Position numbers and translations under genes: made by a program
Part shown: positions 1 to 64,000 of the stretch, one piece after another
Layout: each line of letters opens with the position of its first letter
Position numbering within the stretch: position 1 is the stretch's first letter
Source: Enterococcus mundtii
GTDB lineage: Bacteria; Bacillota; Bacilli; Lactobacillales; Enterococcaceae
Direction of reading: 5' to 3'
Assembly: GCF_003957375.1 (NCBI RefSeq)
Contig: NZ_CP025473.1
Location: forward strand, 1,513,501 to 1,577,500
DNA length: 64,000 bases
Notes under the pieces: generated by a model
The model's input: the letters and a program-made list of their open reading frames with translations, nothing else
Database searches by the model: none
Told to the model about the DNA's origin: nothing

Positions 1-177
1 TTCACGATCATATAAAACAAACGCAGTACCTGCATCTTTTGATTGAGCAACCTCAATGATCAATGTACCATCCATTTCTTGACGATCCAACACAACAAAA
101 CCGATCTGTTGCCAGAAATCTGCACTTTTTTCAACGTCATCTACGTATAACATGATTTTCATTTCATTTGTAAACAT
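1..177 (-). CDS. VOC/glyoxalase-like family protein, N-terminal part only
   Basis: The first 59 codons of a gene that runs off the left edge. The product begins MFTNEMKIMLYVDD and continues through a strand-helix pattern (VEKSADFWQQIGF) typical of the first beta-alpha-beta-beta-beta module of the vicinal-oxygen-chelate superfamily (glyoxalase, bleomycin-resistance and PhnB-like proteins). The ATG at 177 is preceded by a GGAGGAATGAATAG ribosome-binding site. The substrate cannot be inferred because the metal-binding second module is outside the window. The family call rests on sequence pattern alone. Confidence 0.6.
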   Translation of the reverse strand, partial: MFTNEMKIMLYVDDVEKSADFWQQIGFVVLDRQEMDGTLIIEVAQSKDAGTAFVLYDRE

Positions 178-356
178 CTATTCATTCCTCCACTTTTTTC
201 GTCCTAGCTAGTTTAGCATAATTTATCTTATATAGAAAAGTATCTTCCTTCTTTCCTTATCACAATAAATCATTATAAGCAATTTCTGTATATTTTTTAT
301 ATCTTCACTAGTCCAATTAGAATTGAAAAAGCTAGTTCCATCTAACTTTCAGTTAA

Positions 357-597
357 TTAATTTTCAGTTAAAAACAGTGAGTGTTTCTTGAGAGAATTAA
401 TATTATGTTTATTTATATGTGATTGATTAATTTTACTAAGAGGTTTTTTTATTTTAACATCTGATATCGCCCCACCTACCTCCTCAATCTTACCACTCTC
501 CACCTGCTTCACACCAGTGGTCGTCAATACTTTGTAAGACGCATACGTAAAGTCTAAGACCATTAAGACTTGGCCGAGTTCGGATTCATTGATCCAT
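357..597 (-). pseudogene. Remnant of a small protein following a type VII secretion-associated gene
   Basis: A good AAGGAGAG ribosome-binding site precedes ATG GAT CAA TGA at 597, so translation stops after three codons. A shifted frame then stays open to 357 and reads INESELGQVLMVLDF and onward for about 78 residues. The simplest reading is a gene with a one-base frameshift just after its start. I do not recognise the product. It lies directly downstream of the type VII effector-like remnant at 621-869 and was probably cotranscribed with it. The last third of the frame is rich in Asn, Lys and Ile and may be post-truncation sequence rather than original protein. Confidence 0.4.
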
Positions 598-620
598 TAG
601 CGTCTCTCCTTAAAAAGTTA

Positions 621-869
621 TCAACTTAATTGAGCATTTAACGTAGAAAACCCTTGAGCAACAGTTTACAAATGATCAGCAGCGCCTGAGATGGCTGAAG
701 CGATTTGTCTGGCTGAGTTTTTGACGGATGTCAGATTACTTTGAATCTCTAGATTTCCAATAAGCGTGGGACGTGTGTCATTTTGAATCGATGATACTTG
801 GTTTAAGGGGTGGTTGCACTGGTGATTCTTGAAGTGGACTGTTGGACTTGCGAAGAATCATTGCTGAAT
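621..869 (-). pseudogene. Decayed type VII secretion effector-like small helical protein (TIGR04197/SACOL2603-like)
   Basis: Read on the minus strand, two frames joined by a single shift give an approximately 80-residue protein. The first part reads NDSSQVQQSTSRITSATTP. The second has the pattern LNQVSSIQNDTRPTLIGN, then a helix with Ser, Ala and Ile repeats, and TVAQGFSTLNAQLS at the end. The spacing of T.(I/T)GN, the repeated small-residue helix and the final SVA..F..L motif resemble the small WXG-like proteins encoded ahead of LXG toxins. An AGGAGGAAC site at about 872 is followed by ATT where ATG is expected, so the start codon seems lost. There is also an internal TAA after DHL and one frameshift. 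Family assignment is by eye. Confidence 0.5.
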
Positions 870-1040
870 GTTCCTCCTCGAATAATATAGGCTGTATAGA
901 ACGCTTACACATTCATTATAGCAATACATAACCCTTCGGTGGATGAGAATTGTATTAGATAGTTTTTGTTACCTTATATTTTTATAGATTTTTGTATCAA
1001 TTATTTTACGTTTTCACTTTTCGGAATATATTTACAGAGT
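870..1040. other. Intergenic, nothing recognised
   Basis: AT-rich sequence between the type VII-like remnant and the tcyP terminator. No open frame with a ribosome-binding site and no convincing hairpin was seen. It may have contained the promoter of the decayed small-protein genes. Confidence 0.4.
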
Positions 1041-1079
1041 AAAAAAAGCGAGAGCATTTCGCTCTCGCTTTTCGTTTTT
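1041..1079 (-). terminator. Rho-independent terminator of tcyP
   Basis: Inverted repeat AGCGAGAG / CTCTCGCT around a short loop, with T-runs on both sides. It sits immediately downstream of the tcyP stop. Confidence 0.85.
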
Positions 1080-1084
1080 TTTTA

Positions 1085-2476
1085 TTAAGCATTCACGTCA
1101 ACGACTTTTGCTTCATCTTTGATCACATCTCGATCAAGATCATTGATACGTGCACTTGTAACAATACCTGCTACCATACTACCACTTACGTTGACAGCTG
1201 TACGAGCCATGTCGATCAATGGTTCAACGGAGATAACTAAACCAACGATTGCTACTGGTAAGTTCATTGAACCTAATACGATCAATGAGGCAAAGGTTGC
1301 CCCACCACCGACACCAGCTACTCCGAATGAGCTGATTGTTACAATGGCTACAAGAAGCAAGATGAATTGAATACTAAAAACATCCATTCCAGCTGCTGGT
1401 GCAACGATTGTCGCTAGCATGGCTGGGTAAACACCCGCACAGCCATTTTGACCGATCGATAAACCAAAGCTGGCAGCAAAGTTTGCTGTGGCTTCATCCA
1501 CACCAAGCGCTTTTGTTTGTGTTTCGATATTCAATGGCAAAGCACCCGCACTTGAACGTGAAGTAAATGCAAAACTTAGTACTGGAAATGTTTTTTTCAA
1601 GTAGTCGATCGGGCTGACTTTCACACCGATCAAAATCAAGAAATGAACGATCATCACTGCAAACAATGCAAGATAAGACGCTAACACAAATTTACCTAAG
1701 TTCAAAATGGCATCAAAATCACTTGTTGCCATCACGTTCGTCATCAATGCGAACACGCCATAAGGTGTCAAACGCAAGACTAACGTCACGATACGCATCA
1801 CGATACGGTACAAGCTATCGATCATATCAGCAAAGAATGATGCTTCTTTTGGTGCTTTTCGTTTGATTCCTAAGTAAGCAACCCCAACAAATGCCGCAAA
1901 GATCACGACAGCAATCGTACTTGTTGCACGAGTTCCGGCAAGGTCTGCAAAAATATTTTTAGGAATAAATGACAAGATTTGTTGTGGGATACTTAATCCT
2001 TCCACTGTTTCTTGTCGTGTCGCTAACTCAGAAATACGAGCAGTTTCGGCCGCTCCTTGCGTAAATTCGGCACCTTGAAGACCAAATGCGATCGTCACAC
2101 CGATCCCAATCAATGCGGAAATAGCCGTTGTTGCTAATAAAGTGGTCAGCACCGTTGCACTGATTTTACCTAATTTTTCTGATACTTTCATTTTTGTAAA
2201 AGCCGCAACGATTGAAACAAAGACTAAAGGCATGATCAACATTTGTAAGAAACTAACGTAGCCGTTCCCAACAATACTGATCCAATCCATGGATTGCGTA
2301 ATAACCTCGTTTTCTACTCCAAAAATCAGTTGCAACGCGCCCCCGAATACGATACCGGCAGCTAGCGCAGTGTAAACCCGCGTTGAAAATTTTGCATGGC
2401 GCTTTTGCATACGATAAAACACATATAATAATGCCGCAAAAACTAGAACCACTAAAACTGTGATGAGTGTTGTCAT
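1085..2476 (-). CDS. tcyP: L-cystine/sodium:dicarboxylate-type symporter TcyP
   Basis: A polytopic membrane protein of about 463 residues belonging to the dicarboxylate/amino acid:cation symporter family. The length and the N-terminal hydrophobic helix followed by YRMQKRHAKFSTRVYTALAAG match the TcyP cystine importers of Firmicutes. Family hallmarks are the serine-rich re-entrant loop TSRSSAGALP and the transport-core segments ASFGLSIGQNGCAGVYPA and GVAGVGGGATFASL. I place the start at ATG 2476 because AGGAGG lies six bases upstream; the longer frame to 2512 would put that site inside the gene. It should import cystine as a sulfur source. It appears monocistronic, with its own terminator at 1041-1079. 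Confidence 0.88.
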   Translation of the reverse strand: MTTLITVLVVLVFAALLYVFYRMQKRHAKFSTRVYTALAAGIVFGGALQLIFGVENEVITQSMDWISIVGNGYVSFLQMLIMPLVFVSIVAAFTKMKVSEKLGKISATVLTTLLATTAISALIGIGVTIAFGLQGAEFTQGAAETARISELATRQETVEGLSIPQQILSFIPKNIFADLAGTRATSTIAVVIFAAFVGVAYLGIKRKAPKEASFFADMIDSLYRIVMRIVTLVLRLTPYGVFALMTNVMATSDFDAILNLGKFVLASYLALFAVMIVHFLILIGVKVSPIDYLKKTFPVLSFAFTSRSSAGALPLNIETQTKALGVDEATANFAASFGLSIGQNGCAGVYPAMLATIVAPAAGMDVFSIQFILLLVAIVTISSFGVAGVGGGATFASLIVLGSMNLPVAIVGLVISVEPLIDMARTAVNVSGSMVAGIVTSARINDLDRDVIKDEAKVVDVNA

Positions 2477-2645
2477 TTTCATCCTCCTCTTAATTTGTAA
2501 TGACAAGTCCATCTAAGGAAGTAAAGGTTCCCGAGAAGAACTCTTCAGCTCTTCTCCTGAAAATATTTTTTTCAGTGACTTATTCATTCTAGACTATTTT
2601 CCGAAATTTTTCCTTACTTTTGCTTACAATTAGTAATAGAAAAAA

Positions 2646-2678
2646 ACACCAGTGATAGCTAATAACTATCACTGGTGT
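2646..2678 (-). terminator. Bidirectional-looking terminator after the DUF1149 gene
   Basis: Perfect 13-base arms (ACACCAGTGATAG and its complement) with an AATAA-type loop and T-runs at both ends. It closes the minus-strand operon ending at 2691. Confidence 0.85.
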
Positions 2679-2690
2679 TTTTTCTTAATT

Positions 2691-3089
2691 TTATTCTTTG
2701 GTTTTTTCTTCTTTTTCTGATTGGAAGTTCAATTTCACACCTGGCGCATCCAAGGCGATCTCTGTTACTTCATAGGCCAGACGTTTGACCATTTCAAAAA
2801 GTGGGGCCACTAATTCATCGACCTCTTCTTGCGTCACATCATTTTGATCTTGGACTTTGCGATTCAAGATGTGGTTGATTTGACTAACGCTTCCAGATAA
2901 CACATATGTATCAAATACTAAACGAAATTCTAAACGGGCACCAACGATGCTATGTTCTTTCGGATAGTTTTCAATTGTCTCTTTTAGTGGTGAAAAACCT
3001 ACTTTTAAGTCAGTTTGTACCTCTTGATCAGGTTTTAAAAAATCATAATGAAAAGCTTCTACTACTTCTTTTTGTCTTCTAATCTCCAT
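2691..3089 (-). CDS. DUF1149 family protein
   Basis: A soluble 132-residue protein beginning MEIRRQKEVVEAFHYDF, with a beta-rich first half (GARLEFRLVFDTYVLSGSVSQ) and a helical second half ending in a Lys/Glu-rich tail. Composition and length fit the DUF1149 family found in lactobacilli, streptococci and enterococci; its fold has been compared to SecB-like proteins, but its function is not established. ATG 3089 is preceded by AGAGGAGTG. It is the last gene of a minus-strand group with the HAD phosphatase, zinc-ribbon and LCP-like genes, and is followed by a strong terminator. Confidence 0.75.
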   Translation of the reverse strand: MEIRRQKEVVEAFHYDFLKPDQEVQTDLKVGFSPLKETIENYPKEHSIVGARLEFRLVFDTYVLSGSVSQINHILNRKVQDQNDVTQEEVDELVAPLFEMVKRLAYEVTEIALDAPGVKLNFQSEKEEKTKE

Positions 3090-3141
3090 TTTATCACTCC
3101 TCTGTTTAAATTATAGCATAACTAAAGTTGAAAGGGGATAC

Positions 3142-3765
3142 TTATTCTGCATTCTTTTCGATTGCTAAAATATCCGCTAGATTTGCCACAATATGATCGG
3201 CAGGAATCTCCCCTAAGAAATGATCAATATCATATAGGCAAGTGTGGATCTTTGCATTGACCCCCGCTTCAATATCTAATCTTCGATCCCCTACCATCAT
3301 CGTTTTATCTGGATCTAAATGATAACGATCGATCAAGTGATTGATTGCATCAGGTGCTGGTTTTCTGGCAAAGCCTTGGTCGATACCAATCACTTCTTCG
3401 ATCAAATCTGCTAGATCAAAGACTTTTAAAAGTTTCCAAGTAGAAGCCGTTACACGATGTGTTAAAATATAATGTTTTGCTCCATTCTGTTTTAAACGAC
3501 GTAAAACCATTTCAGTCTCTTTGAATGGTACTGAGAGTTCTTGATATTGTTCTTCATATTGATGAAATAATTGATTGAAGGAGACTTCTTCTAATTGGTA
3601 ACTTTCTCGTAATTTTCTCACCGATTCTTGCTTCATCACGCGATATATTTCCTTTTTTGGTCGTTCGATACCAAAATCTTGTAATGCTTGAGATACTCCT
3701 TCAACCATCGCCGGATACGTATCGAACAAAGTCCCATCAAAATCCCAAATGTAATTTTTAATCAT
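3142..3765 (-). CDS. HAD-superfamily phosphatase (phosphoglycolate phosphatase-like)
   Basis: A 207-residue HAD subfamily IA hydrolase. Motif I is WDFDGTLFDT near residue 10, with the nucleophile and acid/base aspartates. Motif II is LTHR around 100, a threonine in the usual Ser/Thr position. Motif III is the lysine of ARKPAPDAI around 135, and motif IV is GDRRLDIEAG around 160. A helical cap lies between motifs I and II. This is consistent with a small-molecule phosphatase of the Gph/YbeE type, but the substrate cannot be read from sequence. ATG 3765 follows AGAAGGAG. It sits between the zinc-ribbon gene and the DUF1149 gene. Confidence 0.8.
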   Translation of the reverse strand: MIKNYIWDFDGTLFDTYPAMVEGVSQALQDFGIERPKKEIYRVMKQESVRKLRESYQLEEVSFNQLFHQYEEQYQELSVPFKETEMVLRRLKQNGAKHYILTHRVTASTWKLLKVFDLADLIEEVIGIDQGFARKPAPDAINHLIDRYHLDPDKTMMVGDRRLDIEAGVNAKIHTCLYDIDHFLGEIPADHIVANLADILAIEKNAE

Positions 3766-3815
3766 TCTTTTACTCCTTCTTTACTCATTTCACTAGACAT
3801 TTGACTAATATTTTT

Positions 3816-4265
3816 TTATACCTTTGTTGTGAATTGCGTGCCGCACTTTTTGCAAGTCACTCGAATCTCACCCTTGCCTTTCGGCGCCCTTTGCTTGAGT
3901 TGACAAGTTGGACATGAAAAAATCGTGTAGGTAGCGCTAGCTTGTTGTTCGGGTTGACGTTTCAGTTTATTTTTCATTTTCGTAAACCAGCTTTTGATCG
4001 CAACTGTTTTTTGTAAATACGCTTGATTTTCGTTTGAACGAACATAGATTTTCTTTGAACTAAATCGAGCGATGGTCAAAGCGATAAAAACGAAGAAGAG
4101 TAGATAGCCTAAACTGAAAGGCAACCAATATCTAACGACAAAGAAAAATAATCCTAAAACTAAAAATAAACGATTCAATGGATCAAGACGCGCATATCTT
4201 CCTTTCATGACTTGTTGATATTTTTGTTGAGCTTTCATTATACGTTGTATCCAAATAGGTCCCAT
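3816..4265 (-). CDS. Small membrane protein with C-terminal zinc ribbon
   Basis: About 149 residues. A basic N-terminal segment with KAQQKYQQVMKGRYARLDPLN is followed by two closely spaced hydrophobic stretches (LFLVLGLFFFVVRYWLPF and LGYLLFFVFIALTIARF), and then a cytoplasmic tail. The tail ends in a CPTCQLKQRAP...VTCKKCGTQF zinc ribbon with four cysteines in two CxxC knuckles. I prefer the ATG at 4265 because GGAG lies six bases before it; upstream TTG/ATG choices lack a site. The function is unknown. Conserved pairing with the upstream LCP-like gene could point to the cell envelope, but that is inference. Confidence 0.65.
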   Translation of the reverse strand: MGPIWIQRIMKAQQKYQQVMKGRYARLDPLNRLFLVLGLFFFVVRYWLPFSLGYLLFFVFIALTIARFSSKKIYVRSNENQAYLQKTVAIKSWFTKMKNKLKRQPEQQASATYTIFSCPTCQLKQRAPKGKGEIRVTCKKCGTQFTTKV

Positions 4266-4304
4266 TTTTTTCTCCATTTCTCTTTTATTCAAAAAGAAAA
4301 AGCC

Positions 4305-4976
4305 TTAGTTGGCCTTTTCCATCGTCATTTGTTGTAACACATGACGGTTCCTCATAAAATCGATCACGATCAGTTTTTTTTCATCTTCACGTTTTACTAC
4401 TCGAAAGGTATCTTGTAAAGGGAATGTTAACTTCTTAGATTGGATTTCCTTCAAGCGTACAAAACGACGGATCAACGAGAGCAATTGTGGAAACTGGATC
4501 GATGTGTGTAATAATTCTGGATATTTTTTTAGTAACTGCGTTGTTTTAAACAAATTTCTTTTTCGGCTGATTTGTTTTAAAAAACTTTTTAATATCTTTT
4601 GCTGCCGCTGAAAGATTGAAAGAGAGCCTTCTTCATCGATCTGGTAACGCATCTGACGTTGTAGATCTTTCACCGATAGATGTACTTCAGTGGTACCCGA
4701 CTCTACGTTGATTCCTTGAGGGAAAAGTTCTGAAATTGCTTTGTCCCACTCATTTAATGATACTTCAAGATAGTCATTCAATGGCAGTTGAAGTTCTTGA
4801 ACAAAAAATTGCTTCGCAGCTTGAATGCCACCTTGTTCATAAATTTCCCCAATCGTCAACCCTTCTAAATGAAACTCCGGCGAAAAATGCAAGACTGTTT
4901 TTTGTTCATCGATTTGCGTATAGATGAATGTCGACCGTTTGAGAATCGTATCTTTTAAAACAACTAAAAAATTCAT
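4305..4976 (-). CDS. Divergent LytR-CpsA-Psr-like domain protein lacking a membrane anchor
   Basis: A protein of about 224 residues. The order of elements resembles an LCP domain: MNFLVVLKD and FIYTQIDE strands, then IYEQGGIQAAKQFF, then PLNDYLEVSLNEWDKAI, then the RQQKILKSFLKQI helix that in LCP enzymes follows the GDFGRM-type loop. However, the catalytic arginine segment (SIPRDT in active enzymes) is replaced by FSPEFHLEG. There is also no N-terminal transmembrane helix if translation starts at the ATG at 4976, which has GGGGGA upstream. It is therefore either an inactive paralogue or my remote-homology reading is wrong. The start at 5018 lacks a ribosome-binding site. Confidence 0.45.
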   Translation of the reverse strand: MNFLVVLKDTILKRSTFIYTQIDEQKTVLHFSPEFHLEGLTIGEIYEQGGIQAAKQFFVQELQLPLNDYLEVSLNEWDKAISELFPQGINVESGTTEVHLSVKDLQRQMRYQIDEEGSLSIFQRQQKILKSFLKQISRKRNLFKTTQLLKKYPELLHTSIQFPQLLSLIRRFVRLKEIQSKKLTFPLQDTFRVVKREDEKKLIVIDFMRNRHVLQQMTMEKAN

Positions 4977-5186
4977 TCTTTTCCCCCTTTTTTCTACTAC
5001 AAAATAGCATATTTTCAACTGTTTGTGTGCAAATATGCTGAAGATTTCATAAAATCTTATTCTTTGAATTTTATGCGCATATAAAAAACTTTTTCATGGC
5101 TCTATTAGTTTTTTTATTCATGTATTTGATATTTGGGAGATTCGATAACCGTTACCGAGTATCTGAATCTAAAGGTGTCTGACAAC

Positions 5187-6440
5187 TTATAGATTCATTT
5201 CGGCGCGCCTTCTGATTTTTTGCTCGTTAATAAGCCTTGTATTCGTATCATTACTATTTGTTTTACCTATATTTTTAATTGTTGAAAAAATGCTATTTCC
5301 CGAAGGGGCCTGTGTAAGCTGTGAGACGTTGATTGCTGTCGTTATTTCCGCGTTTTCTAAGGTAGTTTCCAATGGATGCTCATATATTAAATTCTCCACA
5401 TTAACTACTTTCATCACAGCAAGAACAAACAATAGGTCGCCGTTTCCTAGTTGGTCAGCTAGACTTCTTTTCATGGGTGCGCGCTCAAAAAAGTTTCGTC
5501 CTAATCCAATTATCAAGAATACAAGCCATTAGCATCTCAGCATCGGTTATTTGAAGGTTTGCTTTTAACATTTTGTCAGTCAGTACAGCATTCAAGACAG
5601 CTTATTTTGTGACAGCCGGCAATTTTAACATGTCACTTACATTTTCCACAAAAGAATTAACCCCCTCGCCATGAATTAGCTTCAGAAATTTTTTCGTATC
5701 TCTTTCGAAGATCTTCTCCACTATTCCTGAAACCTATCGGACTCCTTAGATAACTTATCAAATCGTCCGATGATGCGACAATATGGGTCACTTCGTGCAT
5801 AAGAGTATCTTTGGGACTTGGCTGCACTTGAATCCTTGGTCTAGTAGCTAGATCCACATGAAAAACTATCAAGGATGAAAATAATTCGACATTCAGGGGC
5901 AAACCGCATGACAAACGCATGTGCACTCATGAATCCTTTAATTTGTGAGTAGTGATTCTTTGTCACCTCATCATGCAGTAAATCAGTAGAAACAAGCCAA
6001 ATATTTTTAAAATTAAAATCCTCTATTTGTTGAAGAAGCTGTGCACTTTTTTTCAACTGATAACAAGCGCTTCATAATTTTTTTTATATTTGTTCTTAAT
6101 TTTCTGCATCACCTCATCTAAACCTTTCGATTAATTAAGCTCCCGCAGGCGTAGTTGCAGGAGTCTCTTCTTTTGATAGTTCCTTCTCTATAAATTTCTG
6201 GAAATCTTCCTGCGCATTTTTAAACTCTACAGTAAATTATTCTAGAAATCGTTTGAGTGATTCTAGCGCTTTAGTGATATCGATACCAGAAAATACACGA
6301 TAATTCGGATTTGAATCTTCGGGGAAATCCCCTTTAATCGCTGAAGTAATTAGCTCTCTTAATTTAGCTTCATCACTAATTACAGAAGATGGGAATTCTG
6401 GGACAAACTCTTGATATAGGTTCTACCTGTCTCTGAAATC
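5187..6440 (-). pseudogene. Heavily decayed gene for a putative aspzincin-like metalloprotease toxin
   Basis: On the minus strand a series of coding-like blocks in shifting frames can be joined with at least three stops and several frameshifts. The first block (about 6440-6150) reads VPEFPSSVISDEAKLREL, then KGDFPEDSNPNYRVFSGI, and ends KEETPATTPAGA. The second (6056-5850) reads KKSAQLLQQIEDFNFKNIWLV and AHAFVMRFAPECRIIF. The third (5926-5657) contains MHEVTHIVASSDDLISY, an HExxH zinc site followed by S-x-D-x-x-x-Y spacing reminiscent of M35 deuterolysin-type (aspzincin) peptidases. The fourth (5516-5187) reads GLGRNFFERAPMKRSLADQL and ends at 5187. Some toxins and effectors carry such domains. 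This copy cannot be functional. Confidence 0.5.
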
Positions 6441-6692
6441 ATCAATCCCAAATCATCTAAAGTTTATCTAATCAAAACTTTCTTTATTCATAATTTTAAG
6501 TTATAACCTAAAAAATACTGATCCAGCAAAATAGACAAGGATTTTTGGTAAAAGAAAAAGCCGTAAAAAACTTAAAATAGCACAAGGTCTATTTTGTTTT
6601 TTTCGACTTATTGTCAAAATAAGATTATCAAATTTTAGTATATTTCAAGGTAAGTGCTATTCCGAATTTAGCAACTTGCATTTGGATGAGTT
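6441..6692. other. Intergenic, AT-rich, nothing firm
   Basis: Sequence between the decayed toxin gene and the P-II-like gene. It has a loose inverted repeat AAAATAGAC / GTCTATTTT at about 6529-6597 that could be a weak terminator for the DUF1538 transcript. No open frame with a ribosome-binding site was found. Confidence 0.3.
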
Positions 6693-7066
6693 TCAATTAT
6701 CTTCTAACAAATCTTTCATGTCAACGACTTCGCGATATTGATGGATTTTCGTAATACCAATCACTTTATCGATATCAATACTAAAACAAATACCATTGCC
6801 CGGAACATCGATCTTGATACCTTTTCCGATCGCATCCATCACTTCATTTGTCAAAGTATCTGGTACTAATGTCAGAACGATATCCTTTTCCGGTGAGATA
6901 TCCAACCCTAAGAATTTTCCTGTGTCATGGACTCCAGAACCACGTCCATGTAAAATCGTCCCCCAGATGCGCCAGCCTTCTTTGAGTAATCGATCACATC
7001 TTCCCCAATACCACCATCCACGATCGTGACGATCATCTCGAGATTTAGTGCGACTAAATCATTCAT
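6693..7066 (-). pseudogene. P-II-like nitrogen regulator, single-base frameshift
   Basis: The start at ATG 7066 overlaps the stop of the DUF1538 gene upstream. The first frame reads MNDLVALNLEMIVTIVDGG, then EDVIDYSKKAGASGG, and then derails in a G5 run at about 6958-6963. The continuation in the next frame reads TILHGRGSGVHDTGKFLGLD, then ISPEKDIVLTLVPD, and ends DMKDLLEDN at 6693. Together they make about 124 residues with the order of a GlnB/P-II-like protein: strand-helix, a GRGSG-type loop in the T-loop region, the EKDIVLTLVP strand, then a helix and strand. Restoring one base gives an intact gene, so this may be a sequencing error. It would be the predicted cytoplasmic regulator of the two membrane proteins encoded upstream. 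Confidence 0.7.
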
Positions 7067-7836
7067 TGTTGTTCCTCCATTTGTTGTAATTTTTCTTTGT
7101 TTTTCTGATCTTTTTTGCCTTTTTGTTTATATATGAACCCTAAGACTAATGTCGATAGTATCGGTGTCAATGCGATCATTGCCACCACACCAAATCCATC
7201 AATAATTGGATCTCGACCGTCGATCTGTGTGGCGATTGCCACACTCATAGACAAAATAAAGGTAGAACACATCGGTCCTGTGGCGACGCCACCGTTATCA
7301 AAAGCCATCGATAGAAAAATCTTGTCAACTTTTGCACCTAAGACAAATGCTAAACCATATCCAGGGACCAAGAAATAATAAAGAGAAAAACCAGCTAATA
7401 AGCGCCACATGGACAGACCGACTGCTAAACCGATCCCAATCGAGATCACTGCTAACATTACTTTTGCATGAATCCGACCTTCACTTAATTCTTCGACTTG
7501 TTTGACCATCACATGGATGGCTGGCTCTGCAAAACCTACTAAAAATCCCATAACAAACCCTAAAGGAATCAGGATCTGATTATTCGCTAAAGAAGCAATT
7601 GCACTCCCCAGGTGTTGTCCCACTGGTACATAAGCAATATTTACACCATGTAAAAATAGAATTAATCCGATAGTTGTGATCAAAAAACCTTTCATGATAT
7701 CAAAAAAACGTTTTTTTCTTAATTTAAATGAAAGAAAGTTCATCAGTACAAATAAGATCACGATTGGTGCCACCGCAAGGATGACTTCATATCCGACTTG
7801 TCCAATACCTGTAAAAAAAGTGACCAAAAAATTCAT
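7063..7836 (-). CDS. DUF1538 membrane protein, second of a tandem pair
   Basis: A 257-residue protein with about six or seven hydrophobic segments and a charged C-terminal tail (KQKGKKDQKNKEKLQQ). It shares motifs with its upstream neighbour: GFLVGFAEPAIHVMVKQVEE in the middle and FDNGGVATGPMCSTFIL in the C-terminal half, followed by a GFGVVAMIALTPIL segment. These identify it as DUF1538, a family of uncharacterised integral membrane proteins. Its ATG overlaps the TGA of the first DUF1538 gene (ATGA), and a GGGGGTGAT ribosome-binding site lies inside that gene. A P-II-like gene follows with another overlap. This suggests a two-subunit transporter or channel under P-II control, which is inference. 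Confidence 0.8.
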   Translation of the reverse strand: MNFLVTFFTGIGQVGYEVILAVAPIVILFVLMNFLSFKLRKKRFFDIMKGFLITTIGLILFLHGVNIAYVPVGQHLGSAIASLANNQILIPLGFVMGFLVGFAEPAIHVMVKQVEELSEGRIHAKVMLAVISIGIGLAVGLSMWRLLAGFSLYYFLVPGYGLAFVLGAKVDKIFLSMAFDNGGVATGPMCSTFILSMSVAIATQIDGRDPIIDGFGVVAMIALTPILSTLVLGFIYKQKGKKDQKNKEKLQQMEEQQ

Positions 7837-8516
7837 TGGAAGATCACCCCCAAGATCATGACAGCCAAGATAGGACCAAGTGAGGCAATACCAACCATTC
7901 CAAAGCTATCATTTTCATTTTTCCCTTGGCGGATCATGCTTGTCATTCCACCAGCCAAGGCTAGAATAAACGGAACAGTCACTGGGCCGGTTGTGACTCC
8001 ACCTGCATCAAAAGCAATCGGCATAAATTCGTTACTTGTGAAAAAGGAAGCGATGAGTACCGCAAGATAACCGATCACCATCAATCGATAATACGACAGT
8101 TTAAATACGACTCTTAGTAAGGCAAAAGCTAAAAATACACCAGTTCCCACACTGACTATACCGATCAATAAGACTCGACCAATCTCTCCATCCGAAATAT
8201 CAAATACTTGTTGACCTAATACTTGTACAGACGGTTCGGCAATCGTGATCACGATTCCAATCAGAAAACCCAAACTAATAACGATTGGTAGACTTTTCTT
8301 TTTGATCATATATTTACCGACTAAATCACCAACTTCCATCATCGAATAATCCGCACCAAACAAAAAGAGACTCATACCAACCATCATCATGATTGCTCCT
8401 AAAATGAATCTTCCCATACTTTCAACATCTAATGGTGCAAATACAAAGGTCAGGATAACGATCAATATCGTCATGGGCATGATCGCAATGATTACTTCTT
8501 TAAAATTTTTTCTCAT
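7833..8516 (-). CDS. DUF1538 membrane protein, first of a tandem pair
   Basis: A 227-residue, almost entirely hydrophobic protein that starts MRKNFKEVIIAIMPMTILIV. It shows the paired family motifs AEPSVQVLGQQVFDISDGEIG and FDAGGVTTGPVTVPFIL, each with a counterpart in the following gene, so the two are paralogues. AAAGGAGGAGG precedes ATG 8516. In many bacteria DUF1538 occurs as a single longer protein; here two separate, translationally coupled chains are encoded. It has no recognisable enzyme or ATPase motif. It is first in a transcript with the second DUF1538 protein and the P-II-like regulator. Confidence 0.8.
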   Translation of the reverse strand: MRKNFKEVIIAIMPMTILIVILTFVFAPLDVESMGRFILGAIMMMVGMSLFLFGADYSMMEVGDLVGKYMIKKKSLPIVISLGFLIGIVITIAEPSVQVLGQQVFDISDGEIGRVLLIGIVSVGTGVFLAFALLRVVFKLSYYRLMVIGYLAVLIASFFTSNEFMPIAFDAGGVTTGPVTVPFILALAGGMTSMIRQGKNENDSFGMVGIASLGPILAVMILGVIFQ

Positions 8517-8706
8517 GTATCCTCCTCCTTTACTTCTAGTTTACCTGATTAAAAGTAAGTTTACGAGGAAAAACAGTAAGCGATACCATTTTTATGTAAA
8601 AACGGGAAAAAAAACAGCAAAAAAACTAACTAGAGCATCAAAAAAAATCGACAAATATTGTTTTATATCTATGCAAAAAAAGGCTAAAATACATGATATA
8701 AGCAAT
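8517..8706. other. Intergenic, presumed DUF1538 promoter region
   Basis: AT-rich sequence upstream of the DUF1538 operon and downstream of the galactoside-transporter terminator. I see no clear -35/-10 pair or operator. Confidence 0.3.
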
Positions 8707-8741
8707 AAAAGCCAGAAATAGATAAACTATTTCTGGCTTTT
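8707..8741 (-). terminator. Terminator of the galactoside ABC transporter operon
   Basis: Perfect 15-base arms (AAAAGCCAGAAATAG and complement) around a five-base loop, with T-rich flanks. It ends the minus-strand transcript that starts near 12300. Confidence 0.85.
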
Positions 8742-8873
8742 ACCGCTTATTTTAAATAAGTTTATTTTATAACAAAAGTTATCCTCATATTGTAAATCTG
8801 AAGGTGACGTTTTTCATATTTTTGATCATTCAAGCGATAGTACCTGAACATGAAATTTCAGGCTTATGTCTGT
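8742..8873. other. Spacer between transporter stop and terminator
   Basis: About 130 bases of AT-rich 3' untranslated sequence. It includes a short dyad TACCTGAA/TTCAGGC near 8840. No gene seen. Confidence 0.3.
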
Positions 8874-9752
8874 CTATTTGACAGAACCAATCATCCCTTG
8901 AACAAATTGTTTTTGTAAAACGAAAAACACGAGTGCAGTTGGTAAGGTCGCAATCACCAGTCCACTCATGATCATACCATAGTCTGGTGTATAGGATGCC
9001 CCCATGGCTGATAATACTAATGGAACTGTTCGTTTATCTGGAGATTGTAACGCCACTAAAGGCCAGAGGTAATTGTTCCAACTACTCATAAACGTGATGA
9101 TCGCCGCTGCGGCATACGTATTTTTAGCTGTTGGTAAATAGACACGAAAGAAAATACTTAATTCTTTAAGACCGTCTAAACGTGCCGCCTCTACTAGGTC
9201 CTTAGGAAAGGATTTCGCGTTTTGGCGGAAAAAGAAAATCAAAAAAGCGGTACTTACTGAAGGTAAGATGACGACTAGAAAACTATTGATTCCTAATATC
9301 GTACCATTCAATTGTGAAAACATCCGATATAGCGGGATCATCAATGCCGCAAAAGGGACCATCATCGATAATAACAAAATATTAAAGACGACTTCTTTTC
9401 TTTTACTCTTATAGATCTCAAAGCCATAACCTGCCATGGAGGAGATCAATAAAGCAAAAATCGTTGTAACCACAGCGATCATTGCAGAATTAAGTAGAGA
9501 GCGTGAAAAATTCAAGTCATTCGAAAAGAGATTTTGGAAATTGATCACTAAATTTTCACCGATCATCAGTTTACCTGAACTAATATCGACTGCTGTATTT
9601 GTCATCCCTAAAATCATCCAAACAAACGGGAAAATTGAAATAAAGGAAACGATGACTAAAGAGGTATATTTAAAAATGCTTAAGAGTAACTGTCCGATAC
9701 TCACTTGCTTTTTTGTAATTGACCGGGGTTGACTACTTGTCATTTCTCTCAT
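8874..9752 (-). CDS. Carbohydrate ABC transporter permease (LacG/GanQ-like)
   Basis: A 292-residue MalG-type inner-membrane permease with six predicted transmembrane segments. It carries the ATPase-docking EAA loop EAARLDGLKELSIFFRVYLP around residue 190 and the family-typical C-terminus FVQGMIGSVK. It is translated from ATG 9752, overlapping the end of the partner permease by four bases. With the upstream permease and the lipoprotein it forms a CUT1-type sugar importer. No ATP-binding gene is present nearby, so a shared MsmK/MsmX-type ATPase encoded elsewhere is expected. The neighbouring alpha- and beta-galactosidases suggest a galactoside substrate. Confidence 0.87.
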   Translation of the reverse strand: MREMTSSQPRSITKKQVSIGQLLLSIFKYTSLVIVSFISIFPFVWMILGMTNTAVDISSGKLMIGENLVINFQNLFSNDLNFSRSLLNSAMIAVVTTIFALLISSMAGYGFEIYKSKRKEVVFNILLLSMMVPFAALMIPLYRMFSQLNGTILGINSFLVVILPSVSTAFLIFFFRQNAKSFPKDLVEAARLDGLKELSIFFRVYLPTAKNTYAAAAIITFMSSWNNYLWPLVALQSPDKRTVPLVLSAMGASYTPDYGMIMSGLVIATLPTALVFFVLQKQFVQGMIGSVK

Positions 9753-10618
9753 TTGCTCTCACTCCCTATTTTAGTTTGAATCACTGATAACAAGACAATA
9801 AATAGTACGATAACGAAAGAAACAGCTGCGGCATAACCAAAATTCGGGGTGAATTTATAACTCAAATTATAGATATATTGTGACAATGTCGTTGTTGCAT
9901 TTGCTGGCCCACCACCAGTGATATTTTGTACCTCATCAAATAATTGCAAGGTACCGATCGTTGAAGTGATCGACGTAAACAAAATGATTGGTTTCAAGTT
10001 AGGTATCGTGATTTTAATGAACTGTTGCCACCTTGATGCGCCATCAATATCAGCAGCTTCGTATATTTCTGGATCGATGTTTTGCATACCAGATAAAAAG
10101 AAAATCATATTATACCCTGTCCAACGCCATGTGATGGAAATAATGATCAATACTTTTGCCCAGAATGGATGAGTCAACCAACCGATCGGGTTATCAATCA
10201 AGCCAATTCCAACTAAAAGGTTATTGATTAAACCTGATTGGGAAAATAAACTTTTCATGATCAAAGAATAGCTGACCATTGAGGTAATACATGGCAAGAA
10301 GATCGCTGTTCTGAACAATCCTTTGAACTTCAATTTTTTATCATTCAATAGATTGGAAATAAACAATGCCAAAAACAACATGACAGGAACCTGTACTAAT
10401 AAGTATAAAAAGGTATTGAAAAATGCTTTACGGAAAGTTGAATCTCCTAACATTCGTTGATAATTTCCTAATCCGTTGAATGTCATGTTTACCGGAGGTC
10501 CACTTTGAAAAGAGGTGATCAGCGCTAACCCCATTGGTATAAAAACTAAAATTGAGATCATGATCACTGGAAGGACTAAAAACGCGTTGCCATTTTTAAA
10601 TAAATCCTTTTGTTTCAT
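9749..10618 (-). CDS. Carbohydrate ABC transporter permease (LacF/GanP-like)
   Basis: A MalF-type permease of about 289 residues. The start is placed at ATG 10618 (MKQKDLFKNGNAF), which follows GTAGGGAATAAT; the longer frame to 10660 has no ribosome-binding site. The EAA motif EAADIDGASRWQQFIKITIP lies near residue 190. The C-terminal half also has the LQLFDEVQNITGGGPANATT segment that is characteristic of CUT1 permeases. It partners with the MalG-type permease encoded immediately downstream and with the lipoprotein at 10974-12263, which is separated from it by a stretch of gene debris. Confidence 0.87.
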   Translation of the reverse strand: MKQKDLFKNGNAFLVLPVIMISILVFIPMGLALITSFQSGPPVNMTFNGLGNYQRMLGDSTFRKAFFNTFLYLLVQVPVMLFLALFISNLLNDKKLKFKGLFRTAIFLPCITSMVSYSLIMKSLFSQSGLINNLLVGIGLIDNPIGWLTHPFWAKVLIIISITWRWTGYNMIFFLSGMQNIDPEIYEAADIDGASRWQQFIKITIPNLKPIILFTSITSTIGTLQLFDEVQNITGGGPANATTTLSQYIYNLSYKFTPNFGYAAAVSFVIVLFIVLLSVIQTKIGSESK

Positions 10619-10686
10619 ATTATTCCCTACTTTCATTACACATATGTTGAAGAAATACATGCCTCACAGAAAGTCAGACAAAATTG

Positions 10687-10950
10687 CTAGTTATTTTCTT
10701 CTAAGCTTTTTACCACTGCCTCAATGATTAGTTCCATCGGACAGAGAATAGCAAACGAGTGGAACTTCTTATTTTTTCGAATACCATTGCTAAAGTTATA
10801 CAGGATAGCTAACGGTGCGAATGTCCCCTATCGACATTTCAATTAATTGCTTATTCTATAAACGATACCTTCAAACGAAAGAACAATACTCTCGTTGATC
10901 CGTTTGAAGAGATCGCCACTTATTTCTTTGTTATTCCATTCATCATAGGT
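10687..10950 (-). pseudogene. Coding-like debris between the lipoprotein and permease genes
   Basis: Two minus-strand blocks look like former protein. The upstream one (10950-10843) reads TYDEWNNKEISGDLFKRINE and then SIVLSFEGIVYRISN before a stop. The downstream one (10827-10687) reads GTFAPLAILYNFSNGIRKNK and then FHSFAILCPMELIIEAVVKS. They are separated by a stop and a frame change, and I see no start codon with a ribosome-binding site. I do not recognise the family. The position inside a sugar-transport operon suggests an extra operon gene that was lost here. Confidence 0.3.
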
Positions 10951-10973
10951 TTACTGTTGACGCTGGATATGAC

Positions 10974-12263
10974 TTAATTGGCTAATTGAGCTTCGACTTG
11001 TTTTTGCGTATCTGCCAAAACTTTGTCTGCTGATTCACCATTGATGATTCGGCTCAAGGATTCCGCCACAACAGATTCAATGGCATAAGTTTCATGACCA
11101 TAGTTCACTTCAGGGATTTCTGCTGTCCATTTTGAAAAGTCATCGAATACTTTTTGATTACTATAGAACTCAGACGGCTGTTGATAAGCTTCTTGGTCAT
11201 TCGCGCTCAACATAGTCGATACTAAACCGATCTCTTCTGCTAATTTGCCCATCAATTCTTCATTCGTTGCGAATGTCTTTTCCAAGAAATCTTTCGCATT
11301 TTCTTCACCAGCTACGCCCTTGATCACATACCAGCCGGCACCACCCAAGTTGGAAGCTTGTGCTTTTTGCATGTTAGCAGGTAGAGCTGGAATCGGTGCG
11401 ATCTTCCACTTACCTGATTGATCTTCTGCCCCTTGAATGGTTGAAGAATACCAAGCACCAGTTGGTGTAGAAGCAACAGCTCCTGATTGAACCGCCGTAA
11501 CCCCAGCATTCCAGTCAGATGTTTGTTCGACTAGATCTTCTTTAAGCAAGGTAGCAAAGAGTTCTAACCCATATTTTAATGATTCATTATTTTCGATCGT
11601 CACTGTTTCTCCATCTTCCGAGGTATACCATTCTCCGGCTTGTTGCATGATCATGCGCACACGACCTAAATCGGAAGGATTGACTTCAGAGATTTTTTTT
11701 CCTGTTTTTTCTTTGACATCTCGTGCAACTTGTAAATAATCATCCCATGTTAAGTTCTTTATATCTTCCTCTGAATAACCAGCTTCTTCTAAGATATCTG
11801 TCCGATAGAAATTGGCTGTCACACCTGAGTCAAAAGGTACACCGTAAATTTTATCGTCAACTTTGTTGACTGCAAATTTATATGCGGCAAAGTTATTTTC
11901 ATCCACAATACCTGTCAAATCAGCAAACGCATCTGGGTAAGAGGTCAGATACCCTTGGATACGGTAGTCTTCGATCAACACAACATTTGGTAAACCATCG
12001 GTATTTCCGCTAGCTAATGCCGTATTCAGTTTTTGTACGATATCATCTTGAGACATCGTTACTACTTCTACGTCAACATCCTCATTTTCGTAAAACTCTT
12101 TGGCTTCATTGACGGCTTTGATATTAAAGGCTTCATCCCATGCCCAGACCGTTACTTTATCTTCGTTTCCCGAAGCATCACTGGAAGAATTGCCACACCC
12201 GGCAAAAAGTGTAACTGCTGCTGTTAGGACGAAAGCACTAGCTAAAATTTGTTTTATTTTCAT
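10974..12263 (-). CDS. Sugar ABC transporter substrate-binding lipoprotein
   Basis: A 429-residue extracellular solute-binding protein of the MalE/CUT1 type. The start is ATG 12263, after a GGGTGGG site. A lipoprotein signal peptide ends in LFAGC, so Cys20 or so should be lipidated. The mature protein shows VTVWAWDEAFNIKAVNEA near the start, VYGVPFD-like sequence (KIYGVPFDSGVTANFYRTD) and the WTWDDY-equivalent NLTWDDYLQVARDVKEKTG. It is the first gene of the importer. A promoter with an embedded CcpA-type site lies just upstream, and a divergent two-component system is encoded on the other strand. Confidence 0.9.
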   Translation of the reverse strand: MKIKQILASAFVLTAAVTLFAGCGNSSSDASGNEDKVTVWAWDEAFNIKAVNEAKEFYENEDVDVEVVTMSQDDIVQKLNTALASGNTDGLPNVVLIEDYRIQGYLTSYPDAFADLTGIVDENNFAAYKFAVNKVDDKIYGVPFDSGVTANFYRTDILEEAGYSEEDIKNLTWDDYLQVARDVKEKTGKKISEVNPSDLGRVRMIMQQAGEWYTSEDGETVTIENNESLKYGLELFATLLKEDLVEQTSDWNAGVTAVQSGAVASTPTGAWYSSTIQGAEDQSGKWKIAPIPALPANMQKAQASNLGGAGWYVIKGVAGEENAKDFLEKTFATNEELMGKLAEEIGLVSTMLSANDQEAYQQPSEFYSNQKVFDDFSKWTAEIPEVNYGHETYAIESVVAESLSRIINGESADKVLADTQKQVEAQLAN

Positions 12264-12308
12264 TTTTATACCCACCCTTTTTAGTGTTTGTTTTTTTCTT
12301 ACATGCTT

Positions 12309-12337
12309 ATCATAACAGACTTGCAAACGTTTTCTTC
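12309..12337 (-). promoter_or_regulatory. Promoter of the galactoside importer with overlapping cre-like site
   Basis: The minus strand carries TATGAT at 12314-12309, with a weak -35 (GAAGAA) 17 bases upstream. A 14-base palindromic AGAAAACGTTTGCA at 12322-12335 fills the spacer and touches the -35 box; it fits a CcpA catabolite-responsive element. The weak -35 suggests activator dependence, plausibly on the adjacent YesN-type regulator. Confidence 0.55.
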
Positions 12338-12425
12338 ATTGATGATCGTTCTCAAGAAAAATATCCTAAAATAAGAAAAAAGTACAATTTTGTCATCTTT
12401 TGATTTAGTAAATGAAATTTTAGAC

Positions 12426-12454
12426 TTGCATTTGTAAACGTTTCCCAGTATTTT
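12426..12454 (+). promoter_or_regulatory. Promoter of the two-component system with cre-like site
   Basis: TTGCAT and TATTTT are separated by 17 bases. TGTAAACGTTTCCC at 12433-12446 lies entirely inside the spacer and matches the cre consensus except at the last base. Glucose repression of the regulator itself is predicted. Confidence 0.5.
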
Positions 12455-12488
12455 TAACTTACGTAACAAAGGAATAGGGGGAAAAACA

Positions 12489-13988
12489 TTGAAAAATATC
12501 GTATTGATCGATGATGAACAGACCATTCTCTCTGGTCTAAGTACCCTGATCGATTGGCCAGCGCACGACTTCCATCTCAAAGGGGCCTTTTCAAAACCAC
12601 TAGAAGCGCTCGAATTTATTAAGCATCAGCCTCTTGATATCGTCGTAACGGATTTGATGATGCCAGATTTAAATGGTATCGAACTTTCTCGATTGATCAA
12701 GAAGGAACAACCTGAAGCAAAAATCTTAGTTTTATCTAGCTATGATGACTTTCAATTGGTCAAAGATTCATTCAAAGAAGGCGTTTCAGATTATTTACTT
12801 AAGCCAAAATTGAATCCTAGTGAGTTTTTAGCTTCTTTAAAGAGTCTGGTGGAACAATCTACAGAAGTAAAGAAACCACGTTTGACAGAACTCGAAAAAA
12901 TGAGTCAGCTACTCAGCAATTATTTGTCCGGAACTTCTCTTGATTTAGGTATATCACGCAAACAATTCCCACATGACTACTTTTATTTAGTCTATTGTGA
13001 AGAAAAGCAATCGGAAAAACTGCGTCGAAGTGAACAATTGATTGCAGAAGCACCACAATATACAAATCAGCTCGCCTCTGTCTTCCCTTTTTCTACGACA
13101 GCAAATGATATTGGTTATTTTATCAATGTCGCTTCGAAGAAGGCATTCGATCAGCTGATTGAACGATTTCAGCAAGAACACCAGACAGATTCTTGTCTCT
13201 ATGTTCTATCTGATGTTCTGGATTTTGAAAACTTTTATTCTGAATTCCTTACATTAAAGCAAAAAAGTAGCGGACAGCACTTTTATCTGACAGATCACTG
13301 CGTTATTTGTGAAAAGCTATTATCTTCCCTACTCTCTTCTTATGAACAACAAACAAAAAGTTATTTGACCAAGATCATGAACAAAGATTTTACGTCTGCC
13401 ATCGAAGAATTGGACAATTACATGAGTAAGGTGCTTGATCAACGTTTGCAACCAAGCTATCTGAAACACGAGATCATCAATCGACTCTATGCCTTGATCA
13501 ATGCGATCGCGGACGAACATGAAAAAAGAGAAGAAATCATGACACTAAAAATCACAATTCCAGCACAGATCACGCAAACAGAACGGTGGGATGATCTGGT
13601 TTTGATCGTCAATAACACGACGAAGTTATTACGTGAAGTCACCACTACATTCAGAAAAGACAACTCAGATGTGTTGACGTTGATCTATGAGTATGTCCAA
13701 GAGAATTATCATCAAGACATCAGTCTACAAACGCTATCCGAAAAATATCATTTTTCTTATAGTTATTTATCAACGATCTTTACAGAAAAGTATGGGATCA
13801 ATTTTACGAAGTACTTAAAAAAAGTCCGTATAAACCAGGCAAAACTATTGTTGAAAGAATCGAATCTTTCGTTAAGTGATATTGGTCAGCAAACTGGATT
13901 TACTGAACTTGGTTATTTTTCTCGGGTATTCAAAGAAGAAACTGGATTGACTCCTTCACAATATCGTAAAGGAATACTGACCGTATGA
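12489..13988 (+). CDS. YesN-type response regulator (REC + AraC HTH)
   Basis: A 499-residue regulator. The receiver domain (about 1-120) has the acidic pair IDDEQ, the phospho-acceptor Asp in VVTDLMMPDLNGIEL, the LSSYDDF switch and the LLKPKL lysine. A middle region of about 250 residues has no recognised motif. The C-terminal 100 residues form two AraC helix-turn-helix units (LQTLSEKYHFSYSYLSTIF and LSDIGQQTGFTELGYFSRVF). Translation starts at TTG 12489, after AGGAATAGGGGG. Its stop overlaps the start of the histidine kinase. It is divergent from the sugar importer, whose promoter it probably activates. Confidence 0.88.
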   Translation: MKNIVLIDDEQTILSGLSTLIDWPAHDFHLKGAFSKPLEALEFIKHQPLDIVVTDLMMPDLNGIELSRLIKKEQPEAKILVLSSYDDFQLVKDSFKEGVSDYLLKPKLNPSEFLASLKSLVEQSTEVKKPRLTELEKMSQLLSNYLSGTSLDLGISRKQFPHDYFYLVYCEEKQSEKLRRSEQLIAEAPQYTNQLASVFPFSTTANDIGYFINVASKKAFDQLIERFQQEHQTDSCLYVLSDVLDFENFYSEFLTLKQKSSGQHFYLTDHCVICEKLLSSLLSSYEQQTKSYLTKIMNKDFTSAIEELDNYMSKVLDQRLQPSYLKHEIINRLYALINAIADEHEKREEIMTLKITIPAQITQTERWDDLVLIVNNTTKLLREVTTTFRKDNSDVLTLIYEYVQENYHQDISLQTLSEKYHFSYSYLSTIFTEKYGINFTKYLKKVRINQAKLLLKESNLSLSDIGQQTGFTELGYFSRVFKEETGLTPSQYRKGILTV

Positions 13989-15703
13989 TTAAAAAGCTGA
14001 GAGAACACGAGCTTTTGACCAAACTTTTGATCATTCTTTTTATTGCTTTATTCACTCAAGCAGCGACGATTTCTTTGTTTATTTATCAACGCTCAAGAGA
14101 CGCCTACATCCAACAATTCGATCAATCCAATCGAATGACCTTACAAAAGATCCAACATGATTTTGAAACATTGAATGACAATATAGAGAACACGTTGACA
14201 TTATTGGCTGAAAGCTCTGCTGTAGAGGGGTATTTCAAAGAAGGCCAACAAACGACTTTGGAGAAAATCAATCAACTACGTACGGTGCAAAAAATGAATG
14301 ATTCATTGGCACCGATCTTTCCAAACATCAAAGATGATATTTTTCTTTTTGGGGAAAATGGTCGGATGTTCATTAGTAATGACATGGTGAGTGATCTCAC
14401 TGCTGATGACTTTTTCCAATTAGAGTTGATCCAGAAAGTCAATGAGAATCCAACAGCGACACAAATGGTCTTTACTCAGTTCGGACTGACGAAACGCGAT
14501 AAACATTCACCAAGTGTCTTGTTTATCAAAAAGCTTAGATCTACTTTGAACCAAACTTATGGTTACGCTGTCGTAGCCATCACTTCTGATGAGTTGGCAA
14601 AAATATTCAGCCAATCGGTCGATCCGGAAATCACGCAAATCGATTTTGTGACAGATGAGAAAAAAATCTTTGCTTCAAATGTTCAGAACCGGATCGGAAC
14701 GACGTTTGATTCATTTGATGAGTTAGTCGAACACGAGACGTTGACCAAAGCCAATCAGCGGATCACTCGTTTACCACTTTACCGACAAAACTCGGCTTTG
14801 GTCAGTGAGGTCAATGTCCACTCGATCGCCGATCAAATGAATGTCATTATTCCGATCATCCTTTATAATATTGGAACGCTGATTTTAGGCGGTATCTTAG
14901 TGGCGATCTATTTAAATCGCAACACTCGCTCCATCTATCAATTAGTAGATTCATTGAACCAAATCAAAGAACCAGTAGCAGCTACTGTTCCGATCCAAGG
15001 AACATATGAGATCCGAACACTCGCTACTACGATCAATCAGCTGCTAACAACGATCAGTGACAATCATACGCAATCTTTACAAAATGAAAAGAAAAAACGG
15101 ACATTAGAGATACAAGCGATGCAAGCACAGATCCAGCCTCATTTTATATATAATACGTTAACTAGCCTCAAATTTTTAGTGTGGCAACAAGAAAATGAAA
15201 AAGCAGTCGCAGGCATCGATAGTTTTATCGACCTTTTGCGCAGTACGATTGGCAATAAAAATGAAATTATCCCTGTAGAAGAAGAACTGAACAGTGTGAG
15301 AAGTTATATTGCGATCTTGACACTGCGTTACGGTGATGCGATCTCAACCAAAATCATGGTACCAGAGGAACTTTATTCTTTATATATGCCCAATATGATT
15401 ATCCAACCGATCATCGAAAATGCTTATTTGCATGCGTTCCAAACGAAGAAAACTGGCTACATCACTTTGTATGGGATGATCCGAGAAAATAAATTGACGT
15501 TTGAAGTCATGGATACAGGTGATGGCTTTGATACGGAACAGCCAACGAAAAACAGAGACTATTTTTCAGGTATCGGTAGCAAAAATGTTCATGAACGAAT
15601 CCAATTACTTTATGGTGAAGATTATGGCTTACACATTGATTCAGTAGTTGGTGTGGGTACATCGGTAACGATTACGTTACCGATCATAAAAAAAAGAGAG
15701 TAA
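13985..15703 (+). CDS. YesM-type sensor histidine kinase
   Basis: A 572-residue membrane kinase. One transmembrane helix lies near residues 12-34, then an extracellular sensor domain of about 240 residues, a second helix near 285-310, and a HAMP-like linker. The His_kinase domain carries the phosphorylation motif QIQPHFIYNTL, and the ATPase has the N-box IIQPIIENAYLHAF and a G-box MDTGDGFD. This architecture is the LytS/YesM class, usually paired with AraC-type regulators of sugar transporters. The gene overlaps the response regulator by four bases. The ligand is unknown but the neighbours suggest a galactoside or its binding protein. Confidence 0.88.
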   Translation: MIKKLREHELLTKLLIILFIALFTQAATISLFIYQRSRDAYIQQFDQSNRMTLQKIQHDFETLNDNIENTLTLLAESSAVEGYFKEGQQTTLEKINQLRTVQKMNDSLAPIFPNIKDDIFLFGENGRMFISNDMVSDLTADDFFQLELIQKVNENPTATQMVFTQFGLTKRDKHSPSVLFIKKLRSTLNQTYGYAVVAITSDELAKIFSQSVDPEITQIDFVTDEKKIFASNVQNRIGTTFDSFDELVEHETLTKANQRITRLPLYRQNSALVSEVNVHSIADQMNVIIPIILYNIGTLILGGILVAIYLNRNTRSIYQLVDSLNQIKEPVAATVPIQGTYEIRTLATTINQLLTTISDNHTQSLQNEKKKRTLEIQAMQAQIQPHFIYNTLTSLKFLVWQQENEKAVAGIDSFIDLLRSTIGNKNEIIPVEEELNSVRSYIAILTLRYGDAISTKIMVPEELYSLYMPNMIIQPIIENAYLHAFQTKKTGYITLYGMIRENKLTFEVMDTGDGFDTEQPTKNRDYFSGIGSKNVHERIQLLYGEDYGLHIDSVVGVGTSVTITLPIIKKRE

Positions 15704-15796
15704 TACTGAATGAACGTGGAGACAGAAACAATCCATTCAGAAAATCAGGCGAACTACTTCTTTCATGACCTTTAAGTATCAACCGCAACTCATAGA

Positions 15797-15834
15797 ACCC
15801 ACTAAAAATCCATTCTGCGGATCTTTCGTGGGTC
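15797..15834. terminator. Terminator between convergent kinase and lacM genes
   Basis: Imperfect inverted repeat (AACCCACTAAAAATCC against GGATCTTTCGTGGGTC) between two converging genes, with a T-rich right flank. It could serve both transcripts. Confidence 0.65.
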
Positions 15835-15858
15835 CTATTTTTGATGTTCCAATTTACA

Positions 15859-16812
15859 TTATTTAATGATAAAACTAAATTCGTGGTCTTCTTCACCACT
15901 AATATGATAGGCTTCTTCTACATCCGCTCCCCATGAATCAATACCTCCGACTCCTCGGACTTTCGCCAACATCGTGACAACCGTTCGCCGTTCCGGTGGT
16001 AGTTCCTCCATGTGTGTCGCCTGTTCTAATTCTTCTGCTTTGAATGGTAATGCCGCAAAAGCAAATGGCGAATCCTTTTGTTCAAATCTTAAGGAAAACT
16101 CTTCCTGACTTTTATCTGCATTATTCAAGGTTGTCTTGCGCGTAATCTCTAACCACTTGGTATCCATATGGACGCCACAATCTTGTGGCACTAAATAAGG
16201 TGGGATTGGCAAGCCCTCCACATGATAGACCCCTGGTGCGCCACCAGCTTTACGATCCGGATAAGTTTCACCTGACAGGCCTTCATAATCGAAATGAGTG
16301 GCTTTTGTTGGCATGATCATGCGAAATCCTAATACTGGCAGCTCGGGTAATCCTTGCTTGCCATGATAGTACATGTTCACGTGTAGATCCCCTTGTTCGT
16401 TGACACGATACGTCATATCGACGGTCGTTTGTGGGGTTGTGTTGACTGCCAATGTGAAAGTGATCTCGACTGTATTTGCATACTCTTGGTTACTATAACG
16501 ATTGTTGACTGGTGCGATCGGCAGTTCGATGGCTTGGTCGTTTATTGCAACATGGATTGCTTCCACTTTTAGATACAACCCTGCGCCAAGCCACATACTA
16601 GAGCGATACCCAAAGCCATTTCCTCGATCATTATCTGTCAATGCTCGCCAAAAAGTCGGTTGCGTTTCACGATAAAGCCATTCTTTTCCATTCTTTTTGA
16701 GTGATTCCAAACCACCTCTGGTATAAGAGAAAATATAATGTTTTTCTTTTGTTTTGATTCCTAAAGTGCAGTCGCCATAAATGATTCTCAATTTAGGATC
16801 TGTATTTGCCAT
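15859..16812 (-). CDS. lacM: Beta-galactosidase small subunit LacM
   Basis: A 317-residue protein equivalent to the C-terminal domain 5 (Bgal_small_N) of LacZ. It has the features LRIIYGDCTLGIKTKE, TQPTFWRALTDNDRGNGFGY, and YYGKQGLPELPVLGFRM-like sequence (YYHGKQGLPELPVLGFRM). In lactobacilli and relatives this chain pairs with LacL to make the active heterodimeric GH2 beta-galactosidase. It begins inside the 3' end of lacL (20-base overlap), with GGAGGTAAG upstream, so coupled translation is likely. It is the last gene of the alpha-galactosidase-lacL-lacM transcript. Confidence 0.93.
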   Translation of the reverse strand: MANTDPKLRIIYGDCTLGIKTKEKHYIFSYTRGGLESLKKNGKEWLYRETQPTFWRALTDNDRGNGFGYRSSMWLGAGLYLKVEAIHVAINDQAIELPIAPVNNRYSNQEYANTVEITFTLAVNTTPQTTVDMTYRVNEQGDLHVNMYYHGKQGLPELPVLGFRMIMPTKATHFDYEGLSGETYPDRKAGGAPGVYHVEGLPIPPYLVPQDCGVHMDTKWLEITRKTTLNNADKSQEEFSLRFEQKDSPFAFAALPFKAEELEQATHMEELPPERRTVVTMLAKVRGVGGIDSWGADVEEAYHISGEEDHEFSFIIK

Positions 16813-18670
16813 AATAGTATCTTACCTCCTGTAATGCTGGTTTTTCTTGTCCATTTGCAAAAACGATGCCGTTTCCGGAAAACTCATAATCACTTGGACG
16901 ATCATCAAAATCCCCGCCGTAACGCATGACTTTTCGATTGGTCACTGGATCAAGTACCTCAAGTGCTTGATCTTTAAAATCCCAAATATATCCGCCTTGA
17001 TACATCTCGTATTCATCTAATAATGCCATATAAGAACCTAATCCACCTAAAGAATTTCCCATATCGTGCATGTACTCGCACAAGATATATGGTTTATCTG
17101 CCTGATTCTCTAGATAATCAGCGACCGCCGCAGGTGTTGCGTACATACTACTTTTCATATCCGAAACAGAAGCTTCAAATGTGGGATCAACATAATTCCC
17201 CTCATAGTGAACAAACCGGTCTGGATCAACCTTCTTGAAGTATTCATTCATCAACCGAATATTCTCCCCTACATAGGACTCATTGCCTAAGGACCAGAAC
17301 AAGATACTTGTATGGTTCTTGAACGTTTCAAAATGGGTTTTTGCTCGATCTAGCACCACTTCTCGCCATTGCAGAATGCCTCTTGGTACATTATAGGATG
17401 GCTCAAAAGCACCCATTTTTTGCCATGACCCATGTGATTCTAAATTGGTTTCTGCCATCACGTGGATACCTGCTCGATCGCAGAGGAAATACCAAGGAAT
17501 CTGGTTGGGATAATGTGAGGTCCGGACGCCATTGATATTGGCATTTTTAATCACTGCCAAATCCTTTTCCATGTCATCTAAGGTGATCGCACGTCCTGTT
17601 TTTTCACTCCACTCATGACGATTGACTCCATTGATGATCAAGCGTTTTCCATTCAGATACATCACTTTATCTTTTAACTCGATCTTGCGAAACCCGAATG
17701 GATACTCGACATATTCAGTCACTCCGTCACGGTCCCTGGTTTCAATTTCAAACGTATAGAGATTCGGCGCAAAATGATCCCATAATACCACTTCACCTAA
17801 ATCAATACTGAGCTGCACTGTTTCGCCTATCGCTTGCTTTTCTTCATAGATCGTTTGTCTGTCTAAATCAAGGACCCGTACCTGTAAGTCGCTTTCAGCT
17901 GTAAGATTTTCAAAAGATAAGGACACATCCAATTTTCCTTTTTGGTACGTGTCATCTAATTGAGGACGTAACCACAAGTCTTCTAAATGATTCTTGCCAC
18001 GAGCAACTAAGACGACATTTCGAAAAATCCCAAAGAAACGGAAAAAATCTTGGTCTTCTAAAAAGGCAGCTGTGCTACGTTTGTGGACTTCGACTGCCAA
18101 ACGATTCTCTTCTTCAAGATAAGGGGACAAATCAAATTCGGACGGTGTAAATGAATCTTCTGCATAACCGACGAAATGACCATTCAACCACACATACATG
18201 GCTTGTTCGACACCTTCAAAACGAATCGTGACATCTTTTCCCTTCAATCCCTCTGCTAATTGGAAAGTCGTGACATAGGACCCTACTGGATTTTCTTCAG
18301 CTTGAGAGAACATCCCTGCCATTTCCTTTTCTGAAGCAGTTGTATAAGCGGGACGACGAAACTCATGACCTTCCCAAGGATACATCGTGTTGATGTAATG
18401 GATCTTATCAAAATCACTTAGTTCAATGTGGCCAGGCACATGGATCGTGTCGAATGAACGATCATCAAAATCTTGTTCAAAAAACTCTTTGGGGCGCTTT
18501 TCTGCATTTTCAGAAAAACAAAAGCGCCATTCACCATTTAGCGACTGTAGTCGGGAACTTTGACTTCTTATTTCTTCTTTTGAACCGTAGACCGTATGAT
18601 CACTGTGTGCCTTTCGCTGATTCACACGAAAAACTTGTGGATCATCTAACCAATCAATTGATGCCTGCAT
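16793..18670 (-). CDS. lacL: Beta-galactosidase large subunit LacL
   Basis: A 625-residue GH2 enzyme chain that hydrolyses terminal beta-galactosides once assembled with LacM. It covers the sugar-binding domain (LNGEWRFCFSENAEKRP near residue 45, then WLNGHFVGYAEDSFTPSEF), the Ig-like domain and the TIM barrel. The acid/base glutamate is in WSLGNESYVG near 430, and the nucleophile is in ILCEYMHDMGNSLGG near 505. It lacks LacZ domain 5, which is supplied by LacM. Its ATG overlaps the alpha-galactosidase stop region by 17 bases, and the ribosome-binding site is AGGAGAGG. No export signal is present, so it acts in the cytoplasm. Confidence 0.94.
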   Translation of the reverse strand: MQASIDWLDDPQVFRVNQRKAHSDHTVYGSKEEIRSQSSRLQSLNGEWRFCFSENAEKRPKEFFEQDFDDRSFDTIHVPGHIELSDFDKIHYINTMYPWEGHEFRRPAYTTASEKEMAGMFSQAEENPVGSYVTTFQLAEGLKGKDVTIRFEGVEQAMYVWLNGHFVGYAEDSFTPSEFDLSPYLEEENRLAVEVHKRSTAAFLEDQDFFRFFGIFRNVVLVARGKNHLEDLWLRPQLDDTYQKGKLDVSLSFENLTAESDLQVRVLDLDRQTIYEEKQAIGETVQLSIDLGEVVLWDHFAPNLYTFEIETRDRDGVTEYVEYPFGFRKIELKDKVMYLNGKRLIINGVNRHEWSEKTGRAITLDDMEKDLAVIKNANINGVRTSHYPNQIPWYFLCDRAGIHVMAETNLESHGSWQKMGAFEPSYNVPRGILQWREVVLDRAKTHFETFKNHTSILFWSLGNESYVGENIRLMNEYFKKVDPDRFVHYEGNYVDPTFEASVSDMKSSMYATPAAVADYLENQADKPYILCEYMHDMGNSLGGLGSYMALLDEYEMYQGGYIWDFKDQALEVLDPVTNRKVMRYGGDFDDRPSDYEFSGNGIVFANGQEKPALQEVRYYYGKYRS

Positions 18671-20888
18671 GTTCTTCTTCCTCTCCTGTAACTATTTTCT
18701 CAAAGTGAAAAATTTCTGTTTGAAAATCTCCGTGAAAATCAGGGAGATAAAACCCCATCGTCATTAACTCCGAGCCTGAATAAATCAATGAACTTTTACG
18801 TTCACGATACATCCCTTCCTCCAAACCAATCAAGCGGATCTCATGAAAAGGCGGTTGTCCAGAAGTTAATCGTCGTGCCATAAAGACCACGATCTCCTTT
18901 TTATTTGGAGAAACAAATTGCCACGCCGCAATGTTTTGTTCAAAGGGATTTTCTAAGCGGTCAAATTTTCCTTGTTGGATTGTTTGACGAATTTCTTTAT
19001 ACGTGCTGATCTGTTCTTTGATGATTTTCTTTTCTTGTTCGTCTAATGCGGTCAAATCTAGTTCATAACCAAATACCCCGCTCATCGCTACATCCCCGCG
19101 TGTCTTTAAATCTGTCACACGTCCACTTTGATGGTTAGGCGATGCAGAGACATGGGCACCCATGGATGAGATGGGATAGCCGAGACTCGTGCCATATTGG
19201 ATGTCGATCCGTTCCATTGCATCGGTATTGTCACTTGTCCAGGATTGTGGCATATAGTAAAGAATTCCTGCGTCAAAACGGCCACCCCCACCTGAGCATC
19301 CTTCCCATAAGATATCTGGGTAAGCTGTGATCAACTCTTCTAAAAGGTTATATAATCCTAAAACATACCGGTGATAGACCTCTCCTTGATTCTCCACGTA
19401 AGCAGAGTAAACATCTGATAAGGAGCGATTCATATCCCATTTCACATAATCGATCGGTACCTTATCCAAAATCTTTCGTAATTGCTGACTGATCGAATCT
19501 CGCACTTCTTTTCGTGTAAAATCCAAAACAAATTGCGACCGAGATGCTGCAGGCGTGCGTGCTGGTTCTTGCATCAAATAATCAGACGCCTGACGATACA
19601 ATTCAGAATCGATCGAAATCATTTCAGGCTCCACCCATAGCCCAAATTTGAGGCCTCTTTCATGAGCATACTCTGCAATTCCCTTCAATCCATTCGCCAA
19701 TTTCCCTTCATATTCAAACCAGTCTCCTAAAGAAGAAGTATCTGCATCTCTTTTCCCAAACCAGCCGTCATCTAAGACGAACATTTCCATACCTAACGCT
19801 GCTGCTTCATCGATCAGTGCTTCGATTTTTTTGCTAGTAAAGTCAAAATAAGTCGCTTCCCAATTATTGACCAAGATCGGACGTGGTTCGTACTGATACT
19901 TCCCACGTGCCACACGTTCTCGCAACAGCTCATGATGTATGTGGCTCATGCCATTTAATCCTTCGTCTGAATAAGAAAGGATCATTTCTGGCGTTTGAAA
20001 CGCTTCATCGGTTGAAAGTTGCCATTGGAACTGATACGCATTGATGCCACCAACGATTCTTAGTTGATCGATTTGATCTTTTTCGATCTCGAACGCATGA
20101 TTGCCAGAATAGATAAACTGTAGACCGATGGCTTCTCCAAGACTTTCCGTCGTATGTGTATGTGTCAAAGCGATAAAATTATTCATTTGGTGACTACTGC
20201 TTCCTCGTCGACTTTCAAATGATTTCACCCCCTCAGTGATCCGTTGTCTCGAAATCAAACGCTCTCTAGCATGGGCTCCAGGTAAGGCGATCACTTCAGT
20301 AAATCTGCCCGAATTCGTCAAATCTAATTGAAAAGAAGCTGCTTTATCTAACAAGATCATTTGCTTCGTTTGATTACGATACTTAGCGGAGCGGATAATG
20401 ACCCCTCGTTTTTCGTAAATCGTATAAAAAAGATCCACATAGATCGGTAAAACTCGGTCTTTCAAGGTGATACACAACGTTTGTGCTTCCTGTTCCTTCA
20501 ATATATAGGTTTGTGGTAATCCTGAAAGCTTTGGTTTACCTTGGATGATTTGATATGTTTCATATCTTAAATCAAGCAAGCTAGAGCCATTCTCACGTGT
20601 GATGATCGTAGCTGGAATGCGATAATCCATACTTCCGTGTCCCGAAAATTCTTGTGGTAGCGTATCTTTTGAAAATGCTCGCTCATCATGCAAAGGAACA
20701 TTTCCTGAAAAACCGCGATCTCTTCTTGGATATTTTTTGTTATCGGTATAGTTATTCACTTTTTTACCAAAATGAACATGGGTCAACACACCAGATTCTT
20801 CAATTTTCATCACATAAGAAATCAATGGATTCGACAAATGAAAAACATTTGTTTCCGAATCGAATGCAATCAACGATTGTCTTTTCAT
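18654..20888 (-). CDS. Alpha-galactosidase, GH36
   Basis: A 744-residue cytoplasmic enzyme of the usual length for bacterial GH36. It contains the beta-sandwich N-terminal domain and the barrel signatures FVLDDGWFGKRD, GLKFGLWVEPEM, the nucleophile Asp in YVKWDMNRSLSD and the acid/base Asp in SWTSDNTDAMER. The preceding LWEGCSGGGGRFD loop holds the substrate cysteine/glycine motif. It should release alpha-1,6-galactose from melibiose, raffinose or stachyose. AGGTGAAGAA precedes ATG 20888. It is the first gene of a three-gene galactosidase operon divergent from a LacI-family gene. Confidence 0.93.
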   Translation of the reverse strand: MKRQSLIAFDSETNVFHLSNPLISYVMKIEESGVLTHVHFGKKVNNYTDNKKYPRRDRGFSGNVPLHDERAFSKDTLPQEFSGHGSMDYRIPATIITRENGSSLLDLRYETYQIIQGKPKLSGLPQTYILKEQEAQTLCITLKDRVLPIYVDLFYTIYEKRGVIIRSAKYRNQTKQMILLDKAASFQLDLTNSGRFTEVIALPGAHARERLISRQRITEGVKSFESRRGSSSHQMNNFIALTHTHTTESLGEAIGLQFIYSGNHAFEIEKDQIDQLRIVGGINAYQFQWQLSTDEAFQTPEMILSYSDEGLNGMSHIHHELLRERVARGKYQYEPRPILVNNWEATYFDFTSKKIEALIDEAAALGMEMFVLDDGWFGKRDADTSSLGDWFEYEGKLANGLKGIAEYAHERGLKFGLWVEPEMISIDSELYRQASDYLMQEPARTPAASRSQFVLDFTRKEVRDSISQQLRKILDKVPIDYVKWDMNRSLSDVYSAYVENQGEVYHRYVLGLYNLLEELITAYPDILWEGCSGGGGRFDAGILYYMPQSWTSDNTDAMERIDIQYGTSLGYPISSMGAHVSASPNHQSGRVTDLKTRGDVAMSGVFGYELDLTALDEQEKKIIKEQISTYKEIRQTIQQGKFDRLENPFEQNIAAWQFVSPNKKEIVVFMARRLTSGQPPFHEIRLIGLEEGMYRERKSSLIYSGSELMTMGFYLPDFHGDFQTEIFHFEKIVTGEEEEHAGIN

Positions 20889-20909
20889 TTCTTCACCTCA
20901 CAAATTTTT

Positions 20910-20923
20910 AGAAACCGTTTACT
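20910..20923. promoter_or_regulatory. cre/LacI-type operator O2
   Basis: AGTAAACGGTTTCT on the minus strand, a CG-centred imperfect palindrome just downstream of the alpha-galactosidase -10 box and upstream of its ribosome-binding site. It fits either a CcpA cre or an operator for the adjacent LacI-family protein. Confidence 0.5.
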
Positions 20924-20937
20924 TTTTAACTAACTCC

Positions 20938-20967
20938 TGTATACTGTTTACTAAACATATTTGTCAA
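20938..20967 (-). promoter_or_regulatory. Promoter of the galactosidase operon with internal operator O1
   Basis: On the minus strand TTGACA (20967-20962) and TATACA (20943-20938) are 18 bases apart. The spacer contains the perfect palindrome TGTTTAGTAAACA at 20945-20957. Placement between the -35 and -10 boxes suggests direct repression by the divergent LacI-family regulator. Confidence 0.65.
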
Positions 20968-21001
20968 TAACTTTTTTAATATTTCTTAAAGGAGTGATTT
21001 T

Positions 21002-22030
21002 ATGGTAGGGATTCGTGATGTCGCTCGAAAAGCGAATGTCTCTCCTGCAACTGTTTCACGCGTATTGAATCAAGATAAGACAATCCATGTCGCACCAGAA
21101 ACAAAGAAACGGATTTTTGAAGTTGCAGAAAAATTGAACTATGATATCAATAAACGAAAATATATCAAAAAACGAATGCCATCGATCGGTGTGATCTCGA
21201 CGATCAGTAAGGCAAGTGAAGCCCAAGATGTCTATTACAAAGAATTACGTATGGGATTAGAAGAAGAAGCAAACCGCCTGCATATTGGCATGAATCGCAT
21301 CTACAATCTCTCTGACAATCCCAAGGAATGGAAAGACTTAGATCAACTAGGAGCGATCATCGTAGTTGGAACAGTGACGAAGCAATCGATCACTGATCTA
21401 TTGGCACAAAATCAGCATTTGATTGTTGTTGATAATCCCGATATCCAACAAGAAGTTGATATGGTTTATGGCGATCTGGAACGAATGACTAAAGCTGTTT
21501 TAGAACTATTTTTAGAAAATGGCCACCGACGAATTGCTTATATCGGAGGCTATCAAGTCGATATGGATGAACGAGGAGGTAAAACAATCAATCAAGATGA
21601 AAAACGAGTACGTGCCTATTTACATTTCATGGCCGATCATCAGCTACAAGACTACAGTACGCACTATCTCGGAAATTGGACAGAAGAAGACGGCGAACGT
21701 TTAGCAGAAGAATTGATCCAAAGTGACGATCCGCTTCCAACCGCTCTACTTGTTGGAAGCGATCCAATGGCGATCGGAGTTTATCGCACGATGAAAAAAA
21801 ATCAAGTTGATATCGGTAAAGACATCGTGATTGCAAGTTTCGATAACATTGAAGCAGCCAGTAAATTAACTCCCGGATTAACCACCGTACAAATCAATGC
21901 CAAATCCATCGGTAAAGCCGCCGTTCGCTTAGCTGTCGAAAGAATCGATCAAATTCGCAACGAACCAATCATCCTAACCTATCCCACCCGGTTAGTGGTA
22001 AGAGAAAGCTTTGTGCCAAAGAGGTTGTGA
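21002..22030 (+). CDS. LacI/GalR-family transcriptional repressor
   Basis: A 342-residue regulator. The N-terminal helix-turn-helix and hinge helix read VGIRDVARKANVSPATVSRV and NQDKTIHVAPETKKRI, followed by a periplasmic-binding-type sensor domain with ALLVGSDPMAIGVYR and VIASFDNIEAASKLTPGLTT. AAAGGAGTG precedes ATG 21002. Its divergent position against the alpha-galactosidase/lacL/lacM operon, and the palindrome in that promoter, make it the likely local repressor. The inducer is probably a galactoside or galactose derivative. Confidence 0.9.
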   Translation: MVGIRDVARKANVSPATVSRVLNQDKTIHVAPETKKRIFEVAEKLNYDINKRKYIKKRMPSIGVISTISKASEAQDVYYKELRMGLEEEANRLHIGMNRIYNLSDNPKEWKDLDQLGAIIVVGTVTKQSITDLLAQNQHLIVVDNPDIQQEVDMVYGDLERMTKAVLELFLENGHRRIAYIGGYQVDMDERGGKTINQDEKRVRAYLHFMADHQLQDYSTHYLGNWTEEDGERLAEELIQSDDPLPTALLVGSDPMAIGVYRTMKKNQVDIGKDIVIASFDNIEAASKLTPGLTTVQINAKSIGKAAVRLAVERIDQIRNEPIILTYPTRLVVRESFVPKRL

Positions 22031-22146
22031 AAAAAGCGCTTTGACCTGAGCAGTAAGATAGAAAATTGGAAAATAGCGCTTCATATTTTTAGATTTTTTT
22101 GCTTAGTGTTGAATATCAGCTCTCATAATCGTTTTTTTCAGCAAAA

Positions 22147-22185
22147 AAAACCATTAAGAACAACTGAGTTGTTCTTAATGGTTTT
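22147..22185. terminator. Bidirectional terminator between lacI-type and metE-like genes
   Basis: Perfect 18-base arms (AAAACCATTAAGAACAAC and complement) with a TGA loop, and A- and T-runs on the two sides. It serves both converging genes. Confidence 0.92.
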
Positions 22186-22213
22186 TCTGAATACTTGGTT
22201 TGTCGGTGATTAC

Positions 22214-23344
22214 TTAATTCCAGACCTCTTCGGCTATGCTCTTGATCAACGCGATTTTCTGCCATTGTGCTTCTTCTGTCAAGATATTCCCTTCTTCAGT
22301 GGAGGCGAACCCGCATTGCGGGCTTAGAAACAATCGATCTAAAGGAATGTAACGAGTGGCTTCATAAATTCGCTCAATGATTTTTTGACGATCTTCAAGT
22401 ACGCCAGATTTTGAGGTTATCAATCCTAATACTACAAGTTTTTCCCCGCTAACTTTCGCCAGTGGTTCAAAACCTCCTGAACGTTCGTTGTCATATTCTA
22501 AATAATAGGCATTAACATTTTCTTCCGTAAATAGTGGTTCAGCTACAGCATCATATCCGCCAGCTGCCGCCCAAGTGGAGTGATAATTACCACGACAGAC
22601 ATGCGTATTCAAAATCAGATCCTGAGGTTGTTTATCTAGAACGGCATTATTGATCTGTACATAGATCTGTGCTAAATCTTGCCGTACCTCACTTTCTTCT
22701 TTCTCAATATCAGCCAAAAAACCTTCTGGTAATGGTGCAACGAGTACGCCCCACGTACAATCATCCAATTGGATCGTTCTGGCGCCTGCTTCATATAAAT
22801 CCGCAATCACTTGCCGATAAGCTGTTACAATATCTTGAAAAAGTTCTTCGTTTGTCGGATAGATGGTACGAACATGAGGCAAAATGTCTGGACGTAACAA
22901 CTCCACTAACAATTGAGCTGGGGCTGGAATGGTTTGCTTTACTTCAATGCCCTCGGTCGTATGGGTACGTGTAAACCGAAAATGGTCCACAAAAGGATGA
23001 CTCTTTCCTGTAATTTTTTCTGTTACAATGACCGTTCCTGGACGTGTCTCTTCTCCGTGAAACTGGTAACCACGCTCAGGTACAAAAAATTCGATACCTT
23101 GTAAACCAAAGAAAAAGTCCAAATGCCACCAACTCCGACGAAACTCCCCATCTGTCACCGCATGTAAGCCAGCAGCTTCTTGTTTTTTGATCAGATCGAT
23201 AATGGTTTCATCTTCTATCTTTTTCAAATCAGTAGCAGAAATAATCGATTCATTATACGCTTTTCGTGCTTGTTTCAGTTTCTCAGGCCTCAAGAAACTG
23301 CCGACGATGTCATAGCGGAATAGGGATGTTGTTTGAGTAGTCAT
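22214..23344 (-). CDS. MetE-like cobalamin-independent methyltransferase (YxjG/YxjH-type)
   Basis: A 376-residue single-barrel relative of the C-terminal half of MetE. It keeps the start DIVGSFLRPEKLKQARK, the TIQLDDCTW strand, the zinc-ligand region LNTHVCRGNYHSTW (His and Cys) and the second cysteine in FLSPQCGFAS. The N-terminal MetE half is absent, as in the Bacillus YxjG/YxjH proteins, which are thought to transfer methyl groups to make methionine. It may use a methyl donor other than triglutamyl-folate. GGAGGAATTTATT precedes ATG 23344. A Met-specific T-box leader upstream supports a role in methionine supply. Confidence 0.87.
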   Translation of the reverse strand: MTTQTTSLFRYDIVGSFLRPEKLKQARKAYNESIISATDLKKIEDETIIDLIKKQEAAGLHAVTDGEFRRSWWHLDFFFGLQGIEFFVPERGYQFHGEETRPGTVIVTEKITGKSHPFVDHFRFTRTHTTEGIEVKQTIPAPAQLLVELLRPDILPHVRTIYPTNEELFQDIVTAYRQVIADLYEAGARTIQLDDCTWGVLVAPLPEGFLADIEKEESEVRQDLAQIYVQINNAVLDKQPQDLILNTHVCRGNYHSTWAAAGGYDAVAEPLFTEENVNAYYLEYDNERSGGFEPLAKVSGEKLVVLGLITSKSGVLEDRQKIIERIYEATRYIPLDRLFLSPQCGFASTEEGNILTEEAQWQKIALIKSIAEEVWN

Positions 23345-23387
23345 AATAAATTCCTCCTTCGATTACGTAGTTGATAAGAGTCAGATG

Positions 23388-23640
23388 AAAACAAAAAAAC
23401 ACTCATCTCTTTTGCCAAGTCTTGACAAAAGGGACGAATGCGTCGTGTTACCACCCTTATTTGCATTATCCTCACAAATAATGCCTCAACGATACCATCA
23501 GATATCCGGCGAGTTAACGGTCGCGATCCGGTTTTACTCACTTACTAGTAAAACAAGCTCCAAGTTCATCTTCACTAAGGTTTTAGGTCTCCTTTTTCAC
23601 CCTCCGGAGTCTCTTTTTACCTTCCACCATTAGTTACTCT
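23388..23640 (-). promoter_or_regulatory. T-box leader, methionine specifier
   Basis: The leader has the T-box antiterminator sequence AAGGGTGGTAACACG (23459-23444), followed by a competing terminator stem between about 23435 and 23395 with a T7 run. In stem I, a GTGAAG-ATG-AACTTGGAGC segment places ATG (23569-23567) in the usual specifier position just before the conserved GGAGC. An apical AGAGACTCC...GGTGAAA arrangement is also seen. Uncharged tRNA-Met should stabilise the antiterminator and turn on the methyltransferase gene. Confidence 0.88.
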
Positions 23641-23668
23641 TCTCTTCTACGCTTTGATATTGTCAATT

Positions 23669-23697
23669 ACTATCCCATGTTTACTTTAGAATGTCAA
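23669..23697 (-). promoter_or_regulatory. Promoter of the T-box leader
   Basis: TTGACA at 23697-23692 and GATAGT at 23674-23669, 17 bases apart, about 30 bases before the T-box leader begins. Confidence 0.55.
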
Positions 23698-23703
23698 CTG
23701 ATT

Positions 23704-24468
23704 CTACTCACCCTGACTTACTTCGATCCATGTTCGATAATATTCAAAGGAGACATTTTCTTTTGTCGTATGGGTCAACAAGTATTGACCAATCGTTTGT
23801 CCTAATCGGTAGCCTTGCTCCTGCAACCTGTCTTTTACTTCAGATAGATTATTATTCTCTGTGTAGTTTACTTGTACTTTTAATAGAAATCGCACGTATT
23901 TTTTCGTAAGATCATTCTGCCAGATTGTCTGTGAGCCTGGAAGTTCTTTTGTGTGTTCCTCCGTACAGAAGCCATAAATACCGTTCTGCGTATTTTCTGG
24001 AAAATATATCACAAAACTTGAATAATTTTTTAGATACTCCTTCGAATATAAAATATCATCAGATGCTGCCACGACGATTTTTTGGAAGGGAATTTCTTCT
24101 TCAGGAAATTTATTTGGCGGACTATCGATCATTTCTTTCAGTTGATTTTTTCTTGATAATACTTCTTTATGCTTTTGTTCCAAAATTTTTTTCTCATGAT
24201 CCAATCGCTGCTCCGTTTCATTTAAAGTATGATACAACTCATTTAATGATTTACTATATAGATTTTTCATCTGCTTGATGGGAATACCTAACTTTCGATA
24301 AAAATTGATGTCATATACTTGAAAGATGGCATCGATATCAAACAAACGATACCCGTTTTCCTCTTCTCGCGCTGTATGGATTAACCCTTCTGCATCCCAA
24401 TAACGAATCGTTGATCTAGGGATATCTAATAATTCTGCTACTTCTCCAATTGAATACATTGTTTTCAT
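23704..24468 (-). CDS. MerR-family transcriptional regulator
   Basis: About 254 residues. The N-terminal winged helix reads MYSIGEVAELLDIPRSTIRY, then WDAEGLIH and ENGYRLFDIDAI, as in MerR proteins. A long coiled coil (ETEQRLDHEKKILEQKHKEV) follows at about 95-130. The C-terminal 120 residues include YFPENTQNGIYGFCTEE, a likely effector-binding domain I cannot name. ATG 24468 has TTGAGGTGA upstream. It is divergent from a two-gene ABC exporter whose promoter has the extended spacer expected for MerR-type activation, so it is the probable activator. Confidence 0.85.
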   Translation of the reverse strand: MKTMYSIGEVAELLDIPRSTIRYWDAEGLIHTAREEENGYRLFDIDAIFQVYDINFYRKLGIPIKQMKNLYSKSLNELYHTLNETEQRLDHEKKILEQKHKEVLSRKNQLKEMIDSPPNKFPEEEIPFQKIVVAASDDILYSKEYLKNYSSFVIYFPENTQNGIYGFCTEEHTKELPGSQTIWQNDLTKKYVRFLLKVQVNYTENNNLSEVKDRLQEQGYRLGQTIGQYLLTHTTKENVSFEYYRTWIEVSQGE

Positions 24469-24504
24469 AGATTTCACCTCAACTTTAGTTTAAGCTTTTT
24501 CCCC

Positions 24505-24535
24505 TTGACCTTCAAGTAACTTTAAGGTGTAGAAT
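24505..24535 (+). promoter_or_regulatory. MerR-type promoter with 19-bp spacer and operator dyad
   Basis: TTGACC at 24505-24510 and TAGAAT at 24530-24535 are 19 bases apart. The overlapping segment CCTTCAAGTAACTTTAAGG (24509-24527) is a near-perfect palindrome centred in the spacer. This is the classical geometry through which MerR activators untwist DNA to permit transcription. Confidence 0.8.
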
Positions 24536-24565
24536 GCGTATTTGTCGGGAAAAGGAGGAAACACT

Positions 24566-26314
24566 ATGACATTATTAAAAAGATCTATAAAAAATAATAA
24601 ACGAGTTACCTTACTTACTTTTTTATTCATCTGTTTACAACTTCTAGGGACACTTGGTGTGCCAAAGTTAGTAGCTGATCTCATAGACACAGGGATTGCA
24701 AGTGGCGAAGTGAAAGAAATCCGACAAATCGGAATTCAAATGTTGATCGTTGCCTTATTAGGATCTTTTGCCGCAGTTGCCTCAAGCTACTGTTCTGCTT
24801 TGTTAGCTTCTCGATTTGGCTATCAGACACGAGCAAGTTTTTTTCAAAAATTCCAACAATTATCAATGAAAGATGTTGATCAATTTAACACTGGATCTCT
24901 TTTGACTAGAATAACCAATGACGTAGATAACGTCCAACAAATGATCGTCATGTTTTGTCAGATGATCATCCCAGCACCTATTATTTCATTATTTACGATT
25001 CTGATGATGTTGGAGCATTCCGTCAAGTTGACATTGATTACGTTAGGATCGATCTTCGTCTATGCTCTAATCACGTATTATTTGATGAAAAAAGGAACAC
25101 CTTTATCTTTGAGTATCCAACCAAAGATGGATCGTGTCACGACAACGTTGCGCGAATTCTTTACAGGTGTCAATATGATTCGTGCCTTCAACAATCAGGA
25201 CTATGAAGAAAAAAGAACAAATGAGACCTTTGAAAATTATGCGCAACAGATGATTCGTGTCAATCGGATCTTTGCTTGGGTCACACCCATTGCCTTTTTA
25301 TTGATGGGCATCGTTTATGCTTCAATTTTGTGGTTTGGCGGCGATTTGGTGGCTAATGGTAGCTTACAAATCGGTACAGTAACTGCCATTGTGGAATATT
25401 CGATGTTGACACTTGCCTATTTAATGATTGCCGCAATGGTTTTTGTTATCGTACCAAAATCAATTGCTTGTCTTGAACGGATTGAAGAAGTATTACACGC
25501 TGAAATCGAAATCAAAGATCCCGACCAACCAGAAATTTTATCCTTCGATTCAGTCGATGATACTTTCCTATCCTTTAAGAATGTCACGTTTCGTTATAAC
25601 AAAAACGCTGATCCAGTGTTAGAAAACATTGATTTTGTCGTCCCAAAAGGAAAAACCACAGCTATTGTTGGTGGAACAGGTTCAGGAAAAAGCACGATTG
25701 CGAAATTACTGCTACGTTTAAATGATGTGTCAAGTGGACAAATCAAATTCGCAGGTATCCCCATCACACAAATGAACCAAGAAACACTTCGAAGTTATAT
25801 TAGTTATGTTCCTCAGAAAGCTTTTCTATTTAGTGGAACGATTCGTAGTAATCTACTGATGGGTAATGAGCATGCGACAGATGAAGAATTAGCCAAAGCA
25901 GTTCGTGTCGCACAATTGAATGAAGTCTTAGAAAATCTACCGGATCAAATGGACAGCTTTGTTGCACAAGGGGGAGAGAATTATTCTGGCGGACAAAAAC
26001 AAAGGATGTGTATCGCTAGAGCGTTAGTCAAACCTGCTGAAATTTATGTCTTTGACGATAGTTTCTCTGCATTGGATTATCGGACAGATGCTAATTTACG
26101 CCGTGCGCTACATCGAGAAATGGCAGATAAAACACTGATTATCATTGCACAACGTCTTAGTACCATCATAAATGCTGACAATATTATCGTTTTAGATGAA
26201 GGGCGGATCGTGGGACAAGGCACTCATGAAGAATTATTAAAAAATAATCGTTCGTATCAAGAATTTGCGAAATCACAAGGTGTGTTAAAGGAGGAATTCC
26301 ATGGAAATGACTAA
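24566..26314 (+). CDS. ABC exporter half-transporter (first of pair)
   Basis: A 582-residue fused membrane and ATPase chain. Residues 1-310 form the six-helix ABC exporter domain. The ATPase has Walker A GGTGSGKST, the Q-loop YVPQKAFLF, the signature NYSGGQKQR, Walker B EIYVFDDSFSALD and the H-loop region IIAQRLST. Two departures stand out: an Asp (DD) replaces the catalytic glutamate after Walker B, and a Gln replaces the switch His. This is the usual degenerate-site half of heterodimeric exporters such as BmrC/LmrC. AAAGGAGG precedes ATG 24566. It overlaps its partner by 14 bases. Confidence 0.87.
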   Translation: MTLLKRSIKNNKRVTLLTFLFICLQLLGTLGVPKLVADLIDTGIASGEVKEIRQIGIQMLIVALLGSFAAVASSYCSALLASRFGYQTRASFFQKFQQLSMKDVDQFNTGSLLTRITNDVDNVQQMIVMFCQMIIPAPIISLFTILMMLEHSVKLTLITLGSIFVYALITYYLMKKGTPLSLSIQPKMDRVTTTLREFFTGVNMIRAFNNQDYEEKRTNETFENYAQQMIRVNRIFAWVTPIAFLLMGIVYASILWFGGDLVANGSLQIGTVTAIVEYSMLTLAYLMIAAMVFVIVPKSIACLERIEEVLHAEIEIKDPDQPEILSFDSVDDTFLSFKNVTFRYNKNADPVLENIDFVVPKGKTTAIVGGTGSGKSTIAKLLLRLNDVSSGQIKFAGIPITQMNQETLRSYISYVPQKAFLFSGTIRSNLLMGNEHATDEELAKAVRVAQLNEVLENLPDQMDSFVAQGGENYSGGQKQRMCIARALVKPAEIYVFDDSFSALDYRTDANLRRALHREMADKTLIIIAQRLSTIINADNIIVLDEGRIVGQGTHEELLKNNRSYQEFAKSQGVLKEEFHGND

Positions 26315-28087
26315 AACAACGACAAAAAAACAAGGCTTGAAACGTTTCTGGCGAATGATCCAATCCGAACATAAGATATTTTATGGTTCCTTACTTTGTA
26401 GCTTGATCGGTAATACATTAGTCGTTGCTATGCCGCTAGTCATGGGGATTGGGATCGATCAACTACTCGGACGGATCAAAGATGTCGGACTTAGCAACAT
26501 GACAATAACAGATGTAAGAGAAACCTTACTTTTACCTGTGATCCTGTTGATACTCTTTTCATTATTAAGTAGTATCACTTCCTTTATCCAAGAACGAGCG
26601 ATGGCTTCATTAAGTGAACGAGTGACCTTACATGTCCGAAAAGAAGTCACGAAAAAATTCAAAGCTCTACCGATGGCTTTTTATGACCGCCATCAAGTCG
26701 GCGATATCATTAGTCGCACAACTACTGGGTTGAATCAATTGTCCCAAGTATTGTTAACTGGGATCAACCAATTTTTCACTTCTCTAGTAACGATCCTCTT
26801 AGCTGGTATCATGTTGTTTTATATCGATATAAAATTGACTTTACTTGTTCTTGTTTTAATTACGATCAGCACAGTTGTCACAACAAAATTTGCAAACAAA
26901 AATAAACAAATTTCTGACAATAATCAAGAAGAACTGGGAGATATGAACAATAAAGCGGAAGAATACTTGACTGGTAATTTGGTGATCAAAGCCTTCAATC
27001 AACAAGCACTAGCGATTGAAGAAGTCAATAAAGTGAATGAAAAGCAATCGAAAGCTTTCAAAAAAGCACAATTCATGAATTTTGCAATTTATCCAGCGAT
27101 CCGTTTGATCAATCAATTAGCGTTTATCGCTAGTGCAGTCATTGGGGCAATATCCGTTTTGTCTGGAGGTATCACGATTGGTTTCTTGCAGGCATATTTG
27201 CAGTATATCAATCAAATCTCAGAACCCATCTCCACTGCGTCATATGTCATTAACTCCGTACAATCTGCCATGGCGTCCATCGAACGAATTTTCGAGATCA
27301 TGGATGAGCCAGAAGAAGCCATTGATCGTGCAATAGAAAATCCAATTATTGCCCCCAAGGAGCTATTGAATTCAAACATGTTCGTTTTGGTTATACACCA
27401 GAAAAACCGTTAATGAAAGATGTTAATTTTTCCGTCAAGCCACAACAAACTATTGCTATCGTAGGGCCAACTGGAGCTGGAAAAACAACACTTGTCAATC
27501 TTTTAATGCGCTTTTATGAAATCAATGACGGACAGATTTTGTTCGACGGTCATAACATCACCGATTTGCCACGCCAAGAATTACGGAATCTATTTGGTAT
27601 GGTACTTCAAAATACTTGGTTATTCGAAGGTACTGTTGCAGAAAATATTGCTTACGGCAAAAAAGAGGCAACCAGAGATGAAATCATTCAAGCAGCTAAA
27701 ATTGCTCAATGTGATCATTTTATCCGTACATTGCCACAAAGTTATGACACCATTATTTCAAGCGAAAATGGGGCAATCTCTCAAGGACAACAACAGCTCT
27801 TAACCATTGCACGAGTCATTTTAGCTAATCCTGCAGTCGTCATTTTAGATGAAGCAACATCAAGTGTCGATACACGTACGGAAGCGTTGATCCAAGAAGC
27901 TATGGATGCTTTAACTAAAAACCGGACCAGCTTCGTGATTGCCCATCGTCTGTCAACGATCGAACATGCGGATATGATCATAGTGATGCAAAATGGAGAC
28001 ATCATTGAAACAGGTACGCATACAGAACTACTGCAAAAACCGACACTTTATGCAAGCTTATACAATAGCCAATTTCAAAATAGTTGA
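26301..28087 (+). pseudogene. ABC exporter half-transporter (second of pair), frameshifted
   Basis: The membrane domain and linker (MEMTKTTTKKQGLKRFWRM to about residue 352) are in one frame, and the ATPase is in the next. The shift falls near 27355-27362, in CCCCCAAGGAGC, where one extra A or G restores PKGAIEFKHVRFGYTPEKPL. The ATPase half has Walker A GPTGAGKTT, VLQNTWLF, a signature reading GAISQGQQQ, Walker B AVVILDEATSSVD with the catalytic Glu, and the switch His in IAHRLST. It is the catalytically competent partner of the upstream gene. A single missing base at a homopolymer may be a sequencing error; if real, the exporter is inactive. Confidence 0.8.
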
Positions 28088-28096
28088 GCCAGAAAA

Positions 28097-28133
28097 AAGC
28101 CAACTTAGCTTCATTCCGAAACTAAGTTGGCTT
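28097..28133. terminator. Terminator between the ABC exporter and the LPXTG gene
   Basis: Twelve-base arms AAGCCAACTTAG and complement, with a T-run on the right and A-run on the left. It serves both converging transcripts. Confidence 0.9.
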
Positions 28134-28151
28134 TTTTCTCTTATAGAATAA

Positions 28152-31100
28152 TCAATCTTTACGATTTTTCTTTTTATTGTAGATAAAAGTTCCAATTGCC
28201 CCACCAACGAGGGCTAAGCCAAGAACCGCTGCACTAGATTGGATCTCACCCGTTTTTGGCAAGCTTTTTGCTGCATTTCCTTGGGCTTGTTTTTGTTGTG
28301 TCGCAGAGGTAGTGGCTGTTTTCTTTTGCTGAGTATTCCCTCCGCCTGTGTTGGCATTTTCTCCTGCAGTTCCTCGTTTACTCACTGTCACTTGACTGGT
28401 TTCTGAAACTGAACCATTCGTATAAGTGATCGTGTACGTTCCTTCTTTGTTGGTATCAACGGATCCTGTTACCATGCTTTCATCAAATGCAAGGGTGAAA
28501 CCTGCACGATTTGTCGCAGAAACGAAACCATCGATCGGCTTCCATGTATCACCGACATATAGCTGGAGGTCTTTTGTCACCATCGTTTCTCCGTTTTCTT
28601 TCACAACGACCATTACTTCCTCTGTCGCTCGACCGTTGGTATAGGTAAGTGGATAATCGCCTGCCTTTGTTGTATCAACAGTACCAGTCACCATCCTTTT
28701 TTCAAAAGTGAGCGTCTCACCGTCTTTATTCGTGGCAGACACAAATTGATCACTTGGATCCCATGTATCGCCAACATAGATGCTACCGTTTTGTGCTTGA
28801 ATCGTTTCTCGATTTTCAACGACGGTTACTGTGATTCGTTGAGAGGCTTCTCCATTCGTATAGGTAATGACAAAGTTTCCTGTTCTTCCAGTGTCAACGG
28901 TGCCTGACACCATACTTTCGTCAAATGGCAAATTCTCACCGGCTCTGTTCGTTGCTGAAACAAAATTATCGCGAGGATGCCAAACATCACCTGTATGTAT
29001 TCTTGAATCAGTTGCGTTGATCGCTTCTTGGCTCGCAACGACTATCACGGTGATCACATGGCTGATCGTCCCATGTGTATAGGTGATCTTGTATTCACCT
29101 TCTTGAGTCGTATCAACTGAGCCACTGACCATACTTTCATCAAAAGGAACATTAGTCCCAGCTTTATCAGTCGCTGAGACAAAATTATCACTTGGATTCC
29201 AACTATCGCCAACGATGATCGTTGAATCAACGACTTGAAGAGATTCCTGATTTTCTTCAACCGTGACATTGATTTCTTGACTAGCAGAACCATTGGTATA
29301 AATCACCGGATAGATACCTGCTGTTTTGGTATCGACTGAGCCGCTGACCATGATTTCATCGAATGGGATTGATTCACCAATTTCGTCTGTAGCTAATACA
29401 AAGTTGTCGATTGGCTCCCAGTTGTCACCGACATAGATCGTTGAGTCGATCACTCGGATCGATTCACTAGCGATCGGTTGCCATACATAGGTATCTGCCA
29501 TACTATTTTGATAAGTCGTCATCAATGAAGAGGAACTTAATATATGGTCACCTAATGGTATCTCTTCTGTACCAGTGCCCACATTTTGCCAATAACCTGT
29601 ATAATCATCCGTTGCTAACAACTCTGGGATATTGGTATCATTTAGAGAATAAAATTGGAGACCTAAAGAAATTTTAGACAATGAATTGGCACCAGCAAAC
29701 ATCTCTTGCTGCCATTGCACCTTGCCAGTTTTAAAATGTGATAAATCTAGCTCAGTGATATTTTGACAATTTCTAAACATTCCTCGCATGAATTGGATAT
29801 TTTCTGTATCGAAACCACTCACATCGATTGCCCGCAAATTGAGACATTCTGCAAACATAAAACTCATCGTCGTCACATTGATGGTCGAAAAGTTTGAAAC
29901 GTCTAATTCTGTCAAACCGGAACAGCCAAAGAACAGATAATACATGGAAGTCACGTTCTCCGTATTGAATTGACTGACATCTAATGCCGCCAAACCGGAA
30001 CAGCCATGGAACATATAATGCATGAATACCACATTGCTCGTATCAAAATGACTCACATCCAATGTCTGTAATCCTGAACAGCCATGAAACATAAATGACA
30101 TATCTGTCGCTTGACTCGTCACAAAACTCGACAAATCAAGTTGGCTCAATTTAGAGCAGCCACGAAACATATGACCGAAATTCGTCACGCTTTCTGTTTG
30201 AAAGCCTTTCACATCTAGTGTCGTTAAAGCAGAACAATCGTAAAACATGTAACTCATGTTCGTAACATTCGACGTAGCAAAGCTGGATAAATCTAATGAA
30301 GTCAATGCAGACATACCATAAAACATATGACTCATATCACTAACATTCGCTGTATTAAAACTAATCAAATCCAATGTCGTCATAGATGACAAGCCATTGA
30401 ACATATAATTCATTGAGCGAACATTTTGCGTATTGAAATTGGAGAGATCTAATGAGGTCAGTTGGTGACACCATGCAAAGAAATAATCCATATTCATAAC
30501 TTGACTAGTATCTAAATAAGATAGATTTTCGATCGTCGTTAGCTGATTCAAGTCAAAAAATAACCCTAATGACTCAGCATTTGCAACTACTGGCCCTGTA
30601 AAAATAACTTTTTTGATGAGTGAGCGGTTAGAAAACCAAGGTGCTCGAGCAGCCATCGTTGTTTCCCCTAAAGTTCCTGAGTCTATGTACAATATACCTT
30701 CTTGGTCGATCCGCCATTGGCTGGTACCGAATACGCCAGAGACAACTTGATCATCTACCTCCTGTATCTCGCAAACTGTGCGAGCATCTGGATCTGGGTT
30801 TACTGCTTCATTCGAAGCTTCAGTGACTTCTTCTTCAACAGTTGAATCCGTAGTCGATTGCTCTGTCTCGGTGGTTACATCTGTTGTCGCTTCCGTCGTT
30901 GGTTCTGTAGGAATTTCTGACGGAACAGAGCTTGAGGATTCTTGGAGTTCAGTTGCTTGCTGTTCTTTCATCTCTTCACTTTCTGTTGCTTCCATAGTGA
31001 TGTCTTCTGCTTGTTCTTCAAGCGACGAACTGGCTACCTCTTCTGTTATTTGTCCACTATCTAAGTGATCAGCAAATGTGAGGATACTCTGTTGGGATAC

Positions 31101-31154
31101 GTTCATGAGTAATAACATCGAAGCTGTCACTTTTAATATTTTTCTGTGGTCCAT
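28152..31154 (-). CDS. LPXTG-anchored surface protein with BspA-type leucine-rich and Ig-like repeats
   Basis: A 1000-residue wall protein. A signal peptide covers about residues 1-28 and a Ser/Thr/Glu-rich stalk about 32-118. Eleven consecutive 26-residue repeats of the type LDxSxFxTxNVxxMxxMF lie at about 209-495 (BspA/DUF285 class). Five Ig-like repeats of about 73 residues lie at about 563-927, each with (I/L)xVGDxWxPxDxFVxAT and MVxGxVDT. A low-complexity Gln/Asn/Thr linker, LPKTG at 965-969, a hydrophobic helix and KKKNRKD complete a sortase signal. It probably binds host or microbial surfaces. AAGGAG precedes ATG 31154. A Mga-type regulator gene is divergent. Confidence 0.9.
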   Translation of the reverse strand: MDHRKILKVTASMLLLMNVSQQSILTFADHLDSGQITEEVASSSLEEQAEDITMEATESEEMKEQQATELQESSSSVPSEIPTEPTTEATTDVTTETEQSTTDSTVEEEVTEASNEAVNPDPDARTVCEIQEVDDQVVSGVFGTSQWRIDQEGILYIDSGTLGETTMAARAPWFSNRSLIKKVIFTGPVVANAESLGLFFDLNQLTTIENLSYLDTSQVMNMDYFFAWCHQLTSLDLSNFNTQNVRSMNYMFNGLSSMTTLDLISFNTANVSDMSHMFYGMSALTSLDLSSFATSNVTNMSYMFYDCSALTTLDVKGFQTESVTNFGHMFRGCSKLSQLDLSSFVTSQATDMSFMFHGCSGLQTLDVSHFDTSNVVFMHYMFHGCSGLAALDVSQFNTENVTSMYYLFFGCSGLTELDVSNFSTINVTTMSFMFAECLNLRAIDVSGFDTENIQFMRGMFRNCQNITELDLSHFKTGKVQWQQEMFAGANSLSKISLGLQFYSLNDTNIPELLATDDYTGYWQNVGTGTEEIPLGDHILSSSSLMTTYQNSMADTYVWQPIASESIRVIDSTIYVGDNWEPIDNFVLATDEIGESIPFDEIMVSGSVDTKTAGIYPVIYTNGSASQEINVTVEENQESLQVVDSTIIVGDSWNPSDNFVSATDKAGTNVPFDESMVSGSVDTTQEGEYKITYTHGTISHVITVIVVASQEAINATDSRIHTGDVWHPRDNFVSATNRAGENLPFDESMVSGTVDTGRTGNFVITYTNGEASQRITVTVVENRETIQAQNGSIYVGDTWDPSDQFVSATNKDGETLTFEKRMVTGTVDTTKAGDYPLTYTNGRATEEVMVVVKENGETMVTKDLQLYVGDTWKPIDGFVSATNRAGFTLAFDESMVTGSVDTNKEGTYTITYTNGSVSETSQVTVSKRGTAGENANTGGGNTQQKKTATTSATQQKQAQGNAAKSLPKTGEIQSSAAVLGLALVGGAIGTFIYNKKKNRKD

Positions 31155-31342
31155 TGCTTATTCAACTCCTTTAATTTAGAAAGATAAAAAAACATCTAAC
31201 TAAATACTAACTTATTTCAGCATAGAAAATTTTTTATTTTTTTTTTTTGAAAAAAAAATTTGAAAAGAGGTTTGTCTTTACTAAACAAGCAAGTTAAAAT
31301 AAAACAATCAAATGAGAATCATGCATACGAAAGGAGTACCGA
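31155..31342. other. Divergent control region between adhesin and Mga-type regulator
   Basis: Very AT-rich with long A- and T-tracts (for example 31230-31262). Bent DNA and binding of the Mga-type regulator are plausible here. I could not place a convincing -35/-10 pair in either direction. Confidence 0.3.
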
Positions 31343-32836
31343 ATGGACATTTTTTTTAAGCTACATGAAAGTAAACAATTGCATCGCCAAATCAAGATTC
31401 TTGCGTATTTAAGAAAAAGAAATGAGATTATTTCAATAACAGAATTAGCTCAAGAAATAGGCTGTACACCTCCCACCCTACGTACAGATATTCAGGCCTT
31501 ACGTACTAAGCTACCGCCGACGATTAAATTGCTGTCAATCAAAATGATCGGTTATCAGTTAAAGATTTCTGATGGAGAAACATTGGATACTTTTCTTTTA
31601 TTTCTTGCTAGAGAAACGATTACTTATAAGCTGATTGATCGTAGCTTTCGTGGTTCTCTTCAATCGTTTGAAGCAATGCGCTTAGAGTATCATTTATCAA
31701 GTTCTGCCTTACGGAAAATCATCCGACACATGAATCTTGGATTAATCAATTATCGAATACAATTTTCGCCTAAAAATGGGGATTTACTCGGCAAAGAAAA
31801 TGATATTCGCTTCTTCTTTTTTTATTTCTACATGTGCTTTCGCCGAAGCATTATCGCCGATCATACATATATATTCTCTCCAGCAACACATAAGGTCATG
31901 TTTGCTGAATTGCAACAAGCATTTCAATCTCACTTACATATTAGTAATTTTCGTGCAATGTTATGGTTGTCCATCTTAAAAGAACGCTGGTTACGCAGAA
32001 AAAAAGGGGAGATTCCTGAGAATACCTTGACTACGATCCAGTCTAGAAAAAGTTTCAAAAAATTTGAAAAAAAGATCGGGCCATTTTTAAAAAAGATGCT
32101 TGGTATCCAACAGCTTTCTACGAACGAACTTGCTTGGATCTATTTAATTGTTTTGCATTGTATTTCCTACAGCTCATCACAGTGGCGCGAATCAACGACT
32201 CGCACAGCGCTTCACTATCAAGAAGAAGCAGAAATGAAAAGCTTGATCAAGCAACGATTATTGGAAGAACCACTTATTTATGGGACAAATAGCGAAGGCA
32301 TCGAGCAGATGAGCGCCTATTTAGCCAATCTCCACTTGCTAAGAAACCTTACAGACCAATTTGAAAAGTATTCTCTATCTATCAATCATTTGGTGGATCA
32401 CCGTTTTCAAAATCTTCACCTCTCATGGGAAAATCGCTTGATTCAGTGGGACTGGCAAGAACTCCTTCCACTCACTCACACAAAAGAGGTTGCATTATCT
32501 TTGAGTCTAATCCAATTTTCTACTCAGTCCCAAAAAGAAACAAAGAAACAACAAATCATTTTTGCTTTCCATGGTGATGCTGGCTATGATAATTTTTTGA
32601 TCACGATGATCCAAAAATGGCTACCAAAACAATACGATGCTCATTTTCTAATTGATCAAGTAGTTACACAGTTAAAGATCAGTGAGTTACATGCATCTCT
32701 TGTCGTCAGTAACTATGACTTGGATGGAACGTTATCGTGCGACGTAATCCAAATCGCTCAAGTGCCTACCAAAGAAGAATGGTTGTTTTTACAAAAACAA
32801 TTGATTGAACGCTCCATCCATCATTCCCTCTTTTGA
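31343..32836 (+). CDS. Mga-family transcriptional regulator
   Basis: A 497-residue protein with the Mga/AtxA layout. It has an N-terminal DNA-binding helix-turn-helix (YLRKRNEIISITELAQEIG, then TPPTLRTDIQALRTKL), a second winged helix near residues 85-135, central PRD-like helical regions and a C-terminal EIIB-like stretch (IIFAFHGDAGYDNFLITMIQ). Such proteins control surface-protein genes and often respond to sugar-phosphotransferase phosphorylation. It is divergent from the LPXTG adhesin and is its most likely regulator. AAAGGAGTACCGA precedes ATG 31343. Confidence 0.82.
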   Translation: MDIFFKLHESKQLHRQIKILAYLRKRNEIISITELAQEIGCTPPTLRTDIQALRTKLPPTIKLLSIKMIGYQLKISDGETLDTFLLFLARETITYKLIDRSFRGSLQSFEAMRLEYHLSSSALRKIIRHMNLGLINYRIQFSPKNGDLLGKENDIRFFFFYFYMCFRRSIIADHTYIFSPATHKVMFAELQQAFQSHLHISNFRAMLWLSILKERWLRRKKGEIPENTLTTIQSRKSFKKFEKKIGPFLKKMLGIQQLSTNELAWIYLIVLHCISYSSSQWRESTTRTALHYQEEAEMKSLIKQRLLEEPLIYGTNSEGIEQMSAYLANLHLLRNLTDQFEKYSLSINHLVDHRFQNLHLSWENRLIQWDWQELLPLTHTKEVALSLSLIQFSTQSQKETKKQQIIFAFHGDAGYDNFLITMIQKWLPKQYDAHFLIDQVVTQLKISELHASLVVSNYDLDGTLSCDVIQIAQVPTKEEWLFLQKQLIERSIHHSLF

Positions 32837-32888
32837 TTTTTACTATTTTGAAAGATATATCCAATAGAACAAAGTTCAGCAAAAAATA

Positions 32889-32920
32889 AGCGTCAAAAGC
32901 GATTTTCGGCTTTTGACGCT
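32889..32920 (-). terminator. Terminator downstream of a 42-residue gene
   Basis: Perfect 12-base arms (AGCGTCAAAAGC and complement) with loop GATTTTCG. A T6 tract follows on the minus strand, downstream of the gene at 32977-33105. Confidence 0.8.
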
Positions 32921-32976
32921 CATCGGTTGACCATGTGGTTCGAACTGTTGCACACATCGTTTTTTAAGAAATGCGA

Positions 32977-33105
32977 TTATTTGTTATAAATTTTCGGTCC
33001 TTTTCGCATATTACGGCGATCATTCTTTGGCTCTGCCATTTTCTCCACTCTGCCGCCACCTTGCTTTTTCTTGATTATCTCAAGCATTTTTTCTTTTGAA
33101 TTCAT
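32977..33105 (-). CDS. Small basic protein, 42 residues
   Basis: A short open frame starting MNSKEKMLEIIKKKQGGGRV and ending KGPKIYNK. It is highly basic and has no hydrophobic stretch, so it is probably cytoplasmic. GAGGGAAACTG precedes the ATG, and a strong terminator follows 57 bases after the stop, which together support a real gene. The middle (AEPKNDRRNMRKG) looks disordered. The function is unknown; nucleic-acid binding would fit the charge but is a guess. Confidence 0.6.
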   Translation of the reverse strand: MNSKEKMLEIIKKKQGGGRVEKMAEPKNDRRNMRKGPKIYNK

Positions 33106-33109
33106 CAGT

Positions 33110-33490
33110 TTCCCTCATTTACTCTATTCACTATTTCGCTAGCGTGATAAACACTTGGTTATTGTAACATATTTTTTCTTGATATTTTCAACTTTATCGA
33201 TTTCTTTATGGTTTTAACAGATATAGTCGCTCTCATTTAATATTTTTGTGAAGTTTTTACATTGGAATTGATTACGGATAGAAAAATTTAATTAACTCTA
33301 CCTATAAAATTTTCTTACGAATATATTTTAGTAAATAAATATAGGTATTTTACTTACCATGTTGCAACTCACTTTAAGAAAAAATAACATTAAAAGATAT
33401 CACTTTTTATCAAATTTCGGCCTTGCCACCAGATAAAAGATTGGTCCCAAAAATTTTTTGAAAATCTTTTCATATTTTTCAAAATCAAAC
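33110..33490. other. AT-rich intergenic, no gene seen
   Basis: About 380 bases of strongly AT-rich sequence without a supported open frame. It may contain the promoter of the 42-residue gene on the minus strand. Flanking gene debris suggests a site of insertion and decay. Confidence 0.35.
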
Positions 33491-33492
33491 AT

Positions 33493-33681
33493 CTATTTTG
33501 TAGAAAGAATCCCTAACTTTTCTCCACCCATCCTTACAATGCGATGGTCTTCTTGATAGCCATTTCTTCTAAGATAAAATGCTTTATGACTTATACGTCG
33601 CTCATTATTGCTAGCAGTAGGATTCTCTGTTTCCGAATTTTGTACAATACAATTATTAGGGTACTTCTCTTGGATGTTTGC
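33493..33681 (-). pseudogene. C-terminal remnant of a GNAT-type acetyltransferase
   Basis: One open frame on the minus strand encodes about 62 residues reading ANIQEKYPNNCIVQNSETEN, then NNERRISHKAFYLRRNGYQE and ending KLGILSTK. The RRxFYxRNGY pattern is typical of the last helix and strand of small GNAT acetyltransferases. No start codon or ribosome-binding site was found upstream, and the N-terminal acetyl-CoA-binding core is missing. Confidence 0.5.
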
Positions 33682-33858
33682 TTAAACATGCGCTCCGTGT
33701 TATTTCATGTTCTTTTATAGTGGATAGTTGAATTAAAAATTATTTTCTTTTTTTACAAAATATATATTTTACAGGAAGAATCTTAAAAGATAGATGTTAT
33801 TTTTATGATAACTATCTTTAACTATTGTTATACTCTTTTAAATACTTTATAAATAAAG
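33682..33858. other. AT-rich intergenic, nothing recognised
   Basis: Extremely AT-rich, without open frames or clear dyads. Lies between the acetyltransferase remnant and the rlmD terminator. Confidence 0.3.
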
Positions 33859-33859
33859 A

Positions 33860-33891
33860 AAAAGACGCTTACTATGACAGAAACGTCTTTT
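33860..33891 (-). terminator. Terminator of rlmD
   Basis: AAAAGACG and CGTCTTTT arms flank a 16-base loop, just downstream of the rlmD stop on the minus strand. Confidence 0.65.
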
Positions 33892-33899
33892 ACTCTGAA

Positions 33900-35264
33900 T
33901 TAATTTTTACGCAGTAACCCGACACATTCCACATGATGTGTTTGCGGGAATAAATCAACCGGTTGAACTTTTTCCAACTTATAACCATGTTCTGCAAACA
34001 ACTTCACATCCCTAGCAAAGGTTGCAGGATTGCAGGAGATATAAACGATTCGTTCAGGAGCCATCTCGATTGCTGAATCAATAAAGCGTGCATCTAAGCC
34101 TTTTCTTGGAGGATCGACAACTAAAACAGTTGGTTTGATTCCTTTTTCTTGCCATTTTTTCATGACTATTTCAGCTTTTCCAACTTCATAATACGCATTT
34201 TCGATTTTATTTGTCAATGCGTTGAACTGCGCATCTTCAATCGCTGCTGGTACGATTTCCATTCCATAAACATTTCCTACTTGATCCGCTATAGATAAAC
34301 CAATCGTTCCAATTCCTGAATACGCATCAATCACGACATCGTCTTTTTTCAATTCAGCAAATTCAATCGCTTTTTGATACAATACTTCGGTTTGTAATGT
34401 ATTGACCTGATAAAAGGATTTAGAAGAAATACGATAGGTCTTACCAAGTAACTGGTCTTCAATATACGATTGGCCAAAAAGAACTTTTTCTTTTTCTCCT
34501 AAAATGACATTCGTTTTTTCTTCGTTGATATTTTGGATCACTGACACTACTTCCGGCAAAGCTTCATGGATGGCTTCAGCGATTTCTTTCGATTTGAAGA
34601 ATTTTTCTTTTCGAGTGACTAAAACCACCATCATTTGATGCGTGTAATGACCTCTACGAACAATGATATGACGAATTTGTCCTTCATTTTTTTCTTCATT
34701 GTAGCCACGCACTCGGAAACGTTGCAAGATGTCTCTTACTTTAATGATGGCTTGATCGATTTGTGGGTCTTGGATGAAGAAATCTTCTATTTCCACTAAG
34801 TCATGACTATTTTTCTTGTAAAAACCAGTCACCAATTCGCCTTCGACGCGACGAACAGGAATCTGTGCTTTATTCCGATATCCTGTAGGCTCTTCCATAC
34901 CGATCGTTGGTTGCACCGTGACTTCAGGCATTTTAGCGATTTTAGCTAAGACATGTTCGACTTGTTTTTGTTTGAATATTAATTGTTGCTCATAACTTAA
35001 ATGAGCTAAAGGAGCGATTCCTGTACGCAATAAAACATTACTAGTGATTTCTTGACGGTCTGGTGACGTCGTCAACCAGTTTTCAACCTTACCATAGCCA
35101 AATTTATTGCCTGCTTTTACGACAAGGATCTCCACTTGTTCACCTGGCAAAGCATTTTCAATAAATAATGGATAGCCATCAATTTTCGCAACACCTAACC
35201 CCTCGTAACTTAAATCGATGATATCAACAGTATACCGTTCATTTTTATTAATTGTTTGTGTCAT
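33900..35264 (-). CDS. rlmD: 23S rRNA (uracil-5-)-methyltransferase RlmD/RumA family
   Basis: About 454 residues. The N-terminal TRAM domain reads DIIDLSYEGLGVAKIDGYPL. The SAM-binding methyltransferase domain has VVIDAYSGIGTIGL, the catalytic segment VVDPPRKGLD, and the nucleophile cysteine in IVYISCNPATFARD. This is the Firmicute RlmCD/RumA-like class that makes m5U in 23S rRNA; the exact uridine target cannot be assigned. The iron-sulfur cysteines of E. coli RumA are not evident. I place the start at ATG 35264 after AGGAGTAATGAA. It follows dgkB on the same strand. Confidence 0.85.
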   Translation of the reverse strand: MTQTINKNERYTVDIIDLSYEGLGVAKIDGYPLFIENALPGEQVEILVVKAGNKFGYGKVENWLTTSPDRQEITSNVLLRTGIAPLAHLSYEQQLIFKQKQVEHVLAKIAKMPEVTVQPTIGMEEPTGYRNKAQIPVRRVEGELVTGFYKKNSHDLVEIEDFFIQDPQIDQAIIKVRDILQRFRVRGYNEEKNEGQIRHIIVRRGHYTHQMMVVLVTRKEKFFKSKEIAEAIHEALPEVVSVIQNINEEKTNVILGEKEKVLFGQSYIEDQLLGKTYRISSKSFYQVNTLQTEVLYQKAIEFAELKKDDVVIDAYSGIGTIGLSIADQVGNVYGMEIVPAAIEDAQFNALTNKIENAYYEVGKAEIVMKKWQEKGIKPTVLVVDPPRKGLDARFIDSAIEMAPERIVYISCNPATFARDVKLFAEHGYKLEKVQPVDLFPQTHHVECVGLLRKN

Positions 35265-35323
35265 TTCATTACTCCTATTCTTTTGAATGGTTTCTAATTT
35301 TGTCCGTTCAACAAAGGAAAGAG

Positions 35324-35350
35324 CTGGGAGATCCATTCATTCCCAGCCCT
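35324..35350 (-). terminator. Hairpin between dgkB and rlmD
   Basis: GCTGGGA and TCCCAGC arms around an 11-base loop, with a T-rich flank on each side. It could terminate part of dgkB transcription. Confidence 0.5.
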
Positions 35351-35427
35351 TTTTTCTTCAGTCTATTGAAAAAAACAAGTAATTCTATGATCTTTGCTTT
35401 TTCCTTCGAATAGTCGTCCAATCCTGC

Positions 35428-36474
35428 TCAGTTCTGATCCTTGTCAGCAATTTTACCATCGCCATCGATATCTTCATCCGTCAAGCGTTCTACTTCTTTG
35501 ACGAATTCTTTGCTAACTTCTTCTAGTTCTTCTTCCTCAAAACCAGTGATTGCCTCATCTGGAATTTGATCTGTGTTTGCATAAAATTCGATATGCTGAT
35601 GAAGATTTTGAAAATGCATCGGAGCATTCCCACCGTATTCGCCATCTAAATTGATCATGACAGGGCGATTCGCATTGTCTTCGGTTTCAACATAAAGAGA
35701 ACTTGTTTTCGTATAGATGACCCTTGGATCATCGACATGCTTCCCGCCATTGAGCATTAGGGCAGCAATGTGTAGAATCTCAAAAATATTCGCCGTTTTG
35801 ACGATGATCAAAGAGAATTTTCCATCATCTAGCTTTGCATCAGGCGCAATTTGTTCAAACCCACCAACGGAATTCGTCAACCCTAAAAAGAACATCGAAG
35901 CATTGCCATTATATTCTCCTTCGTCATACTTCAAGCGCATCTTGATCGGTTTGACACGTGGTAACATTTCTGCTCCTTTTGCCAAATATGCAAGATAGCC
36001 AAAAATACTTTTCAATTCGGAAGGAACTTCGTAGGTCAATTCTGTCAAGTAGCCACCAGCTGCAATATTGATGAAATAGCTATTATCAGATTGACCGATA
36101 TCCATTTTGACTGTTTGATTCTTTTTGATGACTTCTGCTGCTGCCTTGATATTATCTCGAGGAATCTTCAAGGCGCGAGCATAGTCATTGGTCGTTCCCG
36201 CTGGAATGATCGCCATTTTAGGTCTAACTTTCAATGAGGCGATACCATTAACGACTTCATTGATGGTCCCATCGCCACCAGCAGCAACGACAAGATCAAA
36301 ACCTAACTCAGCGACTCGTCGTGCTTCATTTTTTGCCGAGTCCTCTTCCGGAGTCGTTGCATAAGCACTTGCTTCATAGCCCGACTCCTCCAAAGCTTGG
36401 AGGATGTCGGCAAGATTACGTTTTAACAATTCTTTACCTGAGACCGGATTATAGATCACACGCGCTTTTTTCAT
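35428..36474 (-). CDS. dgkB: Diacylglycerol kinase DgkB
   Basis: A 348-residue soluble lipid kinase of the DAGK-catalytic family. The nucleotide loop AAGGDGTINEVVNG lies near residue 65, and the second signature PAGTTNDYARAL near 95. Gram-positive DgkB recycles diacylglycerol released by lipoteichoic acid synthesis back to phosphatidic acid. Compared with typical DgkB of about 300-310 residues, it has an acidic C-terminal extension (EEEELEEVSKEFVKEVERLT, then DEDIDGDGKIADKDQN). The stretch DIDGDGKIADKD resembles a calcium-loop or dockerin-like sequence but stands alone. It follows gatB by ten bases. Confidence 0.9.
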   Translation of the reverse strand: MKKARVIYNPVSGKELLKRNLADILQALEESGYEASAYATTPEEDSAKNEARRVAELGFDLVVAAGGDGTINEVVNGIASLKVRPKMAIIPAGTTNDYARALKIPRDNIKAAAEVIKKNQTVKMDIGQSDNSYFINIAAGGYLTELTYEVPSELKSIFGYLAYLAKGAEMLPRVKPIKMRLKYDEGEYNGNASMFFLGLTNSVGGFEQIAPDAKLDDGKFSLIIVKTANIFEILHIAALMLNGGKHVDDPRVIYTKTSSLYVETEDNANRPVMINLDGEYGGNAPMHFQNLHQHIEFYANTDQIPDEAITGFEEEELEEVSKEFVKEVERLTDEDIDGDGKIADKDQN

Positions 36475-36483
36475 AGCATCCCT

Positions 36484-37914
36484 CTATCGTTTCGCTAATT
36501 CTTCATTTAGCAATTTGTTGACCACACCTGGGTTTGCTTGTCCTTTAGTAGCTTTCATGATTTGTCCAACTAAGAAACCGACTGCACGGTCTTTTCCGTT
36601 TTTAAAATCATCAACAGATTGTTGATTGTTATCTAAGATTTCATTGATGATCGGTAATAACTTCGCTGGGTCAGATAATTGTACCCAACCGTTTGCTTCA
36701 ACAACACTTTGTGCATCTCCGCCATTCATGATCAACTCACGAAAGACTTTTTTCGCAATTTTAGAGCTGATCGTACCATCTGCGATTAAAAGAATCATAC
36801 CCGCTAAGTTTTCAGGTGTTAGCTTCGTTTCAGCTAATTCCAATTTCTCACTGTTTAAGTATGCTGATACTTCGCCCATCAACCAGTTGGAAGCTTGTTT
36901 CGCATCTGCTCCGTTTTCCAATGTCGCTTCAAAGAAATCAGACATTTCTTTTGATAGCGTCAATACTTTCGCATCATACTCTGGTAAGCCTAATTCGCTG
37001 ATGTAGCGTACACGACGAGAAGCTGGCATTTCTGGTAAGCTTGCTTTCACTCGTTGGATCCATTCGTCATCGATCACGAATCTTGGAATATCAGGTTCTG
37101 GGAAGTAACGATAGTCACTTGACCCTTCTTTGACACGCATCAAGATCGTCTTATTTGTCGTTTCATCAAAGCGACGAGTTTCTTGTTGGATCTCTCCACC
37201 AGATAACAATACTTTTGCTTGGCGTTTTTCTTCAAATGCTAAACCTTTTTTGACAAAAGAAAGGGAGTTCAAGTTTTTCAATTCTGCTTTTGTCCCAAAT
37301 TCTTCCTGTCCATAAGGGCGTAAAGAAATGTTCGCATCACAACGCATTGAACCTTCTTCTAATTTCACGTCACTGACTTCAGTAAATTGGATCACAGAAC
37401 GTAAAGCTTCTAAATAAGCATACGCTTCTTCTGGTGAACGCATGTCTGCTTCTGAAACAATCTCGATCAATGGTGTTCCTTGTCTGTTTAGATCGACATA
37501 AGAGTAACCACCGATGCCGTGCATGTTTTTCCCTGCATCTTCTTCTAAATGCACACGTTCAATGCGAATTTTTTTCTTTTTACCTTCAACTTCGATCTCG
37601 ATCCAGCCGTCATGACCGATTGGTTGATCGAATTGTGAGATTTGGTAAGCTTTGGGATTGTCTGGATAGAAATAGTTTTTGCGGTCAAAATGAGTATCTT
37701 TCGAAATTTCGCAATTCAATGCTAACGCTGCACGCATCCCAAATTCTAGCGCTGCTTTATTCATTACTGGTAAAACTCCAGGGTATCCCCAGTCGATCAC
37801 ATTGGTGTTGCTGTTTGGTTCAGCACCAAAATGCGCAGGAGCTGGAGAGAAAATTTTTGAGTTGGTTTTTAATTCCACATGGACTTCAAGTCCAATGACT
37901 GTTTCAAAATTCAT
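36484..37914 (-). CDS. gatB: Aspartyl/glutamyl-tRNA amidotransferase subunit B
   Basis: A 476-residue subunit that activates the misacylated Glu-tRNA-Gln or Asp-tRNA-Asn for amidation. Conserved segments are [40 protein letters not shown], and [12 protein letters not shown]. The C-terminal YqeY-like tail ([19 protein letters not shown]) contacts tRNA. The ATG overlaps the gatA stop by four bases. Third gene of the gatC-gatA-gatB operon. Confidence 0.96.
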
Positions 37915-39383
37915 TCGGCTTTCCCTCCTAAAATAGCTGGTCGTTGACGATGGAACTCTGTCGCTTGCTCAAACGCATAAGCTGCTTGATACATTGTTTT
38001 CTCTTCGAAATAATTACCGATAATCTGTAAGCCAACTGGTAACCCTTCCGATAAGCCTGCAGGCACTGACATACCAGGTAGTCCTGCCAAGTTCACTGGG
38101 ATCGTCAAGATATCACTCATATACATCGTGATTGGGTCGTTGATATTTTCACCAAGACCGAACGCCACTGTGGGTGAAGAAGGACCGATGATCAAATCAT
38201 AATCCGCAAAAACTTTTTCAAAGTCACGCTTGATCAAGGTACGGACTTGGCCTGCTTTTTTGAAATGCGCGTCATAGTAACCTGCACTCAATGAGAACGT
38301 TCCTAACATGATCCGGCGTTTTACTTCTTCTCCGAAACCTTCAGAACGTGAATTGACATAAACGTCATCCAGGTTCTTGATATCTTCTGAACGATACCCA
38401 TAACGAATACCGTCAAAACGTTGCAAGTTCGAACTTGCTTCAGATGAAGCAATGATATAGTAGACAGCCACGCCATATTTTGAATGAGGTAAGCTGACTT
38501 CTTCAACTGTTGCACCTAATGAACGAAATGTTTCAGCTGCTTTAAGAATTGATTCTTTCACGCCTTCATCGACACCTTCACCTAAGTATTCTTTAGGTAA
38601 AGCAATCTTCATTCCTTTAATATCGCCAGACAAGCCTTCTGCAAAGTTAGGGACAGATACGCCAGATGAAGTGCCGTCTTTTTCGTCGTAGCCACTGATT
38701 GCGGTCAATGCTAATGCGTTATCTTTGACTGTCCGAGTCATTGGACCGATTTGGTCTAATGATGAAGCAAATGCAATCAAACCGAAACGGGAAACACGAC
38801 CATAAGTTGGTTTCATTCCTACGATTCCATTGAAAGCGGCTGGTTGACGGATACTTCCACCAGTGTCACTACCTAGAGAAACTGGAACTTGGCCTGAGGC
38901 AACTGCAGCTGCTGAACCACCAGAAGATCCACCAGGAACTTTTGTTTGATCCCAAGCATTCTTTGTTTTTTTGAAGTAAGAAGTTTCGGTACTTCCGCCC
39001 ATTGCAAATTCATCCATGTTCAATTTACCAACAGGGATCATGTCTGCTTCGTATACTTTTTCCATGACTGTCGCATCGTAGATCGGTTCAAAATTATAAA
39101 GGATCTTTGAAGCTGCTGTCGTTAAAAGATCTTTTGTCACGATGTTGTCTTTGATACCGATTGGGATACCAGAGAGGACATTATTCTCATCGATGCCTTT
39201 TTCATCTAAAGCTTTTGCTTGGGCTAAAGCTTTCTCTTGATTTAATGTGATGAATGCATCGATCGCGGGTTCTGTTTCCTTGATGCGATCAAATGTAGCT
39301 CTCACTAAGTCTTGTGCAGTGATTTCTTTTGACACTAATAAATCGTGTAGTTCTTCTAATGAACGATTGTATAATTCTGTCAT
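37911..39383 (-). CDS. gatA: Aspartyl/glutamyl-tRNA amidotransferase subunit A
   Basis: A 490-residue amidase-signature enzyme that releases ammonia from glutamine. The triad is visible: Lys in [11 protein letters not shown] near residue 78, the cis-Ser in [17 protein letters not shown] near 153, and the nucleophile Ser in [13 protein letters not shown] near 177. It overlaps gatC by one base and gatB by four, indicating translational coupling in the standard operon order. Confidence 0.96.
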
Positions 39384-39688
39384 TATGCGCCAGCCTCCCC
39401 ATTATCGATGATTGCTGGTACTTTGATGAAACCATCTTCTTTTTCAGGTACATTTTTTAATAATTCTTCTCTGCTCCAACCTAGTTGTGCACGGTCTTGT
39501 CGCATGACGTTGACAGTCTCAACGACGTTTGATGTAAATGGTACGCCTTCTGTGTCTACTTCTTCCAGCATTTCTACCATGTCAATGATTTTTCCTAATT
39601 GATCAGTAAAACCTGCGCGCTCTTCGTCGCCAAATTTCAATTTGGCTAACTTCGCTACATGTTTTACTTGTTCTTCACTAATCGCCAT
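39383..39688 (-). CDS. gatC: Aspartyl/glutamyl-tRNA amidotransferase subunit C
   Basis: A 101-residue small subunit that wraps around GatA and GatB. It begins [19 protein letters not shown] and has the typical [19 protein letters not shown] segment and a C-terminal [21 protein letters not shown] precedes ATG 39688. First gene of gatCAB, lying about 95 bases after ligA, which is also on the minus strand. Confidence 0.95.
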
Positions 39689-39781
39689 AGTACCCCTTCT
39701 TTCCTAAATGAAAACTTTGCTTCTTATTTTAACATAAGAAATTCGCATTCTGAAATTCTTTCTTGAAATTTATCTGAAAAA

Positions 39782-41836
<2,055 letters not shown>

Positions 41837-41844
41837 CTATTGAA

Positions 41845-44088
41845 CTAAACTTTTTCGATTGGTGCAAAAGCAGCTAATACACGCTTGACTCCTTGACTTG
41901 GAAATGCAATATCAAGCTCAAGGTCTTTTGCATCACCACTAACTCTAACTACTGTACCAGGTCCCCATTTTTTATGTTTGACTTTATCTCCTGGCTTCCA
42001 ACCACCTGTTTCGCCACCTGTAGCGACTTTTGCTGATACGCCTGCTTTTGTCGGTTGTTGGTACTTAGGTGTCGCATTATTCGCACGAAAAGGCGACGGT
42101 TGAGAGGTATTGGAGCTTGGACGCATTCCATGGATATCTAATAATTCTTGATCGATTTCTTCTAAAAATCGTGAAGGTCGATTATATTGCGTACGACCAT
42201 ATAAGGTCCGTGAAAAAGCATTGGTCATAAATAATGCTTCTTCCGCCCTAGTGATCCCTACATAGGCCAAACGGCGTTCCTCTTCCAGTTCACTTTCCTC
42301 CATCAATGCACGAGAAAGTGGAAAGACACCTTCTTCTAGACCAATCAAAAAAACGACTGGAAACTCTAGACCCTTAGCAGCATGTAAGGTCATCAATGTC
42401 ACTTGCTTCGTTTCTTCTTCTAAGCTATCGATATCTGATACAAGTGCAAGGTCATTTAAAAAGACGACCAGTTTGTCCTCTGGCGAATCAGCACTCTCTA
42501 GCCCCTCTTTTTCAAATTGTTTATCAAATTCTTGAGTCACCGTCAAAAACTCTTCCAAGTTTTCTATACGTGCTTGGGATTCTAACGTATTTTGGATTTT
42601 TAGATCATCCAAATAGCCACTACGTTCTAAGACTTCTTTGGTTAACTCTGTAACGGTCAAATAAGGGATCATTTCAGTCAATTGATGCATCATCTCGCCA
42701 AAAGAGCCTAACTGTGTTCCTGCTTTTCCGCCGATGTTCGCTAACTCAACATTTCTTGCAGCCTCTAGCAACGGCCATTCGTGCATCGTGGCAAAGCTAC
42801 GAAGTTTTTCCACCGATCCTGGTCCAATCCCACGTTTTGGTGAGTTGACGATCCGCTCAAAACTCAATGAATCTTGAGGATTTGCCATCACATTAAGATA
42901 CGCCAAAACATCCTTGATTTCTTTTCGATCATAGAATTTGTGACCTCCAACCATTTTGTACGGAATATTGGCTTTTAGTAAGGTTTCTTCCATGACACGC
43001 GATTGGGCATTTGTTCGATAAAGAATAGCAAAGTCTCCATAATTGCGACGATTCGTCTGGATCTCTTCTTGCATTCTTTCTACAATAAAACGTGTTTCGT
43101 CACGTTCATTGTCTGCTCGATAGTACGTGATTTTATTACCGTCTTGGTTTTCTGTCCAAAGATTTTTGGGTTTTCGATTGCGGTTGTTTTCGATGACTTG
43201 ATTCGCTGCATTCAAGATCGTTTTCGTCGAGCGATAATTTTGTTCTAACAAGATCACCGCAGCATCTGGATAATCTTTTTCAAAATCCAAGATGTTTTGC
43301 ATATCTGCTCCACGCCAGCCGTAAATACTTTGATCTGCATCCCCAACTACACAAAGATTTCTGAACCGTCCAGCTAATAGATTAACTAGCGTATATTGTG
43401 CGTGGTTCGTATCTTGATATTCATCTACATGGATGTAATGGAATTTATTTTGATAATACGTCAATGAATCTGGATGCTCGTCAAATAAACGGATCGTATT
43501 CATGATCAGATCATCAAAATCCATACATTGGTTGTATAGGAGTTCCTTCTGGTACGCTGCATAACATTTTGCAACAATTTCTTCATAGTAACTGCCTTGC
43601 ATCTTGGCAAAAACCTCTGGTGACAACAAACTATTTTTTGCTTGCGAGATCGATCCTAACAAGCTTCTTGGATCGTATTTTTTAGGATCGATATTCAAGT
43701 CTTTCAAAATTCGTTTCATCAATGATAATTGTTCCGAAGAATCAATGATCGTAAAGTTTCGATTGTAGCCGATATAATCCACATCTCGTCTTAAAATACG
43801 GACACACATCGAGTGAAAGGTAGAGACCCAGACATCTTCGCCACCTGTTTCTAAAATGGCATTGACCCGTTCTTTCATTTCCTTCGCCGCTTTATTGGTA
43901 AAGGTGATCGCCAAGATATTCCATGGATTCACTTCTTTTTCTTCAATCAAATAAGCGATTCGATGAGTCAAAACACGTGTTTTCCCACTACCGGCACCAG
44001 CCATTAATAAAAGCGGGCCATCTGTATGTAGAACCGCTTCTTTTTGACGAGGGTTCATTCCCTTTAATAAGTTTTCTTTGGATGACAT
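41845..44088 (-). CDS. pcrA: ATP-dependent DNA helicase PcrA
   Basis: A 747-residue superfamily 1A (UvrD/PcrA) helicase. Motif I is [17 protein letters not shown], motif Ia [12 protein letters not shown], motif [13 protein letters not shown], motif [19 protein letters not shown], motif [11 protein letters not shown], and motif [16 protein letters not shown]. The C-terminal tail ends in a [20 protein letters not shown] Tudor-like region that binds RNA polymerase in related proteins. It is first in a pcrA-ligA transcript. Confidence 0.96.
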
Positions 44089-44390
44089 TCACAACATCCT
44101 TTCTATTATCAATCCTTCTAATTATAGCATTAACCCCCTATTCGATAAAGGGAATCTTCTTGTAAAACGTCTTCAACATCACATTAGTCATTGATTCAAG
44201 ATTAGTCTAACGCATGGTTGAATCACTTCAGCAAAAAGCCAGAATTTGAGACAACATGAAGGGTCACTTAACGTTTTTGCGATACTATTCTTCAGTCACT
44301 AGAAATAATTTTTCAACCTATTGAGAATACCAGACCAATTACATCTTAGAGAATCAGATTTGATTATCTACTAACACAAGTAAAAAAAAG
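44089..44390. other. Intergenic, nothing recognised
   Basis: About 300 bases upstream of pcrA, AT-rich. It must include the pcrA-ligA promoter, but I could not place the boxes confidently. No open frame with a ribosome-binding site. Confidence 0.3.
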
Positions 44391-44493
44391 AGGAGTGGGA
44401 CATTAGTTCTCCCCCACGCCTATAACCGAATAAACGGCGGGAACAAAAGTCCCCTCTTCGGAAATAAGGCTAAACCCTTCCGTCCCAACCTCC
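44391..44493 (-). repeat. Dispersed intergenic repeat, copy A
   Basis: Read on the minus strand, it runs from GAGGTTGGGACGGAAG through TTATTTCCGAAGAGG and CCGCCGTTTATTCGGTTATAGG to CTAATGTCCCACTCC. The same ordered blocks occur on the plus strand at 59261-59416. Short complementary ends suggest a folded RNA or a miniature mobile element. It is found between genes only. Confidence 0.7.
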
Positions 44494-44618
44494 TTCACTA
44501 TTTGATTGAAAAATCTTCACTGATTCATTCCGATTCGACTTTCCCTTACACGGACTTCAAGTCCATGAGGTCATGTTCCCGCTTCCTTCCACTCTCACTA
44601 TACTTGATTACAAGAAAA
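44494..44618. other. Spacer between repeat copy A and the fruA terminator
   Basis: About 125 bases with a small dyad GGACTTCAAGTCC at 44551-44563. No open frame was supported. Confidence 0.3.
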
Positions 44619-44656
44619 TAGTGGGTAAGATATTCCGTCGAATACCTTACCCACTA
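44619..44656 (-). terminator. Terminator of the fruR-fruK-fruA operon
   Basis: TAGTGGGTAAG and CTTACCCACTA arms enclose a second small stem; a TATTTTC tract follows on the minus strand, about 30 bases past the fruA stop. Confidence 0.8.
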
Positions 44657-44687
44657 ATCTTAGTATGTTTTATATTTTTATTAAAGA

Positions 44688-46619
44688 TTAGGCTACTTCA
44701 ACTGCATCTGGTGATTTTCTTAAAGCACCATAAATTACTCCAGAAACAATTGCACCAATTGCAATGAATACAAGATACATAATCGGATGACTTAGTAAGA
44801 AGACAACGAAAATCCCGCCATGTGGTGCTAGCAATTTGATACCAAATGCTCCCACTAAACCACCTGTCAATGCAGAACCAATAATGAAACTTGGAATTGC
44901 TCTGATTGGATCAGCTGCGGCAAATGGAATTGATCCTTCGGTTACGAAGGAGAGCCCCATAACAATGTTTGTCAAGCCAGCATCTTGGTCTGTTTTACTG
45001 AATTTATTTTTAAACAAACGTGTTGCAACGAAGATAGCTAATGGTGGAACCATTCCTCCCGCCATAACGGAAGCCATCACAACACTACCACCAGTTGCAA
45101 CTGTGGTTGCTAATGTTGCTGTACCGAACACATATGCTGCTTTATTGATTGGTCCACCAAGATCGGCAGCCATCATACCAGCAAGTAGCGCACCTAATAA
45201 TGCAGCATTTGAACCGCTAAGTCCAGATAAGAAGCTATTCAAACCATCGTTTAGTGCTTTCATCGGTACATTGACCATCAACATCAAGAAACCGGTAATC
45301 AACAATCCAAAAACAGGATAGAATAGAATCGTTTTGATTCCTTCCAGTGACTTAGGCAAGTTTTTAAACAATTTACGCAAGAAGACGATCACATAACCTG
45401 CTAAGAATCCACCGATCAAGGCACCTAAGAACCCAGCACCGCCAGCATTTGCTAATGCTCCCGCTGCAAAACCAACGATCAACCCAGGACGGTCACCAAT
45501 ACTTGAAGCAATGAATCCTGCTAAAACTGGTAACATAAAGCCAAACGCGGCTTGTCCAATTTGATTGAACCAGCTTGCTGCTTGATTGTAATTCCCAAGG
45601 TTTGCTAATTGATCTTGTGGTACACCCATGAATTGGTCGACCATGAATGATAATGCAATGGCAATCCCACCACCGATAACGAATGGTAACATGTGAGAAA
45701 CACCGTTCATCAAATCTTTATAGATTCGTTGGCCGATCGTTCCATCTGCATTTCCTTCATCAGAAGAATTTTCTTTTCCATCACCATGGAAAACTGGTGC
45801 TGAACCGCTGACAGCTAAGTTGATCAATTCTTCAGTTTTTCGAATACCGTCACTTACTGGACGATTGACTAATTCTTTCCCGTCAAAACGATTCATTTCG
45901 ACTTTTTTATCAGCCGCAATGATGACGCCATCTGCACGAGCAATATCCTCCGCAGTTAAACGGTTTTTGATCCCTTCTGAACCATTTGTTTCAACTTTGA
46001 TCTCAACACCCATCTCTTTGGCTTTTTTCTTCAGCGCATCTTCAGCCATATAAGTATGGGCAATCCCTGTCGGACATGCAGTAACTGCAACAACAAATTT
46101 TTTATTAGAAGAAGTCGCTGTTTGTGCTGCTTCTTCTTGTTCCGCTACCGCTTCAGCTTCTTTTTGTTGTTCAGCTGTTTGGAACAATTCTTGGACTTCT
46201 TCCGGTGTTCCTGCTTCTTTTAATTTTCCAACAAAATCTGGATCGATCAATAAACGTGATAAGGCAGCTAATGCTTGTAAATGTGTGTCGTTTGCTCCTT
46301 CTGGTGCGGCGATCATAAAGAATAAGAAAGTTGGTTGACCATCTAGTGCTTCATAATCTACGCCTTTATTGCTTTTCGCAAACAAAACTGTTGCTTCTTT
46401 GACAGCAGCATTCTTCGCATGTGGCATTGCAATGCCATCACCTAGCCCAGTGGATGTTTGAGCTTCACGCGCTAAGATCCCTTTTTTATAAGTTTCGATA
46501 TCTGAGATACGACCTGCATCATACATTTTTTGGACCATTTCATCGATGGCGCCTTTTTTATCAGTTGCCTGTAGATCCATGATCATCGCATCTTTGATCA
46601 TTAAGTCTTTGATTTCCAT
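44688..46619 (-). CDS. fruA: PTS fructose transporter subunit IIABC
   Basis: A 643-residue fused enzyme II that imports fructose as fructose-1-phosphate. Domains in order: EIIA (about 1-148, phospho-His in GDGIAMPHAKNAAV), a Glu/Ala linker, EIIB-fru (about 172-270, phospho-Cys in VAVTACPTGIAHTYMAEDAL) and EIIC (about 300-640) with many transmembrane helices. It is in the usual order after fruK in a fruR-fruK-fruA operon. The promoter region upstream of fruR has repeated motifs that probably bind FruR. Confidence 0.94.
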   Translation of the reverse strand: MEIKDLMIKDAMIMDLQATDKKGAIDEMVQKMYDAGRISDIETYKKGILAREAQTSTGLGDGIAMPHAKNAAVKEATVLFAKSNKGVDYEALDGQPTFLFFMIAAPEGANDTHLQALAALSRLLIDPDFVGKLKEAGTPEEVQELFQTAEQQKEAEAVAEQEEAAQTATSSNKKFVVAVTACPTGIAHTYMAEDALKKKAKEMGVEIKVETNGSEGIKNRLTAEDIARADGVIIAADKKVEMNRFDGKELVNRPVSDGIRKTEELINLAVSGSAPVFHGDGKENSSDEGNADGTIGQRIYKDLMNGVSHMLPFVIGGGIAIALSFMVDQFMGVPQDQLANLGNYNQAASWFNQIGQAAFGFMLPVLAGFIASSIGDRPGLIVGFAAGALANAGGAGFLGALIGGFLAGYVIVFLRKLFKNLPKSLEGIKTILFYPVFGLLITGFLMLMVNVPMKALNDGLNSFLSGLSGSNAALLGALLAGMMAADLGGPINKAAYVFGTATLATTVATGGSVVMASVMAGGMVPPLAIFVATRLFKNKFSKTDQDAGLTNIVMGLSFVTEGSIPFAAADPIRAIPSFIIGSALTGGLVGAFGIKLLAPHGGIFVVFLLSHPIMYLVFIAIGAIVSGVIYGALRKSPDAVEVA

Positions 46620-46637
46620 GATTTATCCCCCACGATA

Positions 46638-47552
46638 TTAATCAATTTTTGTTATTTCTACTTCTGGTAACAATTCATCAATGAATGGGCGAACCGCTAA
46701 ATCATCCGAAAAAGCAGTTGCACTTCCACATGCCACGCCCCACTTGAACGCTTCTACCGCATCTCTATGTTTGCTATATGAACCGATAAAACCAGCAATC
46801 ATCGAGTCTCCGGCACCCACTGAATTTTTCAATGGTCGAACTAATACATTGGAACGGTAGGTTCCTTCTTTTGTGAACAATAAAGCACCATCCCCAGCCA
46901 TTGAAATCAACACATTTTTTACTCCTGTTGCCAATAATTTCTTGCCGTAAGGAATGATATCTTCAACGGAATGGAATGTCACATCATACAATTCAGCTAA
47001 TTCGTGATTGTTTGGTTTGATCAACAACGGTTCTTTTTTTAATGCTTCTTTCAAATCATCGCCGGTAGTATCGATCACAAACTCAGCACCTTTTTCGCGG
47101 ATGATCTCAATCAATTCTTGATAGAATCCAGCACGTAAACTCGCAGGTGCGCTTCCTGATAATACCACGATATCGTCTGCTCCAACTGTCGCTAATTCTG
47201 CTTTCAAACGTTCAATGGCTTGATCTGAGATTGTTGGTCCTTGTCCATTGATCTCTGTTTCAGAATCAGATTTTAATTTGATGTTGATCCGAGTATCTTC
47301 TTCCACTTGTGTGAAAGCTGTTGCGATTTGTTCTTCTTTCAACCAGTCAGAAATAAAATCCCCAGTGAAACCACCAAGAAATCCTAAAGCGGTCGAATCA
47401 GAATCGATGCGCTTCAAAATACGGGAAACATTAATCCCTTTTCCTCCAGGGACTTTGAAATCTTCGGTCATTCGATTTAAATCACCGAGTTTTAATCCAT
47501 CTACTCGTACGATAAAATCGATTGATGGATTAAGCGTTACTGTATAAATCAT
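46638..47552 (-). CDS. fruK: 1-phosphofructokinase
   Basis: A 304-residue PfkB-family kinase that converts fructose-1-phosphate to fructose-1,6-bisphosphate. It starts MIYTVTLNPSIDFIVRVDGL, carries the substrate motif VPGGKGINVSRILKR and the ATP/catalytic motif SVGAGDSMIAGFIGSYS with the base Asp near residue 250. Its ATG overlaps the fruR stop by four bases, and fruA starts 19 bases after it. Confidence 0.94.
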   Translation of the reverse strand: MIYTVTLNPSIDFIVRVDGLKLGDLNRMTEDFKVPGGKGINVSRILKRIDSDSTALGFLGGFTGDFISDWLKEEQIATAFTQVEEDTRINIKLKSDSETEINGQGPTISDQAIERLKAELATVGADDIVVLSGSAPASLRAGFYQELIEIIREKGAEFVIDTTGDDLKEALKKEPLLIKPNNHELAELYDVTFHSVEDIIPYGKKLLATGVKNVLISMAGDGALLFTKEGTYRSNVLVRPLKNSVGAGDSMIAGFIGSYSKHRDAVEAFKWGVACGSATAFSDDLAVRPFIDELLPEVEITKID

Positions 47553-48301
47553 TGATTTGCCTCCTTAATTGTCGTCCGTTCACTGTAGTCGTCAAGAAAT
47601 TCTAGTGGACAACGCTCGGTTATGATCGTGGCATCTTGCAGTGGTGCAACAGAAACAAAGGTTTGCTTATTGAACTTCGTATGGTCAAGTAAAACATAAC
47701 TATCTTGTGCATTTCTAATTGCTAAGCGTTTGACCGCAGCTTCTTCTGGATCTGGGGTAGTGAATCCACGTTCAAGATGAACGCCATTCATTCCCATAAA
47801 TGCTTTATTAAAATGGTAATCCTGTAATTGGCTAAGTGTATTAGCTCCTAATACTGCATTCGTTGAGAGTTTCACTTGCCCCCCTAAAACGATCGTTGAG
47901 ATTTGTAGATCAACTAGCACGGCAGCATGTTTCACTGAATTGGTTACAACAGTGATCTGTTTACCTTTTAAAAAAGGGATCATCTCTAACGTGGTTGATC
48001 CTGCATCAAGATAAATGACTTCTTCATCGTTCACCAGTTCTGCTGCTAATCGTGCAATCATCTGCTTTTCATGAACGTTTTTGAGCGTTTTTTCACTCAT
48101 GTTTTGTTCAAAACCTAAAAGATCCTCTTTTTTTGCTCCTCCATGGATACGTTGCAATAAACCTTCATCTTCTAACTCTTGAAGATCCCGTCTAATCGTT
48201 GATTCAGAAGCATCTAACAAGACTACTAACTCTTGGGATTTGACAATTTTATGTTGTTCCAATAGTTGTAGAATTTTCTGTTTACGTTCTTCTGTAAGCA
48301 T
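47549..48301 (-). CDS. fruR: DeoR-family fructose operon repressor
   Basis: A 250-residue regulator. The N-terminal helix-turn-helix reads LEQHKIVKSQELVVLLDASE, then STIRRDLQELEDEGLLQRIHGG. The C-terminal DeoR sugar-phosphate domain includes VIYLDAGSTTLEMIPFL and the YVLLDHTKF segment. It likely represses its own operon until fructose-1-phosphate appears. I chose ATG 48301 (MLTEERKQ); GTG codons 6 and 12 bases upstream are alternative starts and the ribosome-binding site is GAGG. Confidence 0.9.
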   Translation of the reverse strand: MLTEERKQKILQLLEQHKIVKSQELVVLLDASESTIRRDLQELEDEGLLQRIHGGAKKEDLLGFEQNMSEKTLKNVHEKQMIARLAAELVNDEEVIYLDAGSTTLEMIPFLKGKQITVVTNSVKHAAVLVDLQISTIVLGGQVKLSTNAVLGANTLSQLQDYHFNKAFMGMNGVHLERGFTTPDPEEAAVKRLAIRNAQDSYVLLDHTKFNKQTFVSVAPLQDATIITERCPLEFLDDYSERTTIKEANQ

Positions 48302-48345
48302 TTCCACGATCACCTCACGATAGATTCTAGCATATTTTTATATAA

Positions 48346-48376
48346 CATTCAACAATATTCATTCAAAAACATTCAA
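48346..48376 (-). promoter_or_regulatory. Putative FruR operator repeats in the fruR promoter
   Basis: Three direct copies of TTGAATG on the minus strand (at 48352-48346, 48366-48360 and 48376-48370), spaced 14 and 10 bases, next to a TATATA-type -10 at about 48343. Direct repeats like these are typical DeoR-family operators. This would allow autoregulation. Confidence 0.6.
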
Positions 48377-48426
48377 AAACGATAAAAATCTTGAATACAC
48401 ACGTAACTTCAACTACAAGTATGAAA

Positions 48427-48462
48427 GCATCCACAAAATCATACTTCAATTTTTGTGGATGC
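48427..48462. terminator. Hairpin related to the dispersed repeat family
   Basis: GCATCCACAAAA and TTTTTGTGGATGC arms with an 11-base loop. The arm sequence recurs in the stem nested inside repeat copy B (59290-59352). Its place downstream of the 442-residue gene suggests use as a terminator. Confidence 0.55.
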
Positions 48463-48554
48463 CTTCTGATATTTTAGATTTTGAACTACTTTACCATTTC
48501 ACTTTTCCGATCATCTCCGTATGATCCAGCTTTTCTTGAAATGATTGACATCAG

Positions 48555-49880
48555 CTAATTTTTCTGCATCAATAGATTACCAGACAATTCAGCTTGATCT
48601 ATCAAGACGACCCGGAGACGTTTTTTTCCTTGAACTGCATCAAAGCTTAAACGTCCTCTTCTCTTGCGTATTCGTTTGAATTGAATCTCTGATAATCGAT
48701 TGCGGATCTCCTCGATAGGAAAATCAGCTAAAAACTTAATCGGCAAGTAAATGCGCAATGAGGTCAAATAGTCTTGGTACATTTCATCGGGGGCTTCGAC
48801 ATTCAAGTATTCATTAATATAATAACTATAAGCATCGATTCCCTTGTCTAACATGAATGTTGGATCGATCACTTTATAACAGATCAACTGGCTATGGCTT
48901 TCATCAATCCAAGGAAAAAATGCTTGACGATTAAGGACACCTCTCGCTCTTTTTTCTTTATAATCGTAAGTAGCAAAATCATAGCTTCTTGTTACGAAAA
49001 ATGTTGCTTTCTTCTTTTCTGTTGGTTGCATCAAATGATTTTGATACTGGACCGCTTGCAAGGAGTCTTGGGTATAGGCATATTCGACAAATGGCTCTTT
49101 CAGTAAACCAACGCCGTTGTCCCACGACAAATGATCAAAGCCTAATTGATCTCGATAGTATTGTTGAAATTTTAAATTCGCTTCACTTTGCCAACGAAAT
49201 GGATCGCGATACAACTGGATACCAATTACTTGATTCTCGTATTGGATGATTTCCTCCACCTGTTGCATTTCCAAAAAAATCTCTTTAGGGATCAGTCGAT
49301 AATAATATTGACTATAATACATTTCCCAACAAGAAGTAAAACAACGCCCTTCTACGATTAGATCATAACCGGGAAACTGGTTACAATCTACCACAATCTG
49401 CCCATTTTGCCCTTTGATTTTAGGCAACTTTTCGATGTTCTCGGCAGATTCAAAGGATAAACGCTTTTCGATTTCTTTCGTATTATGATATAAATATTCT
49501 TCGACACTTCTCATATAAGCAAAAATACCATTTTTTTGCATTTTTGTTTGAAGATAGTTTCGAATCACCGATTCATTTTTTTGAAATACCTGCCACAAAA
49601 ACTGATAATCAATTTGGAGATGATGATAGCCAAATTCCAAACGGCAAGTAAGCTTATTCTGATAAATTTCAAACCAACCGATCTCTTCATCAGAGATTTC
49701 TTCTAAGGCTTTTTTTAGTGCATTTAAGGTATATGGTTCTTTCGTATGACGAGAGGATTGAAAAAAGTCAGGGGCAAGCAAGATACGAGTAAGCATGGAC
49801 CAATCATAGGCTTCTTCTTTTTCGTTCGTACGATCTCTGGTCAAGACAAGACGGAACATCATTTTTTCTTTCGACACCAT
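48555..49880 (-). CDS. Uncharacterised 442-residue protein
   Basis: I do not recognise this gene. The product starts MVSKEKMMFRLVLTRDRTNE, has no signal peptide or membrane helix, and is rich in Tyr, Phe, Gln and Glu. Apparent features are the aromatic patch EMYYSQYYYRLIPKEIF near the middle, a FFVTRSYDFATYDYKEKRAR segment, and a basic stretch FKRIRKRRGRLSF near residue 410. The basic stretch and soluble character might suggest nucleic-acid binding, but nothing is decisive. ATG 49880 follows AGAGAGGTGAGAAAT. It appears monocistronic, between fruR and a small plus-strand gene. Confidence 0.7.
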   Translation of the reverse strand: MVSKEKMMFRLVLTRDRTNEKEEAYDWSMLTRILLAPDFFQSSRHTKEPYTLNALKKALEEISDEEIGWFEIYQNKLTCRLEFGYHHLQIDYQFLWQVFQKNESVIRNYLQTKMQKNGIFAYMRSVEEYLYHNTKEIEKRLSFESAENIEKLPKIKGQNGQIVVDCNQFPGYDLIVEGRCFTSCWEMYYSQYYYRLIPKEIFLEMQQVEEIIQYENQVIGIQLYRDPFRWQSEANLKFQQYYRDQLGFDHLSWDNGVGLLKEPFVEYAYTQDSLQAVQYQNHLMQPTEKKKATFFVTRSYDFATYDYKEKRARGVLNRQAFFPWIDESHSQLICYKVIDPTFMLDKGIDAYSYYINEYLNVEAPDEMYQDYLTSLRIYLPIKFLADFPIEEIRNRLSEIQFKRIRKRRGRLSFDAVQGKKRLRVVLIDQAELSGNLLMQKN

Positions 49881-50006
49881 ATTTCTCACCTCTCTCAAAT
49901 CTATTTATAATCAAATTATAACGAATAATAAAAAAAAACTAAAACTTTTCGTCTTATGCCACGGATTGTGGGGTAGCATGTTAAAATAAAGGAAGAGGTG
50001 AGAAAC

Positions 50007-50156
50007 ATGGGATTGAAATTTGAGCGTACAGATAATTTCGACAAACTATTTGAATCTTTTGGCGTTGATCCGGAAAAGACCGTTGCTCCAAAAGAAGACA
50101 TTGATCGCTTTTTAAAACCAAAAAGCGACCCAAAAAAAGACAAAAAAAAGAAATAA
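50007..50156 (+). CDS. SPJ_0845 family small protein
   Basis: A 49-residue protein starting MGLKFERTDNFDKLFESFGV and ending in a lysine run (DPKKDKKKK). It matches the small conserved SPJ_0845-type proteins of streptococci and enterococci, whose role is unknown. AGGAAGAGGTGAGAAAC precedes ATG 50007. The tail is basic and likely disordered. It is convergent with engB across a shared terminator. Confidence 0.8.
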   Translation: MGLKFERTDNFDKLFESFGVDPEKTVAPKEDIDRFLKPKSDPKKDKKKK

Positions 50157-50163
50157 ACAAAAA

Positions 50164-50217
50164 AGACTTGATACCTTAGCTTTTGAAAGTTTGCCTTTCA
50201 ACCTAAGTATCAAGTCT
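50164..50217. terminator. Bidirectional terminator between SPJ_0845 gene and engB
   Basis: Arms AGACTTGATACCTTA and TAAGTATCAAGTCT (one bulged base) with further pairing in the loop, flanked by A-run and T-rich sequence. Confidence 0.85.
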
Positions 50218-50223
50218 ATTTGT

Positions 50224-50811
50224 TTACTCGCTGATCGCTTCTTCGATGGCTTTCCATGCTTCTTCTTTTCCTTGTTTCGTTACAGAAGAAAATAAAATGA
50301 ATGTGTCATTGCGATCGAAATTCAACGCTTTTTTAATTTCGCTTTCGTGTTTGTTCCATTTTCCACGAGGGATCTTATCTGCTTTTGTCGCAACAACGAT
50401 CACTGGGATATCATAGTATTTTAAGAATTCATACATTTGGATATCTTCTTGCGATGGTTTATGGCGAACATCCACCAGTGATACCACTGCTTTTAATTGT
50501 TCTCTAGATGTCAAATAAGTTTCGATCATCTTTCCCCATTTCGCACGCTCAGTTTTAGAAACTTTCGCGTAACCATAACCTGGAACATCGACAAAATGCA
50601 GCGCATTTTCGATCAGATAAAAATTCAGGGTTTGTGTTTTCCCGGGTTTACCTGATGTACGGGCGAGATTCTTTCGATCGATCAGCGTATTGATAAAGGA
50701 AGATTTCCCGACATTTGAGCGACCTGCTAAGGCAATCTCTGGTAGATCTGTTTCTGGATATTGTTTCGGTGCCACAGCACTGATCACAATATCCGCATGA
50801 TGGACTTTCAT
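50224..50811 (-). CDS. engB: Ribosome biogenesis GTPase EngB (YsxC/YihA)
   Basis: A 195-residue GTPase needed for large-subunit assembly. G1 is [12 protein letters not shown] near residue 30, G3 [12 protein letters not shown]4 ATKADKIP and a G5-like SSVTKQG. The start is ATG 50811 (MKVHHADI), with AAGGAGAG upstream; the frame is open to 50925 but no ribosome-binding site supports that. It lies about 115 bases after clpX and is probably cotranscribed with it, a common arrangement in Firmicutes. Confidence 0.94.
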
Positions 50812-50926
50812 ATGCTCTCTCTCCTTCAAAACGGTAAAGTGGCTCAATCCCTCTCCACTTTCTTCGACAGAATAAAAAGGAGTAGTCGAAAAAGCTGCTA
50901 AAACTTTCACGACTGCTCCTTTCATT

Positions 50927-52173
50927 TTATCCCGCTTTTTTTTCTGAGTCTTTGTAAATAACTGTTGGTTTGCCGGTAAGTTCGGCAGCTTCTTTTGTAA
51001 TGATCACTTTTTCGATCGTTTCATCAGAAGGAATATCAAACATGACATCCATCATGATTTCTTCGATGATCGAACGCAACCCACGTGCACCAGTATTGCG
51101 CTCAATTGCTTTTTTCGCAATGGCTTTTAGTGCTTCTGGTTCAAATTCTAAAGCAGTGTCATCTAGTGAAAGTAATTTTTGGTATTGTTTCACTAATGCA
51201 TTTTTTGGTTCCGTCAAGATACGAACTAAATCGTCGGTTGTTAGTTTTTCTAACGCAGCCATTACAGGTAAGCGTCCGATAAACTCTGGGATCAAGCCGA
51301 ACTTCAATAGATCTTCAGGAATGATATGTTGCATGACACTTTCATTTTCTGAAAGCTTTTGGTTTTGTGTACCGAAACCAATTGTTTTCTCGCCCATACG
51401 ATTTTTTACAATTGTTTCGATACCATCAAACGCACCACCGACAATGAACAACACATTCGTCGTATCGATTTGGATGAATTCTTGATGAGGATGTTTGCGT
51501 CCACCTTGTGGCGGCACACTGGCAACTGTTCCTTCCAAGATTTTCAGTAAGGCTTGTTGTACGCCTTCCCCTGATACATCGCGTGTGATCGATACATTTT
51601 CGCTTTTACGTGCAATTTTGTCGATCTCATCAATGTAGATGATTCCTTTTTCCGCACGTTCAACATTGTAATCAGCAGATTGCAAAAGTTTCAATAAGAT
51701 ATTTTCTACATCTTCACCTACATAACCAGCTTCTGTCAAACTTGTTGCATCAGCAATGGCAAATGGTACATTCAATGTTTTTGCTAATGTTTGCGCTAAG
51801 AATGTTTTACCGGAACCAGTTGGACCGATCAGGCAGATATTACTTTTTTGCAATTCGACATCATCACTGTCTTGTGCTCCTTGATTGACACGTTTATAGT
51901 GATTGTATACAGCTACAGCCAATGAACGTTTTGCACGTTCTTGTCCAATCACATAATTATCCAATACTTCAAGAATCTCAGAAGGTTTTGGTACTTCAGT
52001 AAACTCTCGTACTGCTTCTTCATAGAATTCTTCATCAATGATTTCTTTACATAGGTCGATACATTCGTTACAGATGTAGACCCCGGACCTGCTACGATTT
52101 TCTTCACTTCTTCTTGTGTTTTACCACAAAAAGAACAGCGTACAGTCTCATTACCACTTGGATTATCATACAT
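50927..52173 (-). pseudogene. clpX: ATP-dependent protease ATPase subunit ClpX, frameshifted in the zinc-binding domain
   Basis: Starts at ATG 52173 ([20 protein letters not shown]) with AAGGGGTGAAGACC upstream. The frame breaks in a G4 run at about 52081-52084, where G5 would give [14 protein letters not shown], the second zinc-cysteine pair. The remaining frame from about 51964 is complete: Walker [12 protein letters not shown], Walker [14 protein letters not shown], the [14 protein letters not shown] pore region, sensor [11 protein letters not shown] and C-terminus. With one base restored the protein is about 415 residues, normal for ClpX. Either a sequencing error or a truncation that removes the adaptor-binding domain. 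ClpX feeds substrates to ClpP. Confidence 0.9.
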
Positions 52174-52291
52174 GGTCTTCACCCCTTAACTTGCGTTGAT
52201 TCGCAAGAAACTATCAAAGACTTTACAGTCTTTCCCTATCATACCATAATTTAAAAAAAAGCAAAAGTATCAAAGAAGTTTAAAACAAAAC

Positions 52292-52330
52292 GAAAGAGTC
52301 TAGGCTTCATCTAGGCGCCTGGACTCTTTC
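52292..52330 (-). terminator. Terminator of tig
   Basis: GAAAGAGTC and GACTCTTTC arms with additional internal pairing (TAGGC/GCCT), 30 bases past the tig stop and upstream of clpX. Confidence 0.75.
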
Positions 52331-52360
52331 ATATAGATGCAGATCAATAATTCTATTCGT

Positions 52361-53647
52361 TTATTCTGCTTCTTTTGCTGTACTTGTAATCAATTCGATT
52401 GCTTTTTTCATGATCACATCATGTTTTAACATATCTTCTGTCAATACACGTTTGATTTGGTCAATCGGCATATTGTAAGTTTCTGCTAATTCTTGGATCT
52501 CTGCAGTGATTTCTTCTTCTGTTGCATCTAAGTTTTCAGCAGCTGCTACAGCTTCGATCACAAGGTTTGTTTTTGTACGCATTTCTGCTTCTTCTTCAAA
52601 CTGTTTGTGCAAATCTTCTTCTGTTGAACCAGTTAATTGGTAGTACATTTCTGGTGAGATCCCTTGACGTTGCATGTTGTTTAAGAATTCGTCCATTGAA
52701 CGGTGAACTTCATCATGGACCATGACATGTGGAAGATCAACGATTTCCGCATTTTCGACTGCCAATTTGATTGCTGCTTCATCTTTTGCATCTTCTGCAG
52801 CTTTTTCTTTCGTTTCAGTCAATTCTTTCATGTATTTTTCTTTTAATTCTGCTAATGTAGATACTTCATCGTCTACATCTTTTGCGAACTCATCATCTAG
52901 TTCAGGTACTTCTTTTGTTTTCACTTCGTGGATCGTTACTTTGAAGACTGCTTCTTTACCTGCAAGATCTTCTGCTTGATAATCTTCTGGGAATGTCACA
53001 GTAACATCTAAGTTTTCACCTGATTTATGGCCAACTAATTGGTCTTCAAAACCAGGAATGAATGAACCTGATCCTAATTCAAGTGAATGGTTTTCGCCTT
53101 TTCCACTTTCGAATGCTTCATCGTTGATGAAACCTTCAAAATCGATGACAACAGTGTCGCCATTTTCAGCTGCAGCATCTTCTTTGATGACTAATTCAGC
53201 TTGCGCTTCTTGTTCACGTTTAATGCGTTCTTCAACGTCTGCTTCTGTTACTTCACGGTCTTGTTTTTCAACCACTAAGTCTTTGTAATCACCTAATTTT
53301 ACTTCAGGTTTTACAGTTACTTCTGCTGTGATCGTCCAGTCTTGACCTTTTTCCATGCTTGCTACATCAATCTTAGGTTGAGAAACCGGATCGATTGCTG
53401 CTTCTTTAACAGCTGCTTCATATGCTTCAGGTAAGACAGCGTTCAATGCATCTTCGTACAATGCTTCTTCTCCGTACATACGGTTGAATACTTGACGAGA
53501 TACTTTTCCTTTACGGAATCCAGGAACGTTCAAGTTTCCTTTTACTTTATTAAAGGCAGTTGTCAATCCTTTTTGGATTTGATCTTGCCCGATCGTAAAT
53601 GTTAAAACACCATCATTTGTGCCTTTTTTTTCGAATGTTGCAGTCAT
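52361..53647 (-). CDS. tig: Trigger factor
   Basis: A 428-residue ribosome-associated chaperone. The N-terminal ribosome-binding domain has the signature [12 protein letters not shown] (GFRxGxxP-like) near residue 40. The FKBP-type prolyl isomerase domain (about 160-245) has [20 protein letters not shown] and [19 protein letters not shown] long acidic helical C-terminal domain follows. It assists folding of nascent chains. It is separated from clpX by its terminator, and the tig-clpX-engB neighbourhood is normal for Firmicutes. Confidence 0.96.
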
Positions 53648-53799
53648 TTATTTCCCTCCGAGTTTAGAAATTCATTTTGATACATCAAAAACGTTTCATG
53701 CATACCTTTAAATAGTACACTAACCCTTCCAAATTGTAAACATATTGAACGAGGGGAATCCACGTTTTTCATGACTTTTTTATCTTTTCCTCTGTTTTT

Positions 53800-54735
53800 T
53801 TACGTATTGAATAATAATAGTTCTGTCATTATTTTATTTCTTTTTTCAGTGAATTCGTGTTGTTCAGATGCCAAAAAATCCTCACACGGCTGATTCGTAT
53901 AGGTTGCTACTGTTTGTTTGAACCACTTGTCAAGATTTCCAATGTAGCTATCATAGATCGGATAAACGATCGCCGATTGCATCGCAAACTCTTCTTTTAA
54001 ATTCTTACTCATCAAGGCGTCTTCTCGCTCATACGCTTCCGCCATTTGTTTGATTCGTCGATAGGAAGTTTGCTCTTCTGGACGCACCATTTTCTTTGGT
54101 ATCACTTCGATCAACTCTTCCTCGATCGTCAAGTATGCAACTGGTGCTGCTTCTTTGACTTGAACGAGCGACTCAAGCAACTTGGCCCTTACAAGAACAT
54201 GGACCGTTTTTAAAACGAGCAACTTTCTAGCGGTCTGGATAAATTCGTGGTAAGGCAGTTGTTCGATTTCTTGGATATAACTCAACTGGGTAGTTGGTTT
54301 TTCAAAAGGTAATTTTTCTACCAGTTGATAGATTTCACGAATCTTCTGTCTTCGCATCTGTCCGACTAATTCTTCTGATTGTTGGATTTTCAACAAAACT
54401 GCTTGCTCAAAATCATCGGGGAAATCAGCACTTGCAATCAATTTTCGTGCATATAAAAAATCTTTTGCTGTAATCAGTAGATCAAAGTAAAAAGTAGCCA
54501 ATTCTTCATTCATCAAATACTGTTTTTCATGCAAAAGTGCTTGATGAAGTGCCTCTTCCCACATATCCAATTCTGATAGTGCCAACACGTATAACGTATT
54601 CGCTTCAAATGTTGCTTCAAGTTCATATGCACGTTCAAACAGCTCTTTTGCTTGACTGTACTGATGATCTGTTAATGCCTGTTGGCCAATACGCATCAAA
54701 TTGTCGTATTTATCAGGAAAATCGATCGGTCTCAC
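53800..54735 (-). CDS. Tetratricopeptide-repeat protein
   Basis: A 311-residue soluble helical protein. Helix-pair repeats occur at MRIGQQALTDHQYSQAKELF, then ERAYELEATFEANTLYVLAL, and SELDMWEEALHQALLHEKQY, the usual TPR pattern with small-residue positions. The remainder is helical with no recognised domain. It is likely a scaffold or adaptor, partner unknown. The start is GTG 54735, with GAAGGGAAGAACC upstream; the first internal ATG is codon 14. It precedes tig on the same strand. Confidence 0.7.
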   Translation of the reverse strand: MRPIDFPDKYDNLMRIGQQALTDHQYSQAKELFERAYELEATFEANTLYVLALSELDMWEEALHQALLHEKQYLMNEELATFYFDLLITAKDFLYARKLIASADFPDDFEQAVLLKIQQSEELVGQMRRQKIREIYQLVEKLPFEKPTTQLSYIQEIEQLPYHEFIQTARKLLVLKTVHVLVRAKLLESLVQVKEAAPVAYLTIEEELIEVIPKKMVRPEEQTSYRRIKQMAEAYEREDALMSKNLKEEFAMQSAIVYPIYDSYIGNLDKWFKQTVATYTNQPCEDFLASEQHEFTEKRNKIMTELLLFNT

Positions 54736-54823
54736 TTAGGTTCTTCCCTTCACTGTTTTATCATTTGTCTGACACGACTTATTGAACAATAACCATATTC
54801 AGCCATTTTCTCTATTTAAAGAA

Positions 54824-55687
54824 TCAAGCATTCATCTCTTGATTAAATGCTTTGATCATATTGATGGTTACTACACTCGTATTCGAAAAATAATCACCGA
54901 TGTGTTGTTTTTTCTTACTAAAGATGACCGGGAGATAGCCGATATAAAGTAACGGAAATCTCAAAATGAAGCGACAAGCGCCCTCACGGACTAATACTGT
55001 ACTCCATGAAAGTTCCTCTTCATCAAAACTGATCACTCGAATACCAAAAATCATTTTCCCGATCGTCTGGCCGTGATTCCATTTCGTCAATAAAATAAAA
55101 TAAGCTAAATAGGCGACCAATGACAAACTACCATAGATACTCAAATATGAATCAGAAACTTGAAGCCATCCTAGGTTCACTGCGATGCCTAACGTTAAGC
55201 GAGTAATGGACCCAATACAAATCAGATCAACTAAAAACGCAGCAAAACGAACCCAAAAACCGGCAAAGAAATAATAAGGAAAGCGATTGATACTTGGTTC
55301 ATCGGTTTTCTGTTCTGTATATTTTTTCCATTTTTTCTGATTTTCTTTGATCTCAGTTTCTGACAGTGGTTTTTCTTCAAAGGAACTTAGCACCTTTTGA
55401 GAAAATCCCGGATCTGGTCCTACAGCCGGTTGGTCATTTTTTGCTTGTGTTACAAACCCAAGTTCTTCCAACGAGCTACTTGTGTTTTTGTCAGCTGTGA
55501 TTTCGTCTTTAGTAGCAACTGAAGCATCTACTGTATCTTGTTTTCTACTAGTAGGATCTACTAATTTATTTTCTTCTACCTTAAAAACTTGTTTAGATGA
55601 TATCTCCGTACGTTCAGCTACTTTCGGTTCCTCATTGATCTTTGATCGTTCTTCGGGTGTTGACGCGTTCGTTGATTTCTCGTTCAT
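54824..55687 (-). CDS. RDD family membrane protein
   Basis: A 287-residue protein. A charged, Ser/Thr/Glu-rich region of about 130 residues (KVAERTEISSKQVFKVEENK and following) precedes an RDD domain. The domain starts FFAGFWVRFAAFLVDLICIG, with the first Arg and Asp of the RDD signature, and has further helices at LSLVAYLAYFILL and near the C-terminus (HGQTIGKMIFGIRVISFDEE). The function of RDD proteins is unclear; some act in ion exchange. The stop of sppA precedes its start by two bases, so the two are likely coupled. Confidence 0.8.
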   Translation of the reverse strand: MNEKSTNASTPEERSKINEEPKVAERTEISSKQVFKVEENKLVDPTSRKQDTVDASVATKDEITADKNTSSSLEELGFVTQAKNDQPAVGPDPGFSQKVLSSFEEKPLSETEIKENQKKWKKYTEQKTDEPSINRFPYYFFAGFWVRFAAFLVDLICIGSITRLTLGIAVNLGWLQVSDSYLSIYGSLSLVAYLAYFILLTKWNHGQTIGKMIFGIRVISFDEEELSWSTVLVREGACRFILRFPLLYIGYLPVIFSKKKQHIGDYFSNTSVVTINMIKAFNQEMNA

Positions 55688-55689
55688 GC

Positions 55690-56715
55690 TTACTCACCTC
55701 CATATAGATACATTGCTCTTGGAGATTCTGCTGTCCCTAGACTTTCAAGAAATGACAAGATCTGACTTGTTTCAGAAGCTTGCAACCCTTGTAATTCTGC
55801 TAATTTTGCACCAAACCAAGTATTGCCAAATCCAGTAGAACTAGTTGAGTATTCGACCAACTCAGCATCTTGTAGATCAAGATCTTCTCTCATCGCAGCT
55901 AAAGCATCTGTTGGATAGCCGATTTCGTCCACCAATCCTGCTTCTTTCGCTTGTACACCATCGTAAATACGGCCATCTGCGACTTTTTTCACTTCATCTT
56001 CTGATTTGTTTCTTCCTTCACTAACTACTTTAACAAAACGATTATAGGCGTTATCGATGTAAGCTTGTAATACTGCATGATCTTGCTCAGTTTCAGGTCG
56101 AGTAGCCGATCCCATATCTTTTAGTGCGCCACTCTTTACTGTTGTATCTTCGACACCGATTTTTTCAAGTAAGCCCGAATAGTTGAGTCCGGACATGATC
56201 ACACCGATTGAACCAGTCACTGTTTCTTCCGTTGCAAAGATTTTATCTGCTTGTGCGGAAATATAGTAACCACCACTGGCAGCCATATTTTTCATACTGA
56301 CATACATCGGTAGATCACGTTCTGTTCGGACCTCGTTGAGTAAATTGGCAATTTCTGCACTTTCATAAACTCCGCCACCCGGAGAATTGACTTCCAATAA
56401 AATCCCACTTACGCGTTCATCGGCCTCGATCGCTTCAATTTGTTTCAAGAAATCTTCATGATTATAACTCTCAGTAGCAAATAAACCAGAAGAGCCTCCG
56501 CTAGCTATGGCACCATCAACGGACAATTTTGCGATTCTTTCCATGCCACTGCCTTCTTCAAGTACCACTGGTGACATTTCATCGTCCCCATATAACCAAC
56601 TATTGATGCTCCCCATCTGCACCTCTTCTTGCGGTTGCGTCAAACTTGATGATACCAACGAAATAACCAATAAGCCGGCAGCAATCAGTACTGCTATCCA
56701 ACGTTTCTTATTCAT
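55690..56715 (-). CDS. sppA: Signal peptide peptidase SppA
   Basis: A 341-residue serine protease that degrades leftover signal peptides in the membrane. An N-terminal transmembrane anchor (RWIAVLIAAGLLVISLVSSS) is followed by the S49 peptidase domain. The catalytic Ser is in SMKNMAASGGYYISAQADKI and the Lys in TVKSGALKDMGSATRPE, and EVNSPGGGVYESAEIA is the oxyanion loop. The length is that of the Gram-positive single-domain type. It is upstream of the RDD protein gene, with two bases between. Confidence 0.92.
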   Translation of the reverse strand: MNKKRWIAVLIAAGLLVISLVSSSLTQPQEEVQMGSINSWLYGDDEMSPVVLEEGSGMERIAKLSVDGAIASGGSSGLFATESYNHEDFLKQIEAIEADERVSGILLEVNSPGGGVYESAEIANLLNEVRTERDLPMYVSMKNMAASGGYYISAQADKIFATEETVTGSIGVIMSGLNYSGLLEKIGVEDTTVKSGALKDMGSATRPETEQDHAVLQAYIDNAYNRFVKVVSEGRNKSEDEVKKVADGRIYDGVQAKEAGLVDEIGYPTDALAAMREDLDLQDAELVEYSTSSTGFGNTWFGAKLAELQGLQASETSQILSFLESLGTAESPRAMYLYGGE

Positions 56716-56726
56716 TTTACACTCTC

Positions 56727-57017
56727 CTAATATAGATTTCTAATCACGATCACCGTTTCAGAACCAGGTATCGCATTCATCTTTCCTGCTTTTTCTTCAA
56801 GGGTGTAACCAGTAAACTGTTCGTGGGTCAATTCATCTTCAACAACAAACTGTTGCGCATGTTCGATTTCGAACGCATCAGGGGCGATTTCTTGAATACT
56901 GTCCCATCCGGTATCCAAAAAGATTTTAGTGTCATCCGTCACGTGTTCTGTTTTTTCAAATGCTGCAATTTGTTTTTTTAACATACCCAACGTCATGATT
57001 TCTATCTTCTCTTCCAT
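56727..57017 (-). CDS. Small conserved protein of unknown function
   Basis: A 96-residue acidic soluble protein starting MEEKIEIMTLGMLKKQIAAF, with FLDTGWDSIQEIAPDAFEIE in the middle and VIVIRNLY at the end. Predicted strand-helix pattern with no motif I recognise. AAGGAGGATGAAAG precedes ATG 57017, a strong site. It precedes sppA by 11 bases and is probably cotranscribed with it. Confidence 0.7.
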   Translation of the reverse strand: MEEKIEIMTLGMLKKQIAAFEKTEHVTDDTKIFLDTGWDSIQEIAPDAFEIEHAQQFVVEDELTHEQFTGYTLEEKAGKMNAIPGSETVIVIRNLY

Positions 57018-57142
57018 CTTTCATCCTCCTTCTATCTATAATTATTGTACCGAACTACAAGAAAAGATGATAGTCGAATTTGATAATTTTCTTTTGTTCA
57101 TTCCAATTAGATATATACCAATTTATTTTTTTGTCTTTTTTA

Positions 57143-57172
57143 TTGACAAACCTCACACATTAACGTTATGAT
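57143..57172 (+). promoter_or_regulatory. Promoter of glmS
   Basis: TTGACA at 57143-57148 and TATGAT at 57167-57172, 18 bases apart, about 50 bases before the ribozyme core. Confidence 0.75.
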
Positions 57173-57219
57173 TTTAGATGTTTCCAAAGAAAATAATAAC
57201 AGGAGGATAATTAGACCAA

Positions 57220-57385
57220 TACGGAATAGCGCCAGGTCTGTTTTCACAGATGACGAGGAAAGGGTTGATCGAAGGATTCGGCGGATGGCCCTAGGGACTG
57301 CACCCTAAAAAGAAACATAAAAACTATCTGTGAAGGTAGAACAAAAGGTTTCTTACGCAGTTGGAAACGCTAATATCAAGTTTAT
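57220..57385 (+). promoter_or_regulatory. glmS: glmS glucosamine-6-phosphate ribozyme riboswitch
   Basis: Core elements in order: the cleavage region AATAGCGCCAGGTCTG (cleavage predicted between A57228 and G57229), the ACAGATGACGAGG strand, GGGTTGATCGAAGG, and TCGGCGGATGGCCCTAGGG, followed by the long 3' stem before glmS. This matches the known glmS self-cleaving ribozyme. Bound GlcN6P activates cleavage and destabilises the mRNA, lowering GlmS. Confidence 0.93.
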
Positions 57386-57408
57386 AACAGAAAGTAGGAT
57401 GTTTTTTT

Positions 57409-59217
57409 ATGTGCGGAATTGTTGGAATGATCGGATTAGAGAACGTGACACCAGGGTTGATCAATGGTTTAGAAAAATTAGAATATCGCGGGTATGATTC
57501 GGCGGGTATCTTTGTCTCAAATGGAAAACAGGACCATTTAGTCAAAGCACGCGGTAGAATCCAAAACCTTAAAGATAAATTATCTTCAGAAACAGCTGGT
57601 ACAGCAGGTATCGGTCATACAAGATGGGCAACTCATGGGGAACCCGCAGAGAAAAATGCGCACCCCCACCACTCACAAAGCGGACGTTTTGTTTTAGTCC
57701 ATAATGGGGTGATTGAAAATTTTGAAGAATTGAAACAACAATACGTAGCCACTGATGATTTCATTGGCGAAACAGATACGGAAATCGTTGTTCATTTGAT
57801 TGAAAAATTCGTGGAAGAAGCGCAAGAGACACAAGAAGGATTTAGAAAAGCGCTAGAAGTCATCGAAGGTTCTTACGCTTTTGCCTTGATGGATCGCACA
57901 GCTCCTGAAACAATTTTCGTTGCCAAAAACAAAAGCCCTTTATTGATCGGTAAAGGCCAAGGATTCAATGTGATCGCAAGTGATGCGATGGCGATGCTTG
58001 CTTACACTAAAGAATTTATTGAAATTGAAGATCAAGAAATGGTGATCGTTCAAGCAGAAGATATCACGATCCAAACAATGACTGGTACGATCATAGAACG
58101 TGATTCTTATGAAGCACAAGTAGATGCTTCTGACATTGAAAAAGGAACATACCCTTACTATATGTTGAAAGAAATCGACGAACAGCCGATCATCATGCGT
58201 AAAATCGCGCAAACTTATGTGAATGAGGACAATGAAATTCCTTTAGATCACAAATTGATGGACGAACTGTTAGCAAGTGACCGTATTTACATCGTGGCAT
58301 GCGGCACAAGTTATCATGCGGGATTAGCGAGCAAGCATTCCTTCGAACAAATGACTGACATTCCAGTAGAAGTCCATTTGGCCAGTGAGTTTGGTTATAC
58401 CATGCCTTTATTATCGAAAAAACCATTCTTCATCTTTTTAAGTCAAAGTGGCGAAACCGCTGATAGTCGTCAGGTGTTAGTCAAGATCAATCAATTAGGT
58501 CATCCTTCATTGACGATCACGAACGTTGCTGGTTCTACGTTATCAAGAGAAGCTGGCTTCACTCTGTTGCTACATGCAGGTCCGGAGATCGCTGTTGCTT
58601 CAACTAAAGCATACACTGCTCAAATCGCTGTACTGGCTTTACTTGCAAAAGCAGTCGGTGATCAAAAAGGCAATAAACGTTCATTGACATTTGATGTAGC
58701 ACACGAATTGAGTTTGGTAGCGAATGCGATGGAAACAGTAATTACTCAAAAAGATGAACTCCAAGAACTAGCTGCTGAATTCTTGAATGACACGCGCAAC
58801 GCCTTTTATATCGGTCGTAGCAATGATCACGATGTCGCTTTAGAAGCTGCTTTGAAACTAAAAGAAATCAGCTATATACAAGCAGAAGGTTTTGCTGCCG
58901 GTGAATTGAAACACGGTACCATTGCACTGATTGAAGAAGGCACACCAGTGATTGGGATTATTAGTGAGGAAATCACAGGGGCTCATACACGTGGCAACTT
59001 AAAAGAAGTTGAAAGTCGTGGTGCAAAAACCTTAGTGATCGCAGCACATGGATTAGAAAAAGAAACGGATCAATTAGTGATTCCTGCTGTCCATCCATAC
59101 CTTTCTCCTCTTGCCATGGTCATCCCGACGCAATTGCTTGCTTATTATGCTACCCTATTGCGTGGATTCGATGTAGACAAACCAAGAAACTTAGCTAAAT
59201 CAGTCACGGTTGAATAA
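57409..59217 (+). CDS. glmS: Glutamine-fructose-6-phosphate aminotransferase
   Basis: A 602-residue enzyme making glucosamine-6-phosphate from fructose-6-phosphate and glutamine, the first step to UDP-GlcNAc for cell wall. Cys2 of [10 protein letters not shown] is the glutaminase nucleophile; [11 protein letters not shown] follows at about 73. Two SIS isomerase domains include [22 protein letters not shown] and the C-terminal [12 protein letters not shown]. Its ATG follows AAAGTAGGATG and the ribozyme upstream. It is convergent with glmM. Confidence 0.97.
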
Positions 59218-59260
59218 TCAATCAAGTGAACCTTTATATAATAAATGCTCTTTGCAATCG

Positions 59261-59416
59261 AGGGCGGGATAGAAGTATTCAGCCACGAGAAATAAGGCGC
59301 CATCCACGAAAATTGTTCTTCATTTTTTGTGGATGGTGCCTTATTTCCTAAGAGGTTACTTCTGTTACCGCCCTTTATTCGGTTTTAGGTGGTACAAGAG
59401 GTCTAATGTCCCAGAC
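59261..59416 (+). repeat. Dispersed intergenic repeat, copy B, with nested hairpin
   Basis: Shares with copy A (44391-44493) the ordered blocks GGGA-GAAG, TTATTTCC-AAGAGG, ACTT-TGTT-CCGCC-TTTATTCGGTT-TAGG and CTAATGTCCCA. Copy B has an additional long stem at 59290-59352 (AAATAAGGCGCCATCCACGAAAA paired with its complement), absent from copy A. It lies between convergent glmS and glmM and could help terminate glmS. Confidence 0.75.
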
Positions 59417-59530
59417 ACATCTTTTATTTGATCTAGTTAAGAGTTGCTCGCTCGTTTTGTATCATGTGACAGCCATCGTCTTTTAAATGACCTTATGTGT
59501 AATGACCCATTATTTCAGAAACGAGCACAA

Positions 59531-59571
59531 AAAGAGAGTCAATCTCCATGATCCAAAGATTGACTCTCTTT
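59531..59571. terminator. Terminator of glmM, bidirectional
   Basis: Perfect 15-base arms (AAAGAGAGTCAATCT and complement) with an 11-base loop and T-runs on both sides, just past the glmM stop. Confidence 0.92.
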
Positions 59572-59585
59572 TTTATGTCATTCTA

Positions 59586-60941
59586 TCAATCGATTCCAAT
59601 TTCAGCTTTGACAACCGCTGCGATTTTGTCAACATAATAGTTTACTTTTTCATCAGATGGTGCTTCTGCCATCACGCGCAGTAATGGTTCTGTCCCGGAA
59701 GGGCGAACTAAGATACGTCCTTCACCAGCCATTTCAGCTTCTGCTTCTTCAATAACTTGTTTGATTGCAGGAACTTCCATTGCACCATTTTTATTGCTTA
59801 CGCGGATATTGACTAATTTTTGCGGATAGATCGTTACTTCTGCCGCTAATTCTGATAATTTTTTATCAGTTTGTTTCATGATATTCAACAATTGGATACC
59901 AGAAAGCATACCATCTCCTGTTGTATTGAAATCTAAGAAGATCATATGACCAGACTGTTCGCCACCGAAGTTGTAGTCATTTTTACGCATTTCTTCCACC
60001 ACATAGCGGTCGCCCACTTGTGTCACAACATCTTTCAAACCGATTTCTTCGACTGCTTTATGGAAACCGAGGTTACTCATGACCGTTGTAACGATTGTAT
60101 CTTTTTTCAGACGATTTTTAGCTGACAAATATTTCGCACAGATAAACATGATCTTATCGCCATCTACGATATTTCCTAATTCATCCACCGCAATGATCCG
60201 ATCGCCGTCGCCGTCAAAGGCAAGACCGACGTCTGCTCCTTTTTCTACTACCATTTCTGCTAGACGCTCAGGATGCGTTGATCCGACACCGTCATTGATG
60301 TTCAAGCCATTCGGATTTGTTCCCATCGTGTAGAAATCAGTTTCCAAATCAGCAAACAAGCGATTGACAGATGTTGCTGTTGCACCATTTGCCGCATCTA
60401 CACAGACCGTTAAGCCTGAAAGATCGCCGTTGATCGTCTGTACTAAGAATTGTGAATATTTCAGCAACCCTTCTGGGAACTCTTCGACTGTACCTAATCC
60501 CTCAGCAGAAGGTCGTGGTAATTCATCGACTTCCGCATCTAACAATGCTTCGATTTCTAATTCTTGGTCATCATCTAATTTAAATCCATCTGCACCGAAA
60601 AACTTGATGCCGTTATCTTGAGCTGGATTGTGTGAAGCAGAAATCATGACACCTGCGCTTGCTTTTTGCAAACGTGTCAAGTAAGCCACTCCTGGCGTAG
60701 AGATCACACCTAATTGAAAAACTTCGATCCCGACAGATAACAGACCAGAAACTAACGCTTCTTCGAGCATTTGACCTGAAATTCTTGTGTCACGTCCAAC
60801 CAATACACGTGGACGTTTTCCATCTTTCTCATGTTGGCTCAGTACATAACCGCCGCAACGTCCTAATTTGAAGGCCAATTCCGGTGTTAGTTCTTTATTC
60901 GCTTCTCCACGGACACCGTCCGTTCCAAAATATTTACCCAT
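59586..60941 (-). CDS. glmM: Phosphoglucosamine mutase
   Basis: A 451-residue enzyme that interconverts glucosamine-6-phosphate and glucosamine-1-phosphate. It has the phosphoserine loop [19 protein letters not shown] near residue 100, the metal-binding [13 protein letters not shown] near 240, the sugar-binding FGGEQSGH and the phosphate-binding [13 protein letters not shown]. It is the third gene of cdaA-cdaR-glmM, the conserved order in which GlmM binds and inhibits CdaA. AAAGGAGC precedes the ATG at 60941. Confidence 0.96.
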
Positions 60942-60964
60942 AGCTGTAAATTTGCTCCTTTAAC

Positions 60965-62149
60965 TTAATTTTCCGATGAATCCTCTTGACTATTCGGTTG
61001 ACTACTTGATTGTGTTGTCTCACTTGATGATTCATTCGACCCTGCACTCGATGTTGACTGCATCTCTTCGGACTGACGTGTCGTCGATGACGAAGAGTTG
61101 GCAGGTGTCGACCCTGCACCAGAAGTTGTACTTCCTCCAGAATTTCCAGAATTTCCGGAATTTCCCGAATTAGAACGGCTAGTGTTTTCCGTGCTTGTTT
61201 TCAGGATCGGTGTGATCTCAACATCGATTGAAGTTGGTGTGATACTAAGTCCACTCTCTACCGGAATATCAATATTTCTTGTCGTCCGATGGACGATCCC
61301 AGAAATATCGATTGGTATCGTGATGCTATTTCCTAGTTGAGCCAGTTGACTCTCTGAACCAGTGACTTCTGCTTCAATTTCAGAGAAACTGAAATCGTAA
61401 CTCTCCACGTTATCTGCGGGAGTCCCTTGTGCTGTTCCATAAAGTCGGATCGTTTTCGTAGGCTTTGTTACCGTTGCTTTTGCAGTGACTTGTACTGGAT
61501 CTGAAACAATACTTAAAGGTTCTCCTGCACTATTCAATGCTTGTACAGTGACTCTCGTGTCGACCCCATCGTCTGTGATCATCGCAGGTTCGATCCTCGC
61601 TACGACCTGTTGGATCTCTTCCAGTGTCTGATCGCCAGTCGTGACCGTCACTTTTTTTGGTGATAATTCAAGGTCATTCAATTCAAATCCAGCTGGAGTT
61701 GATTCTGTTGTGAGTAAAGGCGTGACCTCAAATTCTTTTGTCACTTTTTTCTCGATAGTCACTGTGATCGTATCCGGCTCTAGTTTTGCTTTGACTGCAC
61801 TGCTCAGATTTCTGATTTTCAATGGTACTTCATGTGTTCCTTCACCTAAACCAGTGAGATCTGCTGTCACCCGAAACATTCTTGTATCTTCAATTGCTTC
61901 GGCATTCAACTGAACACGATTGGCACTGGACAACTTCGCTGTGACCGTACTCTCATATCCATGGATATAATATTGATCCGTGTCGTATAAAAGTTGTACT
62001 GACACATCAGAAACGTTTTGCGTATAGGCTTCATTTCCTGACAGCGTGTCTTGGACAGATTGTCCATTCGCATTAAAATACAGCACAATACTGAATAATA
62101 ACGCAACAAACGCATATAAGATACTTTTACGCCTCTCTTTTGAGATCAT
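60965..62149 (-). CDS. cdaR: CdaA regulator CdaR (YbbR-like domains)
   Basis: A 394-residue protein anchored by an N-terminal helix (SILYAFVALLFSIVLYFNA), followed by extracytoplasmic YbbR repeats (about 50-330). The repeats contain regular beta-rich segments such as VTVTIEKKVTKEFEVTPLL and AKATVTKPTKTIRLYG. The C-terminal 60-70 residues are a Ser/Asn/Gly/Thr-rich low-complexity tail. It contacts CdaA in the membrane and modulates c-di-AMP synthesis. It overlaps cdaA by four bases and precedes glmM by 24. Confidence 0.92.
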   Translation of the reverse strand: MISKERRKSILYAFVALLFSIVLYFNANGQSVQDTLSGNEAYTQNVSDVSVQLLYDTDQYYIHGYESTVTAKLSSANRVQLNAEAIEDTRMFRVTADLTGLGEGTHEVPLKIRNLSSAVKAKLEPDTITVTIEKKVTKEFEVTPLLTTESTPAGFELNDLELSPKKVTVTTGDQTLEEIQQVVARIEPAMITDDGVDTRVTVQALNSAGEPLSIVSDPVQVTAKATVTKPTKTIRLYGTAQGTPADNVESYDFSFSEIEAEVTGSESQLAQLGNSITIPIDISGIVHRTTRNIDIPVESGLSITPTSIDVEITPILKTSTENTSRSNSGNSGNSGNSGGSTTSGAGSTPANSSSSTTRQSEEMQSTSSAGSNESSSETTQSSSQPNSQEDSSEN

Positions 62150-63030
62150 TTGTGATCCCCTCCTTTAGTCATCACGTCTAAGAAGGTTTGGAGCGTATTT
62201 TTATTTTTGTTTTTTTCTTCGACGATCAAATTTTTACGCAAGATCGTCAAATATTCTTCTTGAGATAAGCCAGGCATCAATTGGTTATCCAACGTAATGC
62301 TGACATCTCCTGTTTCTTCTGAGACAACGATCGTAATCGCATCGCTCGCCTCACTGACTCCGACAGCCGCTCGGTGACGAGTTCCGAATTCTTTCGGAAT
62401 CAACATACTTTCAGATAAAGGCAAGTAGGCACTGGCTACGGCAATTTTTCCATCTTTTACGATCACTGCACCATCATGCAGCGGTGTATTCGGAATAAAA
62501 ATATTGATCAGTAATTCGCCAGTGATATCGGCATCTAAAGCAATCCCTGTTTCGATATATTCATCCAAACCGGTGTGGCGTTCGATCGTGATCAAGGCAC
62601 CGATTTTACGTTTGGACATATATTGGATCGCTTTGTCGAAAGAAAGGATCATCTGTTCATCTTCTTGTTTCTCACTCTTCGATTGTTTGAAAAGTGAGCT
62701 ACGACCGAGGTGTTCTAATCCACGCCGTATCTCTGGTTGAAAAATGACGATAGCCGCAATCACACCATACGTGATCACTTGATTCATCAACCAAGATAAG
62801 GTATGTAGACCAATAATCTCGGCTAAGATCCGAATAACAACAAAAATCCCTACCCCTTTTAGCAATTGGATTGCTTTTGTTCCTCGCAATAGTTGAATGA
62901 GTTTATAAACTAAATACCAAACAACCAATACATCGAGTATGTTCACCAAAAAATTCTGAGAAAACAAGTCACCGGAAAACATTTGTCGCCAATAGTCTAA
63001 ATTAAAAAGTTCTCCGATTTGAAATGACAT
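62146..63030 (-). CDS. cdaA: Diadenylate cyclase CdaA
   Basis: A 294-residue membrane enzyme making c-di-AMP from two ATP. Three hydrophobic helices fill about residues 25-100 (LDVLVVWYLVYKLIQL onward). The DisA_N cyclase domain has the catalytic DGA in NTPLHDGAVIVKDG and RHR in FGTRHRAAVGVSE, and MLIPKEFGTRHR between them. It is the main c-di-AMP synthase of Firmicutes, acting in osmolyte and cell-wall control. First gene of cdaA-cdaR-glmM. Confidence 0.96.
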   Translation of the reverse strand: MSFQIGELFNLDYWRQMFSGDLFSQNFLVNILDVLVVWYLVYKLIQLLRGTKAIQLLKGVGIFVVIRILAEIIGLHTLSWLMNQVITYGVIAAIVIFQPEIRRGLEHLGRSSLFKQSKSEKQEDEQMILSFDKAIQYMSKRKIGALITIERHTGLDEYIETGIALDADITGELLINIFIPNTPLHDGAVIVKDGKIAVASAYLPLSESMLIPKEFGTRHRAAVGVSEASDAITIVVSEETGDVSITLDNQLMPGLSQEEYLTILRKNLIVEEKNKNKNTLQTFLDVMTKGGDHK

Positions 63031-63200
63031 AGACAGCCTCTCTTCTCTTTTGAGATTTCCTCTTTAGTATATCATATGTTTCACCAGAAGAGACTTATCT
63101 GCTTGGAATTTCCTAACAAAAACCAATTTTTTTCAAGAAATTTACATTTTCAATTTATTCACCAATAAGTTATTCTATTTCCTTGGATCGTTTCGTTTTA

Positions 63201-64000
63201 TCATTCTTTGGTTTTTCTTCGTTCCGCTCTAGCGGCACGTCTGGCAGCACGTCTAGCTTCTGCTTCCGGATCAACCGTTCGGTCTTTTTTGACTCTCGTT
63301 TTTTCGATCTCTGGACTGTCAGTACCTTCTGTCGGTTCGATCTTTGCTTTGATTTTTTCTAATTGACCAGTCATCGCCGCATAGTTGTAAAACCGTTTTT
63401 TTGCATCTTGGATCGTTTTATTGAATAACTGCTCCGCTGCCTGCGGGTGGATCGTTTCAAGCGATGAAAAACGGACTTGCTTGCGCATGAAGTCAGCCAT
63501 CATTGTAAAATCAGGCTTTTTATAGTCTAGTGTCATCGGCGTTTTATTCTTTTCGATCAATTCAGGATTATAGCGATACAACGACCAATAGCCTGAAGCC
63601 ACTGCTTCTTTTGCTTCTTTGATCGATTCTTTCATTCCACCTAGTAACCCATGAGCAATACATGGCGTATACGCAATGATCAACGATGGTCCAGGGAATT
63701 TTTCTGCTTCTTCAAATGCTTTGATCGTTTGCATTTGATTTGCGCCTGAAGCGATCTGTGCTACATACACATTCCCATACGTCATCGCCATCATGCCTAG
63801 ATCTTTCTTCGATGCATATTTCCCATTTGCTGAGAATTTAGCGATTGCTGAAGCAGGTGTAGCTTTCGAGACTTGTCCACCTGTATTGGAATAGACTTCG
63901 TTATCCATGACTAAAATGTTTACATCTGCGCCACTTGCCAAGACGTGATCGATTCCGCCAAAACCGATATCATACGCCCAGCCATCGCCACCGATCATCC
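63201..64000 (-). CDS. nifJ: Pyruvate:ferredoxin/flavodoxin oxidoreductase, C-terminal part
   Basis: The last 265 residues of a large multidomain oxidoreductase whose start lies beyond the right edge. It covers the thiamine-diphosphate domain: MIGGDGWAYDIGFGGIDHVL, NILVMDNEVYSNTGGQ (ThDP/Mg motif), and IIAYTPCIAHGLLGGMKE. It decarboxylates pyruvate to acetyl-CoA and passes electrons to ferredoxin or flavodoxin. The end is unusual: about 45 extra residues finish in an Arg/Ala run (ARRAARRAARAERRKTKE). The iron-sulfur domains upstream cannot be judged. Confidence 0.92.
   Translation of the reverse strand, partial: MIGGDGWAYDIGFGGIDHVLASGADVNILVMDNEVYSNTGGQVSKATPASAIAKFSANGKYASKKDLGMMAMTYGNVYVAQIASGANQMQTIKAFEEAEKFPGPSLIIAYTPCIAHGLLGGMKESIKEAKEAVASGYWSLYRYNPELIEKNKTPMTLDYKKPDFTMMADFMRKQVRFSSLETIHPQAAEQLFNKTIQDAKKRFYNYAAMTGQLEKIKAKIEPTEGTDSPEIEKTRVKKDRTVDPEAEARRAARRAARAERRKTKE

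What the first reader, a model, noticed from the sequence alone, without database searches (positions are those of the whole stretch)
6693..8516. Two translationally coupled DUF1538 membrane proteins with a P-II-like regulator: a candidate undescribed transport system
Seen: two overlapping paralogous membrane genes sharing AEPxxxV and FDxGGVxTGP motifs, followed by an overlapping P-II-like gene. Established: P-II proteins bind membrane transporters such as AmtB and respond to ATP/ADP/2-oxoglutarate; DUF1538 has no assigned function. Inference: a heteromeric transporter or channel for an unknown substrate gated by a P-II-like protein.
Basis: partly seen in the sequence, partly recalled or inferred. 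Interest (0 to 1): 0.75.

Follow-up and report, generated by a model that had tools for sequence, protein, structure and literature searches.

The report
Salt/proton antiporter with dedicated P-II regulator
Two paired membrane proteins of a known but little-studied salt/proton exchanger family are encoded together with a P-II-type regulator in nearly every locus examined, in bacteria and archaea, which suggests a widespread regulatory switch on cell salt balance; in this particular genome the regulator gene is broken.

Summary
Window 8516-7063 (-) encodes two paralogous DUF1538 proteins, and a P-II-like gene follows; both junctions are 4-base ATGA overlaps. The P-II frame is disrupted in this genome; relatives carry intact copies. 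DUF1538 is not functionless: UmpAB of Halomonas zhaodongensis, a DUF1538 pair, is a demonstrated heterodimeric Na+(Li+,K+)/H+ antiporter (PMC5484666). The window pair is a distant relative, far below the UmpA/UmpB equivalog cut-offs. Among 15 genomes of the window's genus, PF00543 is found in 7 of 8 with DUF1538 (the eighth is this broken copy) and 0 of 7 without: there it travels with the antiporter. Also found: fused DUF1538 goes with two or more P-II domains, single-gene DUF1538 with one; the two halves have opposite charge bias (antiparallel), and single-gene forms little, hinting at dual topology. Residues of the classic ATP/2-oxoglutarate site are missing, so the ligand is open. Direct P-II gating is inferred, not shown.

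The parts
7833..8516 (-). UmpA-like DUF1538 subunit (first gene, 227 aa), predicted N-terminus inside
   Evidence: PF07556 E 2.4e-66; charge bias +9
7063..7836 (-). UmpB-like DUF1538 subunit (second gene, 257 aa), predicted N-terminus outside
   Evidence: PF07556 E 1.3e-64; charge bias -15
6908..7066 (-). N-terminal part of the frame-disrupted P-II-like gene
   Evidence: intact orthologues in relatives
6693..6905 (-). C-terminal part of the frame-disrupted P-II-like gene, in another frame (open further upstream than the listed TTG)
   Evidence: intact orthologue L032:4021-4395 matches PF00543 at 28.0 bits, cut-off 25
7833..7836 (-). 4-base ATGA overlap between first and second DUF1538 genes
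7063..7066 (-). 4-base ATGA overlap between second DUF1538 gene and P-II gene

Best explanation
The two DUF1538 proteins form an antiparallel heterodimeric monovalent-cation/proton antiporter of the UmpAB kind. Each subunit has seven membrane helices, two of them broken at conserved Glu-Pro and Asp-x-Gly-Gly motifs that probably line the cation/proton path. The co-translated P-II-like protein is a dedicated cytosolic regulator that docks on the antiporter and switches it according to a small ligand, as GlnK does for AmtB and SbtB for SbtA. Shown here: family membership, gene overlap, near-universal co-occurrence in the samples, opposite charge bias of the halves, conserved acids, P-II fold of an intact orthologue. 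Shown by others: antiport activity of a distant pair. Inferred: that this pair transports the same ions, that P-II binds it, and which way it switches. In the sequenced strain the P-II frame is disrupted, so the antiporter may run unregulated there, unless the break is a sequencing error.
For: PF07556 on both proteins; best NCBIfam matches are UmpB/UmpA at 80-99 bits. UmpAB antiport activity and heterodimer by co-immunoprecipitation (PMC5484666: abstract, sections 5, 6 and 13, found passages). P-II adjacent in 210 of 214 loci, and in 191 of the 195 that lie outside the 19 loci from which the P-II HMM was built; P-II on the 5' side within 600 bases in only 4 of 207. In the genus, 7 of 7 other DUF1538+ genomes have exactly one PF00543 match, the adjacent gene, and 0 of 7 DUF1538- genomes have any. 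Pfam P-II above cut-off on 7 of 8 intact neighbours tested; five annotated plasmid records name the neighbour 'P-II family nitrogen regulator'; the fold of the L056 protein matches GlnK1, CPII and SbtB. Opposite K/R bias of first and second halves. Glu in helix 3 in 144 of 145 domains and Asp in helix 6 in 145 of 145. P-II regulation of transporters is an established mode (PMC10710835, passages). DUF1538 stands in a table of Pfam features tied to growth pH in a machine-learning study (PMC13255231, one passage).
Against: The window pair scores 80-99 bits against UmpA/UmpB cut-offs of 490/500, so transport of the same ions is an extrapolation within the family. UmpAB worked in E. coli with only umpA and umpB supplied, so its own P-II is not needed for activity (E. 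coli has P-II proteins of its own, control). Two loci with room downstream lack P-II (L076, L274). A review remarks that P-II regulation seems restricted to transporters that can work as trimers; the oligomeric state here is unknown. The P-II gene is broken in the very genome under study.
Confidence: 0.57

Rival explanations
1. The DUF1538 pair transports something else (ammonium, bicarbonate, an organic ion), and the antiport seen for Halomonas UmpAB is a side activity or a specialised branch.
For: Large sequence distance from UmpAB; known P-II partners carry ammonium, nitrate/nitrite, urea and bicarbonate; many hits come from gut and anaerobic bacteria rather than halophiles (titles).
Against: The one biochemically tested member in the papers I found is a cation/H+ antiporter. 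Conserved membrane Glu and Asp in every clade suit cations and protons. The DUF1538+ genomes of the window's genus have no other PF00543 match, which argues against a link to general nitrogen control.
Confidence: 0.25
2. The P-II protein does not touch the transporter; the genes are merely co-transcribed and P-II acts on another target.
For: No interaction data. P-II proteins can have several targets.
Against: Gene overlap, adjacency in 210 of 214 loci, joint presence and absence in the genus, and the match of fused and single DUF1538 with two and one P-II domains are hard to explain without a physical partner.
Confidence: 0.15
3. In this strain the locus is decaying: the frame break is real and the operon is on its way out.
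For: Frame disruption; 7 of 15 genomes of the genus have no DUF1538 match; the 1.7 kb behind the P-II gene holds only short ORFs.
Against: Both DUF1538 genes are intact with all motifs; a small sequence error would look the same.
Confidence: 0.4

Closest known systems
UmpAB of Halomonas zhaodongensis (DUF1538 two-component Na+(Li+,K+)/H+ antiporter, PMC5484666)
   Same: Two overlapping genes for paralogous DUF1538 proteins, seven predicted membrane segments each; same Pfam family
   Different: 80-99 bits against equivalog cut-offs of 490/500; the paper's text has 0 occurrences of P-II, PII or GlnB; antiport not tested for the enterococcal branch
AmtB-GlnK
   Same: P-II gene next to its transporter gene; P-II fold
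   Different: Different transporter family; classic P-II has a longer T-loop and ligand residues that are missing here
SbtA-SbtB (bicarbonate transporter with PII-like SbtB)
   Same: A PII-like protein assigned to one ion transporter; SbtB and CPII are among the fold matches
   Different: SbtA belongs to another transporter family; ligand here unknown
DUF606 and UPF0016 families (PMC3962082 passages, PMC4067407 abstract)
   Same: Single-gene, paired-gene and fused forms with halves of opposite orientation
   Different: UPF0016 has three membrane spans per half (abstract), against seven here; DUF606 not checked; no P-II partner appears in what I read

Membership tests
DUF1538 (PF07556) | Pfam gathering score of 22.6 bits | tested here: met
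   217.8 and 223.5 bits, full-length matches
UmpAB equivalogs (NF041627/NF041628) | NCBIfam cut-offs of 490/500 bits | tested here: not met
   80-99 bits; ten other DUF1538 proteins (four pairs L208, L166, L062, L084; one fused L104; one single L207) score 78-158 bits
UmpAB-type antiporter | Na+(Li+,K+)/H+ antiport by the co-expressed pair | not testable with these tools
   needs vesicle assays
UmpAB-type antiporter | Two adjacent paralogous 7-helix genes with overlapping stop/start | tested here: met
   seven helical elements per half in the model of a fused homologue, L104; the window proteins themselves were not modelled
P-II (PF00543) | Pfam gathering score of 25 bits | tested here: inconclusive
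   the two window fragments give no match, but the gene is broken; the intact orthologue L032 scores 28.0
Classic P-II (GlnB/GlnK) | T-loop with GxGxQKG, B-loop GDGK/R, terminal RxR | tested here: not met
   alignment with two canonical P-II proteins (L170, L171): shorter T-loop, Ile where they have the B-loop Lys/Arg, no RxR (motif meanings recalled)
P-II-gated transporters (AmtB-GlnK, SbtA-SbtB) | Direct binding of P-II to the transporter | not testable with these tools
   no complex prediction available
Antiparallel duplicated membrane proteins (DUF606/UPF0016 type) | Halves with opposite K/R bias | tested here: met
   means +5.9 (A) and +7.1 (N) for first halves, -8.7 (B) and -9.0 (C) for second halves, 66 domains each; window +9 and -15
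Dual-topology proteins | Near-zero K/R bias in single-gene members | tested here: inconclusive
   13 bacterial singles range -3 to +3, 2 archaeal +1 and +2; but the six L207-like ones are all -3, and some archaeal paired subunits are weak too (L263 A +2, B -2)

The most novel reading that the evidence does not exclude
A whole branch of the P-II family has been recruited as the dedicated gate of a cation/proton antiporter and has nothing to do with nitrogen: it senses a different ligand, is the only P-II in the enterococci that carry it, and was often doubled when its transporter was fused. The transporter began as a seven-helix dual-topology protein with one P-II, larger than the dual-topology proteins I can recall, and then duplicated and diverged into antiparallel pairs, split or fused.
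Probability: 0.4. Interest if true: 0.78.

Novelty: new variant of a known kind. Interest (0 to 1): 0.6.

Why it matters
P-II proteins are known as nitrogen and carbon sensors that act on a short list of transporters (in the passages of the 2023 review PMC10710835: Amt, Nrt, Urt, SbtA; 0 occurrences of DUF1538). DUF1538 is found in 101 of 299 genomes drawn from the window's phylum, 8 of 198 from a Balneolaceae genome's phylum and 31 of 196 from a Methanoculleus genome's phylum. If P-II gates it, a nucleotide or other signal would be tied to pH and salt balance in all these, which can be tested with a two- or three-gene operon in E. coli. The series of single, paired and fused forms is also a natural record of how an antiparallel transporter may have evolved.

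Tried and rejected
Rejected: 'DUF1538 has no function'. Rejected as too simple: 'P-II domain number equals DUF1538 domain number'. Among 209 distinct loci, all 102 fused loci with a P-II have two or more domains (100 two; L214 three; L116 four, in two genes), and 15 of 16 single-gene loci have one (the sixteenth, L139, is cut by a contig end); but paired genes have one P-II in 46 and two in 41 loci.

Literature: searches listed no paper that I could see linking DUF1538 or UmpAB to P-II. I opened passages of four of the papers that hold DUF1538 or UmpAB (PMC5484666, PMC13255231, PMC10030654, PMC12093952) and of PMC7143216, PMC6516651, PMC3412718 and PMC10710835; the other listed papers were not opened. 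The library holds open-licence papers only.

Rows dropped or chosen: the tally leaves out the window's own locus L055 (broken P-II) and L215 (the stretch held no DUF1538). In the draw from the window's phylum I examined 62 loci from 62 of 101 positive genomes (30 best plus 32 picked by me from the listed matches). Five single-gene loci were added because they are single. The trees use 74 loci picked by hand. L214 and L051 were left out of the P-II residue alignment. Sets may share species; 5 loci with identical DUF1538 were removed for the architecture counts. The P-II HMM was built from 19 loci of the first set. ORF starts were taken as the first possible start, so overlap lengths are inflated and not used.

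Full report
What is there. On the minus strand, 8516-7833 and 7836-7063 encode two paralogous membrane proteins of 227 and 257 aa that overlap by four bases. A third gene begins at 7066, overlapping the stop codon of the second, again as ATGA. It reads as a P-II-like protein, but in two frames: one ends near 6908, the other runs to 6693. The fragments alone match no P-II model, and the genome as a whole has no PF00543 match. A congener, L032, has the gene intact (124 aa) and it passes the Pfam P-II cut-off, 28.0 against 25 bits. Whether the break is real or a sequence error cannot be told from one assembly. Named relatives with the closest copies are Enterococcus (L056-L061), so the window is probably enterococcal (inference).

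The transporter family is not unknown. UmpA and UmpB of Halomonas zhaodongensis are a DUF1538 pair; together, not singly, they restore salt tolerance to E. coli KNabc at 0.2 M NaCl, form a heterodimer by co-immunoprecipitation and show pH-dependent Na+(Li+,K+)/H+ antiport (PMC5484666: abstract, sections 5, 6 and 13 and found passages). NCBIfam's best matches for the window pair are UmpB and UmpA, but at 80-99 bits against cut-offs of 490 and 500. The window pair is therefore a distant relative: it may work like UmpAB, but it is not filed as UmpAB. In the held library 5 papers contain DUF1538 and 7 contain UmpAB with antiporter. Of these I searched four for P-II and found 0 occurrences; the rest were not opened.

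I scored DUF1538 loci with an HMM built from the intact P-II neighbours of 19 relatives: 23 of 23 in the order of the window, 77 of 80 named genome loci, 62 of 62 examined from a draw over the window's phylum, 7 of 7 further loci from the phylum of a Balneolaceae genome, 5 of 5 extra single-gene loci, 29 of 30 from the phylum of a Methanoculleus genome, 7 of 7 plasmid records; together 210 of 214. Without the 19 loci used for the HMM it is 191 of 195, and the weakest best score is 59 bits. Two misses (L092, L127) end at a contig end right behind DUF1538; L076 and L274 are real misses. P-II lies on the 5' side within 600 bases in only 4 of 207. Public annotation agrees where it exists: five of seven opened plasmid records are annotated there, and all five list 'P-II family nitrogen regulator' directly behind DUF1538 (88 and 89 carry no annotation). 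Within the window's genus, 8 of 15 genomes have DUF1538; 7 of those 8 have exactly one PF00543 match, the adjacent gene, and the eighth is the broken window copy; none of the 7 genomes without DUF1538 has a PF00543 match. Over all 58 relatives PF00543 is found in 23 of 24 genomes with DUF1538 and 11 of 34 without; in G024 and G045 the match counted is not the adjacent gene.

Architecture. DUF1538 occurs fused (about 500 aa), as two genes, or as a single gene. Among 209 distinct loci, fused forms with a P-II always have two or more P-II domains (102 of 102), as a tandem protein of roughly 215-280 aa or as two genes; single-gene forms have one (15 of 16, the other cut by a contig end); paired genes have one (46) or two (41). 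The paired-plus-one form is that of the enterococci, of most archaea examined (26 of 30 distinct) and of the two alphaproteobacterial plasmids. The DUF1538 domain tree separates first halves, second halves and single-gene forms, except that both halves of L214, on long branches, fall with the singles. The P-II tree has few columns; the enterococcal proteins form one clade (support 99), but their place among the P-II domains of the fused systems is unresolved.

Topology and mechanism. A model of a fused homologue (L104; 42 sequences; mean pLDDT 88.5, pTM 0.87) has seven helical elements per half, with helix 3 broken at the Glu-Pro motif and helix 6 at the Asp-x-Gly-Gly motif. Counting Lys+Arg by loops, first halves favour N-inside (means +5.9 for A, +7.1 for N; range 0 to 11) and second halves N-outside (-8.7 for B, -9.0 for C; range -17 to -2); 13 single-gene forms lie between -3 and +3. 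The window pair scores +9 and -15. This is the pattern of antiparallel pairs descended from a dual-topology protein, as described for DUF606 (PMC3962082, passages) and UPF0016 (PMC4067407, abstract). Cautions: the six L207-like singles are uniformly -3, the ranges touch, and some archaeal paired subunits are weakly biased as well. Glu of helix 3 is kept in 144 of 145 domains, Asp of helix 6 in 145 of 145; I infer that they form the cation/proton site.

The P-II protein. The protein of a named enterococcus (L056) models as a P-II fold (28 sequences; mean pLDDT 78, pTM 0.68), and Foldseek returns GlnK1, CPII, SbtB and other P-II proteins from E 2.7e-6 downwards in rank. Against two canonical P-II proteins the group has a shorter T-loop and lacks the B-loop lysine/arginine and terminal arginines (their roles in nucleotide binding are recalled). 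It is unlikely to bind ATP and 2-oxoglutarate in the classic way; AMP-type ligands, as for SbtB, or others remain open. Known P-II-regulated transporters named in a 2023 review are Amt, Nrt, Urt and SbtA, and the review remarks that this mode seems limited to transporters that can act as trimers (PMC10710835, passages). The DUF1538 case would widen that list.

Conclusion. The most likely reading is an UmpAB-like monovalent cation/proton antiporter with its own P-II regulator. The family is known; its coupling to P-II, the domain-number pattern and the single-gene forms I did not find described in the searches named under Tried and rejected. Binding, direction of control, ligand and ions for this branch are inferred.

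Noticed in passing
window 5018-6693: About 1.7 kb between the P-II gene and the next gene (4305-5018) holds only short ORFs; in relatives L033 and L037 the same two genes are about 130 and 155 bases apart, while in L032 and L035 the ORF list also shows no intact gene right behind P-II.
   Followed up: no
window 8874-12326: Two sugar-type ABC permease genes and a binding-protein-like gene precede the DUF1538 operon on the same strand (names from memory of such sequences); the order is kept in several congeners (L032-L037) but not in L038, L039 or L044, so a functional link is unlikely.
   Followed up: partly
L214:4124-7143: A fused DUF1538 protein of 626 aa followed by a 380-aa protein with three P-II domains, on very long tree branches.
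   Followed up: no
L116:6728-8248: Two successive tandem P-II genes behind one fused DUF1538 gene.
   Followed up: no
L049, L052, L053: P-II precedes instead of follows the fused DUF1538 gene in three loci of the window's order.
   Followed up: no
L041:5751-6458 and L049:3301-3963: These P-II neighbours match NF045581, the PG0541 family 'transporter-associated protein', very weakly (E 0.03 and 0.06), perhaps another P-II-like group tied to transporters.
   Followed up: no
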